Positions 1-64,000 of a stretch of 64,000 nucleotides of DNA are shown here, one piece after another. This DNA comes from Cellulomonas composti. Its GTDB lineage: Bacteria; Actinomycetota; Actinomycetes; Actinomycetales; Cellulomonadaceae. The stretch spans positions 248,001 to 312,000 of the forward strand of contig NZ_BJWG01000001.1 of NCBI RefSeq assembly GCF_007990245.1. Direction: 5' to 3'. Positions within the stretch are counted from its first letter, which is position 1; the number at the start of each line of letters is the position of its first letter. The position numbers were made by a program, and so were the translations under genes. The notes under the pieces were generated by a model that saw only the letters and a program-made list of their open reading frames with translations, ran no database searches and was not told where the DNA came from.

Positions 1-1037
1 TGTCGACGGACCCCGACGAGATCGCGCGCTGGGCGCCGTTGCTCGTCGCCGACCGCGACCCGGCCGAGCCCGTCGCGGCGACCCGCTCGGCCGCCGGGAC
101 CGACGTCGACTTCGGTGCTCTGACCCACGCCATGGTCGACGCGGTCGTCGCGCGCGGCGCCGACCTGCACCTCGAGTCGGAGGTCACCCGGCTGCGTCGC
201 GATCGCCGGGGTGGCTGGCGCGTCACGGTGCGCGACCGCCGCTGGAACGGCCGTTCGCGCTCCCGCACGGTGCACGCGCGCTTCGTCTTCATCGGCGCGG
301 GCGGCGGTGCGCTGCGGCTGCTGCAGAAGTCGGGGATCCCCGAGGCCAAGGGCTACGGCGGCTTCCCGATCAGCGGGCAGTTCCTGCGCACGACGAACCC
401 GGACGTCGTGGCCGCACACCACGCGAAGGTCTACGGGCGGGCCGAGATCGGCGCCCCACCGATGTCGGTCCCGCACCTCGACACGCGCGTGGTCGACGGC
501 GGCACCGCGCTCATGTTCGGCCCGTACGCCGGGTGGAGCATGAAGTTCCTCAAGCACGGCTCGTGGCTCGACCTGGTCCGCTCGGTGCGTCCCGGCAACC
601 TCGTCCCGATGGCGGCCGTCGGGCTGCGCAACCTCGACCTGCTCACCTACCTGATCCGCGAGGTCACGACCTCCAGCGAGGGCCGGTTCCGGGCGCTGCG
701 CCAGTTCGTGCCCACCGCGCGTCCCGCCGACTGGGAGCTCATCACGGCCGGACAGCGCGTCCAGGTCATCAAGCGCGGACCGGGCGGCGGCGTCCTCGAG
801 TTCGGCACCGAGCTGGTCAGCGCGGCGGACGGCTCGATCGCGGGACTGCTGGGCGCCTCCCCCGGCGCGTCCACGGCGGTCGCCACGATGGTCGACCTGC
901 TGGAGCGCTGCTTCCCGGGCAAGGTCGACGACTGGCGACCCGTGCTGCGCCAGATGATGCCGAGCCTCGGGGGCGGCGAGTGGGACGAGGCGATGGAGCT
1001 CGACCTGTCCGACGACGCCGTGTCGGCGCAGCGCTGA
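1..1037 (+). CDS. mqo: malate:quinone oxidoreductase, 5'-truncated by window edge
   Basis: FAD-dependent membrane-associated enzyme that oxidises malate to oxaloacetate and passes electrons to quinone, feeding the TCA cycle and respiratory chain. The reading frame is open from base 3 and about 344 C-terminal residues are visible. Family hallmarks seen are FVFIGAGGGAL (FAD-site glycines), the GYGGFPISGQFL segment, the GPYAGWSMKFL segment and the C-terminal LLGASPGAS motif followed by the usual helical tail. The N-terminal dinucleotide-binding fold lies outside the window. The next gene starts about 30 bases downstream on the same strand. No frameshift or missing motif in the visible part, so assignment is firm; only the start is unknown. 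Confidence 0.95.
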   Translation, partial: STDPDEIARWAPLLVADRDPAEPVAATRSAAGTDVDFGALTHAMVDAVVARGADLHLESEVTRLRRDRRGGWRVTVRDRRWNGRSRSRTVHARFVFIGAGGGALRLLQKSGIPEAKGYGGFPISGQFLRTTNPDVVAAHHAKVYGRAEIGAPPMSVPHLDTRVVDGGTALMFGPYAGWSMKFLKHGSWLDLVRSVRPGNLVPMAAVGLRNLDLLTYLIREVTTSSEGRFRALRQFVPTARPADWELITAGQRVQVIKRGPGGGVLEFGTELVSAADGSIAGLLGASPGASTAVATMVDLLERCFPGKVDDWRPVLRQMMPSLGGGEWDEAMELDLSDDAVSAQR

Positions 1038-1052
1038 GCGGTCCGGAGCGCG

Positions 1053-1058
1053 TAGCCT
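1053..1058 (+). promoter_or_regulatory. candidate -10 hexamer TAGCCT for a leaderless transcript
   Basis: TAGCCT fits the TAnnnT actinobacterial -10 consensus and ends 8 nt before the ATG at 1067. That spacing would put the transcription start on or next to the start codon. No Shine-Dalgarno sequence lies between them. The -35 element is not recognisable. Confidence 0.35.
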
Positions 1059-1066
1059 CCGTCCTC

Positions 1067-1360
1067 ATGCACGACGAACCGGCCACGGAGCCCGTCAGCG
1101 CGCTCATGCGCGCCGCGAAGGTCCAGGCCGCGACCGAGCACACCACCGTCGGGCTCGTCGAGTCCCTGCCCGACGGTCGGGTGACCATCGGGTGCGCGTG
1201 CGGCATGCAGCTCACCAACGGCCCGACGTGGTCGCTCGACGAGCACATCCGCCTGCACCGCGCCGAGGCCCGCTTCCTCGCGCTGGCCGCGGTCGCCCCG
1301 CCGCAGATCCCCCGCCTGGTGCCGTGGCCGCTGACCACGACGGACGCACCCGCCTCCTGA
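1067..1360 (+). CDS. small conserved hypothetical protein with CxC and HxxxH residues
   Basis: A 97-residue soluble protein that I do not recognise as a named family. It has an N-terminal helix (about residues 10-30), then a short segment with GCACGM (a CxC pair) followed 20 residues later by DEHIRLHR (HxxxxH spacing). Two cysteines and two histidines arranged this way could bind a metal such as zinc, but this is inference. The C-terminus is Pro-rich. The ATG at 1067 is chosen because a TAnnnT hexamer sits just upstream and no better start exists in frame after the mqo stop. Codon use matches the neighbours. The gene is convergent with the DUF2277 gene. Confidence 0.7.
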   Translation: MHDEPATEPVSALMRAAKVQAATEHTTVGLVESLPDGRVTIGCACGMQLTNGPTWSLDEHIRLHRAEARFLALAAVAPPQIPRLVPWPLTTTDAPAS

Positions 1361-1363
1361 CGG

Positions 1364-1393
1364 GGGCCGATCAGGGCCGATCAGGGCTGATCA
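1364..1393. repeat. 10-bp tandem repeat, three copies, between convergent genes
   Basis: The unit GGGCCGATCA occurs at 1364-1373 and 1374-1383, and with one change (GGGCTGATCA) at 1384-1393. The third copy contains the stop codon of the minus-strand DUF2277 gene. The copies fill the whole gap between two convergent genes. Confidence 0.8.
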
Positions 1394-1744
1394 GGGGGCC
1401 GCGAGCATCGCGCCGTCCTCGTCGTGCGTGTGGGCCAGGCCCAGCTCGTGCGCGCGCTCGTGCTCCTCGCGCGCAGCCATCCTGGCCGCGATCCGCTCCT
1501 GCACGTCGGGCCGACGCAGCGGCGGCACGGTCGCCGGCGGGTTGCGCCGTGCGGGCAGCTCGTCGAGCACGGTCGTCGTGACCGCGGCGACCGCCGCGAC
1601 GGCGCGTTCGAACGCCTCACGGGTCGCGTCGGACACCGACGTCACCCCCGTCACCTTGCGCACGTACTGGCGTGCGGCGGCCTCGATCTCCTCGGCGGAC
1701 GCGGGCGGCTCCAGACCGCGCAGCGTCGTGATGTTGCGACACAT
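1391..1744 (-). CDS. DUF2277 family protein
   Basis: A 117-residue conserved protein of unknown function. The N-terminus MCRNITTLRG followed by LEPPAS, EEIEAAARQYVRKVTG and an Ala-rich helix matches the DUF2277 family as I know it; the invariant Cys2 and the short basic helix are present. The family is widespread in actinobacteria and has no established role. After about residue 70 the protein has a longer, charged, Arg/Glu-rich C-terminal extension ending in a His/Asp-rich segment. The start was chosen at the ATG that gives the family-typical N-terminus; longer in-frame starts upstream overlap the divergent YbaK gene. A TAGCGT hexamer 7 nt upstream (1752-1757) suggests a leaderless mRNA. Confidence 0.85.
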   Translation of the reverse strand: MCRNITTLRGLEPPASAEEIEAAARQYVRKVTGVTSVSDATREAFERAVAAVAAVTTTVLDELPARRNPPATVPPLRRPDVQERIAARMAAREEHERAHELGLAHTHDEDGAMLAAP

Positions 1745-1751
1745 GAACGCG

Positions 1752-1757
1752 ACGCTA
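1752..1757 (-). promoter_or_regulatory. candidate -10 hexamer TAGCGT for leaderless DUF2277 mRNA
   Basis: Read on the minus strand, TAGCGT lies 7 nt before the ATG at 1744. It fits TAnnnT and there is no Shine-Dalgarno sequence in between. Confidence 0.35.
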
Positions 1758-1778
1758 CGCGCGGTACCCGGTTCGGGC

Positions 1779-2273
1779 ATGATGTCGCGCGTGTCGATCG
1801 TCCCCCTGCCGCCCCGCGCCCGGCTCGTCGCACAGGCGCTCGTCGACGCCGGCGTGCGTGGCGAGGTCGTCGAGCTGCCCGACTCCGCACGGACGGCGGC
1901 CGAGGCCGCATCCGCCCTGGGCTGCGAGATCGGCCAGATTGCGAACTCGCTCGTGTTCTGGTCCGACGGCGCCGCGCTCCTGGTGCTCACGAGCGGGCGG
2001 CACCGCGTCGAGACGACGATGCTCGCGCGGCAGCTCGGCCGGTCCTCGATCGAGCGCGCGACTCCCGAGCAGGTGCGTGCCGCCACGGGCCAGGCGATCG
2101 GCGGCGTCGCACCCGTGGGCCACCCGCGCCCGCTCGAGACGGTCGTCGACGAGGCGCTCGCCGACTACTCGACCGTGTGGGCCGCGGGCGGCACCCCGCA
2201 CACAGTCTTCCCGACGACGTTCGACGAGCTCGTGCGCATCACGGGCGGCGCGGTGCACACGGTCGGTCGCTGA
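1779..2273 (+). CDS. YbaK/EbsC-type aminoacyl-tRNA deacylase-like protein
   Basis: A 164-residue single-domain protein of the YbaK/ProX editing family, which hydrolyses mischarged aminoacyl-tRNA in trans. Visible features are the central GCEIGQIANSLVF strand (residues 49-60), LVLTSGRHRVE (67-78) and the GGVAPVGHP loop (108-116), spanning the whole fold. The classical family has a catalytic Lys in the strand that here reads ANSL (55-58), so the usual catalytic Lys is absent. This variant is, to my recollection, common among actinobacterial homologues. Substrate cannot be deduced. Start: ATG at 1779; a second ATG follows immediately and a GTG lies 12 bases further. Divergent from the DUF2277 gene. 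Confidence 0.85.
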   Translation: MMSRVSIVPLPPRARLVAQALVDAGVRGEVVELPDSARTAAEAASALGCEIGQIANSLVFWSDGAALLVLTSGRHRVETTMLARQLGRSSIERATPEQVRAATGQAIGGVAPVGHPRPLETVVDEALADYSTVWAAGGTPHTVFPTTFDELVRITGGAVHTVGR

Positions 2274-2403
2274 CCCGGCTCACGCGTCCCGCCGAGGCCC
2301 CGAGGTCCGAGCGCCCGAACTGCCTGCTTCACCCTGGTATCCCCCGGTTCGTCCCGTCATCCTGAGAGGTGAGTGCCGTCGCGCCCAGCCGCCGGTGCCG
2401 CCG

Positions 2404-2413
2404 CAAGGAGGAG
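2404..2413 (+). promoter_or_regulatory. strong Shine-Dalgarno AAGGAGGAGA deciding the start
   Basis: AAGGAGGAGA ends 7 nt before the ATG at 2421. It decides that start over the in-frame ATG at 2373, which has no comparable site. Confidence 0.8.
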
Positions 2414-2420
2414 AGGGACG

Positions 2421-4001
2421 ATGACGTACCCCGGGGACGGCCGGCTGCCGGTCGTGTACGTGCGCGGCTACGCGGGTGGACCGTCGGGCATCGACACCGC
2501 CGTCGACGACCCGTTCTACGGCTTCAACGAGGGTTCGGTGCAGGTGCGGGTCGACGGTGCCGACCGGCCGAGCTTCCACCAGTTCGAGAGCCCGCTGCTG
2601 CGGCTCATGATCGACCACGACTACGAGCTCCTCGTCCGGGGTGACCAGCAGGCGTACCTGCGTGACCAGGAGCCGGGGTCGGTGCCGGCCGCGACGATCT
2701 GGGTGCACCGGTTCTACGACATCTACGCACCGAAGCTCACCAAGGACCCGAACACGTTCAGCCTGGAGGCCGCCGCCCAGAGCCTGTTCGAGCTCGTCAA
2801 GCTGGTGCGGCGCCAGACCGGGGCGCCGCGGGTGTTCCTCGTCGCGCACTCGATGGGCGGTCTCGTCGTGCGCAGCATGCTGCAGCGCTTCGTGCCCGAC
2901 GACGACGAGCTCGGCGGCACGCGCGACGCCGCGACGGACCTCGTCGACCGCGTGTTCACCTACGCCACGCCGCACGGCGGGATCGAGTTCGCGATCGGGT
3001 TCGGGCTGCTCGAGCGGTTGCGCGACGCGACCGGCCTCAACGGGGCGGACATCTTCGGCCCCGAGCGCATGGAGGAGTTCCTCACGCCGCAGCGGCTGCC
3101 CGCGCCGCCGCGCGCCGCACCGTTCGACGCCACCGTGATCCCGGAGGGTTCGTTCCCGCACGAGCGGTTGTTCTGCCTCGTCGGGACGAACGCGACCGAC
3201 TACACGGTCGCGCACGGCTTGTCGGCGCGAGCGGTCGGGCCCCGCAGCGACGGCCTGGTCCAGATCGACAACGCGTACGTGAAGGACACGCCCCGCGCAT
3301 TCGTGCACCGCAGCCACTCGGGCCGGTTCGGCATCGTCAACTCCGAGGAGGGCTACCAGAACCTGCGCCGGTTCCTGTTCGGGGACCTCGAGGTGCGCGC
3401 GGACCTCACCGACCTGCGCCTGCCCGGCTCCCCCGCCGACGAGACGACGTGGCAGCTCGAGGCGGCGATGTCGATCCGGGGGCTGCCGGTCGTCCTGCAC
3501 GAGCAGAGCACGGCCCACCTGTGCCCGATCCAGATCGAGCGACCGGCTCGCGAGGACGACGCCGCGACGCCGGTCCCGCTCGTGCGCACCTACCTCTCGT
3601 CGGCCGCGACCCGCCCCCCGGACCCGCGCACGGGCGCGAAGATGGAGACGATGCGGCACGTCCTGCGGCTGCGGCTGCTCTCGCTGCGCACCAAGGGCGG
3701 GCTGATGTCCTTCCTCGACCACCTGGAGCAGACGGAGGACTGGGCGGACGTGCTCGTCGTCGACATCCGCCTGCAGCCCGGCGCGGCCCCGGCCACCTGG
3801 GGTGTGTGGGGCTCGACGCTCGGCGGGGCGATCCGGGACTGGGTGCCGGACCCCGAACGCGACGCCCCGCTCGTCGACGAGGACCCGCACCCGGGTTCCT
3901 GGACGGTACGCGTGCCGCTCCCGGCGGCGGCCCGTGCGCTGCTCGGCGACGCCGCCGCCGTGACGATCTCCGTGACGGGTCGCGCGACGCTCGACCGCTG
4001 A
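2421..4001 (+). CDS. lipase-like alpha/beta-hydrolase (PGAP1/triacylglycerol lipase type)
   Basis: A 526-residue protein. The first half is an alpha/beta-hydrolase: VVYVRGYAGG oxyanion-side strand (residues 11-20), then VFLVAHSMGG with nucleophile Ser144 in a GxSxG-like AHSMG motif, as in PGAP1-type and triacylglycerol lipases. A catalytic His is probably within the HRSHSGRFGIVNS segment about residue 302. The second half (about 330-526) is a beta-rich region with no recognisable domain. No signal peptide or membrane segment is visible, so it is probably cytoplasmic. Substrate is unknown; an ester of lipid or polyketide type is a guess. Start fixed by a strong Shine-Dalgarno site. The gene stands alone, with CsbD downstream. 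Confidence 0.8.
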   Translation: MTYPGDGRLPVVYVRGYAGGPSGIDTAVDDPFYGFNEGSVQVRVDGADRPSFHQFESPLLRLMIDHDYELLVRGDQQAYLRDQEPGSVPAATIWVHRFYDIYAPKLTKDPNTFSLEAAAQSLFELVKLVRRQTGAPRVFLVAHSMGGLVVRSMLQRFVPDDDELGGTRDAATDLVDRVFTYATPHGGIEFAIGFGLLERLRDATGLNGADIFGPERMEEFLTPQRLPAPPRAAPFDATVIPEGSFPHERLFCLVGTNATDYTVAHGLSARAVGPRSDGLVQIDNAYVKDTPRAFVHRSHSGRFGIVNSEEGYQNLRRFLFGDLEVRADLTDLRLPGSPADETTWQLEAAMSIRGLPVVLHEQSTAHLCPIQIERPAREDDAATPVPLVRTYLSSAATRPPDPRTGAKMETMRHVLRLRLLSLRTKGGLMSFLDHLEQTEDWADVLVVDIRLQPGAAPATWGVWGSTLGGAIRDWVPDPERDAPLVDEDPHPGSWTVRVPLPAAARALLGDAAAVTISVTGRATLDR

Positions 4002-4151
4002 CCGGCACTCCCCCGGGTGCGACCCGCGTGGCACGGGGTTACCGTCGAGAAGTCCGATGAAGTCATGAATCGACCCGGACGCCACCTTGACCAAGGCTTG
4101 GCGGCCGCATGGGTCAGCGCGCCCGACCGGGCGCCGACGAGAGGGGATGCC

Positions 4152-4343
4152 ATGGGCATCGGCGACAAGATCGAGCACGAGGCCGAGGACCTCAAGGGCA
4201 AGGCCAAGGAGGGCATCGGCAAGGCGACCGGCGACCACGGCCTCGAGGCCGAGGGCAAGGTCGACCAGGCCAAGGCCGGCTTCGAGAAGGCCGGCGAGAA
4301 GGTGAAGGACGCCGCGAAGGACGTCAAGGACGGCCTGTCCTGA
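4152..4343 (+). CDS. CsbD family stress protein
   Basis: A 63-residue highly charged protein with the CsbD pattern: GDKIEHEAEDLKGKAKEGIGKATGDHGLEAEGK followed by a Lys/Ala/Glu amphipathic repeat to the C-terminus. The family is induced by general stress (sigma-B in Bacillus) and its molecular role is unknown; homologues are largely disordered or helical. GAGGGG at 4141-4146 ends 5 nt before the ATG and fixes the start, although the frame is open further upstream. Followed by two strong hairpins, so it is probably a monocistronic abundant transcript. Confidence 0.9.
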   Translation: MGIGDKIEHEAEDLKGKAKEGIGKATGDHGLEAEGKVDQAKAGFEKAGEKVKDAAKDVKDGLS

Positions 4344-4355
4344 CCACCTGACGTG

Positions 4356-4392
4356 CAGAGCCTGGCGTGCAGAGCCTGACCACCAGAGCCTG
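4356..4392 (+). repeat. three copies of CAGAGCCTG downstream of csbD
   Basis: CAGAGCCTG appears at 4356-4364, 4370-4378 and 4384-4392, spaced 14 bp apart. It lies between the csbD stop codon and the terminator hairpins. The copies look like a 14-bp tandem duplication with drift in the spacer. Confidence 0.7.
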
Positions 4393-4400
4393 ACCAGGAG

Positions 4401-4456
4401 CGACGCCGTGGGCGTCGACGAGGGCCCCGACGCGGTGACCGTCCGCGCGGGGCCTT
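4401..4456 (+). terminator. tandem hairpins, rho-independent-like terminator after csbD
   Basis: Hairpin one: CGACGCC (4401-4407), loop GTG, GGCGTCG (4411-4417), perfect. Hairpin two: GGCCCCG-A-CGCGG (4423-4435), 7-nt loop, CCGCG-CGGGGCC (4443-4454), perfect apart from a single bulged A, extendable by A4421-T4456. A T-containing run TTCGTCC follows. U-poor terminators of this type are normal in high-GC actinobacteria. Confidence 0.7.
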
Positions 4457-4524
4457 CGTCCGTCCCGTCAGGTGCCGGGGCCGGCGGCGTGTGAGACCAT
4501 GGTCGGCAGAGCCCCCACGGGTTC

Positions 4525-4564
4525 CCGGACGAGGGTGCCGTACCCGGACAGCGACAAGACGGCC
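4525..4564 (+). ncRNA. guanidine-III riboswitch (ykkC-III, PYY RNA)
   Basis: The leader contains, in order, CCGGACGAGG, GTGCCGTACCCGG, ACAG and GACAAGACGGCC. This is a near-complete match to the guanidine-III (ykkC-III) consensus, known from a structurally solved actinobacterial example that differs at only a few positions. The two GC strands form the H-type pseudoknot: CCGG at 4525-4528 can pair with CCGG near 4543-4547, and GGTGCCGT with ACGGCC. The element ends 3 nt before the Shine-Dalgarno AGGGAG (4568-4573), so guanidine binding probably controls ribosome access. It lies directly before an SMR-family gene, the expected partner. Confidence 0.92.
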
Positions 4565-4578
4565 GTCAGGGAGTCGTC

Positions 4579-4893
4579 ATGCCGTGGATCGTCCTCATCC
4601 TGTCCGGTGTCCTCGAGTCCGTCTGGGCCACGGCGCTCAGCCGCTCCGAGGGCCTGCACCGCCTGGTGCCGTCGATCGTGTTCCTCGTCTCGCTCACCGC
4701 GAGCATGATCGGCCTCGGCTACGCGATGCGCACGCTGCCCGTCGGCACCGCCTACGCCGTGTGGGTGGGCATCGGTGCGGTCCTCACGGTCGCCTACGCG
4801 ATGCTCACGGGTGCCGAACCGGTCTCCGTGGTCCGGGTGCTCCTGCTGCTCGGGATCGTCGGCTGCGTCGTCGGGCTCAAGCTCGTCCACTGA
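4579..4893 (+). CDS. sugE: SMR-family guanidinium exporter (Gdx/SugE type)
   Basis: A 104-residue inner-membrane protein with four transmembrane helices (about 2-20, 30-50, 57-77, 85-103) and the essential SMR glutamate at position 13 within GVLESVWATAL. The pattern ESVWATALSRSEG fits the Gdx/SugE branch rather than the drug-polyselective EmrE branch. Gdx proteins work as antiparallel dual-topology dimers exchanging guanidinium for protons. The guanidine-III riboswitch immediately upstream supports guanidinium as the true substrate. Start ATG at 4579 follows AGGGAG by 5 nt. There is a single gene rather than a paired SMR, consistent with a homodimer. It is convergent with the YfcC-type gene. 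Confidence 0.93.
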   Translation: MPWIVLILSGVLESVWATALSRSEGLHRLVPSIVFLVSLTASMIGLGYAMRTLPVGTAYAVWVGIGAVLTVAYAMLTGAEPVSVVRVLLLLGIVGCVVGLKLVH

Positions 4894-4905
4894 CGCACGG
4901 CGCGC

Positions 4906-6474
4906 CTAGCCTGCGGCGGCCGCGACTCCGACGATCACCAGCACGACGACCAGGTTCGCGGCCAGCAGCGGCCAGATGAACTTGAGGTACTTGTCGTACC
5001 CGACGCGCGCGATCGCCAGACCACCGACCACGACCGCGTTGGTCGGCGCGAACAGCAGCATCCAGCCGTGACCCATCTGGAACGCGGTGATGACGAGCGA
5101 CGGGCTCACCCCGGCGAAGTTCCCGAGGGGCGCGAGCAGCGGCATCGCGAGCGTCGCGTGCCCGGACGACGACGGGATGAGGAACGCGAGCGGGATGTTC
5201 ACGATCGTGACGAGCATCGCGAACATCGCGGCCGACGCACCGCTGACGATGTTCTCCATCGCGTGCAGCACCGTGTCGATCGTGTCGGTGTTCGTCATGA
5301 TCACCGACACGCCGCGGGCCAGCAGGATGACGATCGCGGGGCCGATCATGTCCGCGGCGCCGCGCCCGATGAGCGAGACGATCTTGCCCTCGCCCATCCT
5401 CGCGACGACGCCGACGACCAGGGCCGCGACGATGAACAGCATCGTCAGCTGCGGGAACCACCAACCGAGCTCGAACCAGTACGGCTCGACGCTCGCGGCG
5501 TGCAGCAGGGCGTCCTCGGGGTCGACGCTCGCGCCGCCGAAGATGCTCGACCACGGCACGACCGAGAACACCATGAGCGCGAACGTGAACGCCGTGATGA
5601 CCAGCACCCAGACCTGCGTGCGGGTCAGCTTGGTGCCCGGGGCCACCGGGGGCGGCGCGTCGGCGTCCTCGCCCTCGTCGGGCTCCACGAACCCGACGAC
5701 AGACGCGGACGCGTCACGGCGGACCTTGGCCGCGTAACGCAGCACGAACAGCACCGCCATCGTCGTCAGCACGACCCAGAGCACGACCCGCAGCACGATC
5801 CCGTCGCCGATCGACACGCCCGCCTCACCCGAGGCGACACCGATCGAGAACGGGTTCACCGTCGAGGCCATCGAACCGGTCAGCGCACCGAGGATGATCG
5901 TCGCTGCCGTGACCATCCGGTCGTAACCCAGGGCCAGGAACAGCGGGATCAGCAGCGGGTAGAACCCGAAGGTCTCGACCGAGAAGCCCATCGTCGAGCC
6001 GAGCAGCGAGAACAGCACCATGATCACGACGATCAGCAGCCACCCCCGCGACTGCAGCCTGTCGCCGAGCCGCGAGACCGCGACCTCGAGGCTGCGCGTC
6101 GAGAAGCTCACCGAGATGAACGCGCCGAGCGCCATGATGAACATCACGACGCCGATCGACCCGAACATCCAGCCGACGTTCTCGGTGTTCACGAAGCCCG
6201 TGTCGCCGTCGACGATGCCGTACAGCCCGTTCACGGGCGACAGGATCAGCTCCTGGACCCGGCCCCACGCGTCGAGCGGCGACGGGATGTTCTCGAAGGA
6301 TCCGGGGATCGGCGCACCCTGGTCGTCGTGCGTGTAGCGGCCGGACGGGATGAAGATCGCCGCGATCCACACCAGGACCGTGACGATCCCCAGGGTGGTG
6401 ACGGCGGACGGGAAGCTGAAGCCGCGGCGACGCTTCGGCTCAGTCGGTGCCTGCTGCTCGGTCGTCGTGCTCAT
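4906..6474 (-). CDS. YfcC/DcuC-type membrane carrier (ion transporter superfamily)
   Basis: About 522 residues with some 12-13 hydrophobic segments. After a basic cytoplasmic N-terminus (KRRRGF) come the family-typical first helix ending IFIPSGRYTHDDQG, the FSVETFGFYPLLIPL segment, the NPFSIGVASGEAG segment and a second half with FLIPSSSGHATLAMPLLAPLGNFAGV, the mirrored re-entrant motif (PSSSGHA). This is the YfcC/DcuC/ArcD-like family of dicarboxylate, amino-acid or peptide carriers; substrate is unknown. The start overlaps the stop of the upstream M20 peptidase gene (TGATG), so the two are translationally coupled. A GTG 3 nt earlier (6477) is an alternative start. This pairing suggests import of a di- or acyl-peptide that the peptidase cleaves. 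Confidence 0.85.
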   Translation of the reverse strand: MSTTTEQQAPTEPKRRRGFSFPSAVTTLGIVTVLVWIAAIFIPSGRYTHDDQGAPIPGSFENIPSPLDAWGRVQELILSPVNGLYGIVDGDTGFVNTENVGWMFGSIGVVMFIMALGAFISVSFSTRSLEVAVSRLGDRLQSRGWLLIVVIMVLFSLLGSTMGFSVETFGFYPLLIPLFLALGYDRMVTAATIILGALTGSMASTVNPFSIGVASGEAGVSIGDGIVLRVVLWVVLTTMAVLFVLRYAAKVRRDASASVVGFVEPDEGEDADAPPPVAPGTKLTRTQVWVLVITAFTFALMVFSVVPWSSIFGGASVDPEDALLHAASVEPYWFELGWWFPQLTMLFIVAALVVGVVARMGEGKIVSLIGRGAADMIGPAIVILLARGVSVIMTNTDTIDTVLHAMENIVSGASAAMFAMLVTIVNIPLAFLIPSSSGHATLAMPLLAPLGNFAGVSPSLVITAFQMGHGWMLLFAPTNAVVVGGLAIARVGYDKYLKFIWPLLAANLVVVLVIVGVAAAAG

Positions 6475-7856
6475 CACGCCTCTTCGTCCGTCGTGTCGAG
6501 CGCGGTCGCGACCTCACGCCAGAAGATCGCCATCGCGACGACCGTGCGCGTGAGCTCGTCGATCAGAAGCCGTTCGTTGGGTGCGTGGATGTTGCAGTAG
6601 CCGTCGGTCGCGCCGAACAGCAGCTTCTCGGCCTGAGGCACCGCCTCGTCGAACGCCATGACGATGGGGATCGAACCGCCCATCGCGAGCGTGTCGACCG
6701 GTGCGCCGTCCCACGCGATGCTCAGCGCACGTTCGGCGGCGTGCCACGCCGGACCGCCGGTCTTCGCGAGGAAGCCGTCACCGGCCTCGCCGACCGTGAC
6801 CTCGAGCGGGATGCCGAAGGGCCGCTGGGCGCGCAGGTGCGCCCCGAGCGCCTCACCGGCCTCGGCGGCCTTCTGACCAGGGTGGACGCGCAGGTTGAGC
6901 ACGGCCCGTGCGCTCGAGGCGACCGCGTTGAGCGGCGCCGTCGTCGGGGGTGCGTCGAAGCCGATCACCGTGATCGCGGGGCCGGACCAGATCCGCGAGC
7001 CCAGGTCTCCGGTGCCGACGAGCGGCACGCCCGGCAGCACGTCGGCGAGGTCGCGGAACTCGTCCTGCGTGTAGCTCGCGCCCGTCCAGGGCTCGCGCAG
7101 CAGGCCCGGCACGACGACGTCGCCCGCATCGTCGTGCAGCGTCGCCAGGGCGCGGATCAGTGCGGTGCGGGCATCCGGTGCGGCGCCGCCGAACTGCCCG
7201 GAGTGCTTGTCGGTGCCCAGCGTGTGCGCCTCGACCGTCACGGAGACCGAACCGCGCAGCCCGATCGTGAGGGTCGGCTGACCGGGCCGGACGTTGCCGA
7301 CGTCGGCGATGACCATCGCGTCGGCGCGGTACGTGTCCGGCGACGTCAACGGGTGCAGCTCGTACGAGCTGCCGAACTCCTCGTGCCCTTCCAGGATGAT
7401 CCGCAGCGTCACGGGCGGCCTGGCACCCCAGACCCGGATCGCTCCGGCGATCGCGGCGATGTTCGCCTTGGAGTCCGCGGTGCCGCGGCCGACGACCGTG
7501 CCGTCGACCACCACCGGCTCGAACGGCGGCGAGGACCACAGCGCGTCGTCGCCTGCGGGGACCACGTCGTAGTGCGTGTAGACCAGCACCGTGGGGGCGC
7601 CGGGCGGTCCGGCCACGTCCGCGACGATCGTCGGGGTCGTCATGCCGTCGAGCATGATCTGGCTGATCTCCTGCACCCCGGCGGCACGGAGCATGTCCAC
7701 GGCCACGTCGTGGGCCTCGTGCAGCGGACCGACCGGGAAGCCGTCGGTCGCGACCGACGGGATGCGGGACAGTCGGACGACGTCGTCCACGAGTCCGGGT
7801 GTCAGACGTGCGGCCTCGGCAGCGATGCCGGCGTCGTCGAGCAGCGGAGCATCCAT
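6474..7856 (-). CDS. M20 family metallopeptidase (dipeptidase type)
   Basis: A 460-residue cytosolic zinc peptidase of the M20 dipeptidase/carnosinase-like group. Metal ligands and catalytic residues are visible in order: YTHYDVVP with His95 and Asp97, GTADSKAN with the bridging Asp128, and EGHEEFGS with the catalytic Glu159/metal Glu160 pair. The lid domain follows, and the GGSIPI segment near residue 400 precedes the last metal His in NIHAPNE. Usual full length. The start is the ATG at 7856, although the frame is open far upstream, because MDAPLLDDAG matches the normal N-terminus and TAGGGT sits 7 nt upstream. Overlaps the downstream YfcC-type carrier gene. Confidence 0.9.
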   Translation of the reverse strand: MDAPLLDDAGIAAEAARLTPGLVDDVVRLSRIPSVATDGFPVGPLHEAHDVAVDMLRAAGVQEISQIMLDGMTTPTIVADVAGPPGAPTVLVYTHYDVVPAGDDALWSSPPFEPVVVDGTVVGRGTADSKANIAAIAGAIRVWGARPPVTLRIILEGHEEFGSSYELHPLTSPDTYRADAMVIADVGNVRPGQPTLTIGLRGSVSVTVEAHTLGTDKHSGQFGGAAPDARTALIRALATLHDDAGDVVVPGLLREPWTGASYTQDEFRDLADVLPGVPLVGTGDLGSRIWSGPAITVIGFDAPPTTAPLNAVASSARAVLNLRVHPGQKAAEAGEALGAHLRAQRPFGIPLEVTVGEAGDGFLAKTGGPAWHAAERALSIAWDGAPVDTLAMGGSIPIVMAFDEAVPQAEKLLFGATDGYCNIHAPNERLLIDELTRTVVAMAIFWREVATALDTTDEEA

Positions 7857-7863
7857 GTGTCGC

Positions 7864-7869
7864 ACCCTA
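7864..7869 (-). promoter_or_regulatory. candidate -10 hexamer TAGGGT for leaderless peptidase mRNA
   Basis: On the minus strand TAGGGT ends 7 nt before the ATG at 7856. It matches TAnnnT and there is no Shine-Dalgarno sequence in the 7-nt gap. Confidence 0.35.
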
Positions 7870-8018
7870 GAGCGATACGAGCCGGTATGGACGTTCTTTC
7901 GCAGGTGAGGGTCGACCGGCGTGTCGTCGACGCCGAGTGCGAGGGAGAGGCAGACTGCCGGAGGACAGTCCGAGGGCGTCGGTGACCGACCACCGCCCCC
8001 ACAACCTGCGGAGGGTAC

Positions 8019-9818
8019 GTGGACGACGCCACGACGAGCCTCGTCGTGCTGGCTGTGACCGTCGCGCTGTTCGTCTGGAACCGTCTTCCGGTCGAGGTCG
8101 TCGCGATCGGCTGTGCGCTCGCGCTGTATGTCACGGGCGTGCTCGACGCCGGCGCGGCCGTCGCAGGCTTCGGCGACCCGGTCGTCGTGTTCATCGCGTG
8201 CCTGTTCGTGATCGCGGGCGGGCTCGAGGCGTCCGGCGTGACGGCATGGGCGGGGCGCGAGCTCGTGCGACGTGCGGGCACCGACCGGGCGCGCATCGTG
8301 TTCGCGGTGATGATGCTGTCCGCCGTGCTCGCCGCGCTCGTCACGCCCAACGGATCGGCAGCGGCGCTGCTGCCGGTCGTCGTGCTGGCGGCCCGCCGCG
8401 CGGGCCTCGCGCCGTCGCGCCTGCTCCTGCCGCTGGCCTTCGCGGCGAGCACCGGCGCGCTGCTGCTGCTGTCCGGCAGCCCCGTGAACGTGATCGTCTC
8501 CGACGCGCTTCGCCACGAGACCGGTGCACCCTTCGGGTTCTTCGAGTTCGCGCTCATGGGCCTGCCGCTGCTGCTGGTGACCGTGGCGATCGCGGTCCTG
8601 TTCGGCGAGCGACTCCTCCCCCACCGCGCACCGCAGGGCTCCGTGCTCGACGTGTCCGACCACCTGGAGACCGTGCTCGAGCACTACCGCCTGGACGTGG
8701 GGTTCACGCGGCTGCGGGTCGCACCGGGATCGGGTCTGCAGGGCGTACCGGTTCCGGAGCTCGTGCTGCCGGAGGGGCTCACGCTCGTCGGGGTGCAGCA
8801 TGCCGACGGGGATCCCGGCGACGTCGGCGACGCCGTGCTGGCCCATGACGTCCTTGTCGTGACCGGCACGCCGGCGCAGGTCGCGGGGTTCGCGGACGCG
8901 TGCGCGCTCGAGATCGTCACGACCCCGTTGACACGCCGCACGCGCGAGGCGCTGCTGGGGCGCGAGGCCGGCGTCGCGGAGGTCGTCGTCCCACCGCGCT
9001 CGGCGCTCGTCGGCCAGCGGGTCTTCCCCGGCCAGGTGCGGTCCGGGCTGACCGTGCTCGCGGTGCACCGCCTGGGCCGCGATCGTGGACCCAGGCCCAC
9101 GCGGGTCGCGGAGGGCGACATGCTCCTGCTGCACGGCCCCTGGCCGGCCGTCGCGGACCTGGCCCAGGACGACACCGTGCTCGTCGTCGCCGATCCCCAG
9201 CTCGTCCGTCAGCAGAACATCCCGCTCGGCCCGCCCGCGTGGCGCGCGCTGGCCGCGCTGGCGCTCGTCGTCGTGCTGCTCGCGACCGGGGTGACGACAC
9301 CGGCGATAGCGGGCCTGGTGGGTGCGACCGCGATGGTCCTGCTCGGCGTCCTGACCCCGCTGCAGGTCTACCGCGCGGTCTCCTGGCAGACCGTCGTGCT
9401 CATCGGCGGGCTGATCCCGCTCTCGGTCGCGATCAGCACCTCCGGCGCGGCCGACCTGGTGGCCGGCCACCTCGTCGCGCTCGTCGACGGCGGCGGGCCG
9501 CGGTTGCTGCTCGCGGCGCTGTTCGTGCTGACGGTGGCGCTCGGCCAGGTCGTCAGCAACACCGCGACCGTGCTGGTCGTGACCCCGATCGCCATCGCCG
9601 CGGCGCACGACTCGGGTGTCGCGGTCGCACCCGTGCTCATGCTCGTCGCGGTCGCGGGCGCCGCCTCGTTCCTCACGCCCATCGCGACGCCGGCGAACAT
9701 GATCGTCATGGGCCCGGCGGGCTACCGCTTCGGCGACTACTGGAAGCTGGGCCTCGTGACGACCGCGGCCTGGTTCGTCGTGGCCGTCGGCCTCATCCCG
9801 CTGTTGTGGGCTCCGTGA
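8019..9818 (+). CDS. SLC13/DASS-type carrier with two central RCK_C (TrkA-C) domains
   Basis: A 599-residue membrane protein. N-terminal half (about 1-205) has hydrophobic helices with GFGDPVVVFIACLFVIAGGLEASGV and a re-entrant region ending in NGSAAALLP. Two soluble TrkA-C domains follow (about residues 225-300 and 320-395; GLQGVPVPELVLPEG and LVGQRVFPGQVRSG). Then comes the second transporter half with QVVSNTATVLVVTPIAIA and FLTPIATPANMIVMGPAGY. This layout is that of SLC13/CitM-like anion carriers in which RCK_C domains may sense a ligand; sulfate, dicarboxylate or citrate are possible substrates. Start: GTG at 8019 after GGAGG at 8010-8014. Its stop overlaps the next gene (GTGA). Confidence 0.85.
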   Translation: MDDATTSLVVLAVTVALFVWNRLPVEVVAIGCALALYVTGVLDAGAAVAGFGDPVVVFIACLFVIAGGLEASGVTAWAGRELVRRAGTDRARIVFAVMMLSAVLAALVTPNGSAAALLPVVVLAARRAGLAPSRLLLPLAFAASTGALLLLSGSPVNVIVSDALRHETGAPFGFFEFALMGLPLLLVTVAIAVLFGERLLPHRAPQGSVLDVSDHLETVLEHYRLDVGFTRLRVAPGSGLQGVPVPELVLPEGLTLVGVQHADGDPGDVGDAVLAHDVLVVTGTPAQVAGFADACALEIVTTPLTRRTREALLGREAGVAEVVVPPRSALVGQRVFPGQVRSGLTVLAVHRLGRDRGPRPTRVAEGDMLLLHGPWPAVADLAQDDTVLVVADPQLVRQQNIPLGPPAWRALAALALVVVLLATGVTTPAIAGLVGATAMVLLGVLTPLQVYRAVSWQTVVLIGGLIPLSVAISTSGAADLVAGHLVALVDGGGPRLLLAALFVLTVALGQVVSNTATVLVVTPIAIAAAHDSGVAVAPVLMLVAVAGAASFLTPIATPANMIVMGPAGYRFGDYWKLGLVTTAAWFVVAVGLIPLLWAP

Positions 9819-10900
9819 GCCGGTCCCGCCCCGCCGACCTCACCCCGGTGACCGCGGGCGACCGTGTCGACCCGGCCGTCCTTGCGCCTCGGAGCGTGCG
9901 CCGCCGTCTGCTGAAGGCGGCGCTGTGGATCGCCGTCGTGGTGTTCGCCTGGTTCGCGGTCGTCCGGATCGTCGGCCGGTTCGACTGGTCCGCCGTCGCC
10001 GACGCGTTCGCGCTGCTGCACTGGTGGATGCTGGTCCCGCTGCTCGCGCTGCTGCTGGCCCGCCAGGTGCTCAACGCCGTGCCGCTCGCCCTCTACGTCC
10101 CCGGACTGCGACTGGCCCGCTCGCTCGAGAACGACCTCGCCGCCAACGTCGTCGGCACGTTCGCCCCGCCGCCCGGCGACATCGCCATCCGCGTCGCCCA
10201 GTTCAGGAGCTGGGGCGTGGACCCCGTGCTCGGGATGGCCGGGGTCACGCTGAACATGCTCACCTTCTACGCGGCGCGGTTCTTCGCGCCGGTCGTCGGG
10301 ATCGCGCTGCTCGCCGTCGAGGGAGTCGAGCACCGGCAGTGGGTCGTCGCGCTGTGCTGCGGCGCGATCGCCACGACGATGCTCGTGCTGCTGCTCCTGC
10401 TCCTGCGCAGCGACGAGCTCGCGGCCCGGATCGGCCGGACGGCCGGGCGGGCCGTCCGATCCGTACGCTCGTCGGTCGACCCCGAGCAGTGGGCGCAGGC
10501 AACCGTGCGGCTGCGCGCGCAGACGGCCGACAGCCTGCGCCGCGGGCTCGCCCCCGCGCTGCTGGCGCTCGTGTCGATGATCGTCGTCGACGCGCTCGTG
10601 CTGCTGGTCTCGCTGCGGGCCGTGGGCGTCGGTACGGCCGAGCTGACGGTGCTCGACGTCCTGACCGCGTTCTTCCTCGCCTACCCGCTCACGCTCATGC
10701 CGCTGTTCGGGCTCGGGGTGCTCGACGCGGTCCTCGTCGGCACCTGGACGGCCGTCGCAGGCGTGGAGCACGAGTCCTCGATCGTCGCCGCGACCATCGT
10801 GTGGCGCGTCGTCACGCTCGCCGGACCACTCCTGATGGGCGGCGCGACCCTCGCCTGGTGGCGCCTGCGGTCGCGCGCCGGCACCCTCCGGACCGGCTGA
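9815..10900 (+). CDS. lysylphosphatidylglycerol synthase TM region/YbhN-like (UPF0104) membrane protein
   Basis: A 361-residue integral membrane protein with about 8 hydrophobic segments. It contains LARQVLNAVPLALYVPG, NVVGTFAPPPGDIAIRVAQFRSWG and TLNMLTFYAARFFAPVVG, which fit the UPF0104/YbhN family related to the flippase half of MprF. There is no lysyl-transferase domain, so it does not make lysyl-PG; a lipid-handling role is inferred only from the family. A basic cytoplasmic loop (about 205-225) separates the halves. Start is the GTG at 9815 overlapping the carrier stop by 4 bases, meaning co-translation with the SLC13-type carrier. Convergent with the oxidoreductase-methyltransferase gene. 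Confidence 0.82.
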   Translation: MSRSRPADLTPVTAGDRVDPAVLAPRSVRRRLLKAALWIAVVVFAWFAVVRIVGRFDWSAVADAFALLHWWMLVPLLALLLARQVLNAVPLALYVPGLRLARSLENDLAANVVGTFAPPPGDIAIRVAQFRSWGVDPVLGMAGVTLNMLTFYAARFFAPVVGIALLAVEGVEHRQWVVALCCGAIATTMLVLLLLLLRSDELAARIGRTAGRAVRSVRSSVDPEQWAQATVRLRAQTADSLRRGLAPALLALVSMIVVDALVLLVSLRAVGVGTAELTVLDVLTAFFLAYPLTLMPLFGLGVLDAVLVGTWTAVAGVEHESSIVAATIVWRVVTLAGPLLMGGATLAWWRLRSRAGTLRTG

Positions 10901-10913
10901 GACGCACGTCGCG

Positions 10914-12500
10914 TCAGCGTCGGCGCAGCACGAGCACGCCGTCGTCGAGCTCGGCCTCGCGGCCGTCCGGGCCGACCGCCCGCCGCGCACGCACCTCGGC
11001 GAGCTCGACCTCCCAGCGGTCGGCGTCCAGCGCCAGCTCCGCCACCTCCTCGTCGGGCGTGAGGAAGTGGTGCTCGTGCGCGTCCGCGCCCGCCCACGGC
11101 GGCGCGGCGGCATGCGACACGACGAGCAGCCGTCCTCCCGGCGCCACGCGTGCGGCCGCCCGCCGCAGCAGGGTGGTCCGGTCGAGCGTGACCGGCGAGT
11201 GCAGGAAGCTGGCGCTGACCAGGTCGTACGCGCCCTCGTCGTGCCACGCCGACAGGTCCGCCACCGTCCACTCGATGCGGTCGTCCGGAACTCCCAGGGC
11301 GCGGGCCGCCTGCCGGCCGCGGTCCACCGCGGTCGGCGAGATGTCGACACCCGCCGCCCGCCAGCCCTGCTGCGCGAGCCAGACGACGTCCGCGCCCTCG
11401 CCGCAACCCAGGTCGAGCGAGCGACCCGGCGTCAGCGTCGCCGCCACAGCGACCAGCGCGGCGTTCGGCCGCCCGGACCAGATGCGCTCGGAGCCCGCGT
11501 AGCGCTCCTCCCAGAAGCTTGCGGGCGCCGCGTCCGGCCAGGCGTGTCTGGTCGGATCGTGCGCGGAGAGCGCCGCCGCGGCGTCCTGCTCGACAAGGAC
11601 GCCGTTCACCTGTGCTCCGGCTCGTGTGCCGGCCGCAGCGGCGACGGGCACGGGCGCGTGGGGCTCGACGACGTTCCCGACCGCCCACACCCGCGGGCTG
11701 CTCGTTCGCCCGTTGGCGTCGACGTCGAGGACGTCCCCCGTCGGTCCGACGCTGCGCGCGAGTCGCAGGCCGTCGAGGAAGCCGTCGACGGGTCGCGGCG
11801 CGGTCGCGGCGAACACCGCGTCGACCGGCCGGCGCTTGCCGTCCTGCGTCACCAACGCGTCGATCCGGGCGCCGCGCACCTCGTCGTGGACCGCGGCCAC
11901 CTCGACGACGGGGCTGTCCACCACGTCGGCGCCCCGCGCCAGCAGCCGACGGCGCACGTCGTCGTCGATCGTCACACCGGGTGTGACCACGACCGTCAGC
12001 CGGTCGCTCCACTGCCGCACGAGCTCGGCCTGGTGCGTCGCACCGGGCGCGGAGACGATCACCGCAAGCCGCTGGTCGCGGACCTCCCAGCCGTGGCAGT
12101 AGGGGCAGTGCAGGACACCCGTGCCCCAGTGCTCCGGGAGGCCGGGGACGTCGGGCAGCTCGTCGCGCGCCCCTGTCGCGACGACCAGCGCCCGGGCGCG
12201 GTGCCGGTCTTCGCCCGCCTCGACGGTGACGCCGTCCTCGTCCTGCGTGACGTGATCGACCGTGCCGGGCCGCACCTCGACGCCGTAGGCCGCGACCTCG
12301 GCCCGCCCGCGCGCCAGCAGCTCGAGCGGGTCCAGCCCGTCGTGGCCCAGCACGCCGTGCATGTGCGCGGCGAACCTGTTGCGCGGGCTACCCGCGTCCA
12401 GCACCAGCACGCGGCGCCGCGCCCGTCCCAGCATGAGCGCGGCGCTCAGGCCCGCTGCTCCCCCACCGACCACCACGACGTCCCAGGTCTCGTCCTCCAT
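10914..12500 (-). CDS. bifunctional FAD-dependent oxidoreductase / class I SAM methyltransferase fusion
   Basis: A 528-residue fusion. Residues 1-about 310 are a thioredoxin-reductase-like flavoprotein: GGGAAG FAD motif (residues 12-17), VVATGARDELPDVPG, and a CPYC active-site pair at 132-135 (HCPYCHGWEVRD), then GNVVEPHAPVPVAAAAGTRAG as the C-terminal FAD site. From about 329 a class I SAM methyltransferase begins (FWEERYAG, DLGCGEGADVVWLAQQGW), of the type found in thiopurine/tellurite-methyltransferase-like proteins. RefSeq-type annotations know this fusion, but its substrate is unknown. Divergent from an XRE-cupin regulator, with a perfect palindrome in between. A reduce-then-methylate detoxification is inference. 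The ATG at 12500 gives the usual N-terminus. Confidence 0.88.
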   Translation of the reverse strand: MEDETWDVVVVGGGAAGLSAALMLGRARRRVLVLDAGSPRNRFAAHMHGVLGHDGLDPLELLARGRAEVAAYGVEVRPGTVDHVTQDEDGVTVEAGEDRHRARALVVATGARDELPDVPGLPEHWGTGVLHCPYCHGWEVRDQRLAVIVSAPGATHQAELVRQWSDRLTVVVTPGVTIDDDVRRRLLARGADVVDSPVVEVAAVHDEVRGARIDALVTQDGKRRPVDAVFAATAPRPVDGFLDGLRLARSVGPTGDVLDVDANGRTSSPRVWAVGNVVEPHAPVPVAAAAGTRAGAQVNGVLVEQDAAAALSAHDPTRHAWPDAAPASFWEERYAGSERIWSGRPNAALVAVAATLTPGRSLDLGCGEGADVVWLAQQGWRAAGVDISPTAVDRGRQAARALGVPDDRIEWTVADLSAWHDEGAYDLVSASFLHSPVTLDRTTLLRRAAARVAPGGRLLVVSHAAAPPWAGADAHEHHFLTPDEEVAELALDADRWEVELAEVRARRAVGPDGREAELDDGVLVLRRR

Positions 12501-12539
12501 GCGGCCAGCGTCGGGCGCATGATGGACCCGACGCAAACC

Positions 12540-12560
12540 ATCTTGCCGAATCGGCAAGAT
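12540..12560. promoter_or_regulatory. 21-bp perfect palindrome, probable operator of the XRE-cupin regulator
   Basis: Arms ATCTTGCCGA and TCGGCAAGAT are exact reverse complements around a single central A. The element sits in the 81-bp gap between the divergent oxidoreductase-methyltransferase and regulator genes, 22 bp upstream of the regulator start and 40 bp upstream of the other. It is relatively AT-rich for this DNA, as promoters are. Symmetry and position fit a dimeric HTH operator controlling both genes. Confidence 0.75.
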
Positions 12561-12581
12561 CGAGAGGTGAGGAGACCACCC

Positions 12582-13136
12582 GTGCCAGACGGGCTGGACC
12601 AGGTCGGCGCCCGGCTACGTGTCGCCCGTCGCGCCAACGGCTGGACGCTCGACGAGCTCGCCAGGCGGGCGGGGATGTCGCCGAGCACGCTCTCGCGCCT
12701 CGAGCAGGGCAAGCGGCAGGCGACGCTCGAGCTGCTCATCCCGCTCACGCGCGAGCTGCGCCTGCGCATCGACGACCTCGTGCGCCCGCCGGTGCAGGAC
12801 CCGCGCGTACGTCGCCCCGTCGTGCGCCGCGACGGCCTCGAGATCGTGCCGCTCACACCCGAGGGCGCGCCGATCCAGACCTTCAAGGCGACCCACGCAC
12901 CCGTCGACGTGCCGCCGTCGCTCAAGACGCACGACGGCTACGAGTGGCTGTACGTGCTCGCCGGCCGGCTGCGCCTGCGCCTCGGCGACCAGGACCTGGT
13001 CCTCACCCGCGGCGAGGCCGCGGACTTCGACACCCGGATCCCGCACGCGATGTCGGCGGCAGGGTCGCGGCCGGCCCAGATCCTCAGCATCTTCAACGAG
13101 GCCGGCGTCGAGCAGCACACCCACGTCCGCACCTGA
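12582..13136 (+). CDS. XRE-type transcriptional regulator with C-terminal cupin sensor
   Basis: A 184-residue regulator. Residues about 8-62 form an XRE helix-turn-helix (LRVARRANGWTLDELARRAGMSPSTLSRLEQGKR). Residues about 112-175 form a cupin_2 barrel (HDGYEWLYVLAGRLRLRLGDQDLVLTRGEAADFDTRIPHAMSAAG), in which the His/Glu pattern is partly kept. Such proteins sense small molecules or metal through the cupin. Start: GTG at 12582 after GGAG at 12571-12574. The frame is open far upstream, but those starts would run through the palindrome. Divergent from the fusion enzyme and very probably its regulator; sign of regulation is unknown. Confidence 0.88.
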   Translation: MPDGLDQVGARLRVARRANGWTLDELARRAGMSPSTLSRLEQGKRQATLELLIPLTRELRLRIDDLVRPPVQDPRVRRPVVRRDGLEIVPLTPEGAPIQTFKATHAPVDVPPSLKTHDGYEWLYVLAGRLRLRLGDQDLVLTRGEAADFDTRIPHAMSAAGSRPAQILSIFNEAGVEQHTHVRT

Positions 13137-13150
13137 GCGGCGGTGCCGCC

Positions 13151-13768
13151 TCAGGTGGGCGGATAGGGCACCTCGCCGCGCGCGAGCATGGCCACGAGTC
13201 GGTCGATCTTGCCCGCTCGGCTCGTCGGGCTCGGCGCGGTCGTCACGCGGTGCAGCACCGCGAACCGGTTGCGGCTGTCCAGCGCGTCGAACGCGACGCG
13301 CGCCACCGGGTCGGCCGCGAGAGCGGCCTCGAGGTCCGCCGGCACCGTGGCGCTCGCCGACCCCGCGTACGCCCGGTCCCACCGGCCGTCCGCGCGGGCC
13401 TGCTCGACCTCGGTCGCGCCCCGCGGCCGCATCCGCCCCTCGTCGACGAGCCGCGCGACCAGCGCGACGTTCCGCTGCGACCAGATCGACCTGCGCCGTC
13501 GCGGCGTGTACCGCTGCCGGAACGTGGCTACGTCGAGCGAGCGCCGCTGCCCGTCGATCCAGCCGCTGCACAGCGCCTCCTCGAGCGCCTGGTCGTACGT
13601 CAGCGAGGTCGGCTCGACGGTCCCCTTCTTGGCCAGCACGAGCCACACCCCGTCGGACGCGCCCTCGTGCTCGTCGAGCCAGGCCCGCCACGCCGCCGCA
13701 TCCGCCACGACGAGCGGCGGCGCCTCGCCCTGGCCACCATGCTCGTCACCATGCTCCACGTCGCTCAC
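13151..13768 (-). CDS. YdeI/OmpD-associated family protein
   Basis: A 205-residue protein with the YdeI/OmdA-like architecture. An N-terminal DUF1801-like segment contains AWRAWLDEHEGASDGVWLVLAKKG and EALCSGWIDGQRRSLD, followed by RQRYTPRRRRSIWSQRNVALVARLVDEGRM. A C-terminal bacteriocin-resistance helical region contains VARVAFDALDSRNRFAVLHRV. The family is linked to stress or antimicrobial peptide resistance in some bacteria but has no defined biochemical role. Convergent with the regulator gene, 14 bp apart. Start is a GTG at 13768, with TACGCT 7 nt upstream (13776-13781) suggesting a leaderless transcript. Confidence 0.8.
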   Translation of the reverse strand: MSDVEHGDEHGGQGEAPPLVVADAAAWRAWLDEHEGASDGVWLVLAKKGTVEPTSLTYDQALEEALCSGWIDGQRRSLDVATFRQRYTPRRRRSIWSQRNVALVARLVDEGRMRPRGATEVEQARADGRWDRAYAGSASATVPADLEAALAADPVARVAFDALDSRNRFAVLHRVTTAPSPTSRAGKIDRLVAMLARGEVPYPPT

Positions 13769-13775
13769 CGGTCGA

Positions 13776-13781
13776 AGCGTA
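13776..13781 (-). promoter_or_regulatory. candidate -10 hexamer TACGCT for leaderless YdeI-like gene
   Basis: TACGCT on the minus strand lies 7 nt before the GTG at 13768 and fits TAnnnT. Confidence 0.35.
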
Positions 13782-13812
13782 GGTCAGGGCACCGACACTC
13801 GTCGGACAGCTG

Positions 13813-14544
13813 CTACCGCAGGTGCCGGGCGAGGAACCGCGCCGCCTCCTCGCCCGCGAACGCCGGGACGCCTGTGTGCCCGCCCAGGTTGGCGTACAGG
13901 CTCTTCTCCGGGGAGCCGAGGGCGTCGAACAGGTCCAGGGCCACCTGGCGGTCGTTGCCCTCGTCGTCCCACTGCAGCAGGACGTGCACGGGCACCGTGA
14001 CCCGACGAGCCTCCTCGAGCACGACGCGCGGCACGAAGCTCCCGGCGAACAGCACCGCCGCCGCGATGCGCGGCTCGACCACCGCCAGCCGGACGCCGAT
14101 GGAGATGACCCCTCCCGAGAGGCCGACCGGACCGCCGATCTCCGGCAGCTCGAGGAGAGCGTCGAGGCACGTCTGCCACTCCGGGACGGCCTGCTCGACG
14201 AGAGGCAGGACGAGCCGGTCGACGATCTCGGGCGTGACCGGCTCGCCGGTCTGCAGCGCCTGGCGCAGCTCTGCCCGCACCGCATCGACCTTCGCCCCCC
14301 GGGGTCGCTCGCCACTGCCGGGCAGTTCGATGGTCGCTGCAGCGAGACCGTCGCGCGTGGCGCTCCGGGCCCGGGCGGCAAGCCGTGGACGCATCGTCCT
14401 CAGCCCGCCGGGGTGGCCGAGCAGGACGAGCGGGACGGGGGTGGGTGCGGCCTCGGGCGTCCACAGGACACCGGGGATCTCACCGATGGTGAAGTCGCGC
14501 TCGACGACGCCGTCGTCGCGTCGCGTCTCGGAGCTGAAGTGCAT
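13813..14544 (-). CDS. alpha/beta-hydrolase, dienelactone-hydrolase-like
   Basis: A 243-residue cytosolic hydrolase. Visible elements are LVLLGHPGGLRT (oxyanion strand with HPGG), GPVGLSGGVISIG where GLSGG takes the nucleophile elbow position (Ser in GxSxG), VLLQWDDEGND for the acid, and a final GGHTGVPAF segment with the likely catalytic His. Typical of the short actinobacterial dienelactone-hydrolase/esterase branch; substrate unknown. The ATG at 14544 is preferred over an in-frame start 81 bp upstream because GAGAGG lies about 9 nt before it. Not in an operon with the YdeI-like gene, from which it is separated by 44 bp on the same strand, though read-through is possible. Confidence 0.8.
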   Translation of the reverse strand: MHFSSETRRDDGVVERDFTIGEIPGVLWTPEAAPTPVPLVLLGHPGGLRTMRPRLAARARSATRDGLAAATIELPGSGERPRGAKVDAVRAELRQALQTGEPVTPEIVDRLVLPLVEQAVPEWQTCLDALLELPEIGGPVGLSGGVISIGVRLAVVEPRIAAAVLFAGSFVPRVVLEEARRVTVPVHVLLQWDDEGNDRQVALDLFDALGSPEKSLYANLGGHTGVPAFAGEEAARFLARHLR

Positions 14545-14851
14545 GGTCGTGCCTCTCAGGAGTGCGCTGGACGGCGCTCCCGGACGACCTACCGCCCGAC
14601 CGTGGCCCCAACGAGGAGCGCCCACGTCGATCCGTTCACGGGTCCCACCTCCTCGTCCTGTCGCACGATCCGGTCGAGGCTAGCATTGCGACACGACGGG
14701 GCCGCCGGGCGGTGTCGTCGATCCCGGGCACAGCCGGGTCGATCCACCGGCCGACGAGCCGCCGGGTCTCACGACCGCGGCCGGCTGCTCCTTCGACACA
14801 GAAGAGGCCGTTCCCGCGGAACGGAAACGGCCTCTGACCTGCGTACATCGG
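14545..14851. other. 307-bp intergenic region without a gene
   Basis: It holds the hydrolase 5' region and the tRNA-Pro terminator hairpin (14803-14835). On the minus strand a TAGCCT hexamer about 130 nt upstream of the hydrolase start could be a -10 box. No credible ORF, riboswitch or repeat seen otherwise. Confidence 0.6.
14803..14835 (-). terminator. terminator hairpin downstream of tRNA-Pro
   Basis: Plus-strand AGAGGCCGTT (14803-14812) pairs perfectly with AACGGCCTCT (14826-14835) around a 13-nt interval that can itself fold (CCGTTCC/GGAACGG). It lies 16 nt past the tRNA 3' end on the minus strand and is followed by TTCTGT. Confidence 0.75.
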
Positions 14852-14925
<74 letters not shown>

Positions 14926-14952
14926 ATGGTCCCCGCAAGGACCGCGGAAAGC

Positions 14953-16008
14953 CTACCCCACCCGCGCGGGTGACCTGCGCAGGACGTCCAGCTCCGCGGC
15001 GACCAGGCCAAGCACGACGAGGTCGAGGACCAGTCCCCCGGCGGCGGCCCACTCGTCGAGACGGAACAGGCCGACCTGTGTGACCAGCAGGCTCACGAGG
15101 GTCGCCCGCCGGAACCAGGTGAACCCGCGCTCCCGGTCGGCCTGCGCGACGACGAGGCCGACGACACAGCCGACGACGGTCAGCGCACCGCCGGCGACGA
15201 GCATCACGACGGCCCACCGGGGCGCGTCGGCGTCGGCGGCGAGACCGCGCCAGACGGCCAGGGCGGCCGCGACGACGAGGACGACCACCGCCACGGTCGG
15301 TACCCACCGTTCGCGCACCAGCCGCCGCGTGGTGCGCACGACGTGGTCGGACACCCACGCGACGGGGTCGGGCAGCCCGCCGCCGCCGTCGGGGACCGCG
15401 GCGACGAGCGCGACGACCTCGTCGTACCCCGGGGCGCCGCGCCCACGGTCGGCCTGCTCGTCGGCGTGCCGGCGCCCGCGCGAGGTCAGGCCGCCCGCGA
15501 GGCCCGCCACGGCACGGTCGGTCGCACCGGCGAGCTGCTCGGCCGGGACCGGGCGGCTGCGGGCATCGAGTGCCTCCGCGAGCAGCGCCAGGCCGACGAC
15601 CACGATGTACACGAGCGCCGCGGTCGGCGCGTAGAAGTAGTCGTAGTCCGACGTGACGAGCTTGCCGATCTCGTCGACGAACAGACCGAACCCCACGCCG
15701 CCGACGAGCGCGCCGAGTGGCCGCACCACCGGACCTGCGAAGGAGAGCATGAGCACGAACGCGACGGCCATGAGGAGGCCACCCCACAGCGCGTGCGACA
15801 GGTGCAGGCCGGACCCGCCGACCTGCGGGTAGCCGGACGCGGCCAGCGCGCCGCGCGTCACGAGGACCGTGAGCACCGCCACGACGAGGAACGCCATGAG
15901 GTGCCGACCGCCCGCAGGGGCGCGCGGCAGGCCGAGCCGCAGCAGCGCGCGGCGCACGGGGTTCGGCGCACGCTGCGCCGGACCATTCGTGCCCCACGGG
16001 CCGGTCAC
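14953..16008 (-). CDS. conserved actinobacterial multi-pass membrane protein, function unknown
   Basis: A 351-residue protein with a basic N-terminus and about seven hydrophobic helices: four in the first half (from about residue 40), then a soluble Gly/Asp-rich loop (about 170-230), then three or four near the C-terminus. The segment [32 protein letters not shown] is the most distinctive and is, as I recall, conserved in unnamed actinobacterial membrane proteins. I cannot assign a function. The GTG at 16008 overlaps the der stop by 4 bases, so it is translationally coupled as the last protein gene of the ctaB-to-der operon. tRNA-Pro follows 27 bp downstream. Confidence 0.75.
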
Positions 16009-17507
16009 CGCTTGCGCTTCTCCCGGACCCGCACGCCGATCGAGATGGGCGAGCCCTCGAAGCCGAACGTCTCGCGCAGGCGACGCTCGATGTACCGGCG
16101 GTAGCCCGGGTCGAGGAAGCCGGTGGTGAACAGCACGAACCGCGGCGGCCGGGTGGACGCCTGGGTCGCGAACAGGATGCGCGGCTGCTTGCCGCCGCGC
16201 AGGGGGTGCGGGTGCGCCGCGACGAGCGCGCCGAGGAACGCGTTGAGACGGCCGGTCGGGATGCGCGTGTCCCACGACGCGAGCGAGCGCTCGAGCGCGG
16301 GCACGAGCCGGTCGGCGTGCCAGCCGGTCTTCGCGGAGATGTTGACGCGAGGCGCCCAGCGCACCTGGACGAGCTCCTGCTCGATCTCGCGCTCGAGGTA
16401 CGGGCGGCGGTCCTCGTCCATGAGGTCCCACTTGTTGTAGGCGATCACGACCGCGCGGCCCGCGTCGATCACCTGCTGCACCACGCGGATGTCCTGCTCG
16501 GTGAGCTCGGTCGACGCGTCGAGCAAGACGACCGCGACCTCGGCCTTCTCGATCGCGGCCTGCGTGCGCAGGCTCGCGTAGAAGTCCGCGCCGGAGGTCT
16601 GGTGCACGCGCCGGCGGATGCCCGCGGTGTCGACGAACACCCACGGGATGCCCTTGAGCTCGACGAGCTCGTCGACGGGGTCGCGGGTCGTGCCCGCGAC
16701 GGAGTCGACGACCACGCGCTCGGTGCCGAGCACCTTGTTGAGCAGCGAGGACTTCCCCACGTTCGGCCGTCCGACGAGCGCGACGCGGCGCGGGCCGTCG
16801 GGCAGCACGACTCCGTGCGCCGAGACCTCGGGCAGGGCGTCGAGCACCGCGTCGAGCAGGTCTCCCGTGCCGCGGCCGTGCAGCGCCGAGACCGGGTACG
16901 GCTCACCGAGACCGAGGCCCCACAGCGTCGCGGCGTCGGCCTCCCCCGCCGGTCCGTCGACCTTGTTGGCGCACAGCACGACGGGCTTGCCCGAGCGGCG
17001 CAGCAGCCGGACCACCTGCTCGTCGGTGTCGGTCGAGCCAACGGTCGCGTCCACGACGAACACGACCGCGTCGGCCAGTGCGATCGCCACCTCCGCCTGC
17101 TCGGCGACGCGCGCGTCGATCCCCGCGACGTCGACCTCCCAGCCGCCGGTGTCCACGAGCGTGAAGCGCCGCCCCGCCCACTCCGCGGGATAGCTCACGC
17201 GGTCGCGCGTGACGCCGGGCTTGTCCTCGACGACGGCCTCGCGGCGGCCGAGGATCCGGTTGACGAGGGTCGACTTGCCGACGTTCGGCCGCCCGACGAC
17301 CGCGAGCACGGGCAGCGCGCGACCCGAGCCGTCGAAGTCCTTGTCGTCGAGGTCGCCCTCGAGCAGTGCGAGGTCCTCGTCGCCCAGGTCGTAGTCGGCG
17401 AGACCGGCGCGCAGCGCCCGTTCACGGTCGGCGTCGTCCGCCTCGTCGGGCAGGATGATCGCCTCGTCGCTCTCGGGCAGCACGAACTCGGCTTCGGTCT
17501 CACTCAT
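16005..17507 (-). CDS. der: ribosome biogenesis GTPase Der (EngA)
   Basis: A 500-residue tandem GTPase needed for late 50S subunit maturation. Two G domains are visible: the first with [20 protein letters not shown] and NKVD; the second with [24 protein letters not shown] and NKWD. A KH-like C-terminal domain (about 400-500) ends in the basic tail RVREKRKR. The first 65 residues are an acidic extension (Glu/Asp-rich), as in other actinobacterial Der proteins. Start ATG at 17507. It lies 59 bp downstream of plsC, and its stop overlaps the next membrane-protein gene. Confidence 0.97.
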
Positions 17508-17566
17508 GTGGCCATTGTCCCCGACGACGAGCGCGTCGGACGCCGCAACGCTCCGCGGGCGCCCGG

Positions 17567-18247
17567 TCAGGCGTCGACGGTCCGGTTCGGGTCGTCGGCC
17601 GGCAGCGCGAGACCGGTCGTCGCCACGGCGTCCGCGACGGTCGCGGCCAGTGCCTCACGGATCCGCTCGTTCGCCTCGGCGAGCGCCTCACGACCCGTCG
17701 CGCCCGGTCGTCGCTCGATGCTCACCGGCGGGCCGAACACCACCGCGAGCCGACGACGGGCGCCCGGCACGTGCCCGACCGACTCGCCCGTGCGGCGGGT
17801 GCCCAGGACCGCGACGGGCACGACCGGCGCGTGACCGTTGAGCGCGAGCCAGGCGATCCCGGCGCGTGCGCCCGAGGCATCGCCCTTGCCCCGGTTCCCC
17901 TCGGGGAAGATCCCGACGACGCCGCCGCGGCGCAGCACACCGAGCGCCGCGGTCAGCGCACCCCGCCCGCCCTCGCGGTCCACCGGGATCTGGCCCGCCG
18001 AGCGCAGCAGCAGCCCGAGCGGACCGTGGAACATCTCCTCCTTGACGAGGACGTGCGTGGGCCGGGGCGCGGCACCGACGAGGATCGGTCCGTCGATCAC
18101 GCCTGTGTGGTTGGCCGCCAGCAGGACGGGACCGCTACGAGGCACGTTGTCGCGGCCGGACACGCGGGTCCCCCACACGACCCGCGCGAGCAGCACCCCG
18201 AGCCAGCGCCACCAGCGCGGACCCCGGGGCGACGGGACGTCGGTCAC
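17567..18247 (-). CDS. plsC: 1-acyl-sn-glycerol-3-phosphate acyltransferase family protein
   Basis: A 226-residue peripheral membrane acyltransferase that probably converts lysophosphatidic acid to phosphatidic acid. The catalytic block is ANHTGVID (HX4D with His and Asp), followed by [10 protein letters not shown], the FPEGNRG substrate block and VVPVAVLGT. All four acyltransferase motifs are present in order. Start GTG at 18247 overlaps the cmk stop (GTGA). The cmk-plsC-der order is standard in actinobacteria. Acyl donor and exact substrate cannot be read from sequence, so the symbol is by family. Confidence 0.88.
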
Positions 18248-18942
18248 CGGGGAGCCACCTGGGCCACGACGTCGAGCACGGCCGCCACGGTCTGCTCCAG
18301 GTTCAGGTCCGACGAGTCGACCGTGACGACGCCGTCGGCAGCGACCTGGAACTCGACGACCGTCGCGTCGTCGGCGTCGCGGCGCACCACCTGGTCGCGG
18401 GTCGCCGCCACCGCGGCCTCGTCGTCGCTGCCGTGCAGCTCCTTGGCGCGCCGCGAGAGCCGGGCGGCCTCCGAGGCCGTGAGCAGCACGCGCACGTCCG
18501 CGTCGGGCGCGATCGCCGTCGTGATGTCACGCCCCTCCGCGACCACCCCGCGCCCGCCCGACCAGCCGCCGGTGCTCTCGTCCTCGATCACGGTCCGCTG
18601 CCGCCGACCGAGCTCCGCACGCGCCTCGAGGTTCGTCGCGACCGCGCTCACGGCCGACGAGATCTCGGTCGCCCGGATGGCCACCGACACGTCCTCGCCG
18701 GCGACGCGCACGGCCGGCGCGGCCGGGTCCAGGTCGATCTCGAGCGGCAGCGCCCGGACCTGCTCGGCGACCGCGTGACGATCGGTCAGCGGCGTGCCCT
18801 GGGTCAGGCACCACAGCGTCGCCGCGCGGTACATCGCACCCGTGTCGAGGTACGCGAGCCCCAGCGCGACCGCGACCCCGCGCGCCACGCTCGACTTGCC
18901 CGAACCCGACGGTCCGTCGATCGCCACCACCAGCCCGCTCAC
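18244..18942 (-). CDS. cmk: cytidylate kinase
   Basis: A 232-residue cytosolic kinase phosphorylating CMP and dCMP with ATP. The P-loop GPSGSGKSS lies at about residues 9-17, followed by YLDTGAMYRA (nucleotide-binding), a GRDITTAIAPDADVRVLLTAS segment and a lid with RRAKELHG. Length is typical of the bacterial family. GTG start at 18942 overlaps the tyrA stop by 4 bases. No unusual residues. Confidence 0.96.
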   Translation of the reverse strand: MSGLVVAIDGPSGSGKSSVARGVAVALGLAYLDTGAMYRAATLWCLTQGTPLTDRHAVAEQVRALPLEIDLDPAAPAVRVAGEDVSVAIRATEISSAVSAVATNLEARAELGRRQRTVIEDESTGGWSGGRGVVAEGRDITTAIAPDADVRVLLTASEAARLSRRAKELHGSDDEAAVAATRDQVVRRDADDATVVEFQVAADGVVTVDSSDLNLEQTVAAVLDVVAQVAPR

Positions 18943-20048
18943 CGCACGACCCTCCAGCCCCGCTCCGACAGCTCCGCCTCGAGATGCTCGACGCTGCTCG
19001 GCAGCACCGAGATCGCGGCCAGCCCGACGGGGCGACCCGCCGCGTGCTCGATGCGCAGGTCCTCGAGGTTCACGCCGACGTCGCCGACGTCCTGCAGCAG
19101 GTGAGCGAGCTCGCCCGGCTCGTCGGGCACGAGCACCGTGACCTCGGCGTACTGCCGCTGCGCGCCGCCGTGCTTGCCCGGGATGCGCGCGACGCCGTCG
19201 TTGCCGCGCGCGACCAGGTCGGCGATCGACAGCAGCGTGCCGGTGCGCACCGACTCCGGTCCCGTGGCCTCGTCGGCGACCGCGAGGGCCGCGAGCACGC
19301 CGTCCAGGTCGTCGCGCAACGCCGCCAGGACCGGGGCGACCGCGGCCGAGTTGGCCGCAAGGATCGACGTCCACAGCCCGGGGTCGGACGCCGCGATCCG
19401 GGTCACGTCCCGCAGGCCCTGACCGGCCAGCCCGAGCGCGTCGTCGGACAGAGCGACGAGACGTGCGGCGACGAGCGACGCGACGACCTGCGGCACGTGC
19501 GACACCGCGGCCACCGCGGCGTCGTGCGCGTCCGCCGCCATCACGACCGGAACCGAACCCAGGTCGACCGCGAGCTCACGGACCGCGAGCTGCGCGTCGA
19601 ACGTCGTCACGGGCGAGGGGGCGATCACCCACGGCCGCCCGAGGAACAGGTCAGGAACCGCCGCGGACGGGCCCGAACGCTCGCGCCCCGCCATCGGGTG
19701 CGAGCCGACGTAGCGGCTCAGGTCGGCGCCCGCCGCTTCCAGCTGGGCGAGCACGTGGCCCTTGACCGATGCGACGTCCGTGACGACCGCGTGCGGGTGG
19801 GCGCCGAGCTGCGCGGCGACCGCGTCCGCCGTGACGTCGGGCGGTGCGGCGACGACGACCAGCGCGGGCTCGTCGTCGTCGGGCGCGGTCGGGCGGCCCG
19901 CACCCACGTCCCGCGCGAGCGCCACCGCCGTACGCGACGGGTCCTGCAGCCGGACGTCGACGCCCAGCGCCGTCAGACGCAGCCCGACGGACGTGCCCAG
20001 CAACCCCGTGCCCACGACGAGAACGGGCCCGCGTGTCGCTGCGTTCAC
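18939..20048 (-). CDS. tyrA: prephenate dehydrogenase with C-terminal ACT domain
   Basis: A 369-residue NAD(P)-dependent enzyme making 4-hydroxyphenylpyruvate for tyrosine. Rossmann motif GTGLLGTSVG sits at about residues 12-21, DVASVKGHV and GSHPMAGRERSG form the substrate site, and VSHVPQVVASLVAA lies in the helical dimer domain. Residues about 298-369 form an ACT domain (EVTVLVPDEPGELAHLLQDVGDVGVNLEDL) that would mediate tyrosine feedback. Start is the GTG at 20048 overlapping the rluB stop. Location between rluB and cmk is common in actinobacteria. Confidence 0.95.
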   Translation of the reverse strand: MNAATRGPVLVVGTGLLGTSVGLRLTALGVDVRLQDPSRTAVALARDVGAGRPTAPDDDEPALVVVAAPPDVTADAVAAQLGAHPHAVVTDVASVKGHVLAQLEAAGADLSRYVGSHPMAGRERSGPSAAVPDLFLGRPWVIAPSPVTTFDAQLAVRELAVDLGSVPVVMAADAHDAAVAAVSHVPQVVASLVAARLVALSDDALGLAGQGLRDVTRIAASDPGLWTSILAANSAAVAPVLAALRDDLDGVLAALAVADEATGPESVRTGTLLSIADLVARGNDGVARIPGKHGGAQRQYAEVTVLVPDEPGELAHLLQDVGDVGVNLEDLRIEHAAGRPVGLAAISVLPSSVEHLEAELSERGWRVVR

Positions 20049-21241
20049 ATCCCCACCTGGGTCATCAGCGAGCCGACCTCCGTCTTCGAGAGCACCCGCG
20101 TGCGACCCTGCTTGAGGTCGCCCAGCCGGATCGGGCCGATGCGCGTGCGCACGAGCTTGGTGACCGGGTGGCCGACCTCCTCGAACACCCGCCGCACCAC
20201 ACGGTTGCGGCCCTCGTGCAGCGTGAGCTCGACGAGGCTGAGGTGCGAGAGCGCCTGCACCACGGTCACCGTGTCGATCGCCACGGGCCCGTCCTCGAGC
20301 TCGACACCGCGCCTGAGCTTCGCGGCCGTCGCCGCGGTGACCTTGCCCTCGACCTCGGCCAGGTAGGTCTTGGCGACGCCGTGCGACGGGTGCGAGAGCC
20401 GGTTGGCCAGCTCGCCGTCGTTCGTCAGGAGGATCAGACCCTCGGTGTCCGCATCGAGCCGACCGACGTGGAACAGCCGTTCCTCGCGGTTTGCCACGTA
20501 CTGCCCGATCGACGGTCGACCCTCGGGGTCGTGCATCGTCGAGACGACGCCCTTGGGCTTGTTCAGGGCGATCGTCACCATCGACTCGTCGAGCTGCACG
20601 CGCATGCCGTCGACGTGGATGGGCTGGCGCTTGGGGTCCACCCGCACGCCGAGCTCCGTGACGACCTGCCCGTCGACCTCGACCCGACCGTTCGCGATGA
20701 GGTCCTCGCACGCACGGCGCGATCCGATGCCCGCGGCCGCGAGGACCTTCTGCAGGCGCACACCGTCCGGATCGTGCACGTCGACCTCGACGAGCGGCGC
20801 CGGTCGCTTCGGCGAACGCTGCTGCACGGGTCGGCTCGGACCCGCAGCACGGCGCGCCGGGGCCTTGCCCCCGGGCTTGCCGGTCGACCACGAACCACCG
20901 GTGGGCTTGCCGCCGCCCGACCTGCCCGTAGCGGACTTGCCGGATGCGGACTTGCCCGATGCGGACTTGTCGGATGCGGGCCTGCCGCCGGCAGCCCTCC
21001 CGGTCGCAGGCTTGCCGCCGGCGCTCTTGCCGTCCGTAGGCCTGCCGTCCGTGGGCCTGCCGCCCGTCGGCCGTCCGCCCGTGGGCCTGCCCGACGAGGA
21101 CCGCGCGCCCGACGACGCGCCCCGCGAACCGCCGCCCTGCGGACGGCCCCCCGCGGACCCGCCGCCGCGCGCACCATCCCTGGAGCCACCCCTGGAACTG
21201 CCCCTGGAACCGCCCGATGCGCCGCGCTGCTGGTCGCTCAT
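20045..21241 (-). CDS. rluB: 23S rRNA pseudouridine synthase RluB-type, with long repetitive N-terminal tail
   Basis: A 398-residue protein. Residues 1-about 150 are low complexity, rich in Gly, Arg, Ser and Lys, with repeats GRPTGG/GRPTDG and SGKSASGKSAT. Then come an S4 RNA-binding domain (RLQKVLAAAGIGSRRACEDLIANGRVEV) and the RsuA-type synthase domain with catalytic Asp in GRLDADTEGLILLTNDG and the C-terminal LHEGRNRVVRR motif. The core would isomerise a uridine in helix 89 of 23S rRNA. The basic tail likely adds nonspecific RNA binding. The start ATG at 21241 overlaps scpB (ATGA). Confidence 0.93.
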   Translation of the reverse strand: MSDQQRGASGGSRGSSRGGSRDGARGGGSAGGRPQGGGSRGASSGARSSSGRPTGGRPTGGRPTDGRPTDGKSAGGKPATGRAAGGRPASDKSASGKSASGKSATGRSGGGKPTGGSWSTGKPGGKAPARRAAGPSRPVQQRSPKRPAPLVEVDVHDPDGVRLQKVLAAAGIGSRRACEDLIANGRVEVDGQVVTELGVRVDPKRQPIHVDGMRVQLDESMVTIALNKPKGVVSTMHDPEGRPSIGQYVANREERLFHVGRLDADTEGLILLTNDGELANRLSHPSHGVAKTYLAEVEGKVTAATAAKLRRGVELEDGPVAIDTVTVVQALSHLSLVELTLHEGRNRVVRRVFEEVGHPVTKLVRTRIGPIRLGDLKQGRTRVLSKTEVGSLMTQVGM

Positions 21242-21945
21242 GACCCGTCTCCGATCTCGTCGTCCACGCCGTCCAGTGCCTCGACATCAGGCAGGTAGGG
21301 CGCGAGCGGGGGCAGGTCGTCCAGACCCGAGAGCCCCAGCCTCTCCAAGAAGTATCCCGTGGTCCCGTACAGCACCGCGCCCGTGACCGGATCCGTGCCC
21401 ATGTCGGCGACGAGCCCGCGCGCGCCGAGCGTCCGCACCACCGAGTCGACGTTGACGCCGCGCACCGCCGAGACCTGGCCGCGCGTCACCGGTTGGCGGT
21501 AGGCGATCACGGCGAGCGTCTCGAGTGCGGCCTGCGTCAGGCGTGCGCTCTGGCCGTCCAGCACGAACCGTCCGACGACGTCCGCGTACGGCGGTGCCGA
21601 GTACACGCGCCAGCCCTCACCCGCGCGTCGCAGCTCGAAGCCCCGTGGTCGGCCGCCGCGTTCGCCGCGGTAGTCGGCCGCCAGCTCCTCGAGCAGCTCC
21701 TCGACACGCGTCGTCGGCAGCGCGAGCGTCGTCGCCAGCCGCACGGCCGAGATGGGCTCGTCGACGACCATCAGCACCGCCTCGAGCGCGGCCAGCGCGC
21801 CGCCGGGCAGGTCCTCGACGTCGAACGCGAGCTCGTCGGGCACTGCATCTCCGGGCACTGCGTCTTCGGGCCCGGCCGCGCGCGCATCCTCGTCGGGAAG
21901 GATCTCGTCGGACGGCGGCAGGTCGGGTGCCATCTGGTCGCTCAC
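21238..21945 (-). CDS. scpB: SMC-Scp complex subunit ScpB
   Basis: A 235-residue winged-helix protein that dimerises and binds ScpA to build the condensin SMC-ScpAB. After an acidic N-terminus (1-45), the core GGALAALEAVLMVVDEPISAVRLA starts the first winged helix, and LTQAALETLAVIAYRQPVTRGQVSAVRGVNVDSVVRTLGARGLV is the signature second one. Then GAVLYGTTGYFLERLGLSGLDDLPPL, as in the family. Start overlaps the scpA stop (ATGA). Acts with ScpA and with SMC, which is not in the window. Confidence 0.95.
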   Translation of the reverse strand: MSDQMAPDLPPSDEILPDEDARAAGPEDAVPGDAVPDELAFDVEDLPGGALAALEAVLMVVDEPISAVRLATTLALPTTRVEELLEELAADYRGERGGRPRGFELRRAGEGWRVYSAPPYADVVGRFVLDGQSARLTQAALETLAVIAYRQPVTRGQVSAVRGVNVDSVVRTLGARGLVADMGTDPVTGAVLYGTTGYFLERLGLSGLDDLPPLAPYLPDVEALDGVDDEIGDGS

Positions 21946-22904
21946 TGGTCCTCCTCGGCAGTCGGGGGCGGGGCCACCGCATCGGACGTCGTCCCGGACG
22001 TCAGGTCAGGCTCGTCGTCGGACGGCGCGTCGGGTGCGCCCTCGGATCCTTGCGTCGTGTCGAGCTGGTCGAAGTCGTCGGAGACCGCGATGTCGCCCTC
22101 GGCCGTCCCGGTCCACCGCACGGACAGCTCCCCCAGCGGCGTGACCTGCTCGAACCCGACGGCTCCCTCGCGGAACAGCTCGAGCAGCGCGAGGAACCGG
22201 GCGACGACCACGACGGTCCCGTCGGCGTCCGCGACCAGCGCGCGGAACGTCGTCGTGCCGTGGTGCCGCAGCCGGTCGACGAGCACCGCCGCCTGCTCGC
22301 GCACGCTCACGCGCGGGGCGTGCAGGTGGCTGATGTCGACCCCGGGGGGCGGCGGCTTCGGGGCGGTCGCGCGCGCGGCGAGCACCGCGAGCTCGGCCGG
22401 CCCGATCTGCCAGACCAGCTCCGGCAGCAACGCCGCCAGGTGCGGCTCGAGCGCCACCTGCCGGGGGAAGCGCCGACCCTCGGTGGCGAACCGTTGCGCC
22501 AGGTGAGCGGCGACCTGCTTGTACGCGCGGTACTGCAGGAGCCGGGCGAACAGCAGGTCGCGCGCCTCGAGCAGCTCGAGGTCCTCGGCGTCCTCGACGT
22601 CCGCGGACGGCAGCAGGCGGGCGGCCTTGAGGTCGAGCAACGTGGCGGCCACGACGAGGAACTCCGAGGCCCGGTTGAGGTCCCAGTCCGCCTCGGCCGC
22701 CCGGATGTAGCCGATGAACTCGTCCGTCACGCGCGCGAGCGCGACCTCGGTGATGTCGAGCTTGTGCTTCGCGATCAGGCCCAGCAGCAGGTCGAACGGT
22801 CCGCTGAAGTTGTCGAGGTGGACCTCGAACCCGGCCGTGCCCGCGGGCGCGGCCGATCCGTCGGCGAGCTCTGCCGCGACGCCCGGGTCAGGCGGCGTCG
22901 CCAC
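21942..22904 (-). CDS. scpA: SMC-Scp complex subunit ScpA (kleisin)
   Basis: A kleisin of about 320 residues linking the SMC heads. Signature FEVHLDNFSGPFDLLLGLIAKHKLDITEVALARVTDEFIGYI is near the N-terminus, then EFLVVAATLLDLKAARLLP, and the C-terminal winged helix with VVVVARFLALLELFREGAVGFEQVTPLGELSVRW. An acidic Asp/Glu-rich tail ends the protein. GTG at 22904 is preferred (17-bp overlap with parA); an in-frame GTG at 22946 gives 14 more residues with larger overlap. Neither has a clear Shine-Dalgarno site. Confidence 0.93.
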   Translation of the reverse strand: MATPPDPGVAAELADGSAAPAGTAGFEVHLDNFSGPFDLLLGLIAKHKLDITEVALARVTDEFIGYIRAAEADWDLNRASEFLVVAATLLDLKAARLLPSADVEDAEDLELLEARDLLFARLLQYRAYKQVAAHLAQRFATEGRRFPRQVALEPHLAALLPELVWQIGPAELAVLAARATAPKPPPPGVDISHLHAPRVSVREQAAVLVDRLRHHGTTTFRALVADADGTVVVVARFLALLELFREGAVGFEQVTPLGELSVRWTGTAEGDIAVSDDFDQLDTTQGSEGAPDAPSDDEPDLTSGTTSDAVAPPPTAEEDQ

Positions 22905-23745
22905 GGGCGACGAGCTCGCGCGCGAGCTGCCGGTAGGCCTCCGCACCCGGGTGCGTGGGTGCGTAGGTGGTGATCGGCTCGGCCGCGACGGTCGCGTCCG
23001 GGAACTTCACGGTCCGGTTGATGACCGTCTGCAGGAGCTGGTCGCCGAACGCCTCGTGCACGCGCGCGACGACCTCGCGGGCGTGCAGCGTGCGCGAGTC
23101 GTACATCGTGGCGAGGATGCCGTCGACCTCGAGGCGCGGGTTCAGCCGGTCGCGCACCTTCTCGATCGTCTCGATGAGCAGTGCGACGCCGCGCAGCGCG
23201 AAGAACTCGCACTCGAGCGGGATCAGTACGCCGTGCGCGGCCGTGAGCGCGTTGACGGTGAGCAGGCCCAGCGACGGCTGGCAGTCCACGAGGACCACGT
23301 CGTAGTCGTCGAGCGCCGGGCGCAGCACCCGCGAGAGCACCGACTCGCGGGCCACCTCGCCCACGAGCTGCACCTCGGCCGCCGACAGGTCGATGTTGGC
23401 CGGGAGTAGGTCGAGCCCGGGGATCGCGGTCGTGCGCACGACGTCCTCGAGCCGCGCATCGCGCTCCATGAGCAGGTTGTAGACCGTCTGGTCGAGCTCG
23501 TGCGGGCTCACCCCGAACCCCACCGACGCGGCGCCCTGCGGGTCGAAGTCGACGACGAGGACGCGTCGGCCGTACTCGGCGAGCGCGGCGGCCAGGTTGA
23601 TGGTGGTCGTCGTCTTGCCGACGCCACCCTTCTGGTTGCACATCGCGATCACGCGCGCCGGCCCGTGCGATCCCAACGGGGCCGGCACCGGGAAGTCCAC
23701 CAGGGGACGACCGACGGCGTCCTGTTGCTGCGTCGCGCTCACCAC
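22888..23745 (-). CDS. parA: ParA/Soj-family ATPase of the scp cluster
   Basis: A 285-residue ParA-type Walker ATPase. Deviant Walker A NQKGGVGKTTTTINLA, Walker A' DFDPQGAASVGFG and Walker B VVLVDCQPSLG are visible, followed by ECEFFALRGVALLIETI. It dimerises on DNA with ATP and takes part in segregation. No ParB gene lies beside it; it is the ParA-like gene found before scpA in many actinobacteria, not the origin-proximal parAB pair. The start at GTG 23745 is preceded by GGTAGG, with a second GTG directly after; the longer frame upstream is not used. Confidence 0.92.
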   Translation of the reverse strand: MVSATQQQDAVGRPLVDFPVPAPLGSHGPARVIAMCNQKGGVGKTTTTINLAAALAEYGRRVLVVDFDPQGAASVGFGVSPHELDQTVYNLLMERDARLEDVVRTTAIPGLDLLPANIDLSAAEVQLVGEVARESVLSRVLRPALDDYDVVLVDCQPSLGLLTVNALTAAHGVLIPLECEFFALRGVALLIETIEKVRDRLNPRLEVDGILATMYDSRTLHAREVVARVHEAFGDQLLQTVINRTVKFPDATVAAEPITTYAPTHPGAEAYRQLARELVARGDAA

Positions 23746-23841
23746 GTCGCACAACCTACCGGAGCCGCGCCGTCGCGGTCCGGCGGCGCGCACGCGACCT
23801 CGTCGGGTTCGCGCCGGCGCCTGCCGACGAGCCCGCGGGCA

Positions 23842-24792
23842 TCAGATCGCGCGGGGGTGGGACGTGCGGTACACCTCGCGCAGCGCGTCGGGCGTGACGA
23901 GCGTGTAGACCTGCGTCGTGGCGACCGAGGCGTGGCCGAGCAGCTCCTGCACCACCCGCACGTCGGCGCCGCCGGAGAGCAGGTGCGTCGCGAACGAGTG
24001 CCGCAACGTGTGCGGCGAGACGTGCTCGACGTCGCCCAGGCCCGCCCGCGCGGCGGCCGTGCGCAGCACCGCCCACGCGCTCTGCCTGCTCAGCCGTGCG
24101 CCCCGGGCGTTGAGGAAGACCGCGGGCGTGCCCCGGCCCCCCGCGGCCAGCGCGGGCCGGCCACGCACGAGGTACGCCTCGAGCGCCTCGAGCGCGAACG
24201 ACCCGAGCGGCACGATGCGCCGCTTGCCGCCCTTGCCGAGCAGCCGGACGGCGGCACGGTCGGGGTTGCGGTCGACGTCGTCGACGTCCAGGCCCACGGT
24301 CTCGCTGATCCGCGCACCGGTCGCGTACAGGACCTCGAGCAGGGCGCGGTCGCGCAGCGGCACCGGGCCCTCTCCCAGGCCGGCGGCGTCGATGAGGCGT
24401 GTGACCTGGTCGACCGAGATCGCCTTGGGCAGTCGCTTCGGCTGGGCCGGTGGGCGCACCGCGCGGGCGGTGTCGTCGGACGTCACGCCGTCCAGCACCC
24501 AGAACCGGTGCCAGCCGCGCACCGCGACCACGGCACGGGCCGCCGACGACGCGGACAGCACCGCGCGCCCGTCCGAGCCGGTGCGCAGCGCGAGCAGGAA
24601 GTCCTCGACGTCGGCCTCCACGACGTCCGCGGGGACACGGCGACCGCGTCCGACGAGGAAGACGACGTACCGCCCGAGGTCGCGGCGGTAGGCGGCAACC
24701 GTGTTCGTCGAGAGCCCGCGCTCGACTGCCAGGTGCGCGAGATAGGTCTGCAGGCAGCGGCTCAGCGCCTCGGCGGGCGCCTCGACGGACAC
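23842..24792 (-). CDS. xerD: site-specific tyrosine recombinase XerD
   Basis: A 316-residue tyrosine recombinase resolving chromosome dimers at dif together with XerC. The core-binding domain (about 10-100) has [16 protein letters not shown]. The catalytic domain shows Arg in YATGARISE, Lys in GKGGKRR, HTLRHSF (His-x-x-Arg), [12 protein letters not shown] with His and nucleophile Tyr. All six catalytic residues are present. Start is a GTG at 24792, 13 bp after the ctaB stop; parA follows 96 bp downstream. Location before parA-scpAB is standard. Confidence 0.95.
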
Positions 24793-24805
24793 GGACGGAC
24801 CCCGC

Positions 24806-25849
24806 TCAGAACGGCAGGAAGACGTCGACCGAGATGGCGACCGACAGCAGCGTGAGGTACGTGATGGACGCGTGGAAGACGTTCATGGCCCGTAGCTTGC
24901 CGCGGGCCGGGTCCTCCGCACGGCGCAGCAGCGAGATGCACGCCCACAGGAACCAGCCGCCCAGCGCGCTCGCGACCACTGCGTACACCCACGTCATCCC
25001 GGCGGCCGGGATCAGCAGGAGCGAGCAGGCGATCATCGCCAACGTGTAGGCGATCATCTCGCGTGCGACCTTGGTGTCCTTCGCGACGACGGGGAGCATC
25101 GGCACGCCGGCGGCCGCGTAGTCGCTGCGGAACTTCATCGACAGCGGCCAGTAGTGCGGCGGCGTCCAGAAGAAGATCACGCCGAACAGCAGCACGGCCG
25201 GCCAGCCGACGTCGCCCGTGACCGCCGACCACCCGATCAGCACCGGCATGCAGCCCGCGGCGCCGCCCCACACGATGTTCTGCGGCGTGCGCCGCTTGAG
25301 GATCATCGTGTAGCCGACGACGTAGATGAGGATCGCCCCCGCCGCGAGCAGCGCCGAGACCCAGTTCACGAGGAGGCCGAGCCACAGCAGGCTCGCAACG
25401 CCGAGCACGAGGCCCGACGTGAGCGCCGCACCGGGGCTCACCGCACCCGTGACCGTCGGGCGGCGGCGGGTCCGGTTCATCACCTTGTCGATGTCCCGGT
25501 CGATGTAGCAGTTCAGCGTGTTCGCCGAGCCGGCCGCGGCCGCGCCTCCGACGAGCGTCGCGAGCACCAGCCCCGGGCTCGGCCAGCCGTCCGCGGCGAG
25601 GATCATCGTCGGGATCGTCGTGACGAGCAGCAGCTCGATCACGCGCGGCTTGGTCAGAACCACGAACGGGCTGATGCGGTCCCAGGCCCGGCCCCACAGG
25701 CTCCGCCGCGCCGCGCCCGCCACCTCGTCCGCAGCCGACCCATGAGCCGATCCGTGGGCCGAGCCCTCGGTCGACGCTCCCGCCCCCAAGGGTCCGGGAG
25801 CGTCCGGGACGCCGGCGTCGTCGACGGACGGGGGGTTGGAGAGGCGCAC
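24806..25849 (-). CDS. ctaB: protoheme IX farnesyltransferase (heme O synthase)
   Basis: About 347 residues, an integral membrane prenyltransferase of the UbiA family that farnesylates heme B to heme O for cytochrome oxidase. It has about 9 helices and two Asp-rich sites: [19 protein letters not shown] and the second region [15 protein letters not shown]. The usual [16 protein letters not shown] start of helix 1 is present. The N-terminal 50 residues are a poorly conserved Gly/Ser/Ala segment with a [11 protein letters not shown] repeat. The start (GTG at 25849) is uncertain as no clear Shine-Dalgarno exists. Divergent from tkt, as in most actinobacteria. Confidence 0.93.
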
Positions 25850-26227
25850 GCGCTGGGGGTTCCGTTCGGTGCTCGGGACTGTGGGGCCTGTGGGAGGTCG
25901 ATGGGACAGGTTCGTGCGCAGCCATGCTACGACCTGGGCGGGACGAAAGGCCTGCGCGCGGGGCCCGGCAGGCCTGTGAGTTCGGTCGCTCACGCGTCGG
26001 GGATGTTGCGCCCGGCTCACGACGGACGCGCCGCGGACGTGAGGGTGGCCGAGCGATGGTCGGCGTGACACCGTCCCACCCGGTCCGCTATAGGCTCGAG
26101 CGGCACGGACCGGCCACCGCACGAGCCTTCCTGGCACGTCCCCGGCCGCTCCGGCCGGCGCCCTGCGACGGGCGCCCGACACTCTCAGCGACATCACCCG
26201 ACTGCCATCGGGTGGGAATGAGGTCTG
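25850..26227. other. 378-bp divergent promoter region between ctaB and tkt
   Basis: No credible gene. It contains a candidate tkt promoter (GTGACA ... TATAGGCT, 26065-26096) and a GC-rich untranslated leader with CGGTGGC-type hairpins. Nothing riboswitch-like recognised. Confidence 0.5.
26065..26096 (+). promoter_or_regulatory. candidate tkt promoter
   Basis: GTGACA (26065-26070) and TATAGG (26089-26094, extended as TATAGGCT) are separated by 18 bp, matching sigma-A (HrdB/SigA)-type elements. The hexamer ends about 130 nt before the tkt start, implying a long leader. The same TATAGGCTCG string occurs upstream of gap (37650-37659, minus). Confidence 0.4.
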
Positions 26228-28396
26228 GTGAACGCGAAGGCTCCCCTGGCGGACTCGGTCGGTTGGACCGACCTGGACGTGCGCGCCGTCGACACGGTGC
26301 GCGTCCTGGCCGCGGACGCCGTGGAGAAGGTCGGCAACGGGCACCCGGGCACGGCGATCAGCCTCGCCCCCGCCGCCTACCTCCTCTACCAGAACGTGAT
26401 GCGGCACGACCCGACGGATCCGGCGTGGCTCGGCCGCGACCGCTTCGTGCTGTCGGCGGGCCACTCCTGCCTCACGCAGTACATCCAGCTGTACCTGGCT
26501 GGTTTCGGGCTCGAGCTCGACGACCTGCAGGCGCTGCGGACGTGGGGCTCCAAGACCCCCGGTCACCCCGAGTACAAGCACACGACGGGTGTCGAGATCA
26601 CGACCGGTCCCCTGGGCCAGGGACTCGCGTCGGCCGTCGGGTTCGCGATGGCGCAGCGGCGCGAGCGGCACCTGCTCGACCCCGAGGCGGCACCCGGCAC
26701 GAGCCCGTTCGACCACTTCACGTACGTCATCGCGTCGGACGGCGACCTGCAGGAGGGCGTCACGAGCGAGGCGTCGTCCATCGCCGGGACGCAGGAGCTC
26801 GGCGGCCTGATCGTGCTGTGGGACGACAACCACATCTCGATCGAGGGCGACACCCAGATCGCGTTCACCGAGGACGTGCTCGCGCGGTACGAGGCGTACG
26901 GCTGGCACGTGCAGTTCGTCGACTGGACCGCCGGGGGCGAGTACCGCGAGGACGTCGACGCGCTCGCCGCGGCGATCGAGGCCGCCAAGGCCGTCACCGA
27001 CAAGCCGTCCTTCATCGGCTTGCGCACGCTGATCGCCTGGCCCACGCCCGGCAAGACCGACGACCACTCGTCGCACGGCTCGAAGCTGGGCACCGACGCG
27101 ATCCGCGGCCTCAAGGAGCTCGTCGGGTTCGACCCGGACAAGACCTTCGAGGTCGCTCCCGAGGTCATCGCGCACACGCGCTCGCTCGCGGCCCGTGCGG
27201 CCGGCGCACGCGCCACGTGGCAGAAGGCGTTCGACGCGTGGGCCGCCGCGAACCCCGACCGGCTCGCCCTGCTCGAGCGCCTCGTCGCGCACGAGCTGCC
27301 GGCCGACTGGGAGCAGGCGCTTCCCGTGTTCCCCGCCGGCAAGTCGGTCGCGACGCGCGCCGCCTCGGGCGAGGTGCTCTCCGCCATCGCCGACGAGCTG
27401 CCCGAGCTGTGGGGCGGCTCCGCGGACCTGGCGGGCTCCAACAACACGACGATGAAGGGTCAGCCGTCGTTCCTGCCGGCGCACCGCTCGACGCACGAGT
27501 TCGCGGGCGACGAGGGTGGCCGCACGCTGCACTTCGGCATCCGTGAGCACGGGATGGGCGCGATCCTGTCGGGGATCACGCTGCACGGCCTGACCCGGGC
27601 GTACGGCGGCACGTTCCTGCAGTTCGCGGACTACATGCGCGGCTCCGTGCGTCTCGCCTCGCTCATGGGCGTCCCGTCGATCTACGTCTGGACGCACGAC
27701 TCGATCGGTCTCGGTGAGGACGGCCCGACGCACCAGCCCGTCGAGCACCTGACCGCGCTGCGCGCGATCCCGGGCCTGACGATCGTGCGCCCCGCCGACG
27801 CCAACGAGACCGCGCAGGCATGGAAGGCGACGCTCGAGCACCGCGACGGCCCCGTGGGCCTGATCCTCACGCGCCAGAACGTCCCGACGTTCCCCCGCGG
27901 TGAGGACGGCTTCGCACCCGCCGACGGTGTCGCCAAGGGCGCGTACGTGCTGCTCGAGGCGAGCACCGGCGCGCCCGACGTGATCCTGATCGGCACGGGC
28001 TCGGAGGTGCAGCTCGCGGTGCAGGCGCGCGAGACGCTCGAGGCCGCGGGCATCGCGACCCGCGTCGTGTCGGCTCCCTCGCTCGAGTGGTTCGCCGCGC
28101 AGGACGCCGCCTACCGCGAGTCGGTGCTCCCGGCGGCGGTGCGCGCGCGCGTCTCGGTCGAGGCCGGTATCGCGCTGTCCTGGCACCGGATCGTCGGCGA
28201 CGCCGGCCGCAGCGTCTCGCTCGAGCACTTCGGTGCCTCGGCCGACGCCGAGACGCTCTACCGCGAGTTCGGCATCACCGCCGAAGCCGTGGTCGCGGCG
28301 GCGCACGAGTCGCTCGCGGCCGTGCGCGGCGACGACGCCCCGTCGACCGCGGGGGTCGTCCCGACCGCCCCCGGCACGGGCGACCAGCAGGCCTGA
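26228..28396 (+). CDS. tkt: transketolase
   Basis: A 722-residue thiamine-diphosphate enzyme moving two-carbon units in the pentose phosphate pathway. Thiamine-binding and catalytic blocks: [33 protein letters not shown] followed by [11 protein letters not shown], then the pyrimidine domain [12 protein letters not shown] and [18 protein letters not shown]. Full length. GTG start at 26228 is preceded by GAGG and supported by the N-terminus [21 protein letters not shown]. First gene of the tkt-tal-zwf-opcA-pgl operon; a hairpin after it (28405-28435) may reduce downstream transcript. Confidence 0.97.
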
Positions 28397-28404
28397 CCCC
28401 AGGT

Positions 28405-28435
28405 CGCGTGGCGCCGCTCCAGCGGGCGCCACGCG
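28405..28435 (+). terminator. attenuator-like hairpin between tkt and tal
   Basis: CGCGTGGCGCC (28405-28415) pairs perfectly with GGCGCCACGCG (28425-28435) around a 9-nt loop. No T run follows. It could stabilise tkt mRNA or attenuate read-through into tal. Confidence 0.55.
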
Positions 28436-28515
28436 GTCGGGGGCATGAGGATGGACGACGAGGCAGTCGCGCGCCCTGGTCGGCGCGCGGCCGCACCACG
28501 AGGGAAGGAACGACC

Positions 28516-29646
28516 ATGGCACCGAGCGGACCCCTCGCCCGGCTCTCGGAGGCGGGGGTCGCCGTCTGGCTCGACGACCTCTCGCGCGAGCGCCTGCGCA
28601 GCGGCAACCTGGCCGAGCTCGTCGAACGCGGCGTCGTGGGCGTGACCACGAACCCGACGATCTTCGCCAACGCCATCTCGCACGGCGACGCGTACGACGA
28701 CGCGCTGCGCGTGCTCGCCGCGTCGGGCGCGAGCGTCGACGACGCGGTCTTCACGATCACGACCGACGACGTCCGGGCCGCAGCCGACGTGCTGCGACCG
28801 GTCTACGACCGCACGTCGGGGCAGGACGGTCGGGTCTCGATCGAGGTCGACCCGCGCCTCGCGCGTGACACGGACGGGACGGTCGCCTCGGCCAAGGCGC
28901 TGTGGGCGGCCGTCGACCGGCCGAACGTCTTCATCAAGATCCCGGCGACCGTCGAGGGCCTGCCCGCGATCACCGCCGTTCTCGCCGAGGGCATCAGTGT
29001 CAACGTCACGCTGATCTTCTCGCTCGAGCGCTACCTCGCGGTGCTCGACGCATTCCAGGCCGGGCTCGAGCAGGCCCGCGTGGCCGGCCACGACCTGGAC
29101 CGCATCGCGTCGGTCGCCTCGTTCTTCGTCTCGCGCGTGGACACCGCGATCGACCCGGCGCTCGACGAGCTCGGCACCCCGGAGGCCGCCGCGCTGCGCG
29201 GCACCGCGGCGATCGCGAACGCGCGCATCGCGTACGGCGCCTACCTCGAGGTCGTCGCCGCGCGCCGCTGGCAGGCTCTCGCGGCCGCCGGCGCGCACCC
29301 GCAGCGACCGCTGTGGGCCTCGACCGGAGTCAAGGATCCGGCCTACCCCGACACGCTGTACGTCGACGAGCTCGTCGTCGACGGCGTCGTGAACACCATG
29401 CCCGAGGCGACCCTGAAGGCTGTCGAGGACCATGGCGGCAGCGGTGCGGACACCGTCACGGGGACGCAGGACGCGGCCGTCGCGGTGATCGAAGGCCTCG
29501 CCGCGGTCGGCGTCGATCTCGACGAGGTGACCACGAAGCTCGAGGTCGAGGGCGTCGACAAGTTCATCGCGAGCTGGGAGCAGCTGCTGGCGAAGGTGTC
29601 CGAGGGTCTGCAGGTCGCGGCGAACCGCCTGGCGGACGCCCGGTGA
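28516..29646 (+). CDS. tal: transaldolase (actinobacterial long form)
   Basis: A 376-residue aldolase exchanging dihydroxyacetone units between sedoheptulose-7-phosphate and glyceraldehyde-3-phosphate. It is a TIM barrel with [13 protein letters not shown] near residue 45, Schiff-base Lys in [21 protein letters not shown], and [33 protein letters not shown] marks the mycobacterial/actinobacterial subfamily that is longer than E. coli TalB. GGAAGGAA (28503-28510) precedes the ATG at 28516. Its stop overlaps zwf by 4 bases. Confidence 0.97.
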
Positions 29647-31184
29647 GCCGGGCGAAGGTCGCACCCGGCGTCAACCCGCTGCGTGACCCCCGTGACCGTC
29701 GGCTGCCACGGATCGCCGGCCCGTGCGGCCTGGTGATCTTCGGTGTGACCGGGGACCTCGCGCGCAAGAAGCTCATGCCCGCGGTCTACGACCTGACCAA
29801 TCGCGGCCTGCTGCCGCCCGGCTTCGCGCTGACCGGCTTCGCGCGGCGCGACTGGGAGACCGAGGACTTCGCCCAGATCGTGCACGACGCGGTCCGAGAC
29901 CACGCGCGCACGCCGTTCCGCGAGGCGACCTGGCGGCAGATGTCCGAGGGCATCCGCTTCGTGCAGGGCACGTTCGACGACGACGACGCCTTCGACCGCC
30001 TGCGCACCACGGTCGAGGACCTCGACAGGTCCCGCGGCACGGGCGGGAACCACGCGTTCTACCTCTCGGTGCCGCCGTCGTCGTTCCCGGTCGTGTGCGA
30101 GCAGCTGTCCCGCTCCGGGCTCTCGCAGCCGTCCGGCGACGCCTGGCGCCGCGTCGTCATCGAGAAGCCGTTCGGTCACGACCTGGCGAGCGCCCGCGAG
30201 CTCCAGAACATCGTGTCGAGCGTCTTCCGGCCCGACGACATCTTCCGCATCGACCACTACCTCGGCAAGGAGACGGTGCAGAACCTGCTCGCGCTGCGGT
30301 TCGCCAACCAGCTCTTCGAGCCGATCTGGAACGCCAACCACGTCGACCACGTGCAGATCACGATGGCCGAGGACATCGGCATCGGCGGCCGGGCCAGCTA
30401 CTACGACGGCATCGGCGCGGCGCGTGACGTCATCCAGAACCACCTGCTCCAGCTCCTCGCCCTCACCGCGATGGAGGAGCCCGTCTCGTTCGACGCGCAG
30501 TCGCTGCGCGCCGAGAAGGAGAAGGTGCTCTCGGCAGTGCGCGTGCCGCGCGACATCGGCCGCCATACCGCGCGCGGCCAGTACACCGCCGGGTGGCAGG
30601 GCGGCGAGAGCGTCGTCGGCTTCCTCGAGGAGGAGGGCTTCAACCCGCACTCGACGACCGAGACGTTCGCCGCGATCCGGGTCGACATCGACACACGGCG
30701 CTGGGCCGGCGTGCCGTTCTACCTGCGCAGCGGCAAGCGGCTGGCCAAGCGCGTCACCGAGATCGCCGTCGTCTTCAAGCGCGCGCCGCACCTGCCCTTC
30801 GAGTCGACCGCCACCGAGGAGCTCGGCAAGAACGCGCTGGTCATCCGCGTGCAGCCCGACGAGGGTGTCACGCTGCGGTTCGGCGCCAAGGTGCCGGGCA
30901 CGCAGATGGAGGTCCGCGACGTCACGATGGACTTCGGCTACGGGCACGCGTTCACGGAGGCCTCCCCCGAGGCCTACGAGCGGCTCATCCTCGACGTCCT
31001 GCTCGGCGATCCGCCGCTGTTCCCGCAGAACACCGAGGTCGAGCTGTCCTGGAAGATCCTCGACCCGGTGATCAACTACTGGGCCAACCACGGCAAGCCC
31101 GACGACTACCGCGCGGGCACGTGGGGTCCGCGCACCGCCGACGAGATGATGGCGCGCGACGGGCGCGCCTGGAGGCTCCCGTGA
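29643..31184 (+). CDS. zwf: glucose-6-phosphate 1-dehydrogenase
   Basis: A 513-residue NADP-dependent enzyme opening the oxidative pentose phosphate pathway. Dinucleotide site [18 protein letters not shown] lies near residue 37, and active site [21 protein letters not shown] contains the catalytic His-Tyr-Leu-Gly-Lys. [11 protein letters not shown] and substrate motif [12 protein letters not shown] are also present. Full length. GTG start at 29643 overlaps the tal stop; its own stop overlaps opcA by 4 bases (GTGA). It depends on OpcA for activity in actinobacteria. Confidence 0.98.
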
Positions 31185-32092
31185 TCATCGACATGCCGGA
31201 CACGACGACGCGCGACGTCGCCAAGCGGCTCCTGTCCGAGCGCGACGAGGGCGGCGCCGTCGCCCTCGGGCGCGTCCTCACGCTGCTCGTCCACGTCGGC
31301 GCGCACGACCCCGAGCACGCGATCTCGGCGGCCAACGCGGCCAGCCACGAGCACCCGTGCCGGATCATCCTCATCGCCTCGGGCACCGAGGGCACCCAGC
31401 TCGACGCGCAGATCCGCCTCGGCGGGGACGCCGGCGCATCCGAGGTCATCATCCTGCGCCCGGCCGCCGAGCTGGCCGACCACCTCGACACGCTCGTCAT
31501 GCCGCTGCTGCTGCCCGACGCGCCGATCGTCGCCTGGTGGCCGTACCAGCCGCCGGCCGCGCCGTCCGAGGACCCGCTGGGCAAGATGGCGCAGCGCCGG
31601 ATCACCGACACGTCGCGCTGCACCAACCCCCGTCCGACGCTGCGTCGACTCGCGGAGAACTACGTCGAGGGCGACACGGACCTGTCCTGGACCCGGGCCA
31701 CGCTATGGCGCGGACTCATCGCCGCGACGCTCGACCAGCCGCCGTACGAGCCCGTGCGCCGCGCGTCGATCGCCGGCGAGAGCAACCACACGTCGGTCGA
31801 CATGGTCGCCGCGTGGCTCGCGCACGCGCTGCGCTGCCCCGTCGACATCGAGCGCATCCCCGGCGCGCCGGCGATCGTGCAGGTCAAGCTCGAACGCGCG
31901 AGCGGCGACATCATCCTCGACCGGCCCGACGGCAAGACCGCCGCGCTGCACCAGCCTGGCCAGCCCGAGCACCGGATCGCGCTGCCGATCCGGCACCTGC
32001 GCGAGTGCCTCGCCGAGGAGCTGCGTCGGCTCGATCCCGACGAGGTCTACGGCGAGGTGCTGACGAAGGGCCTCGCGAGGCTCGAGGCATGA
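31181..32092 (+). CDS. opcA: glucose-6-phosphate dehydrogenase assembly protein OpcA
   Basis: A 303-residue protein that binds and allosterically activates G6P dehydrogenase; first described in cyanobacteria and conserved in actinobacteria. Family features: LTLLVHVGAHDPEHAISAANAASHEHPCRII, PDAPIVAWWPYQPP, RRITDTSRCTNP and WTRATLWRGLIAATLDQPPYEP. The C-terminal half is a Rossmann-like fold with no catalytic residues. Overlaps zwf at the start and pgl at the end, so zwf-opcA-pgl are translationally coupled. Confidence 0.96.
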   Translation: MIIDMPDTTTRDVAKRLLSERDEGGAVALGRVLTLLVHVGAHDPEHAISAANAASHEHPCRIILIASGTEGTQLDAQIRLGGDAGASEVIILRPAAELADHLDTLVMPLLLPDAPIVAWWPYQPPAAPSEDPLGKMAQRRITDTSRCTNPRPTLRRLAENYVEGDTDLSWTRATLWRGLIAATLDQPPYEPVRRASIAGESNHTSVDMVAAWLAHALRCPVDIERIPGAPAIVQVKLERASGDIILDRPDGKTAALHQPGQPEHRIALPIRHLRECLAEELRRLDPDEVYGEVLTKGLARLEA

Positions 32093-32877
32093 CCGCGCCG
32101 CGCGACGTCGTCGTCCACCCGGACGCCGAGGTGCTCGCGGCTGCCACGGCCGCCCGCCTGCTCACGGCGCTCGTCGATGCGCAGTGCCACCGCTCCCCCG
32201 TGCACCTGGTCCTGACCGGCGGCACGGTGGGCATCAAGGTGCTCGAGCACGTCGCGCAGTCTCCCGTGCGCGCGGCTGTCGACTGGTCCGGCGTGCACGT
32301 CTGGTGGGGCGACGAGCGGTTCCTCCCGGACGGCCACGCCGACCGCAACGAGACCCAGGCCCGTGCTGCGCTCCTGGACGCGCTCGGCGACGAGCTGCCC
32401 GCGGCCCACCTTCACCCCATGGCGCCACCGAGCGAGGCCACCCCGACGCCCGAGGCGTCCGCCGCCGCCTACGCCGCGGAGCTGGCGGCCTTCGCCACGC
32501 CCGAGGGCTCCGGATCGTCGGTGCCCGCGTTCGACGTGCTCCTGCTGGGCATGGGGCCCGACGGCCACGTCGCCTCGCTGTTCCCCGGGCACCCGGCGCT
32601 CACGGTCGCCGACGCGTCCACGGTCGGGGTGCACGGCTCCCCCAAGCCGCCGCCGGAGCGCGTCTCGTTGACCTTCGAGGCGATCCGACGAGCCCGCGAG
32701 GTCTGGGTCGTCGCCGCCGGCGCCGAGAAGGCCGCCGCGGTCGCCTCGGCGCTCGCCTCCGCGCCCGTGGAGGTCACGCCCGCCGCGGGCGCCCTCGGCA
32801 CCACGCGCACGCTCTGGCTGCTCGACGTCGCCGCTACCGGGGCCCTCGACCTCCCGGAGTCGGCTCCCCCAGCCTGA
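32089..32877 (+). CDS. pgl: 6-phosphogluconolactonase
   Basis: A 262-residue NagB/DevB-fold hydrolase opening 6-phosphogluconolactone. Motifs LVLTGGTVGIKVLEHV, VHVWWGDERFLPDGHADRNE (catalytic region) and LLGMGPDGHVASLFPGHP are present; the invariant Asp/His residues of DGHVASLFPGH are intact. Between them is a Thr/Pro/Ala-rich insertion. ATG at 32089 overlaps opcA. Third enzyme of the oxidative pentose phosphate branch. Last member of the operon by spacing; the O-methyltransferase follows after 45 bp with its own Shine-Dalgarno. Confidence 0.96.
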   Translation: MTAPRDVVVHPDAEVLAAATAARLLTALVDAQCHRSPVHLVLTGGTVGIKVLEHVAQSPVRAAVDWSGVHVWWGDERFLPDGHADRNETQARAALLDALGDELPAAHLHPMAPPSEATPTPEASAAAYAAELAAFATPEGSGSSVPAFDVLLLGMGPDGHVASLFPGHPALTVADASTVGVHGSPKPPPERVSLTFEAIRRAREVWVVAAGAEKAAAVASALASAPVEVTPAAGALGTTRTLWLLDVAATGALDLPESAPPA

Positions 32878-32922
32878 CGACCGCCGGACGGGCCGACGAA
32901 CCCGACACGGAAGGACACCGCG

Positions 32923-33597
32923 GTGGACATCGACGCGCTCGACCTGTGGGCCCAGGTGGACGACTACTTCGCCGTCCTGGCACCCGAGGACCCCCACCTC
33001 GTGGCGGTGCGCGACGCCGCCCACCAGGCCGGTCTGCCGGACATCGCGGTGGCCGCGAACCAGGGCAAGCTGCTGCACCTGATCGCCGCGCTCGTCGGCG
33101 CCCGGCGGATCCTCGAGATCGGCACGCTCGGCGGCTACAGCACGCTGTGGCTCGCACGCGCACTGCCGCCCGACGGCACGCTCGTCACGCTCGAGCTGGA
33201 CCCCGCGCACGCCCGCGTCGCACGCTCGTCGTTGGCTCAGGCGGGTGTCGGGTCGCTCGTGGACATCGTCGTCGGCCCTGCGGTCCACAGCCTCGAGCGC
33301 ATGGTCGCGGACGGCACCGAACCATTCGACCTCGTCTTCGTCGATGCGGACAAGGAGGCGCTCGCGCGCTACCTCGAGCTCTCGCTCGAGCTGTCACGGC
33401 CCGGTACGGCGATCATCGTCGACAACGTCGTCCGGCAGGGCGCCGTGGTCGACCCTTCGCACCCGGACGGCCGCGTCCAGGGTGTGCGCCGGATGGTGGA
33501 CCTGCTCGCGGAGCACCCGCGCCTCGACCCGACCGTGATCCAGACCGTCGGCGTCAAGGGCCACGACGGCTTCGCGCTGCTGCGCGTCCTGCCCTGA
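32923..33597 (+). CDS. class I SAM-dependent O-methyltransferase (COMT-like)
   Basis: A 224-residue small O-methyltransferase of the bacterial catechol-O-methyltransferase-like family. SAM motif ILEIGTLGGYSTLWLARALP at about residue 65, LVTLELDPAHARVAR, and the metal site FVDADKEALARYLELS with later DNVV and the RGVQ-type loop. Such enzymes methylate catechols, flavonoids or tRNA (some); substrate is unknown. GTG start at 32923 follows AAGGA at 32910-32914. Convergent with rbpA. Confidence 0.88.
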   Translation: MDIDALDLWAQVDDYFAVLAPEDPHLVAVRDAAHQAGLPDIAVAANQGKLLHLIAALVGARRILEIGTLGGYSTLWLARALPPDGTLVTLELDPAHARVARSSLAQAGVGSLVDIVVGPAVHSLERMVADGTEPFDLVFVDADKEALARYLELSLELSRPGTAIIVDNVVRQGAVVDPSHPDGRVQGVRRMVDLLAEHPRLDPTVIQTVGVKGHDGFALLRVLP

Positions 33598-33618
33598 CGC
33601 GCTGCCGTACGGGTGGGC

Positions 33619-33969
33619 TCAGCTGCCGCCGCGGCGGGCCCGCAGTGCGGCCAGCGCCTCGTCGAGGATCGCCGCGCCGTCCTCGTCGGACCGTCGCTCC
33701 TTCACGTACGCGAGGTGCGTCTTGTACGGCTCGTTGCGCACCGGTGCCGGAGGGTTCTCCTGGTCCTGCCCGGCCGGGAAGCCGCAACGCGGGCAGTCCC
33801 ACGTCACGGGCGCCTCCTGCGCGACCTCCTCCGCGAAGCTCGGCCGCGTCTCGTGGCCGTTCGCGCACCAGTACGAGATCCACACGCGCGGCGCGCTGTC
33901 GCCCCGCTCGGCCTCGCCCATCGGGCCCGCGCCGACGCGCGAACCCCGGATCGCACTCCCGCTCGCCAT
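33619..33969 (-). CDS. rbpA: RNA polymerase-binding protein RbpA
   Basis: A 116-residue transcription factor specific to actinobacteria that stabilises principal-sigma holoenzyme and open complexes. Zinc-ribbon-like core: YWCANGHETRP and WDCPRCGFPAG (CxxC and Cys/His positions). Sigma-interaction helix near the C-terminus reads YKTHLAYVKERRSDEDGAAILDEALAALRARR. Full length for the family. The basic N-terminal 20 residues with GSAIRGSRVG fit the family's N-terminal tail. GAGG 8 nt before the ATG at 33969. Confidence 0.97.
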   Translation of the reverse strand: MASGSAIRGSRVGAGPMGEAERGDSAPRVWISYWCANGHETRPSFAEEVAQEAPVTWDCPRCGFPAGQDQENPPAPVRNEPYKTHLAYVKERRSDEDGAAILDEALAALRARRGGS

Positions 33970-33979
33970 CTCCGGAGCC

Positions 33980-34225
33980 TCAGGCGTCCTGGGCTTCGAC
34001 GAGCCCCAGGACCACGATCGTCATGGTCCAGACGAGGGCCACCCCGATCGTGATCCGGTTGAGGTTGCGCTCGGCGACGCCGGACGAGCCGGCGCCGGAG
34101 GTGATGCCGCCGCCGAACATGTCCGACAGGCCGCCGCCCTTGCCCTTGTGCAGCAGGACCAGCGGGACGAGCAACAGGCTGGTGGCCACCAGCAGCACCT
34201 GCATCGAGATCTTCAAGACGGTCAC
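33980..34225 (-). CDS. secG: preprotein translocase subunit SecG
   Basis: An 81-residue membrane protein of the SecYEG channel with two hydrophobic helices (about 4-20 and 57-76) separated by a loop with the conserved LHKGKGGGLSDMFGGGITSG. GTG at 34225 is preceded by GAGGAA. It sits between tpiA and rbpA, as in other actinobacteria. Confidence 0.95.
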   Translation of the reverse strand: MTVLKISMQVLLVATSLLLVPLVLLHKGKGGGLSDMFGGGITSGAGSSGVAERNLNRITIGVALVWTMTIVVLGLVEAQDA

Positions 34226-34347
34226 GTGGGTGTCGTTCCTCACTGGACTGCGGGGTCTGCATGCGGACCGGACCCGGCTTCGACGCGGGGGCCGGGGTCC
34301 AGGGTAGGCGACGACCAGCGTGCGAGGCCACATCGCCACCCGGAGCG

Positions 34348-34388
34348 CCGTGGCGGGCGCGGACCGATCGGCCCGGTGCCCGCCACGG
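34348..34388 (-). terminator. terminator hairpin after tpiA
   Basis: CCGTGGCGGGC (34348-34358) pairs perfectly (11 bp) with GCCCGCCACGG (34378-34388). The hairpin starts 16 nt past the tpiA stop on the minus strand. GC-rich, without a T run; it may only reduce read-through into secG. Confidence 0.65.
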
Positions 34389-34404
34389 AGCGTGCTGCGT
34401 GCGG

Positions 34405-35199
34405 TCAGAGACCGACCGCGTGGGACTGGTAGCGCACGATCTTCGCGAACTCCTCGGGGTCGAGGCTCGCGCCGCCGACGAGGGCCCCGTCGACGTCCGG
34501 CTTGGCCATGATCGAGGCGACGTTCGACGACTTCACCGAACCGCCGTAGAGCACGCGGACCGCGTCGGCCGTGTCCTGGTCGTACAGCTCCGCGATCCGC
34601 ACGCGGATGGCCGAGCAGAGCTCCTGCGCGTCCTCCGGCGTCGCGGTCTCGCCCGTGCCGATGGCCCAGACGGGCTCGTACGCCACGACGACCTCGCGGA
34701 CCTGCTCCGCCGTGAGTCCTGCCAGGCCGCCGTCGAGCTGCGCGAGCGTGTGCGGGACGTGGTTGCCGGCCTTGCGGACCTCGAGCACCTCGCCGACGCA
34801 CAGGATCGGCTTGAGGCCGGCCCCGAGCGCGTTGGTGACCTTGGCGTTGACGAGCGCGTCGTCCTCCGCGTGGTACTCGCGACGCTCGGAGTGACCGATC
34901 ACCGCGTAGGTCACGCCGAGCTTGACGAGGAACGCCGGCGCGATCTCACCCGTGTACGCGCCCGAGGCGTGCGCGGAGACGTCCTGCGCGCCGTACACGA
35001 GCTCGAGCTTGTCCGCGTCGACGAGCGTCTGCACGCTGCGCAGGTCGGTGAAGGGCGGGATCACCGCGACCTCGACCGTGCCGTAGTCGTGCTTGGCGTC
35101 CTTGAGGGTCCATGCAAGCTTCTGGACCGTCTGGATCGCCTGGTGGTGGTCCAGGTTCATCTTCCAGTTGCCCGCCATGAACGGGGTGCGCTGTGCCAT
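34405..35199 (-). CDS. tpiA: triosephosphate isomerase
   Basis: A 264-residue TIM-barrel enzyme interconverting dihydroxyacetone phosphate and glyceraldehyde-3-phosphate. Catalytic residues are visible: Lys in AGNWKMN (about 11-16), His in VIGHSERR and Glu in [11 protein letters not shown], with the lid loop following ([13 protein letters not shown]) and phosphate motif [13 protein letters not shown] at 35199 overlaps the pgk stop by one base (TGATG). Confidence 0.98.
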
Positions 35200-36401
35200 C
35201 AGTCCTCCAGGACCGCGATGCCGGGGAGGGTCTTGCCCTCCAGGAACTCGAGGCTGGCCCCGCCACCGGTGGAGATGTGGCCGAACTTGGCCTCGTCGAA
35301 GCCGAGGATGCGCACCGCGGCCGCGGAGTCGCCACCGCCGACGATGCTGAAGCCGCCGGCCGCGCCGGCGTCGATGAGCGCCTGCGCGACGGCCTTGGTG
35401 CCGCCCGCGAAGGCCTCGAACTCGAACACGCCCGCGGGACCGTTCCAGACGACCGTCTTGGCGTCCGCGATCTTCGAGGCGAACAGCGCCTCCGACTCGG
35501 GGCCGATGTCGAGACCGATCTTGCCGTCCGGGATCGAGTCGGCCGCGACGACCGCGACCGAGGTGTCCGCCGCGAACGTGTCGCCCACGCGGATGTCGAC
35601 CGGCAGGACGATCTCGACGCCGCTCGCGGCCGCCTGCTCGAGGTAGCCCTTCACGGTGTCGATCTGGTCGGCCTCGAGCAGCGAGGCGCCGACCGTGTGC
35701 CCCTGCGCCGCGAGGAACGTGAACAGCATGCCGCCGCCGATGACCAGGCGGTCCGCCTTCCCGAGCAGGTTCGAGATGACGCCGAGCTTGTCGGAGACCT
35801 TCGAGCCGCCGAGCACCACGACGTACGGGCGCTCCGGGTCGTCGGTCGCCTTGCGCAGGGAGGAGACCTCGTTGAGCACGAGCTTGCCCACGGCGTGCGG
35901 CAGCTTGAGCGCGACGTCGTAGACCGACGCCTGCTTGCGGTGCACGACGCCGAAGCCGTCCGACACGTAGGCGTCGGCCAGCGCCGCGAGCTCGTCGGCC
36001 AACGCCGAGCGCTGGGCCTCGTCCTTGCTCGTCTCGCGTGCGTCGAACCGCACGTTCTCGAGCAGCGCGATCTCGCCGTCGGCGAGCGCCGCGACCGTTT
36101 CCTGCGCCGACGGGCCGACGAGGTCCTTGGCCAGCGCGACCGGCTGGCCGAGCAGCTCGGACAGTCGCGCCGCGACGGGGGCGAGCGAGTACTTCTCCTC
36201 GAAGCCCTCGCCCTTGGGACGGCCGAGGTGCGCGGTGACGACAACCCGTGCGCCGGCGCCGAGCAGCGCCTGCAGCGTGGGCAGCGCCGCACGGATGCGG
36301 CCGTCGTCGGTGATGGTCGTGCCGTCGAGCGGCACGTTGAAGTCGGAGCGGACGAGCACGCGCTTGCCGCGCAGGTCGCCGAGGTCCTCGATGGTCTTCA
36401 T
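35199..36401 (-). CDS. pgk: phosphoglycerate kinase
   Basis: A 400-residue two-domain kinase producing ATP in lower glycolysis. Motifs: [13 protein letters not shown] near residue 15 (substrate Asp/Asn), HLGRPKG, GxPV-type [12 protein letters not shown], hinge [21 protein letters not shown] and C-terminal GGGDSAAAV. The ATG at 36401 fits [15 protein letters not shown]; an in-frame start 66 bp upstream would run into the hairpin. Follows gap after a hairpin-containing gap. Confidence 0.98.
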
Positions 36402-36430
36402 CTCATCCTCACTGGGGGGCCGGACATGGG

Positions 36431-36476
36431 TGCGTCCGCGTGCGCGACGGCCGGGGCCGAAGCGCACGCGGACGCA
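36431..36476 (-). terminator. 15-bp perfect hairpin between gap and pgk
   Basis: TGCGTCCGCGTGCGC (36431-36445) is the exact reverse complement of GCGCACGCGGACGCA (36462-36476); loop is 16 nt. It lies 25 nt after the gap stop on the minus strand and 30 nt before pgk. Likely attenuator or 3' stabiliser giving more gap than pgk mRNA. Confidence 0.7.
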
Positions 36477-36500
36477 TCACCTACTGCTGAGCGGTGTGGC

Positions 36501-37754
<1,254 letters not shown>

Positions 37755-38735
37755 TCAGAGGTCGAGCAGGTCGGGCGAGAGCCCTGCCTCGGTGTCCGGG
37801 ATGCCCAGCTCGGCGGCGCGCTTGTCGGCGGTCGCGAGCAGGCGCCGGATGCGCCCCGCGACCGCGTCCTTGGTCAGCGGCGGGTCGGCGAGCTTGCCCA
37901 GCTCCTCGAGCGACGCGTCCTTGTTGTCGAGGCGCAGCCGGCCCGCCTCGTGCAGGTGCTCGGGCAGGTCCTCGCCGAGGATCTCGAACGCCCGCTCGAC
38001 GCGGGCACCGGCCGCGACCGCCGCGCGCGCCGAGCGCCGCAGGTTCGCGTCGTCGAAGTTCGCCAACCGGTTGGCGGTGCCGCGCACCTCGCGGCGCACC
38101 CGGCGTTCCTCCCAGACCAGCGTCGCGTCGTGCGCGCCCAGCCGGGTGAGCATCGCACCGATCGCGTCGCCGTCCCGGATCACGACCCGGTCGACGCCGC
38201 GCACCTCGCGTGCCTTGGTGCCGATCCCCATCCGCCGTGCTGCGCCGACGAGCGCGAGCGCGGCCTCCGGACCGGGGCACGTGATCTCGAGCGACGACGA
38301 CCGGCCCGGCTCCGTGAGCGAGCCGTGCGCGAGGAACGCTCCGCGCCAGGCAGCCTCCGCCTCGCCGATGCCACCCGCGACGACCTGCGGCGGCAGTCCT
38401 CGCACCGGCCGACCGCGGTTGTCGAGCAGACCGGTCTGGCGCGCGAGGGACTCGCCGTCCCTGACCACGCGCACGACGTAGTGGCTGCTGCGCCGCAGCC
38501 CACCGCCCGAGACGACGATGATCTCGCTCTCGTGCCCGTAGACCTCCGAGATCGCCTGCCGCAGCCGGCGCGCGGCGATCGCCGTGTCGAGCTCGGCCTC
38601 GATGACGATGCGCCCCGAGATGATGTGCAGCCCGCCCGCGAACCTGAGGGTCGCCGCCACCTCCGCCTTGCGGCACGAGGTCTTGTCCACCTGGAGTCGG
38701 GCGAGCTCGTCCTTCACCTGTGCCGTCAACGCCAT
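37755..38735 (-). CDS. whiA: DNA-binding regulator WhiA
   Basis: A 326-residue WhiA: N-terminal LAGLIDADG-like homing-endonuclease-derived domain without catalysis (starting [14 protein letters not shown], followed by [13 protein letters not shown]), central segment [24 protein letters not shown], and a C-terminal sigma-like helix-turn-helix ([30 protein letters not shown]). In Streptomyces it activates sporulation genes with WhiB; in non-sporulating relatives it affects cell division. ATG at 38735. It ends the uvrC-rapZ-yvcK-whiA block; gap follows 249 bp downstream. Confidence 0.97.
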
Positions 38736-38837
38736 GGCGTCATCCTGCCACCCAGTCGCGCGCCGCGTGGGCGTCCCGGACTTCCGTCCGACTGGCGGGA
38801 CGACACGACCTCGGTCGTCGTCGCCTCGGTCGTCGCC

Positions 38838-39848
38838 TCAGTCGTTGCCTCGGTCGTCGCCCTCGTCGTCGTGCACGTCCCCGACCACACCGTCGATCAC
38901 GTCCCGCAGCGCGGATGCGAGTCGCAGCGGATCGTGCCGCGGGGTGCCGTCGCCCCGGCTGACCTGGCGCAGCAGCAGGCGCGCGTCACGGGCGGCGCAG
39001 GCGTCGAGCAACCGGTCGACGTCCTCGACCGCGGCCGGGTCGGCGATCACCGCGTGCACCCGCTGCTCGGGCGCGTACGCGTGCAGCACGTCCAGGTAGT
39101 CCTCGGCGTGCATCCCGGTCGTCTCGCCCTTCTCGTCGGGCGAGAGGTTGAGGTTCACGACGAGCCGGCCGCCCGCCCGGTGCAGCGCGTCGCGCAGCCC
39201 CGGGACCAGCAGGTGCGGCATCACCGACGTGTACCAGGACCCCGGACCGAGGATCACCCACTGCGCGTCGTCGATCGCCGCGACCGCCTGCGCGCACGCC
39301 GGCGGGTCGTGCGGGACCAGCCGGACGTGGGCGATGGGGTCGCGTGTGCGCGCGATCGCGCTCTGGCCGCGCACCGTCTCGACGGTGCCGTCCGGCCGGT
39401 TCACCCGCGCCTCGATGAGCAGCGGGATCTCCGTCATCGGCAGCACGCGCCCGCGCGCGCCGAGCAGTCGACCCACCCAGTCGAGCCCCTCGACCGTGTC
39501 CCCCAACAGCTCCCACAGTGCCGCGATCAACAGGTTGCCGACCGAGTGACCGTCCAGCGAACCCTGCGACGCGAACCGGTGCTGCATCACGTCGCTCCAG
39601 GTGCGACCCCACTCCGAGTCGTCGCACAGCGCTGCCAGCGCCATCCGCAGGTCACCCGGCGGCAGCACATCCAGCTCGTCGCGCAGACGACCCGACGAGC
39701 CACCGTCGTCGGCCACCGTGACGACGGCCGTGATGCGGTCCGTCATCAGACGCACGGCCGACAACGTCGCCGCCAGCCCGTGTCCCCCGCCCAGTGCCGT
39801 GACCGCGGGGCCGCGCGGGATGGTCCGGGCCGGGGTCGGCGTCCTCAT
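38838..39848 (-). CDS. yvcK: YvcK/CofD-family gluconeogenesis factor
   Basis: A 336-residue UDP-sugar-binding protein of the YvcK group (CofD-like fold), needed for growth on gluconeogenic carbon and peptidoglycan precursor control in other species. VTALGGGHGLAATLSAVR (nucleotide binding), TVADDGGSSGRLRDEL, LPPGDLRMALAAL, DGHSVGNLLIAALW and VILGPGSWYTSVMPHLLVPG are present. The C-terminus has a short Asp/Val/Glu repeat (GVVGDVHDDEGDD) that matches a CTCGTCGTC-rich nucleotide run. Start ATG at 39848 overlaps rapZ (ATGA). Confidence 0.94.
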   Translation of the reverse strand: MRTPTPARTIPRGPAVTALGGGHGLAATLSAVRLMTDRITAVVTVADDGGSSGRLRDELDVLPPGDLRMALAALCDDSEWGRTWSDVMQHRFASQGSLDGHSVGNLLIAALWELLGDTVEGLDWVGRLLGARGRVLPMTEIPLLIEARVNRPDGTVETVRGQSAIARTRDPIAHVRLVPHDPPACAQAVAAIDDAQWVILGPGSWYTSVMPHLLVPGLRDALHRAGGRLVVNLNLSPDEKGETTGMHAEDYLDVLHAYAPEQRVHAVIADPAAVEDVDRLLDACAARDARLLLRQVSRGDGTPRHDPLRLASALRDVIDGVVGDVHDDEGDDRGND

Positions 39849-40789
39849 TCCTTGCCGAGGTCGCGCGCGGCGACCGAGACGCGGTGCCCGGCACCCCGCA
39901 GCCGCGCGGCGATCGCCTCGCTGATCGCGACCGAGCGGTGCTTGCCGCCCGTGCAGCCGACCGCGATCGTCACGTAGCGCTTCTCCTCGTTGAGGTAGCC
40001 GGCGAGCACCGGCTCGAGCGCCGCGACGTAGCGGTCGACGAACGTGACCGCCCCCGGCAGCCCGAGGACGTACTCGCGCACCGGCCGGTCCCGGCCCGTC
40101 AGGTGCCGCAGCTCGGTGATCCAGTACGGGTTGGCCAGGAACCGCACGTCGACCACGTGGTCGGCGTCCAGCGGGATGCCGTACTTGAACCCGAACGACA
40201 GGACCGAGATCCGCAGCACGTCCGTGCTGTCACCCGTGACGGTCGCCCGCACCTCGCGCGCCAGGTCGTGCACGTTGAGGTCGGAGGTGTCGATCACCGT
40301 GTCGGCCCGCTCGCGGATGTCGGACAGCACGGCACGCTCCTCGGCGATGCCGTCCAGGATCCGTCCGTCGCCCTGCAGCGGGTGCGGACGGCGCACCTGC
40401 TCGTAGCGGCGGACGAGCACCTCGTCGGATGCGTCGAGGAAGAGGATGCGGTGCGCCACTCCCGCGTCACGCAGGTCACCGAGCACCTGCGCGAGCTGGC
40501 TGAAGAAACCGCGCCCGCGCACGTCGATCACCGCCGCGACACGGTGCGACCGCGTCTCCGGGGGGCCGGTGGTCAGCATCCCGACGAGGTGCGTGAGCAT
40601 CTGGGCCGGAAGGTTGTCGACCACGTACCAGTCGAGGTCCTCGAGCACCGCGGCCGCACGCGTGCGGCCCGCACCTGACATGCCCGTGATGATGAGCACC
40701 TCGGGCGGGTCGAGTCGCGGGTGCGCCGCGGCGGCGTCGATCGCGGGGATGCCGGACGGGACCGTGATCGGCGAGGGCTCGTCGCTCAT
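39845..40789 (-). CDS. rapZ: RapZ/YvcJ-family nucleotide-binding protein
   Basis: A 314-residue P-loop protein. Walker [20 protein letters not shown] at about residue 36 and the [11 protein letters not shown] segment follow. The C-terminal domain has the RapZ pattern [29 protein letters not shown] and [13 protein letters not shown] (sugar/RNA-binding loop). In E. coli RapZ directs decay of sRNA GlmZ; in actinobacteria the partners are unknown, and the UDP-sugar role is shared with YvcK. Overlaps both neighbours (uvrC and yvcK) by ATGA. Confidence 0.95.
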
Positions 40790-42822
40790 GCGTCCAGCAT
40801 GCCAGCCGCGTCGTCCGATGCACGGGACACCCCGACAGCGACGCCGTCCGAGCTGCCCGGGTTCGTGCCGGCCAGCGCGGCGACCACCGCGGCGGCGGTC
40901 ACGGCGCCCATGCCGGGGACCGTCGCGATCTCGTCGACGGTCGCCGCGCGCAGCCTCTTGACGGACCCGAACTGCCGCAGCAGGGCCTTCTGACGCGCCG
41001 GTCCGAGCCCGGGCACGTCGTCCAGCACCGAGGTCGTCATGCCCTTGCTGCGGCGCTTGCGGTGCCCCGCGATCGCGAACCGGTGGGCCTCGTCGCGGAC
41101 CCGCTGCAGCAGGTACAGACCCTCCGAGGTGCGCTGCAGGATCACCGGGTAGTCGTCACCCGGCACCCAGACCTCCTCGAGCCGCTTGGCGAGCCCGCAC
41201 AGCGCGACGTCGTCGATGCCCAGGTCGGCCAGCGCACGGGCTGCGGCGGCCACCTGGGGCGGCCCGCCGTCCACGACGACGAGGTTCGGCGGGTACGCGA
41301 AGCGCCGAGGGCGGCCCGACTCGTCGCGCGGGTCGGGTCCGACGGGACCGCCGGCGGGCTGTCCCTCGTCGTCGTCGGTGCCCGTCCCGAGCTCGAGCTC
41401 GCCGGAGTCGCTGCGCTCGGCCAGGTAGCGCCGGAAACGTCGTGCGATGACCTCGTACATCGCCTCGGTGTCGTCCCGAGCGCCTTCGCCGTGCGGGCCG
41501 CGGATCGAGAACAGCCGGTACTCGGGCTTGCGCGCGAGCCCGTCCTCGAACACCACCATCGACGCGGACTGGTAGGTGCCCTGGTTGTGCGAGACGTCGT
41601 AGCACTCGATGCGCAGCGGCGCCGACGGCAGATCGAGCGCCTCCTGGAGCTCGCGCAGCGCCTGGCTGCGGGTCGTGAGGTCCCCCGCTCGGCGCGTGCG
41701 GTGCAGCACGAGCGCGTGCTCGGCGTTGCGGCGGACCGTCTCGGCGAGCTCACGCTTGTCACCGCGCTGGGCCACGCGGACCGAGACGCGTGAGCCCCGC
41801 AGGCCGGACAGCCAGTCCTCGACGCGCGCGACGTCGGGCGGCACGACCGGCACCAGCACCTCGCGGGGCACGGAGGAGCCTTCCGCGTCCTCGCCGTACA
41901 CCTGCTGCAGCAGGTGCTCGACGAGCTCGCCGTCGTCGAGGTCCTCGACCTTCTCGACGACCCAGCCCCGCTGTCCGCGGACCCTCCCGTCGCGCACGTG
42001 GAACACCTGCACGGCCGCCTCGAGCTCGTCACCCGCGAGGGCGAACAGATCGGCGTCCGTGCCGTCGCGCAGGACGAGCGCGTTGCGCTCCGTCGCACGG
42101 CGCAGCGTCGCGATGTCGTCGCGCAGTCGCGCGGCCTGCTCGTAGTCGAGCTCGGCCGCGGCATCCTTCATGCGCTGGGTGAGCCGCCGCTCGAACCGCG
42201 CGGTCTCCCCGCTCATGAAGTCGCAGAAGTCCTCCGCGAGCCGGTGATGGTCCGCGGGCGAGATCAGCCCGACGCACGGAGCGGAGCACTTGTCGATGTA
42301 GCCGAGCAGGCACGGGCGCCCCTGCTGACGGGCGCGCTTGAACACCCCCGTCGAGCAGGTCCGCACCGGGAAGACGCGCAGCAGCAGGTCGACCGTCTCG
42401 CGGATCGCCCAGGCGTGACCGTAGGGCCCGAAGTAGCGGGTTCCCTTGCGCTTGGCGCCGCGCATCACCTGCACCCGCGGGTACTCCTCGGCGAGCGTCA
42501 CGGCGAGGTACGGGTACGACTTGTCGTCGCGGTACTTCACGTTGAACCGGGGGTCGAACTCCTTGATCCACGAGTACTCGAGCGCGAGCGCCTCGACCTC
42601 GGTGCCGACGACCGTCCACTCCACCGCCGCCGCCGTGGTCACCATCCGCTGCGTGCGCGGGTGCAGCGCGTGGACGTCCTGGAAGTAGCTCGCGAGCCGC
42701 GACCGCAGGCTCTTGGCCTTGCCGACGTACACCACGCGCCCGTGCTCGTCCCGGAACCGGTACACGCCCGGTGCGTCAGGGATCTCCCCCGGCGCGGGAC
42801 GGTAGGAGGCGGGATCGGCCAT
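40786..42822 (-). CDS. uvrC: excinuclease ABC subunit C
   Basis: A 678-residue dual-incision endonuclease of nucleotide excision repair. N-terminal GIY-YIG nuclease ([22 protein letters not shown], about 20-90), a zinc-like Cys region ([25 protein letters not shown]), UVR domain [15 protein letters not shown], RNase H-like endonuclease domain with [21 protein letters not shown], and DGGPPQV plus C-terminal helix-hairpin-helix ([22 protein letters not shown]). The ATG at 42822 is the natural start; TACGCT 6 nt upstream suggests a leaderless transcript. First gene of the block. Confidence 0.97.
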
Positions 42823-42828
42823 GCTCCG

Positions 42829-42834
42829 AGCGTA
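42829..42834 (-). promoter_or_regulatory. candidate -10 hexamer TACGCT before uvrC
   Basis: TACGCT on the minus strand is 6 nt before the uvrC ATG (42822). A GGAG in those 6 nt is too close to the start to be a normal Shine-Dalgarno. Confidence 0.3.
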
Positions 42835-43016
42835 GTTCGCCGGTCCGACACGGACCCGCGGGTGCCCGGACCGCCGTCGGGTCCGGGCGGCGCCGTAGGG
42901 CCCGTCCGCCCGCGGCACCTGCGTCACCTCGTCGCCACGAGGTGCGCGAAGCCGGCAGGTGCGCGGACGCGGTTCGGCACGCAGCGACGGTGCGCGCGCA
43001 CGGCGCACTCCGGGAC

Positions 43017-43022
43017 TAGCGT
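43017..43022 (+). promoter_or_regulatory. candidate -10 hexamer TAGCGT for leaderless osmC-like gene
   Basis: TAGCGT fits TAnnnT and ends 6 nt before the ATG at 43029. Confidence 0.35.
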
Positions 43023-43028
43023 GGGCGC

Positions 43029-43544
43029 ATGGCGCAGCTGCTGCATTCCTACTCGGTGGATCTGACCTGGACGGGTGCGGGCCCGGCCGGCACGACGACG
43101 TACACGTCGTACGGCCGCGACCATGAGCTGACGTCGGGTCGCAAGCAGTCGCTGCCGGGCACGTCCGATCCCGCGTTCCGGGGCGACCCCGACCGCTGGT
43201 CGCCCGAGGACCTCCTGGTCGGCGCGCTCGCACAGTGCCACATGCTGTGGTTCCTGCATCTGGCGGCCGCGGCGGGTGTGGTCGTGGTCGGCTACGCCGA
43301 CGCCGCAGCCGGGACCATGCGCATCGAGTCGGCCGGGCAGGGCCAGTTCACCGAGGTCGTGCTGCACCCACGAGTCACCCTGCGGGGCCACCACCTACCG
43401 GACGGCTCCCCCGTGACCGACGGTGTCCTGGCCGACCTGCACCACCGCGCGCACGAGCACTGCTTCATCGCCCGGTCGGTGAACTTCACCGTGCGCCACG
43501 AGCCCGTGCCGGTCGCGTTCGAGCACCGCGTCGTCACGGCCTGA
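43029..43544 (+). CDS. OsmC family peroxiredoxin-like protein
   Basis: A 171-residue protein of the OsmC/Ohr-type fold. Both redox-active cysteines are present: [10 protein letters not shown] (about residue 70) and [12 protein letters not shown] (about 139), at the positions that form the peroxide-reducing pair. It likely detoxifies organic hydroperoxides or sulfur species using a thiol reductant (mycothiol/lipoyl pathway in actinobacteria). It has the OsmC-specific N-terminal sheet with [31 protein letters not shown] hexamer 6 nt upstream implies a leaderless mRNA. Its stop lies in a 14-bp repeat, convergent with uvrA. Confidence 0.9.
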
Positions 43545-43582
43545 GCCACCATTCCTGAGCCGCCACTCCTGAGCCGCCACTG
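43541..43582. repeat. 14-bp tandem repeat, three copies, holding the OsmC stop codon
   Basis: CTGAGCCACCATTC (43541-43554), CTGAGCCGCCACTC (43555-43568) and CTGAGCCGCCACTG (43569-43582) follow head to tail. The OsmC stop codon TGA (43542-43544) is inside copy one, and each copy keeps the TGA. They fill most of the gap to the uvrA stop. Confidence 0.85.
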
Positions 43583-43596
43583 GCGTCGGCCGCGGG

Positions 43597-46458
<2,862 letters not shown>

Positions 46459-46488
46459 GCCGGGAAGTCTACGTTCCACCACCGACAT

Positions 46489-46504
46489 TCGCACACTCGT
46501 TCGA
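46489..46504. promoter_or_regulatory. LexA-like SOS box upstream of uvrA
   Basis: TCGCAC-ACTC-GTTCGA (46489-46504) differs at only one position from the actinobacterial/Bacillus-type LexA site TCGAAC-NNNN-GTTCGA. It starts 31 bp upstream of the uvrA GTG start in the 135-bp divergent region with GH15. Strength in vivo is unknown; one half-site is perfect. Confidence 0.6.
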
Positions 46505-46593
46505 CACACGGGCGGGTCGCCGGCGCAGCGCGGCAGGTCGGCGCACGTGCTCTGGGCGTGCCGGGCACACCGCGGACGGCCATGCTGGAAGCG

Positions 46594-48459
46594 ATGACCC
46601 CCGCAGCGACTCCCGAACCGTCCCCCACCTTCGGCCCCGGGGCCGACCCGAGCCCGGTGCCGATCGCGGAGTACGCCGTGCTCGGGGACGGCCGAACGGC
46701 AGCTCTCGTCTCTCGTCGAGGCTCGGTCGACTGGCTGTGCCTGCCGGGCTTCGACTCGGCCGCCTGCTTCGCGGCGCTGCTCGGCGACGCGGACCACGGC
46801 CGCTGGGTGCTGACGGTTCCCGCGGCGCACACGGTGCAGCGTCGCTACCTCGACGACTCGTTCGTGCTCGAGACGACCTGCATCGCACCCACCGGGACCG
46901 CGGTGGTGACCGAGGCGATGCCGCTGGGCGACGGCCGCGCCGATCTGATCCGCCGCCTGACCTGCACCGACGGCACCGTCGAGGTGTGGCACGAGTGGAT
47001 CGTGCGCTTCGGTTACGGCGCGATCGAGCCGTGGGTGATGCGCATCGACGACCCCTCCGGCGGGCAGGCGGTGCGCGCCATCGCGGGCCCCGACTCGCTC
47101 GTGCTGCGCGGCGACCGACTCCCCCGCGCGCACGACCATCGGCACACCGACCGCTTCACGCTCCGCGCCGGCGAGACCGTCGAGCTGGCGCTCACCTGGG
47201 TCCCGTCCTGGGCCGAGGTCCCGGCCCTCCTCACGATCGCGGACCGCCTCGACCAGACCAGGATCCGCTGGCGCCGGTGGGCCGCCGCGTGCGCCTACGA
47301 GGGCCCCTACCGCGACGCCGTGATCCGCTCGCTCCTGGTGCTGCGCCTGCTCACCGACGAGGAGACGGGCGGCATCGTCGCCGCGCCCACGACCTCGCTG
47401 CCCGAGGACTTCGGAGGCGGACGCAACTGGGACTACCGCTTCTGCTGGCTCCGGGACGCCGCGATGACGCTCGAGGCGCTCGTCGAGCACGGGTACCACC
47501 ACGAGGCGACCCGGTGGCGCGACTGGCTGCTGCGGGCCGTGGCCGGCGACCCAGCCGACCTGCAGATCATGTACCGCGTCGACGGCGGGCGTGACCTTCC
47601 CGAGCGTGAGCTCACGCATCTTCCGGGCTACGGCGGCGCGCGACCGGTCCGCATCGGCAACGCGGCCGTGGGCCAGGTGCAGAACGACGTGCTCGGCGAG
47701 GTGATGTGCGCGCTCGACCAGGCGCGCCGCGCCGGCATCCCGGACACGCCCGCCGCGTGGTCGATGCAGCGCCATCTCGTCGACCACCTGCTGCGCAGCT
47801 GGCAGAGCCCCGACCGCGGCATCTGGGAGGTCCGCGGCGAGCCGCGGCACTTCGTGCACTCCAAGGTCATGGCGTGGGCGGCGGTGGACCGGGCGGTGCG
47901 CGCGGTCGAGGAGCACGGCCTGCCAGGTCCCGTGGAGCGATGGCGCGCCGCACGGGACGCCATCCACGCGGACGTCCTGCGGCACGGCTGGAACCACGAG
48001 CGCGGCACGTTCGTGCAGTCCTACGGCGCGCAGCACACCGACGCGGCCCTGCTCCAGCTCGTCCAGGTGGGCTTCCTGCCGGCCGACGACGAGCGCGTGC
48101 TCGCCACCGTAGCCGCCGTGCGCCAGGAGCTGGAGGTCGCCCCCGGGCTCCTGTGGCGCTACCACGTCGAGCACACCGACGACGGTGTCCCGGGCGACGA
48201 ACAGGCGTTCATGGCCTGCTCGTTCTGGCTGGCCGACGCGCTCGCACGCACCGACCAGCTCGACGAGGCCACCGCGGTCCTCGACCGGCTCGTCGCCGCA
48301 CGCAACGACGTCGGACTGCTCGCCGAGCAGCTCGACCCGGTCAGCGGCCGCATGGCCGGCAACTTCCCGCAGGCGCTCTCCCACCTGGCTCTCGCACGCG
48401 CGGTGCACAGCCACGCCGAGGCGTGCGCCCGCGCCGCCGCCCGCCCCGGGAGTGTCTGA
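46594..48459 (+). CDS. glycoside hydrolase family 15 protein (trehalase/glucoamylase type)
   Basis: A 621-residue cytosolic GH15 enzyme. The N-terminal domain (about 30-230) begins [36 protein letters not shown], as in actinobacterial trehalases. The (alpha/alpha)6 barrel follows with [52 protein letters not shown] and [12 protein letters not shown]. Homologues hydrolyse trehalose (Mycobacterium) or glucosidic ends; no signal peptide, so trehalose or glycogen-derived sugars are likely. The ATG at 46594 has GGAAG just before; the alternative start is ATG 46582. The YciI gene follows. Confidence 0.88.
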
Positions 48460-48544
48460 CGACGGCCGACCCTCGAACCTGACGAGCCCCGACGAGAGAA
48501 CGACGAGTCCCACGACCGACCGGTACGACGAGAGCGAGGACGAC

Positions 48545-48868
48545 ATGCCCGAGGACGACCTGCCCGAGACCGTCTGGTTCGCGCTGCAGCACTCGCGAGG
48601 CCCGACGGTCCCCGCCGGCACCGCGGTGGCCGACGATCCCGGCATCGCCGAGCACTACGCCTTCCTCCGGCGCCGGCTCGCGGCGGGCCAGCTCGTCGCG
48701 GCAGGGCCGCTCGCCGACGAGCCCGGCGCGGGCCTGACGGTCCTCGCGGTCGACACGCTCGACGAGGCCGAGCGCCTCGCGACGCGCGACGACCAGTCCG
48801 TGGTCGCAGGTGTGCTCACCGTCCGGGTCCGGCCGTGGCGCGTCGTGCTGCGGGGGTCGGCACGATGA
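48545..48868 (+). CDS. YciI-like protein
   Basis: A 107-residue ferredoxin-like (dimeric alpha-beta barrel) protein of the YciI family. [18 protein letters not shown], then [55 protein letters not shown]. The family includes uncharacterised monooxygenase-like or stress proteins and a few enzymes acting on muconolactone-type substrates. ATG at 48545 after GAGG (48537-48540); an upstream GTG at 48452 would overlap the GH15 stop. Overlaps the VOC gene by 4 bases, so the pair is co-translated. Confidence 0.83.
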
Positions 48869-49275
48869 CGACGCCCCTGCCCGAGGCCGTGACCACGCGC
48901 TCGGCGGGCTTCGACGTCATGCTCGCCAACACGGTCCTGGAGTGCCGGGACGCGGGCGCGCTCGCGGACTTCTACCGCCGCCTGCTCGGCTGGCGCCTGC
49001 TCGTCGACGAGGGCGACTGGGCGATCCTGCGGCCCCCGGGCGGTGGCTCGGGCATCTCGTTCAGCTCCGACCCGTCGTACGAGCCGCCCGTGTGGCCGGC
49101 CACCGCCGACCACCAGCAGATGCAGCTCCACCTCGACTTCTGGGTCGACGACCTGGGCGCGGGCGTGGCGCACGCGCTCGCCACGGGCGCGCGCCTCGCG
49201 GACTTCCAGCCGCAGGAGCACGTGCGCGTCCTGCTCGATCCCGCGGGCCACCCGTTCTGCTTCTTCGACGACTAG
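48865..49275 (+). CDS. VOC family protein (glyoxalase/dioxygenase superfamily)
   Basis: A 136-residue single-module VOC protein with two beta-alpha-beta-beta-beta units: TVLECRDAGALADFYRRLLGWRLLVDEGDWAIL and QMQLHLDFWVDDLGAGVAHALATGARLADFQPQEHVRVLLDPAGHPFCFFDD. The His in QLHLDFWVDD and C-terminal metal-side Glu/Asp position are partly kept, so metal binding is uncertain. Typical of actinobacterial VOC proteins of unknown substrate. Coupled with YciI. A convergent acyl-CoA dehydrogenase gene begins its 3' end 30 bp on. Confidence 0.85.
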   Translation: MTTPLPEAVTTRSAGFDVMLANTVLECRDAGALADFYRRLLGWRLLVDEGDWAILRPPGGGSGISFSSDPSYEPPVWPATADHQQMQLHLDFWVDDLGAGVAHALATGARLADFQPQEHVRVLLDPAGHPFCFFDD

Positions 49276-49305
49276 CGCGCCGCGCGCGGGCTCGTCGGCG
49301 ACCGG

Positions 49306-50463
49306 TCACGCCTCCGGCGGACCGAGCACGGACGTCGCGACCGTCGCGTGCGCGGACTCGTCGTCGGACGGGTGGAAGATGCCCGCGAGCACGTCCCGGT
49401 AGAGCCGGCCGAGCTCGTTGCCGCTGAAGTACGAGCCGCCGCCGCTGGCCCGCAGCGCGAGCTCGACGACCTGGCGCGCCGCCTCGGTGGCACGCACCTT
49501 GAGCCCGACGAGCTGCGCGAACCAGCGTGCGCCGTGGTCCGCCTGCTCGTCGACGTCACGCGCCAGCGCGAACACCTGCAGCTCGGTGCCGTCCTGCAGC
49601 AGCGCGGCATCAGCGATGCGCCACCGGATGTCGGGATCCTGCGCGTAGGCACGTCCGTCGTTCTTCATCGAGGTCCGACGACGCGCGTTGGCGACCGCCA
49701 GCTCCACGGCCCGCCGCCCGATCCCCGCGTAGACCGCGCCGAGCAGGATCTCGAACACCGCGAACAACGCGAAGATGAACGGGTCGGCCGACGGCCCGGG
49801 CGGCAGCCGCCGGTAGACGTGCTCGGCGGGTGCGTACGCGCCGTCGAGCACCGTCGTCGCGGACTGGGTCGCGCGCATGCCGAGGGTGTCCCAGTCGTCC
49901 TTCGTCGTGACGCCGTCCCGCCCGACGACCGCGTGCACCAGCCGCGGGTCGTCAGGATCGGTGTCGTCGCGACCGAACGTGGCCAGCCGCGTCCAGACCG
50001 GCGACAGCGACGTGAAGATCTTGGTGCCGTGGAAGCGGTAGCCGCCGTCCGGCTGCGGCTGCGCCCGCGTGCGTGAGCCGAACATCACCAGGTCGTTGCC
50101 CGCCTCCGAGTTGCCGAACGCGAAGACCTCGCCCGCGGCCGCGTCCCGCAGCACGAACTCGACCGACTCGTCCCCGCCTGCGACGAGCTGCGCTGCCAAC
50201 CCCGTGACGACCAGGTGCATGTTGACGGCGAGAGCCGTGGCCGGGGCGGCCGCCGCCAGGCGCGTCTGCTCGCGCGAGACCTCCTCGAGCGTGAGTCCCG
50301 CGCCGCCGAGCCGCCGCGGCACGAACGCGAGCAGATAGCCCGCCGCGACCAGGTCCGCCAGGTCGTCGTGCGGGAACGTGTTGTCCCGGTCGTGCCCGGC
50401 GGCCCGGTCGTGGATCGCGGTGAGCAGGTCGTCGGTCAGGATCGTGCGCAGCTGTCGGGACAT
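49306..50463 (-). CDS. acyl-CoA dehydrogenase-like flavoprotein
   Basis: A 385-residue ACAD-fold enzyme. N-terminal helical domain with FPHDDLADLVAAGYLLAFVPRRLGGAGLTLEEV. The FAD-site region GNSEAGNDLVMFGSRT is unusual compared with canonical TEPxAGSD, and GGYRFHGTKIFTSLSPVWTRLATFGRD follows. The C-terminal bundle has ASGGGSYFSGNELGRLYRDVLAG. The catalytic Glu of classical dehydrogenases is not evident (SYFSGNELGR), so it may be a flavin monooxygenase or dehydrogenase of an unknown substrate. ATG at 50463 is preceded by GAGAGG. Convergent with the VOC gene. Confidence 0.82.
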   Translation of the reverse strand: MSRQLRTILTDDLLTAIHDRAAGHDRDNTFPHDDLADLVAAGYLLAFVPRRLGGAGLTLEEVSREQTRLAAAAPATALAVNMHLVVTGLAAQLVAGGDESVEFVLRDAAAGEVFAFGNSEAGNDLVMFGSRTRAQPQPDGGYRFHGTKIFTSLSPVWTRLATFGRDDTDPDDPRLVHAVVGRDGVTTKDDWDTLGMRATQSATTVLDGAYAPAEHVYRRLPPGPSADPFIFALFAVFEILLGAVYAGIGRRAVELAVANARRRTSMKNDGRAYAQDPDIRWRIADAALLQDGTELQVFALARDVDEQADHGARWFAQLVGLKVRATEAARQVVELALRASGGGSYFSGNELGRLYRDVLAGIFHPSDDESAHATVATSVLGPPEA

Positions 50464-50482
50464 GCCCGTCCTCTCGTCCGTT

Positions 50483-50509
50483 CTCGTCGTGCTCGTCGTG
50501 CTCGTCGTG
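50483..50509. repeat. 9-bp tandem repeat, three copies
   Basis: CTCGTCGTG occurs three times head to tail at 50483-50509, in the 75-bp gap upstream of the ACAD-like gene. It would code Thr-Thr-Ser if the ACAD frame ran upstream. Confidence 0.6.
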
Positions 50510-50538
50510 CAGCGGGGCAACGGGGCGGCGGGTGCCGC

Positions 50539-51351
50539 TCAGGCGACCTCGTCCGGGTCGGAACCGGTGCGCTGCCCGCGGTCCAGCCCGGCGATGCGTG
50601 CGTGGTCGTCGGCGTCGAGCACGACGTCGGCGAGGTCCAGGTTCTCCCGGATGCGGGCGGGCGTCACCGACTTCGGGATCACACCGTGCCCCAGGTCGAG
50701 GTGCCAGCGCAGCACGACCTGCGCGGACGAGACCCCGTGCCGGGCTGCGATCGCGGTGATCACGGGGTCGCGCAGCACGGTGCCGCGCCCGAGCGGGGAC
50801 CAGGCCTGCGTCACGATCCCGTGCTCCGCGTGGAACGCCCGCAGCTCGCGCTGCTGCAGGTAGGGATGCAGCTCGACCTGGTTCACCGTCGGAGCCTGAC
50901 CGCTGTCGTCGAGGATCTGCTCCAGGTGCGCGATCTGGAAGTTGCTCACCCCGACCGAGCGCACCCGACCCTCGTCGCGCAGCCGCAGCAGCTCGCGCCA
51001 CGTCTGGACGTACAGCCCGCGCGACGGGCACGGCCAGTGGATCAGGTACAGGTCGGGTGCGCCGAGCCCCAGCCGCTCGACCGATGCCTCGAACGCCGCA
51101 CGCGCCGCTCCCGTGCCGTGCGCGTCGTTCCACAGCTTCGTCGTGACGAAGACGTCCTCCCGTGCGAGCCCGCTCGCCCGCACGGCTGCGCCGACGCCGT
51201 GCTCGTTGCCGTACAGCCTCGCGGTGTCGACGAGCCGGTACCCCGCGGCGAGGGCCGTCGACACGGCGGGCACCGCATCCTCGTCGGAGACCTTGTACAC
51301 GCCGAACCCGAGCCGGGGCATCGGGACGCCGTCGTGCAGCCGCAGGTCCAT
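50539..51351 (-). CDS. aldo/keto reductase
   Basis: A 270-residue NADPH-dependent aldo/keto reductase (2,5-diketo-gluconate reductase-like). Catalytic tetrad visible: Asp in DTARLYGNE (Asp43, Tyr48), Lys in VTTKLWND (about 72), His in YLIHWPCP (about 105). Then NQVELHPYLQQ, PKSVTPARIRENLDL (NADPH site), and C-terminal HARIAGLDRGQRTGSDPDE. Substrate unknown. ATG at 51351 follows GGTGG; the much longer open frame upstream is a shadow. Its stop lies 75 bp from the ACAD-like gene start. Confidence 0.9.
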   Translation of the reverse strand: MDLRLHDGVPMPRLGFGVYKVSDEDAVPAVSTALAAGYRLVDTARLYGNEHGVGAAVRASGLAREDVFVTTKLWNDAHGTGAARAAFEASVERLGLGAPDLYLIHWPCPSRGLYVQTWRELLRLRDEGRVRSVGVSNFQIAHLEQILDDSGQAPTVNQVELHPYLQQRELRAFHAEHGIVTQAWSPLGRGTVLRDPVITAIAARHGVSSAQVVLRWHLDLGHGVIPKSVTPARIRENLDLADVVLDADDHARIAGLDRGQRTGSDPDEVA

Positions 51352-51420
51352 CCCGCCACCTTGCCACCTGCATCCGTGCCGCACGAGCGCACGTCGGCCC
51401 GTGTGCGGCAGGATGCCCAC

Positions 51421-51708
51421 ATGCCTCACTTCGCGGTCCGCTACACCTACGACCTGCGCGCCGACGCGCGCGACCACTTCCGCACGGAGCACCGGGCGTA
51501 CCTCGCGGGGCTCGCCGACGGCGGTGCTCTGCTCGGCTCGGGGCCGTTCTCCACCGGCGCGGCCGGAGCGCTCATCGTGCTGCGCGCGCGGGACGAGGAG
51601 CACGTGAAGGAGATGCTCGATGCCGACCCGTTCCAGCGCGAGGGTCTCGTCGCCGAGACCGAGGTCCGCGTCTGGGAGATCGTCCTCGGCCCGTGGAGCG
51701 AGGCGTAG
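51421..51708 (+). CDS. YciI family protein
   Basis: A 95-residue YciI-domain protein starting MPHFAVRYTYDLRADARDHFRTEHRAYLAGLADGGALLGSGPF and ending in a short C-terminal EVRVWEIVLGPWSEA. The His-Asp pair of YciI is replaced in part; the active-site residues are not certain. Second YciI gene in the window. The ATG at 51421 is preceded by CAGGAT at 51409-51414, 6 nt away. Its stop is 16 bp before the 18-bp repeat array. Confidence 0.85.
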   Translation: MPHFAVRYTYDLRADARDHFRTEHRAYLAGLADGGALLGSGPFSTGAAGALIVLRARDEEHVKEMLDADPFQREGLVAETEVRVWEIVLGPWSEA

Positions 51709-51724
51709 CCCACCTCGCGTTCGC

Positions 51725-51814
51725 GGTGGTGTGACCCAGCGCGGTGGTGTGACCCAGCGCAGTGGTGTGACCCAGCGCAGTGGTGTGACCCAGCGCAGTG
51801 GTGTGACGCTGCGG
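51725..51814. repeat. 18-bp tandem repeat, four full copies plus a partial fifth
   Basis: GGTGGTGTGACCCAGCGC at 51725-51742 and 51743-51760, then AGTGGTGTGACCCAGCGC at 51761-51778 and 51779-51796, and a partial copy to 51814 that drifts after GTGTGACG. The array fills the 107-bp space between the YciI stop and the stop codon of the minus-strand TerC gene. It lies outside both reading frames. Confidence 0.9.
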
Positions 51815-51815
51815 C

Positions 51816-52865
51816 TCAGACCTGGGGCGGTACCTCGTCGGCGGTCGACACCGTCGCACTCTCGTCGGCCGCCGTGTCCGGGACGTCCGCGCCGCCGCGA
51901 CTGCGCGTCGCGATCAGGCTCGCGATCGCGGTGACGCCGAGGATCCCGACGATCGCGACGAGCGAGAGCCACACCGGGATCTCCGGCGCCCACGGGACGG
52001 GTTCGCCGCCGTTGATGAACGGCACCTCGTTGGTGTGCAGGGCTTCGAGGATCAGCTTGACCCCGATGAACCCGAGCAGCACCGCCAGTCCGTAGCTGAG
52101 GTAGACGAACCGGCTCATCAGGTCGCCCAGCAGGAAGTAGAGCTGGCGCAGGCCCATCAACGCGAAGATGTTCGCCATGATGATGAGGTAGGGCTCGCTC
52201 GTCAGGCCGAAGATGGCGGGGATCGAGTCGAACGCGAACAGGACGTCGGTCGCGCCGAGCGCGACCAGCACGATGAGCATCGGCGTGACGAGCCGGCGGC
52301 CGTTCTCCTTCACCGTCAGGCGCACACCGTGGTACTCGGGCGTCGAGGGCAGCCAGCGCTGGACCAGGCGCAGCAGCAGCGGCGGGTGGTACTCCTCGTC
52401 CTCCTCGCCACCCTCGCCGCGTCCCACCTTCCACGCGGTCCAGACCAGGAACGCACCGAAGATGTAGAACACCCACGAGAACGCCTCGACGACCGCCGCA
52501 CCCGCGACGATGAAGATCCCGCGGAACACCAGCGCGAGCACGATCCCGACGAGCAGCGCGGTCTGCTGGTACGCCCGTGGCACCGCGAACCGCGACATGA
52601 TCAGCATGAAGACGAACAGGTTGTCGACCGACAGCGAGTACTCCGTCAACCACCCCGCGAAGAACTCGCCCGAGTACCGCGGACCGGCCACGGCCCACAC
52701 GCCGAGGCCGAACAGCACCGCCAGCCCGATGTACAGCGCGAGGTAGCGCAGGCACTCCGCGGTGGTCGGGACGTGCGGGCGACGACCCACGATCGCGACG
52801 TCCACGACGAGCACGACGGCCGCGATCCCGAGCGTCACGGCCCAGACGAGAGGATCGACGGTCAC
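51816..52865 (-). CDS. TerC-family membrane protein, paralogue 2
   Basis: A 349-residue protein with about nine transmembrane helices. It has the TerC signature EYSLSVDNLFVFMLIMSRFAVPRAYQQ, and a second conserved site FAFDSIPAIFGLTSEPYLIIMANIFALMGLRQLYF, each with buried Asp residues that would bind cation. A basic/acidic cytoplasmic loop (about 150-200) precedes the second half. Members such as Alx/MeeF export Mn2+. GTG start at 52865 overlaps the upstream paralogue (GTGA), so the two are co-translated from the yybP-ykoY-controlled transcript. Thr/Asp-rich C-terminal tail. Confidence 0.92.
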   Translation of the reverse strand: MTVDPLVWAVTLGIAAVVLVVDVAIVGRRPHVPTTAECLRYLALYIGLAVLFGLGVWAVAGPRYSGEFFAGWLTEYSLSVDNLFVFMLIMSRFAVPRAYQQTALLVGIVLALVFRGIFIVAGAAVVEAFSWVFYIFGAFLVWTAWKVGRGEGGEEDEEYHPPLLLRLVQRWLPSTPEYHGVRLTVKENGRRLVTPMLIVLVALGATDVLFAFDSIPAIFGLTSEPYLIIMANIFALMGLRQLYFLLGDLMSRFVYLSYGLAVLLGFIGVKLILEALHTNEVPFINGGEPVPWAPEIPVWLSLVAIVGILGVTAIASLIATRSRGGADVPDTAADESATVSTADEVPPQV

Positions 52866-53953
52866 GGGAGGTCCGCCGGGTCCGGCGTGGTGGGCTCCGT
52901 CGTGGAGGGCTCCGTCGTGGTGGGCTCCGTCGTCGGCCCGTCCGCGGTCGCGTCCGCAGTCGTGGCAGCGTCCGCGCGACCGGTCGCGATCAGGCTCGCG
53001 ACCGTCGCGACCGCCAGCGTGCCGAGGATCACGGTCAGCGACAGCCAGATCGGGATCTCCGGCGCCCACTCGACCGGCTCACCGCCGTTGATGAACGGCA
53101 GCTCGTTGACGTGCAGCGCGTGCAGCAGCAGCTTCACGCCGATGAACGCGAGGATCACCGCCAGGCCCTGCGAGAGGTAGACGAGCCGCTCGAGCAGCCC
53201 GCCGATGAGGAAGTAGAGCTGGCGCAGGCCGAGCAGCGCGAACGCGTTCGCGGTGAACACGATGTACGGCTCGCTGGTCAGTCCGTAGATCGCGGGGATC
53301 GAGTCGAACGCGAACAGCAGGTCCGCCGAGCCGATGGCCACCATCACGACGAGCATCGGCGTGACGAGCCGCTTGCCGTCGATCCGCACCGTGAGCCGGT
53401 CGCCGTGGTACTCGTCCGTCGTCGGGACGACGCGCTTGAGCATGCGCACCGCGAAGCCGTCGCGCTGCAGCGACACGTCCTCTGCGACGTCGCTGTCGTG
53501 CTTCTCGCGCGCGAGGCTGATCGCCGTGTACACGAGGAACGCGCCGAACAGGTAGAACACCCACGAGAACTGCTCGATCGCCGCCGCGCCGGCCAGGATG
53601 AAGACCGTCCGCAGCACGAGCGCGATCGCCACGCCGACGAGCAGCACCTTCTGCTGGTAGGGCCGCGGCACCGCGAACTTCGTCATGATCACGAGGAAGA
53701 CGAACAGGTTGTCGACCGACAGGCTCTTCTCGGTCACGTACCCCGCGAAGTACTCCGCTCCCGGTCCCCAGCCGGCGACCACGCCCAAGCCGACGCCGAA
53801 CACGACTGCGAGGCCGATGTAGACGGCCGACCAGATCGCCGACTCGCGAAACGTCGGCTCGTGCGGCGTGCGCACGTGCGCGTAGAAGTCGAAGACGAGG
53901 AGCCCGACGATCGCCAACGCGGTCAGGGCCCAGACCAGGCCAGAGACATCCAT
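52862..53953 (-). CDS. TerC-family membrane protein, paralogue 1 (Mn2+ export candidate)
   Basis: A 363-residue TerC protein of about nine helices. It has EKSLSVDNLFVFLVIMTKFAVPRPYQQ and FAFDSIPAIYGLTSEPYIVFTANAFALLGLRQLYF, matching Alx/YkoY proteins that efflux manganese. ATG at 53953 is chosen over ATG 53959 because GGAGG sits 7 nt before it. The C-terminal tail repeats TTEP three times and is encoded by a 15-bp repeat. Directly downstream of a yybP-ykoY riboswitch, arguing for Mn2+ homeostasis rather than tellurite resistance. Confidence 0.94.
   Translation of the reverse strand: MDVSGLVWALTALAIVGLLVFDFYAHVRTPHEPTFRESAIWSAVYIGLAVVFGVGLGVVAGWGPGAEYFAGYVTEKSLSVDNLFVFLVIMTKFAVPRPYQQKVLLVGVAIALVLRTVFILAGAAAIEQFSWVFYLFGAFLVYTAISLAREKHDSDVAEDVSLQRDGFAVRMLKRVVPTTDEYHGDRLTVRIDGKRLVTPMLVVMVAIGSADLLFAFDSIPAIYGLTSEPYIVFTANAFALLGLRQLYFLIGGLLERLVYLSQGLAVILAFIGVKLLLHALHVNELPFINGGEPVEWAPEIPIWLSLTVILGTLAVATVASLIATGRADAATTADATADGPTTEPTTTEPSTTEPTTPDPADLP
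52886..52930 (-). repeat. 15-bp in-frame repeat coding for Thr-Thr-Glu-Pro units
   Basis: CGTGGTGGGCTCCGT, CGTGGAGGGCTCCGT and CGTGGTGGGCTCCGT stand head to tail on the plus strand (52886-52900, 52901-52915, 52916-52930). They encode the TTEP repeats in the TerC paralogue 1 tail. Confidence 0.7.
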
Positions 53954-53964
53954 GGGCATTCCTC

Positions 53965-54090
53965 CGGTACGGGTGCGGTGCAGTACCGAAGGTCTCCCCC
54001 ACCCGCCGAGACCGGGAGGCCGACCGCGCCGGGGCCCGTGCGGACGGGAACCGTGATGACGACGCGATCGCTTATGGGGTACTCCCCTTC
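53965..54090 (-). ncRNA. yybP-ykoY manganese riboswitch
   Basis: Read on the minus strand, GAAGGGGAGTA (54090-54080) and GGGGGAGACCTTCGG (54000-53986) are the two hallmark strands of the yybP-ykoY aptamer. GAAGG pairs with CCTTC to close P1. The region between forms GC-rich helices. Downstream, CGGTAC (53988-53983) can pair with GTACCG (53970-53965), a hairpin that abuts the Shine-Dalgarno GGAGG (53965-53961); it also shares C53988 with P1, so P1 formation and this hairpin compete. That is a plausible translation switch. Its partner is a TerC gene. Confidence 0.92.
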
Positions 54091-54122
54091 ACAACCGCGG
54101 ACAGCATACGGGCGCCCGCGGC

Positions 54123-54551
54123 TCACTGCACACAGAACTCGTTGCCCTCAGGGTCCGTCATGGTCACCCAGAAGCTGCCGAGCTCGTCCTTCTCGTACAG
54201 CCGGGTCGCGCCCAGCGCCTCGAGCTCGGCCACTCGTGCTCGGACCGCGGCCGGGCGTTCCTCGCGCGGCAGGTGCGACGCGACGCCGACGTCCAGGTGC
54301 ACGCGGTTCTTGGCGGTCTTGCCCTCGGGCACCCGCTGAAACCACAGCCGCGGCCCGACGCCGTCCGGGTCCACGACCGCATACGCCGACTCGCGCTGGT
54401 CGAGCGGCACGTTCATCGCGTCCAGCGCCTCCTCCCACGTCGTGAACGGCGGCGGGGGTGAGTCCTCGACGTAGCCCAGCGCGGCCGCCCAGAACCGCCC
54501 CAGCGTCGGCGGGTGCGCGGCGTCGAACGTTACCTGGAGCTTCACGGCCAT
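54123..54551 (-). CDS. VOC family protein (glyoxalase superfamily)
   Basis: A 142-residue VOC protein with two glyoxalase-like halves: VTFDAAHPPTLGRFWAAALGY and [59 protein letters not shown]. The His in HLDV and Glu near EFCV are plausible metal ligands. Typical of small actinobacterial VOC proteins with unknown substrate. ATG at 54551 follows AGGAGG, ruling out the longer in-frame start at 54641, whose first 30 residues (RRSARRSARRSA) come from a 12-bp repeat. Confidence 0.87.
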   Translation of the reverse strand: MAVKLQVTFDAAHPPTLGRFWAAALGYVEDSPPPPFTTWEEALDAMNVPLDQRESAYAVVDPDGVGPRLWFQRVPEGKTAKNRVHLDVGVASHLPREERPAAVRARVAELEALGATRLYEKDELGSFWVTMTDPEGNEFCVQ

Positions 54552-54566
54552 CGGTTCCTCCTGGAG

Positions 54567-54602
54567 TGCGGACCTGCGTGCGGACCTACGTGCGGACCTG
54601 CG
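54567..54602. repeat. 12-bp tandem repeat, three copies
   Basis: TGCGGACCTGCG (54567-54578), TGCGGACCTACG (54579-54590) and TGCGGACCTGCG (54591-54602) lie between the VOC start and the uvrB stop. Confidence 0.8.
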
Positions 54603-54637
54603 TGGGGGCTGCCGTGCGCTGGGCTCGGCCCGGCTGC

Positions 54638-56743
54638 TCACGCGGTCGCCGCGTGCATCTGCCGGAGCTCCTTCTTGAGCCCGGAGATCTCGTCGCGCAA
54701 CCGGGCGGCGAGCTCGAACTGCAGCTCGCCCGCCGCCGCGTGCATCTGGTCGGTGAGCTCCTGGATGAGCCCGGCCAGGTCGCCCGCCGCCGCGCCGACC
54801 AGACGCGTGCGCTCGTCCCGCGGTGCGCCCTTCGACCCGAAGCCCGGCACGGGCGCCTTGCCGCGGCTCGACTGCCGACCGCCGCCGCCGAGCAGCTCGG
54901 CCGTGTCCGCGTCCTCGCGCGCGAGCAGGTCGGTGATGTCGCCGATCTTCTTGCGCAGCGGCTGCGGGTCGATGCCGTTGGCGGTGTTGTACGCGACCTG
55001 CTTCTCCCGGCGGCGGTTCGTCTCGTCGATCGCGAGGCGCATCGCGTCGGTGACCCTGTCGGCGTACATGTGGACCTCGCCGGAGACGTTGCGCGCGGCA
55101 CGCCCGATCGTCTGGATGAGCGACTTGCCCGACCGCAGGAAGCCCTCCTTGTCGGCGTCGAGGATCGCGACGAGCGAGACCTCGGGCAGGTCCAGCCCCT
55201 CACGCAGCAGGTTGATGCCGACGAGCACGTCGTACTCACCGAGCCGCAGCTCGCGCAGGAGCTCGACGCGGCGCAGCGTGTCCACCTCGGAGTGCAGGTA
55301 GCGCACCCGCACCCCCTTCTCGAGGAAGTAGTCGGTCAGGTCCTCGGCCATCTTCTTGGTCAGCGTCGTGACGAGCACGCGCTCGTCGCGGTCGACCCGG
55401 TCGCGGATCTCGCCGAGCAGGTCGTCGATCTGACCCTTGGTGGGCTTGACGACGACCTCGGGGTCGACCAGACCCGTCGGGCGGATGATCTGTTCGACCA
55501 CACCGTCGGAGATGGACAGCTCGTAGTCACCGGGCGTCGCCGACAGGTAGACCGTCTGGCCGATCCGCTCGACGAACTCCTCCCACCGCAACGGCCGGTT
55601 GTCGACCGCGCTCGGCAGCCGGAACCCGTGCTCGACGAGCGCCCGCTTGCGGGACATGTCCCCCTCGAACATCGCACCGATCTGCGGCACGGTCACGTGC
55701 GACTCGTCGATGACCAGCAGGAAGTCCTCGGGGAAGAAGTCGAGCAGCGTGTTCGGCGCGGAGCCGGCCGTGCGTCCGTCGATGTGGCGTGAGTAGTTCT
55801 CGATCCCCGAGCACGAGCCGATCTGACGCATCATCTCGATGTCGTACGTCGTCCTCATCTGCAGGCGCTGCGCCTCGAGCAGCTTGCCCTGCCGCTCGAG
55901 CTCGGCCAGCCGCGCCTCGAGCTCGGCCTCGATCCCCCCGATCGCGTGCTCCATGCGCTCGGGGCCGGCGACGTAGTGCGTCGCCGGGAAGATCATCATC
56001 TGCTGCTCCGAGCGGACGACGTCACCCGTCAGCGGGTGGAGCGTCGCGATCGCCTCGATCTCGTCGCCGAAGAACTCGATCCGGATCGCGAGCTCCTCGT
56101 ACATCGGGATGATCTCGACCGTGTCCCCCCGCACGCGGAACGTGCCGCGCGAGAACGCGACGTCGTTGCGCGTGTACTGCATCTCCACGAAGCGCCGCAG
56201 CAGCCGGTCCCGCTCGATCTCCTGGCCCACTTCGAGCGTGACCATCCGGTCGACGTACTCCTGGGGCGTGCCCAGGCCGTAGATGCACGAGACCGACGCG
56301 ACCACGACGACGTCGCGCCGGGTCAGGAGCGACGAGGTCGCCGAGTGCCGCAGGCGCTCGACCTCCTCGTTGATCGAGCTGTCCTTCTCGATGTAGGTGT
56401 CCGTCTGAGCGATGTACGCCTCAGGCTGGTAGTAGTCGTAGTACGAGACGAAGTACTCGACGGCGTTGTTCGGCAGCAGCTCGCGGAACTCCGTCGCGAG
56501 CTGGGCCGCCAGCGTCTTGTTCGGTGCCATGACGAGCGTCGGCCGCTGGACCTGCTCGATGAGCCAGGCCGTCGTCGCCGACTTGCCCGTCCCGGTCGCA
56601 CCCAGGAGCACGACGTCCTTCTCGCCCGCGTTGAGGCGGGCGGTCAGCGCGGCGATCGCCGCCGGCTGGTCGCCCGAGGGTGTGAAGTCGGAGACGACCT
56701 CGAACGGGGAGACCGTGCGCTGCAACTCGGTGACGGGACGCAT
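54638..56743 (-). CDS. uvrB: excinuclease ABC subunit B
   Basis: A 701-residue helicase-like damage verification protein. It has Walker [16 protein letters not shown], helicase motif II DESH, the beta-hairpin region [23 protein letters not shown], and motifs V-VI ([39 protein letters not shown]). The C-terminal UVR domain is at 660-700. Full length. ATG at 56743 gives [20 protein letters not shown]; a GTG 6 nt earlier is less likely. TACCGT is 6 nt upstream (56750-56755), suggesting a leaderless mRNA. No LexA box seen here. Confidence 0.97.
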
Positions 56744-56749
56744 CCCCAC

Positions 56750-56755
56750 ACGGTA
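56750..56755 (-). promoter_or_regulatory. candidate -10 hexamer TACCGT before uvrB
   Basis: Minus-strand TACCGT ends 6 nt before the ATG at 56743 and supports that ATG over the upstream GTG. Confidence 0.35.
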
Positions 56756-56783
56756 CGTCGAGCCACCGACACGCTGCCCGGGC

Positions 56784-56803
56784 GCGGGCGCCCGGGCGCC
56801 CGC
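56784..56803 (-). terminator. 20-bp GC palindrome after the unknown gene, terminator-like
   Basis: GCGGGCGCCC directly followed by its exact reverse complement GGGCGCCCGC. It lies 7 nt after the stop codon of the minus-strand unknown gene. Without a spacer it cannot form a loop at full length; the inner few pairs would open. GC-rich, no T run. Confidence 0.4.
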
Positions 56804-56810
56804 TACGCCC

Positions 56811-57224
56811 CTACTCCTTGCCGCTGACCAGGGTGACGATCGCGCCGCGGTCCTCCGCGACGATGGCCGAGACGTACCAGTCCATGTACGCCTCGTAGGC
56901 GGAGAAGCCGCGGATCTTGCGCTTGGCCGCGGGCACCAGCATCGAGACCCCGCCGTCCTTGACGTTGAACGCCGTGATGGCGGTGCGTGCGGTCGTGCGA
57001 CCCACGGCGCGGTTGGTCTCGAGCACGAACTTCATGAGCTCGTCGCCCTCGAAGTGGTCCCGGAGCGAGAGCGTCACCGCATGCGGCGTCCGCGACTCGA
57101 CGCGCACGCGGCAGTTCGGGTCGTCGACGCTCGCCGCGCACTTCTCCGCGAGCTCGAGCATCCGCGTCTCGGTCAGGGTCGAGCCGACCGACACCGACGC
57201 GCGGGTCTGCGCGGGCTTGGCCAT
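56811..57224 (-). CDS. conserved hypothetical protein between coaE and uvrB
   Basis: A 137-residue protein I do not recognise. Predicted alpha/beta: [15 protein letters not shown] helix, [20 protein letters not shown] strand, then [34 protein letters not shown] and [29 protein letters not shown]. No signal peptide, no metal-binding cluster (two Cys only). The pattern of short beta strands resembles a small alpha/beta sandwich, but this is weak. GAGGAGG before the ATG at 57224 makes it a well-translated gene. Position between coaE and uvrB is not one I know for a named family. Confidence 0.7.
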
Positions 57225-57444
57225 GGGTTCCTCCTCGTCGTCGCCGCAGGGTTGTCGCGGCTGTTGTTGCTCCACTCTCATCGGCATCCGGGCCGGATGC
57301 TCTGAGGCGCGGATCACACGATGCCCGAATCACCCCGGTTGCAACAGGCCGACAGAGACCTTCGTCCCGCGATGGAGCGCTCTCCGACCGTCCAGCGGCC
57401 ACGTGGGGTTCAGATCTGGGGCTCGGCCGGCGCCCGTGGCGGGC

Positions 57445-58074
57445 TCAGCGGCGCTCCGCGGACTCCTCGTCGGCCCGTTCGTGCGCCACGCGGTCCCACA
57501 GGTCGTCGACCTGTGCGACGAGGTTCGCCTCACTGCCCGTACCGTCCAGCACGACGTCCGCCGCCTCGAGGCGCTCGTCGTCGGACGCCTGCGCGGCGAC
57601 CCTGGCCTCCGCGTCCGTCCGGTCCATCCCGCGCAGCCGGACGAGCCGTTCGACCCGCAGCAGCGCGGGCGCATGGACGACGACGACGAGGTGGAAGTCC
57701 TCGGCCTGACCGGTCTCGACGAGCAGGGGCACGTCGTGCACGACGACGGCGCCGTGGTCGGCGGCACCGGCGGCGGCCTCCCGTTCGGCGGCGAGCCGCC
57801 GGACCACGGGGTGCACGATCGCGTCGAGTCGCGCGCGCTGCCCGTCGTCGGCGAACACCACGGCGGCGAGCGCCGCACGGTCGAGCGACCCGTCGGGGGC
57901 CAGCATCCCGACGCCGAACGCCTCGACGACCTCGCCGAGGCCGACCGAACCCGGTGCGACCGCCTCGCGCGCGAGCGCGTCATGGTCGATCACGACGGCA
58001 CCGTGCTCGTGCAACCGCCGCGACGCGACGGACTTGCCGGCGCCGATCCCGCCCGTCAACCCGATCCGCTGCAT
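57445..58074 (-). CDS. coaE: dephospho-CoA kinase
   Basis: A 209-residue kinase for the last step of CoA synthesis. P-loop GLTGGIGAGKSVAS at residues about 6-16, VVIDHDALAREAV, VVVHDVPLLVETG (Walker B-like), and ALLRVERLVRLRGMDRTDAEARVAAQASDDERLEAADVVLDG. It lacks the C-terminal GrpB-like (UPF0157) extension seen in mycobacterial CoaE. ATG at 58074. Follows rpsA after the terminator, so expressed by read-through or its own promoter. Confidence 0.94.
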   Translation of the reverse strand: MQRIGLTGGIGAGKSVASRRLHEHGAVVIDHDALAREAVAPGSVGLGEVVEAFGVGMLAPDGSLDRAALAAVVFADDGQRARLDAIVHPVVRRLAAEREAAAGAADHGAVVVHDVPLLVETGQAEDFHLVVVVHAPALLRVERLVRLRGMDRTDAEARVAAQASDDERLEAADVVLDGTGSEANLVAQVDDLWDRVAHERADEESAERR

Positions 58075-58172
58075 CCCGCCATCCTGCCCCGGACCGGCGC
58101 CGGGATCGACCCGAACGACGAAGTCGGGCATCGGCGACCCGTGGGCCGACGCCGCGTCGTCGGCCGGGAACG

Positions 58173-58212
58173 CCGAACGGGCCGGCCACCGTGAGGTGAC
58201 CGGCCCGTTCGG
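58173..58212 (-). terminator. strong terminator hairpin after rpsA
   Basis: CCGAACGGGCCGGCCACC (58173-58190) and GGTGACCGGCCCGTTCGG (58195-58212) pair over 18 positions with one mismatch around a GTGA loop. The hairpin starts 26 nt past the rpsA stop on the minus strand. Confidence 0.8.
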
Positions 58213-58238
58213 ATCGTCGCGGGCGGACCCGCGGGGCG

Positions 58239-59714
58239 TCAGTTGCCCGTGAGCTTCTCGCGCAGAGCGGCGAGCGCCTCGTCGGACGCAAGCGTCCCCG
58301 TGGCCTCCTCCGTCGACGAGGAGTAGGTCGACGGCGCCGGGGCGCCGGCGGTACCGGAGTCGACCGTCGCAGCCTCCGCGTCGGCCTTGGCGGCCTCCGC
58401 GACCTGCTTGCGGTGCGCCTCCCAGCGCTCGTGAGCGGCCGCGTACTGGGCCTCCCACGCCTCGCGCTGGGTCTCGTAGCCCTCGAGCCACTCGTTGGTC
58501 GCCGGGTCGAAGCCCTCGGGGTACTTGTAGTTGCCCGCCTCGTCGTACTCCGCCGCCATGCCGTACAGCGCGGGGTCGAAGTCCTCCGAAGCCGGGTCGA
58601 AGCCCTCGTTCGCCTGCTTGAGCGACAGCGAGATGCGGCGGCGCTCCAGGTCGATGTCGATGACCTTGACGAACACGTCGTCGCCGACCTGCACGACCTG
58701 CTCCGGGATCTCGACGTGGCGCACGGCCAGCTCCGAGATGTGGACCAGACCCTCGATGCCGTCCTCGACGCGCACGAACGCACCGAACGGGACGAGCTTG
58801 GTGACCTTGCCGGGGACGACCTGGCCGATGGCGTGCGTCCGGGCGAACGCCTGCCACGGGTCCTCCTGCGTCGCCTTCAGCGACAGCGAGACGCGCTCAC
58901 GGTCGAAGTCGACGTCGAGCACCTCGACCGTGACCTCCTGGCCGACCTCGACGACCTCGGACGGGTGGTCGATGTGCTTCCAGGACAGCTCGGAGACGTG
59001 CACGAGGCCGTCCACGCCACCCAGGTCGACGAACGCACCGAAGTTGACGATCGACGAGACGACACCCGGGCGCACCTGGCCCTTGGCGAGCGTCTGCAGG
59101 AAGGTCGAGCGGACCTCCGACTGCGTCTGCTCCAGCCAGGCCCGGCGCGACAGGACCACGTTGTTGCGGTTCTTGTCGAGCTCGATGATCTTCGCCTCGA
59201 TCTCCTTGCCGACGTACGGCTGGAGGTCGCGGACACGACGCATCTCCACCAGCGACGCGGGCAGGAAGCCGCGCAGGCCGATGTCGAGGATGAGGCCGCC
59301 CTTGACGACCTCGATGACGGTGCCGGTGACGACGCCGTCCTCCTCCTTGATCTTCTCGATCGTGCCCCAGGCGCGCTCGTACTGTGCGCGCTTCTTGGAC
59401 AGGATCAGACGACCCTCCTTGTCCTCCTTCTGGAGGACCAGGGCCTCGACCTCGTCGCCGACCTTGACGACCTCACCGGGGTCCACGTCGTGCTTGATGG
59501 ACAGCTCGCGGGAGGGGATGACGCCCTCGGTCTTGTAGCCGATGTCGAGGAGGACCTCGTCACGGTCGACCTTGACGACCGTGCCCTCGACGATGTCGCC
59601 GTCGTTGAAGTACTTGATGGTGGCGTCGATCGCGGCGAGGAAGTCTTCGGCCGTGCCGATGTCGTTGACCGCGACCTGCGGGGTTGCGGGCTTCGCGGGG
59701 GTGGAGATGCTCAT
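58239..59714 (-). CDS. rpsA: 30S ribosomal protein S1
   Basis: A 491-residue RNA-binding protein with four S1 domains: one each at about residues 35-105 (DGDIVEGTVVKVDRDEVLLDIGYKTEG), 120-190 (DGVVTGTVIEVVKGGLILDIGLRGFLP), 205-275 (GQVRPGVVSSIVNFGAFVDLGGVDGLVHVSELS) and 290-360 (GQVVPGKVTKLVPFGAFVRVEDGIEGLVHISELA). This four-domain layout is the actinobacterial form; E. coli has six. C-terminal tail is acidic and Ala-rich and contains a repeat of FDPA. Delivers mRNA to the ribosome. ATG at 59714. Confidence 0.97.
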   Translation of the reverse strand: MSISTPAKPATPQVAVNDIGTAEDFLAAIDATIKYFNDGDIVEGTVVKVDRDEVLLDIGYKTEGVIPSRELSIKHDVDPGEVVKVGDEVEALVLQKEDKEGRLILSKKRAQYERAWGTIEKIKEEDGVVTGTVIEVVKGGLILDIGLRGFLPASLVEMRRVRDLQPYVGKEIEAKIIELDKNRNNVVLSRRAWLEQTQSEVRSTFLQTLAKGQVRPGVVSSIVNFGAFVDLGGVDGLVHVSELSWKHIDHPSEVVEVGQEVTVEVLDVDFDRERVSLSLKATQEDPWQAFARTHAIGQVVPGKVTKLVPFGAFVRVEDGIEGLVHISELAVRHVEIPEQVVQVGDDVFVKVIDIDLERRRISLSLKQANEGFDPASEDFDPALYGMAAEYDEAGNYKYPEGFDPATNEWLEGYETQREAWEAQYAAAHERWEAHRKQVAEAAKADAEAATVDSGTAGAPAPSTYSSSTEEATGTLASDEALAALREKLTGN

Positions 59715-59889
59715 GTAGGGATGGGCTCCGATGCGGACAGGAAGTAGTTCGGACAGGGATGGTGCGCGGTCCGGTCAGGAAGGATCAGATGCCACCGACC
59801 GCCACGAGGGCAGCCGACATCTGGGCGCGCGGCACCGCCGTCCACCTTAACGACCGCTCGCCACCCGGTCAAAGCGCCCGACGGCGGGA

Positions 59890-60915
59890 TCAGGCCAGTG
59901 CGCGGGCCACGTCGAGCAGCTCGTCGGGCACGTACCGCACCTTGCCGGCGATCTCCGGGAGCGGCACGAGCTCGACCTTGTCCCCGCGCAGCGCCGTCAT
60001 CACGTTGGACTCGCCGCGCGTCACCGCGTCGATCGCCGCGACGCCGAAGCGCGAGCCGAGGATCCTGTCGGTCGGTGTCGGCGTCCCGCCGCGCTGCACG
60101 TGCCCGAGCACGGTCACGCGCGTGTCGAACCCGGTGCGCTGCTCGATCTCGAACTTGAGCCGCTCCGCGATCGAGCCGGCGACGATCTCACCGAACTTCC
60201 CGTACGCGGTCGTGTAGCTCATCTCGGTGCCCTCCGCGGGCACCGCACCCTCCGCGACGACGACGATCGAGAAGCTCGCGTGAGCGCGGTGGCGGTGCTT
60301 GAGGAACTTCGCGATCTTGACGATGTCGAACGGCTGCTCGGGTGCGAGCACGATCTCGGCGCCGCCGGCGATGCCCGCGGTCGCGGCGATCCAGCCCGCA
60401 CTACGCCCCATCACCTCCACGATCATCACGCGGTTGTGGCTCTCGGCCGTGGTGTGGATCCGGTCGACCGCCTCGGTCGCCACGGTCACCGCGGTGTCGA
60501 ACCCGATCGAGGCGTCCGTGCCCCAGACGTCGTTGTCGATCGTCTTCGGGATGGCCACGATCCGGACCCCCGCCTCGGCGACCTTGCTCGCCGCGTGCAG
60601 CGTGCCGTCGCCGCCGATGCAGATCAGCGCCTCGATGCGCTCCGCCTCGAGCGTCGCCAGCACGGCGTCCATGCTGCCGTCCTCGACCCTCGGGTGGTAG
60701 CGGGCGGTGCCGAGCAGCGTGCCGCCGACCGGCAGCATGTTGCGGATGTGCTGGCGCGTGAGCGGCTCGGCCTGGCCGTCGACCACACCCTTCCACCCGT
60801 TGCGGAACCCGATGATCGAGTGACCGTAGTGGCCCTCACCGTGCTTGACCACGGCGCGGATCGCGGCGTTCAGTCCGGGGACGTCGCCGCCACCGGTGAG
60901 CAGTCCGACTCGCAC
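59890..60915 (-). CDS. pfkA: 6-phosphofructokinase, mixed-substrate (group III) type
   Basis: A 341-residue PFK. TGGGDVPGLNAAIR at the N-terminus, PVGGTLLGTARY, then GGDGTLHAASK with Gly104 and IPKTIDND with Lys124. Gly104 in the GGDG motif fits ATP use, while Lys124 is the residue typical of PPi-type enzymes; the combination defines the group III mixed subfamily, known ATP-using in Streptomyces. Catalytic Asp in TIDND and the LGHVQRGGTPTPTDRILGSRFG C-terminal site are present. The start at ATG 60915 has GGAAG 8 nt before. Confidence 0.92.
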   Translation of the reverse strand: MRVGLLTGGGDVPGLNAAIRAVVKHGEGHYGHSIIGFRNGWKGVVDGQAEPLTRQHIRNMLPVGGTLLGTARYHPRVEDGSMDAVLATLEAERIEALICIGGDGTLHAASKVAEAGVRIVAIPKTIDNDVWGTDASIGFDTAVTVATEAVDRIHTTAESHNRVMIVEVMGRSAGWIAATAGIAGGAEIVLAPEQPFDIVKIAKFLKHRHRAHASFSIVVVAEGAVPAEGTEMSYTTAYGKFGEIVAGSIAERLKFEIEQRTGFDTRVTVLGHVQRGGTPTPTDRILGSRFGVAAIDAVTRGESNVMTALRGDKVELVPLPEIAGKVRYVPDELLDVARALA

Positions 60916-61046
60916 GCTGCACTTCCTTCTCTCGTGTGGGGGGATGAGCGTCGCGCGCCGTCGGGCGACCCGTCCCGGTCAGCCTAGCGAGCGCTCGGCG
61001 CGCGAGAGGTGCCCGAGGTCCCACGGTGGCGGTCCAGACTGGGCCC

Positions 61047-61892
61047 ATGTCCATGTCCACGTCGATGTCCGGGTCGGGGTCCGACGACGAGCTCGCCGAG
61101 GTCGCGTTCCGCGACGTCCCGCCCGACGAGGGTGCTCGCGCCGGCCGGCGCTGGTGGGACGCCAACGCGCAGGACTACCTCGCCGAGCACGGTGACTTCC
61201 TCGGCCCCGCGGACTTCGTGTGGTGCCCCGAGGGCCTGCGCGAGGCCGACGCCGCGCTGCTCGGCGACGTCGCCGGGCGGGACGTGCTCGAGATCGGCGC
61301 GGGCGCCGCACAGTGCTCGCGCTGGCTGGCGGCGCGTGGCGCGCGCGTCCTGTCGACCGACGTCTCGCACGCGATGCTCGCGGCCGGCCGCGGGTACGAC
61401 GAGGCCGCGGGGACGCAGGTGCCGGTCCTCGTGGCCGATGCGCGGGCGCTGCCGCTGCCGCCGGCCTCGTTCGACGTCGTGTTCACCGCGTTCGGAGCGC
61501 TGCCGTTCGTCCCGGACGCCGCCGCGGTGCACGCGGAGGCCGCGCGCGTGCTGCGGCCCGGCGGACGGTGGGTCTTCGCGGTCACGCACCCCGTGCGCTG
61601 GGCATTCCCGGACGACCCGGTCGGGCTGACCGCGGTCCGGTCCTACTTCGACCGCCGGCCGTACGTCGAGCTGGCGGCGTCGGGACGCGTGCTGTACGCC
61701 GAGTACCACCGCACGGTGGGCGACCACGTCGCCGACGTCGTGGGTGCGGGGCTCGTGCTCGACCGCATCGTCGAGCCCCCGTGGCCGGCCGGGCACGACC
61801 GGACGTGGGGCGGCTGGGGTCCCGTTCGGGGCGCGCTGCTGCCGGGCACCGCCATCTTCGTCGCGCACCGGCCGCAGGACACCGCGGGCTGA
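61047..61892 (+). CDS. class I SAM-dependent methyltransferase
   Basis: A 281-residue Methyltransf_11-type enzyme. SAM motif I VLEIGAGAAQCSRWLAARGARVLSTDVS, motif II at DARALPLPPASFDVVFTAFGALPFV, motif III VLRPGGRWVFAVTHP. N-terminus starts MSMSTSMSGSGSDDE, Ser-rich, variable. Homologues in actinobacteria are unnamed, with possible roles in methylating menaquinone-type or small-molecule substrates; substrate unknown. A GTG at 61026 is possible but the ATG at 61047 has CAGACT 6 nt before. Convergent with polA. Confidence 0.85.
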   Translation: MSMSTSMSGSGSDDELAEVAFRDVPPDEGARAGRRWWDANAQDYLAEHGDFLGPADFVWCPEGLREADAALLGDVAGRDVLEIGAGAAQCSRWLAARGARVLSTDVSHAMLAAGRGYDEAAGTQVPVLVADARALPLPPASFDVVFTAFGALPFVPDAAAVHAEAARVLRPGGRWVFAVTHPVRWAFPDDPVGLTAVRSYFDRRPYVELAASGRVLYAEYHRTVGDHVADVVGAGLVLDRIVEPPWPAGHDRTWGGWGPVRGALLPGTAIFVAHRPQDTAG

Positions 61893-61920
61893 GCCGCGCG
61901 GGACGCCCGGGCCGGGCGGG

Positions 61921-64000
61921 TCAGTGGCCCGCCTCGTGCCAGCTCGCGCCGACGCCGACGCTGACGTCGAGCGGCACGTCGAGCGGTCCGGTCGGCAGCC
62001 GCTCCCCCGCCGCGGCCATCTGCTCGCGCACGAGCGCCTCGACCTCGTCGCGCTCGCCGGCGGCGACCTCGAGCACCAGCTCGTCGTGCACCTGCAGGAG
62101 CATGCGCGAGCCGAGCCCGCGCGTCGCGAGCTGGGCGTCGACGCCCAGCATCGCGAGCTTGATGAGGTCGGCCGCACTGCCCTGGATCGGCGCGTTGAGC
62201 GCCATCCGCTCGGCGGCCTCGCGCCGCTGGCGGTTGTCGCTCGTCAGGTCGGGCAGGTAGCGGCGGCGGTCGAGCACGGTCGCGGTGTAGCCGGTCACGC
62301 GCGCCTCGTCGACGACGCCCGTCAGGTAGTCGCGGACGCCGCCGAACCGGGAGAAGTAGTCCGACATCAGCGCCGACGCCTCGGACACCTCGATCCCGAG
62401 CTGCTGCGAGAGTCCGTACGCCGACAGACCGTACGCCAGGCCGTAGGACATCGCCTTGATCTTGGAGCGCTGCGCCGCGCTCACCTCGTCGGTCGGGACC
62501 CCGAACACGCGCGAGCCGACGTACGAGTGCAGGTCCTCGCCCGAGCGGAACGCGTCGATCAGCGCCGCGTCACCCGACAGGTGCGCCATGATCCGCATCT
62601 CGATCTGCGAGTAGTCGGCGGTGAGCAGCGTCTCGTACCCGTCCCCGACCACGAACGCGCGCCGGATCTGCCGGCCCGCCTCGGTGCGGATCGGGATGTT
62701 CTGCAGGTTCGGGTCCGCCGACGAGAGCCGGCCCGTCGCGGCGATGGTCTGCTGGAACGTCGTGTGGATCCGGCCCGCCGGAGCGACCGACCGCTGCAGA
62801 CCCTCGACCGTCTGCCGCAGGCGGATCGCGTCCCGATGCGCGAGCAGGTGCTCGAGGAACGGGTGCTGGGTGCGCGCGAACAGGTCCGTCAGCGCGGCTG
62901 CGTCCGTCGTGTAGCCGGTCTTGATCTTCTTGGTGTGCGGCATGCCGAGCTGGTCGAAGAGCACCTCCTGGAGCTGCTTCGGCGAGCCCAGGTTCACCTC
63001 GCGCCCGATCACCGCGTACGCCTCGGCCGCAGCGGCCGACACCTGAGCGTCGAACTCGCGCTCGAGCTGCGTGAGGTAGCCGCGGTCGACCGCGATGCCG
63101 GCGGCCTCCATGCGCACGAGCACGGCCTGCAGCGGCTGCTCGACCTCGAGCAGCAGCCGTGAGCCGCCGCGGTCCGCGACCTCCGCCTCGAGCACGTCCG
63201 CCAGGTCCAGGACGGCCGCGGCGCGCACGGCCGCTCGGCGTTGCTCGTCGGTGCCGTCGAGCTCGAGGTCCAGGGCGCCCTGCGCCCCTGCCTGCGCATC
63301 CTCGGAGCCCAGCTCGCGATGCAGGTAGCCGATCGCCAGGTCCGCGAGGTCGTAGGCCCGCCGGTCGGGCTGGCAGAGGTACGCCGCGAGCTCGGTGTCG
63401 ATCGCGACGCCCGCGAGCGGCAGCCCGCGCCCCGCGAGCGCATGCGCCGCGACCTTGGCGCCGTGCACGGCCTTGCGCGCGTCCTCGTCGGCCAGCCACG
63501 CCGCCAACGCCGACTCGTCCGCCGGACCGATCTCCGCGAGGTCGAGCACGACCGCCTGCCCGCCCGACGTCGCGAGCGCGATGCCCCAGGCGTCGCCTCC
63601 CGCCGGTGCGCCGGACCCGCGCACGTCCACGCCGAGCAGCTCGGCCGTGTGCGTCGCAAGCCAGTCGGCGAGGCCGCCCTCGGACAGCGGCACGACGTCG
63701 AGCGCCGCCGCGGCGACCGCGACCGCCGACGCGCCACCCTCGTCGGGCAGCATCGCGAACAACCGGTCGCGCAGGGTGCGGAACTCGAGCTCGTCGAGGA
63801 TCGCGTGCAGCTGCTCGCGGTCCCACGCCCGCACCCCGAGGTCCTCCGGGCCGAGCGGGAGCTCGAGGTCGACGACCAGCGCGTTCAGTCGTCGGTTGAG
63901 CTGGACCTGCGCGAGGTTCTCCCGCAGCGACTCCCCCGCCTTGCCGGGGATCTGCTCCGCGGCCGCCACGACGCCGTCCAGGCCGTCGTACTGCGTGATC
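61921..64000 (-). CDS. polA: DNA polymerase I, 5'-truncated by window edge
   Basis: About 692 C-terminal residues; the frame is open through base 64000 and reads ITQYDGLDG, so the start is outside the window. The end of the 5'-nuclease domain (IPGKAGESLRENL) is visible. The 3'-5' exonuclease domain is present in shape but lacks the metal-binding Asp/Glu residues (LLGVDVRGSG in place of DTET). The polymerase domain is intact: motif A DYSQIEMRIMAHLSG, motif B KAMSYGLAYGLSAYGL and motif C QVHDELVLE. It completes repair and Okazaki fragment processing. Actinobacterial enzymes are known to lack proofreading. Confidence 0.96.
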   Translation of the reverse strand, partial: ITQYDGLDGVVAAAEQIPGKAGESLRENLAQVQLNRRLNALVVDLELPLGPEDLGVRAWDREQLHAILDELEFRTLRDRLFAMLPDEGGASAVAVAAAALDVVPLSEGGLADWLATHTAELLGVDVRGSGAPAGGDAWGIALATSGGQAVVLDLAEIGPADESALAAWLADEDARKAVHGAKVAAHALAGRGLPLAGVAIDTELAAYLCQPDRRAYDLADLAIGYLHRELGSEDAQAGAQGALDLELDGTDEQRRAAVRAAAVLDLADVLEAEVADRGGSRLLLEVEQPLQAVLVRMEAAGIAVDRGYLTQLEREFDAQVSAAAAEAYAVIGREVNLGSPKQLQEVLFDQLGMPHTKKIKTGYTTDAAALTDLFARTQHPFLEHLLAHRDAIRLRQTVEGLQRSVAPAGRIHTTFQQTIAATGRLSSADPNLQNIPIRTEAGRQIRRAFVVGDGYETLLTADYSQIEMRIMAHLSGDAALIDAFRSGEDLHSYVGSRVFGVPTDEVSAAQRSKIKAMSYGLAYGLSAYGLSQQLGIEVSEASALMSDYFSRFGGVRDYLTGVVDEARVTGYTATVLDRRRYLPDLTSDNRQRREAAERMALNAPIQGSAADLIKLAMLGVDAQLATRGLGSRMLLQVHDELVLEVAAGERDEVEALVREQMAAAGERLPTGPLDVPLDVSVGVGASWHEAGH

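Follow-up and report, generated by a model that had tools for sequence, protein, structure and literature searches.

Behind a leader that resembles the yybP-ykoY riboswitches, Cellulomonas composti carries two adjacent genes for TerC proteins. The question raised by this locus is whether a single manganese switch governs both genes and, if so, why two such proteins would be kept side by side. The function of TerC is itself disputed, Mn2+ export being set against the loading of Mn2+ onto exported enzymes. The DNA analyzed (GCF_007990245.1, contig NZ_BJWG01000001.1, positions 248,001-312,000) is 64,000 nt long and is referred to here as the window; the positions given below are counted within it.

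The two TerC genes

The genes were located as follows:

52862..53953 (alternative start 53959), minus strand: T1, first TerC/Alx-type gene, Lys type (TEKSLSVDN, K76), 363 or 365 aa; PF03741, TIGR03718
51816..52865, minus strand: T2, second TerC/Alx-type gene, Tyr type (TEYSLSVDN, Y76), GTG start, 349 aa; PF03741, TIGR03718, second-gene clade

Both products scored above the curated cut-offs of the TerC family PF03741 (171.4 bits for T1 and 173 bits for T2) and of the Alx subfamily TIGR03718 (377.2 and 363.6 bits, respectively). In the open reading frames of the window, the stop of T1 and the start of T2 overlap by the 4 nt GTGA. The compact operon of two overlapping TerC paralogues proposed in the preliminary description agrees with both the reading frames and the family scores. 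The two proteins are 58% identical (201/348) and are exactly the two PF03741 matches in the whole genome. The nearest named relative is Cellulomonas massiliensis JC225, with a T1 that is 87% identical; against this species, over the first 320 aligned codons, dN/dS was 0.18 for T1 and 0.30 for T2, ratios that suggest purifying selection on both. The genome search gave no match to MntP and none to the GDT1 family, which favors the reading that we prefer below. It did find four CDF efflux genes, whose products could export Mn2+ too, which counts against that reading.

Anatomy of the leader

The following elements were assigned to the region preceding T1:

54103..54108, minus strand: -10-like element TATGCT, from the enrichment of TAnnnT upstream of GGGGAGTA
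54090-53960, minus strand: leader, preceding T1
53988..54090, minus strand: predicted alx-type (yybP-ykoY class) Mn2+ riboswitch aptamer, from covariation and model R1 (83.8 bits; RF00080 only 19.8 bits)
54090-54086 / 53992-53988, minus strand: P1 closing helix, GAAGG/CCUUC
within 53988..54090, minus strand: aptamer L1, GGAGUA + GAGA, and P2, CCCC/GGGG
within 53988..54090, minus strand: aptamer P3, CGAUCGCG/CGCGGUCG, and L3 strand, UCGUCAUCACGG
53961..53992, minus strand: expression platform, OFF hairpin CCUUCGGUAC/GUACCGGAGG, from covariation and energies; CCUUC shared with P1
53965-53961, minus strand: Shine-Dalgarno GGAGG, hidden by the OFF hairpin

Both signature strands of the class, GGGGAGUA and GUCGUCAUCACGG, are present in the window leader, as are all of the loop nucleotides GGGGAGUA, CGUCA.CAC, and GAGAC. 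From known members of the riboswitch class, we take L1 and L3 to be the Mn2+ site, the conserved loop nucleotides presumably being the Mn2+ binders. The OFF hairpin has 10 bp in the window and ends in the Shine-Dalgarno. Its CCUUC also forms the second strand of P1, and the two predicted structures of the leader, the closing helix and the hairpin that hides the Shine-Dalgarno, are mutually exclusive and both conserved.

A TAnnnT motif occurred 15-22 nt 5' of GGGGAGTA in 45 of the 65 named leaders, where 9.0 would be expected by shuffling, and because of this position the transcript probably begins near P1, just before this closing helix. A generic sigma-70 scan found no promoter at the leader.

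Conservation and covariation of the two structures

The strings GGGGAGTA and GAGAC were found upstream in 65 of the 80 named TerC loci, as well as in the window, the 15 named loci lacking them being those of Nocardia and Mycobacterium/Mycolicibacterium. From these 66 leaders (65 named and that of the window), 50 dereplicated sequences were aligned with MAFFT. As the leaders had been picked by exact GGGGAGTA and GAGAC, these strings are invariant by selection and are no evidence of conservation. Neither CGUCA nor CAC was used in the selection; across the 50 leaders the former was invariant and the latter was conserved in at least 90%.

In the aptamer helices, 96.3% of the cells of this alignment were paired, against 40-58% in slid controls. 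Two-sided changes, which fell in P1, P2, and P3, amounted to 146 cells against 43.4 in shuffles (0/500 as high); less striking was the tally of pairs showing any such change, 10 of 17 against 7.9 (26/500 as high). For the OFF hairpin, pairing in the same alignment reached 92.4% (slid controls, 28-47%) and two-sided cells numbered 21 against 6.9 in shuffles (0/500 as high), while the number of pair types was ordinary (213/500 shuffles as high).

Pairing and energies were also counted over all 66 leaders, with the Shine-Dalgarno chosen by a pattern list, the covariation figures above resting on alignment columns. P2 was paired at all four positions in 66/66 leaders, in five forms (CCCC/GGGG, UCCC/GGGA, CUCC/GGAG, UUCC/GGAA, and GUCC/GGAC), and P1 at all five positions in 59/66. 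With standard energies, which include no ligand or tertiary contacts, and with P1 and P2 enforced in the ON fold, the OFF fold was the better one in 66/66 leaders, by a median of 8.8 kcal/mol (range 2.4-15.9). Plain minimum-energy folding of the window leader did not stand out from shuffles (z = 0.25), and its unconstrained minimum-energy fold was neither ON nor OFF.

The preliminary description had seen both yybP-ykoY strands, a closing P1, and a competing hairpin at the Shine-Dalgarno. This anatomy was found again in GGGGAGUA, GUCGUCAUCACGG, GAAGG/CCUUC, and CCUUCGGUAC/GUACCGGAGG, in helices that covary. The ON logic that these parts imply is supported by the covariation in both structures and by the preference for OFF in every one of the 66 leaders.

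Two covariance models and the class of the leader

A plain Rfam scan, which the preliminary description had named as a check, returned two matches in the window at the gathering score, neither of which was the leader. We did not read this miss as the absence of a riboswitch, since a relaxed scan and the comparison of leaders disagree with it: RF00080 aligned to the leader with 19.8 bits against a cut-off of 45 (E 0.0011 in 301 nt). The same Rfam 15 model reached its cut-off in none of 15 related actinobacterial loci and in none of 81 genomes of the genus. At E <= 1 it gave matches in 14 of the latter, several of them short, partial, and away from TerC.

A second covariance model, R1, was made from 42 sequences, all actinobacterial and with E. 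coli excluded. It scored the window leader at 83.8 bits, and it matched the leader of alx in E. coli K-12 end to end, over all 102 positions, with 57.1 bits (E 6.8e-11). No match of R1 to the leader of E. coli mntP was found. With RF00080 the reverse was observed, as E. coli alx was not matched even at E <= 1 and the mntP leader scored 41.6 bits, itself below the cut-off. Since R1 finds alx and not mntP and RF00080 does the opposite, the window element belongs with alx; judged by these scores, alx-type and mntP-type leaders are two sub-kinds of the yybP-ykoY class. R1 and the covariation thus give the earlier proposal of a yybP-ykoY-class switch upstream a more precise form, that of an alx-type element, and from class membership we infer that its ligand is Mn2+. 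Because Rfam 15 misses the 15 actinobacterial loci at its cut-off and alx at E <= 1, alx-type Mn2+ switches are probably under-annotated.

R1 gave one site in the genome of the window, and a second switch before T2 was rejected on this ground. Matches were found in 79 of the 81 genus genomes and in 185 of 248 genomes of the order, six of the 185 being from the genus. A loose text pattern occurred before five of the 60 second genes of the genus and was taken as chance, as R1 lists one match per genome there.

Distribution of the tandem pair

A tandem TerC pair was present in 60 of the 79 other genus genomes examined, or 61/81 with that of the window. The locus held a single TerC in 19 of the 79, a count to be read with the caveat that a contig edge truncates G063 and that completeness is below 80% in G053, G063, and G070. 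One further genus genome (G052) had no TerC match. In 59 of these 60 genus pairs the switch string precedes the first gene, the exception (G061) being at a contig edge. With gene starts placed by alignment, the intergenic spacing of the 60 pairs never fell outside -4 to +10 nt.

Outside the genus, 60 loci of the order were hand-picked from the listed R1 matches, at roughly one to a few per genus, four of them coming from one genus and picked after adjacency had been seen. Of these, 17 carried a pair behind one switch, with the genes spaced by -7 to +81 nt; in two (L226 and L228) each gene of the tandem pair had its own switch; 39 had a single TerC, and two had none. Among the 39, L230 runs into a contig end, where a second gene could not be seen, and a single TerC at a locus is compatible with another elsewhere in that genome. 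With pairs in 61/81 genus genomes and 17/60 hand-picked order loci, the arrangement is not the unusual one that it was first thought to be.

In the genus pairs, a Shine-Dalgarno match of at least 5/6 was found before 55/60 first genes against 29/60 second genes; the GGCGGA upstream of T2 matches GGAGGA at 5/6 by eye. With these figures and the 4-nt overlap, translational coupling of T2 to T1 is plausible.

Divergence of the two lineages

In a quick tree of 153 rows, 37 of the 38 second genes grouped together on a branch of 54 rows with support 96, opposite 33 of the 34 first genes. A careful tree of 80 rows, taken from the two clades delimited by the first tree, supported the second-gene clade with 100/96, while the first-gene lineage was poorly supported as one clade (52/63). 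The long branches of the 153-row tree (Alx, L237, L263, and L274_second) were left out of the 80-row tree. Both trees reject a recent tandem duplication of T1 and T2; by their topology the second genes are a distinct old clade, and the pair consists of old paralogues.

Only three columns separated the lineages cleanly, that is, with a residue found in at least 80% of each lineage and in under 10% of the other: Y68/F, Y72/W, and K76/Y. The equivalents in E. coli Alx are F79, Y83, and K87. Y68, Y72, and K76 lie on one helix face, adjoining the invariant E75 and D81-N82, and AlphaFold2 placed the separating columns within helix 62-92 of both proteins (pLDDT 87.3 for T1 and 85.3 for T2). The acidic positions D22, E75, D81, D211/D207, and D217/D213 are conserved in at least 95% of both clades and are present in Alx. 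A sequence search of the PDB found no solved relative, its only match being unrelated (E 0.9), and a fold search made with T1 only gave 0/224 matches at E <= 0.001. It had been suggested that the two proteins differ mainly in loops and tails; this did not hold, as the only clean columns sit in one predicted helix by E75/D81.

The pattern at residue 76

A Lys-type first gene was followed by a Tyr-type second gene in 60/60 genus pairs, in 26/26 named pairs, and in 16 of the 17 one-switch order pairs, the exception being L274, with Lys and then Trp. The named loci and the numbered genus genomes are largely of the same species, so that these counts are not additive. The two loci with a switch before each gene have Glu then Lys (L226) and Leu then Lys (L228); both belong to one genus (g31) and look like one separate duplication. 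Taken together, exactly one Lys partner at residue 76 was found in 105/105 pair loci, many of them from shared species. As L226 and L228 are of one genus and L274_second is a long branch in the tree, the independent cases are few, and a rule of exactly one Lys is put forward as a hypothesis only.

Each type was also found alone. Three Tyr-type singles (L232, L233, and L260, in G269, G216, and G204) and two Lys-type singles (L227 and L265, in G173 and G160) lie behind a switch and are the only PF03741 match in their genomes. We abandoned the idea of a return to Lys in lone T2-type genes, as among the T2-clade singles listed only L198 and L208 have it; L194, beside these two, keeps Tyr.

Relation to known systems

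The nearest likeness is to E. coli alx, whose leader is matched by R1 and whose product has D24, E86, D92, D216, D222, and K87 in common with T1. The E. coli switch precedes one TerC, however, where two are found here, and T2 has Tyr in place of K87. With the RF00080 members, for example, E. coli mntP, the leader agrees in the L1 signature and in overall layout in a weak alignment, but its 19.8 bits remain below the cut-off of 45.

Among actinobacteria, terC (cg2157) of Corynebacterium glutamicum has a yybP-ykoY leader predicted by Rfam and an observed 5'-UTR; unlike here, this leader scored 49.13 with the Rfam model of the time and is listed for one gene (PMC3890552). Bacillus subtilis has two TerC paralogues per cell, MeeY and MeeF, which are reported to overlap in Mn export, with meeY behind a Mn riboswitch; they are at separate loci, meeF being in a constitutive operon, whereas here there are one switch and one operon (PMC10550928 and PMC12096827). 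For Vibrio parahaemolyticus, predicted yybP-ykoY control and Mn induction are described for mneA and terC, but these are of different families and have distant gene numbers (VP0023 and VPA0856), and do not form a TerC pair (PMC13274385). The same paper also mentions two terC homologues in A. salmonicida, which comes near the tandem-pair case.

Mn2+ switches before terC/alx are thus known, including a predicted actinobacterial one (PMC3890552). What appears to be new is the recurrent pair of two TerC types under one switch, a description of which was not found in the literature searched. Among the matches listed from the open-licence literature, we recognized none for two TerC genes in tandem under a single Mn switch, for the residue-76 pattern, or for an alx-type model, and found none reporting experiments on these actinobacterial pairs.

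Proposed mechanism and alternatives

We consider it probable that an alx-type Mn2+ riboswitch turns on the translation of two specialized TerC Mn2+ exporters that share the labour. When Mn2+ is scarce, CCUUCGGUAC would pair with GUACCGGAGG and the Shine-Dalgarno would be hidden. Mn2+ bound between L1 and L3 would favor the pairing of CCUUC with GAAGG, closing the aptamer, freeing the Shine-Dalgarno, and allowing T1 to be translated. T2 would follow by coupling over the 4-nt overlap, and in this way both exporters would rise together at high cytosolic Mn2+. The Lys-type T1 (as in E. coli Alx) and the Tyr-type T2 would be old paralogues kept one of each and in fixed order. The likeliest reason for keeping both is a division of labour in which, for example, bulk Mn2+ efflux is set against a T2 whose affinity, ion coupling, or partner (for instance, the secretion machinery) has changed. 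The place of the second gene in a distinct old clade and the conserved Lys-to-Tyr difference next to the putative metal site argue for such specialization; the 19 of 79 genus loci with a single TerC, by which the pair is dispensable, count against it. In this account the two alternative RNA structures, the operon, the old split, and the presence of one partner of each type can be read from the sequences; Mn2+ as the ligand, transport, coupling, and the division of labour are our inference.

That the two proteins assemble into a hetero-oligomer for Mn2+ export or metal loading, with co-translation from one switch setting a 1:1 ratio, seems to us unlikely. The kept gene order and tight spacing are in favor of this, as are the single Lys-type partner in all 105 pair loci and a statement, in PMC12096827, that MeeY and MeeF may be homo- or hetero-oligomers. 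However, a lone TerC is present at 39 of the 60 order loci, and the isolated Tyr-type and Lys-type genes behind switches, in genomes with one PF03741 match, speak against an obligatory heteromer, the standing of which was lowered for this reason. Strict co-evolution of the partners is further opposed by two mixed operons (L086 and L189), in which the first gene is of one subclade and the second of the other.

Of similarly doubtful standing is an asymmetric two-component system, in which one of the actinobacterial partners would keep Lys76, beside the metal site, and the other would have lost it (to Tyr, Trp, Glu, or Leu). Such a system might be a hetero-oligomer or a two-step relay, for example, of one bulk exporter and one protein handing Mn2+ to exported enzymes, and the asymmetry would have arisen at this one residue on about three occasions.

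Gene-dosage redundancy, with two equivalent exporters behind one switch and kept only for more output, is in our judgment quite improbable. It would suit the acidic positions kept in both types and the sufficiency of one TerC at 19 of the 79 other genus loci, but not the fixed helix-face difference between anciently split lineages, nor the two more apparent duplications (g31, with E/K and L/K, and L274, with K/W) that left exactly one Lys. Least credible, and very unlikely, is a leader that answers mainly alkaline pH or another divalent metal, the pair then serving pH or Ca2+ homeostasis: the closest known leader, alx, reportedly responds to alkaline pH as well as to Mn2+ (PMC9603457), and other R1 targets include sodium/calcium exchangers, V-type ATPase subunits, and a P-type cation ATPase, but alx itself is Mn2+-responsive, and Mn export has been connected with TerC proteins (PMC12096827 and PMC10550928).

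If the preferred reading of two exporters sharing the labour is right, one predicted Mn2+ switch would co-control two anciently distinct TerC types, whose clearest difference lies on a single helix face next to the putative metal site. Such a difference lends itself to a simple residue-swap test of TerC specialization. For the riboswitch family, R1 exposes a gap in the Rfam coverage of alx-type leaders.

Riboswitch-model matches ahead of genes outside the TerC family

The covariance model R1, built from 42 actinobacterial leaders of the predicted alx-type Mn2+ riboswitch, also matched sites upstream of other genes. Two divergently oriented matches (66.4 and 57.4 bits) lie back to back in the Cellulomonas genome G021, in the region of the following loci:

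L213 550-2654, G021:C1:3560849 onward
L287 4112-4196, G021:C1:3560611-3560695, minus strand

One site stands ahead of a baeRF family 3 gene, after which comes a gene for heliorhodopsin (PF18761, 312 bits by profile search); the other stands ahead of a gene for a P-type cation ATPase of 982 aa (PF00689, 188 bits by profile search). Our search of open-licence papers found no publication linking heliorhodopsin with a riboswitch.

In the scan of the genus genomes, weaker matches at L033, L224, and L225 (37.4, 35.8, and 34.9 bits, respectively) precede sodium/calcium exchanger family genes (PF01699), and L033 was also matched by the Rfam Mn2+ riboswitch (yybP-ykoY) model RF00080 (36 bits). A further R1 site lies ahead of genes that match the profiles PF01813 and PF01496 (V-type ATPase subunits D and I, respectively):

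L280 101-204 (G109:C106:1439-1542), R1 match

Tandem TerC genes and repeats

At L226 (G297) and L228 (G236), TerC genes stand in tandem, each behind its own switch, ~1.15 kb apart; this is apparently a duplication distinct from the old split between Lys-type first genes (T1 in the window) and Tyr-type second genes (T2). The repeat search at T1 and T2 gave:

51722-51807, tandem repeat, 18-bp unit x 4.8, 98% match, immediately past the T2 stop codon
52881-52933, tandem repeat, 15-bp unit x 3.5

The latter codes for the Thr-Glu-Pro-rich C-terminal tail of T1, which falls beyond the TerC domain match. The terminator scan of positions 51300-54300 found no terminator-like site.

Rfam annotation

The Rfam scan of the window also identified a guanidine-III riboswitch immediately 5' of a small multidrug resistance family gene, whose predicted product is likely a guanidine exporter:

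4506-4567, plus strand, guanidine-III riboswitch (RF01763, 55.4 bits)
4579-4893, small multidrug resistance family gene, 104 aa (PF00893)

The alx leader of E. coli K-12 was also scanned with RF00080 (Rfam 15):

L128 177-299, E. coli K-12 alx leader

Because RF00080 misses this leader at E <= 1, whether scanned in 4.1 kb or in 56 kb, alx-type switches are probably under-annotated.
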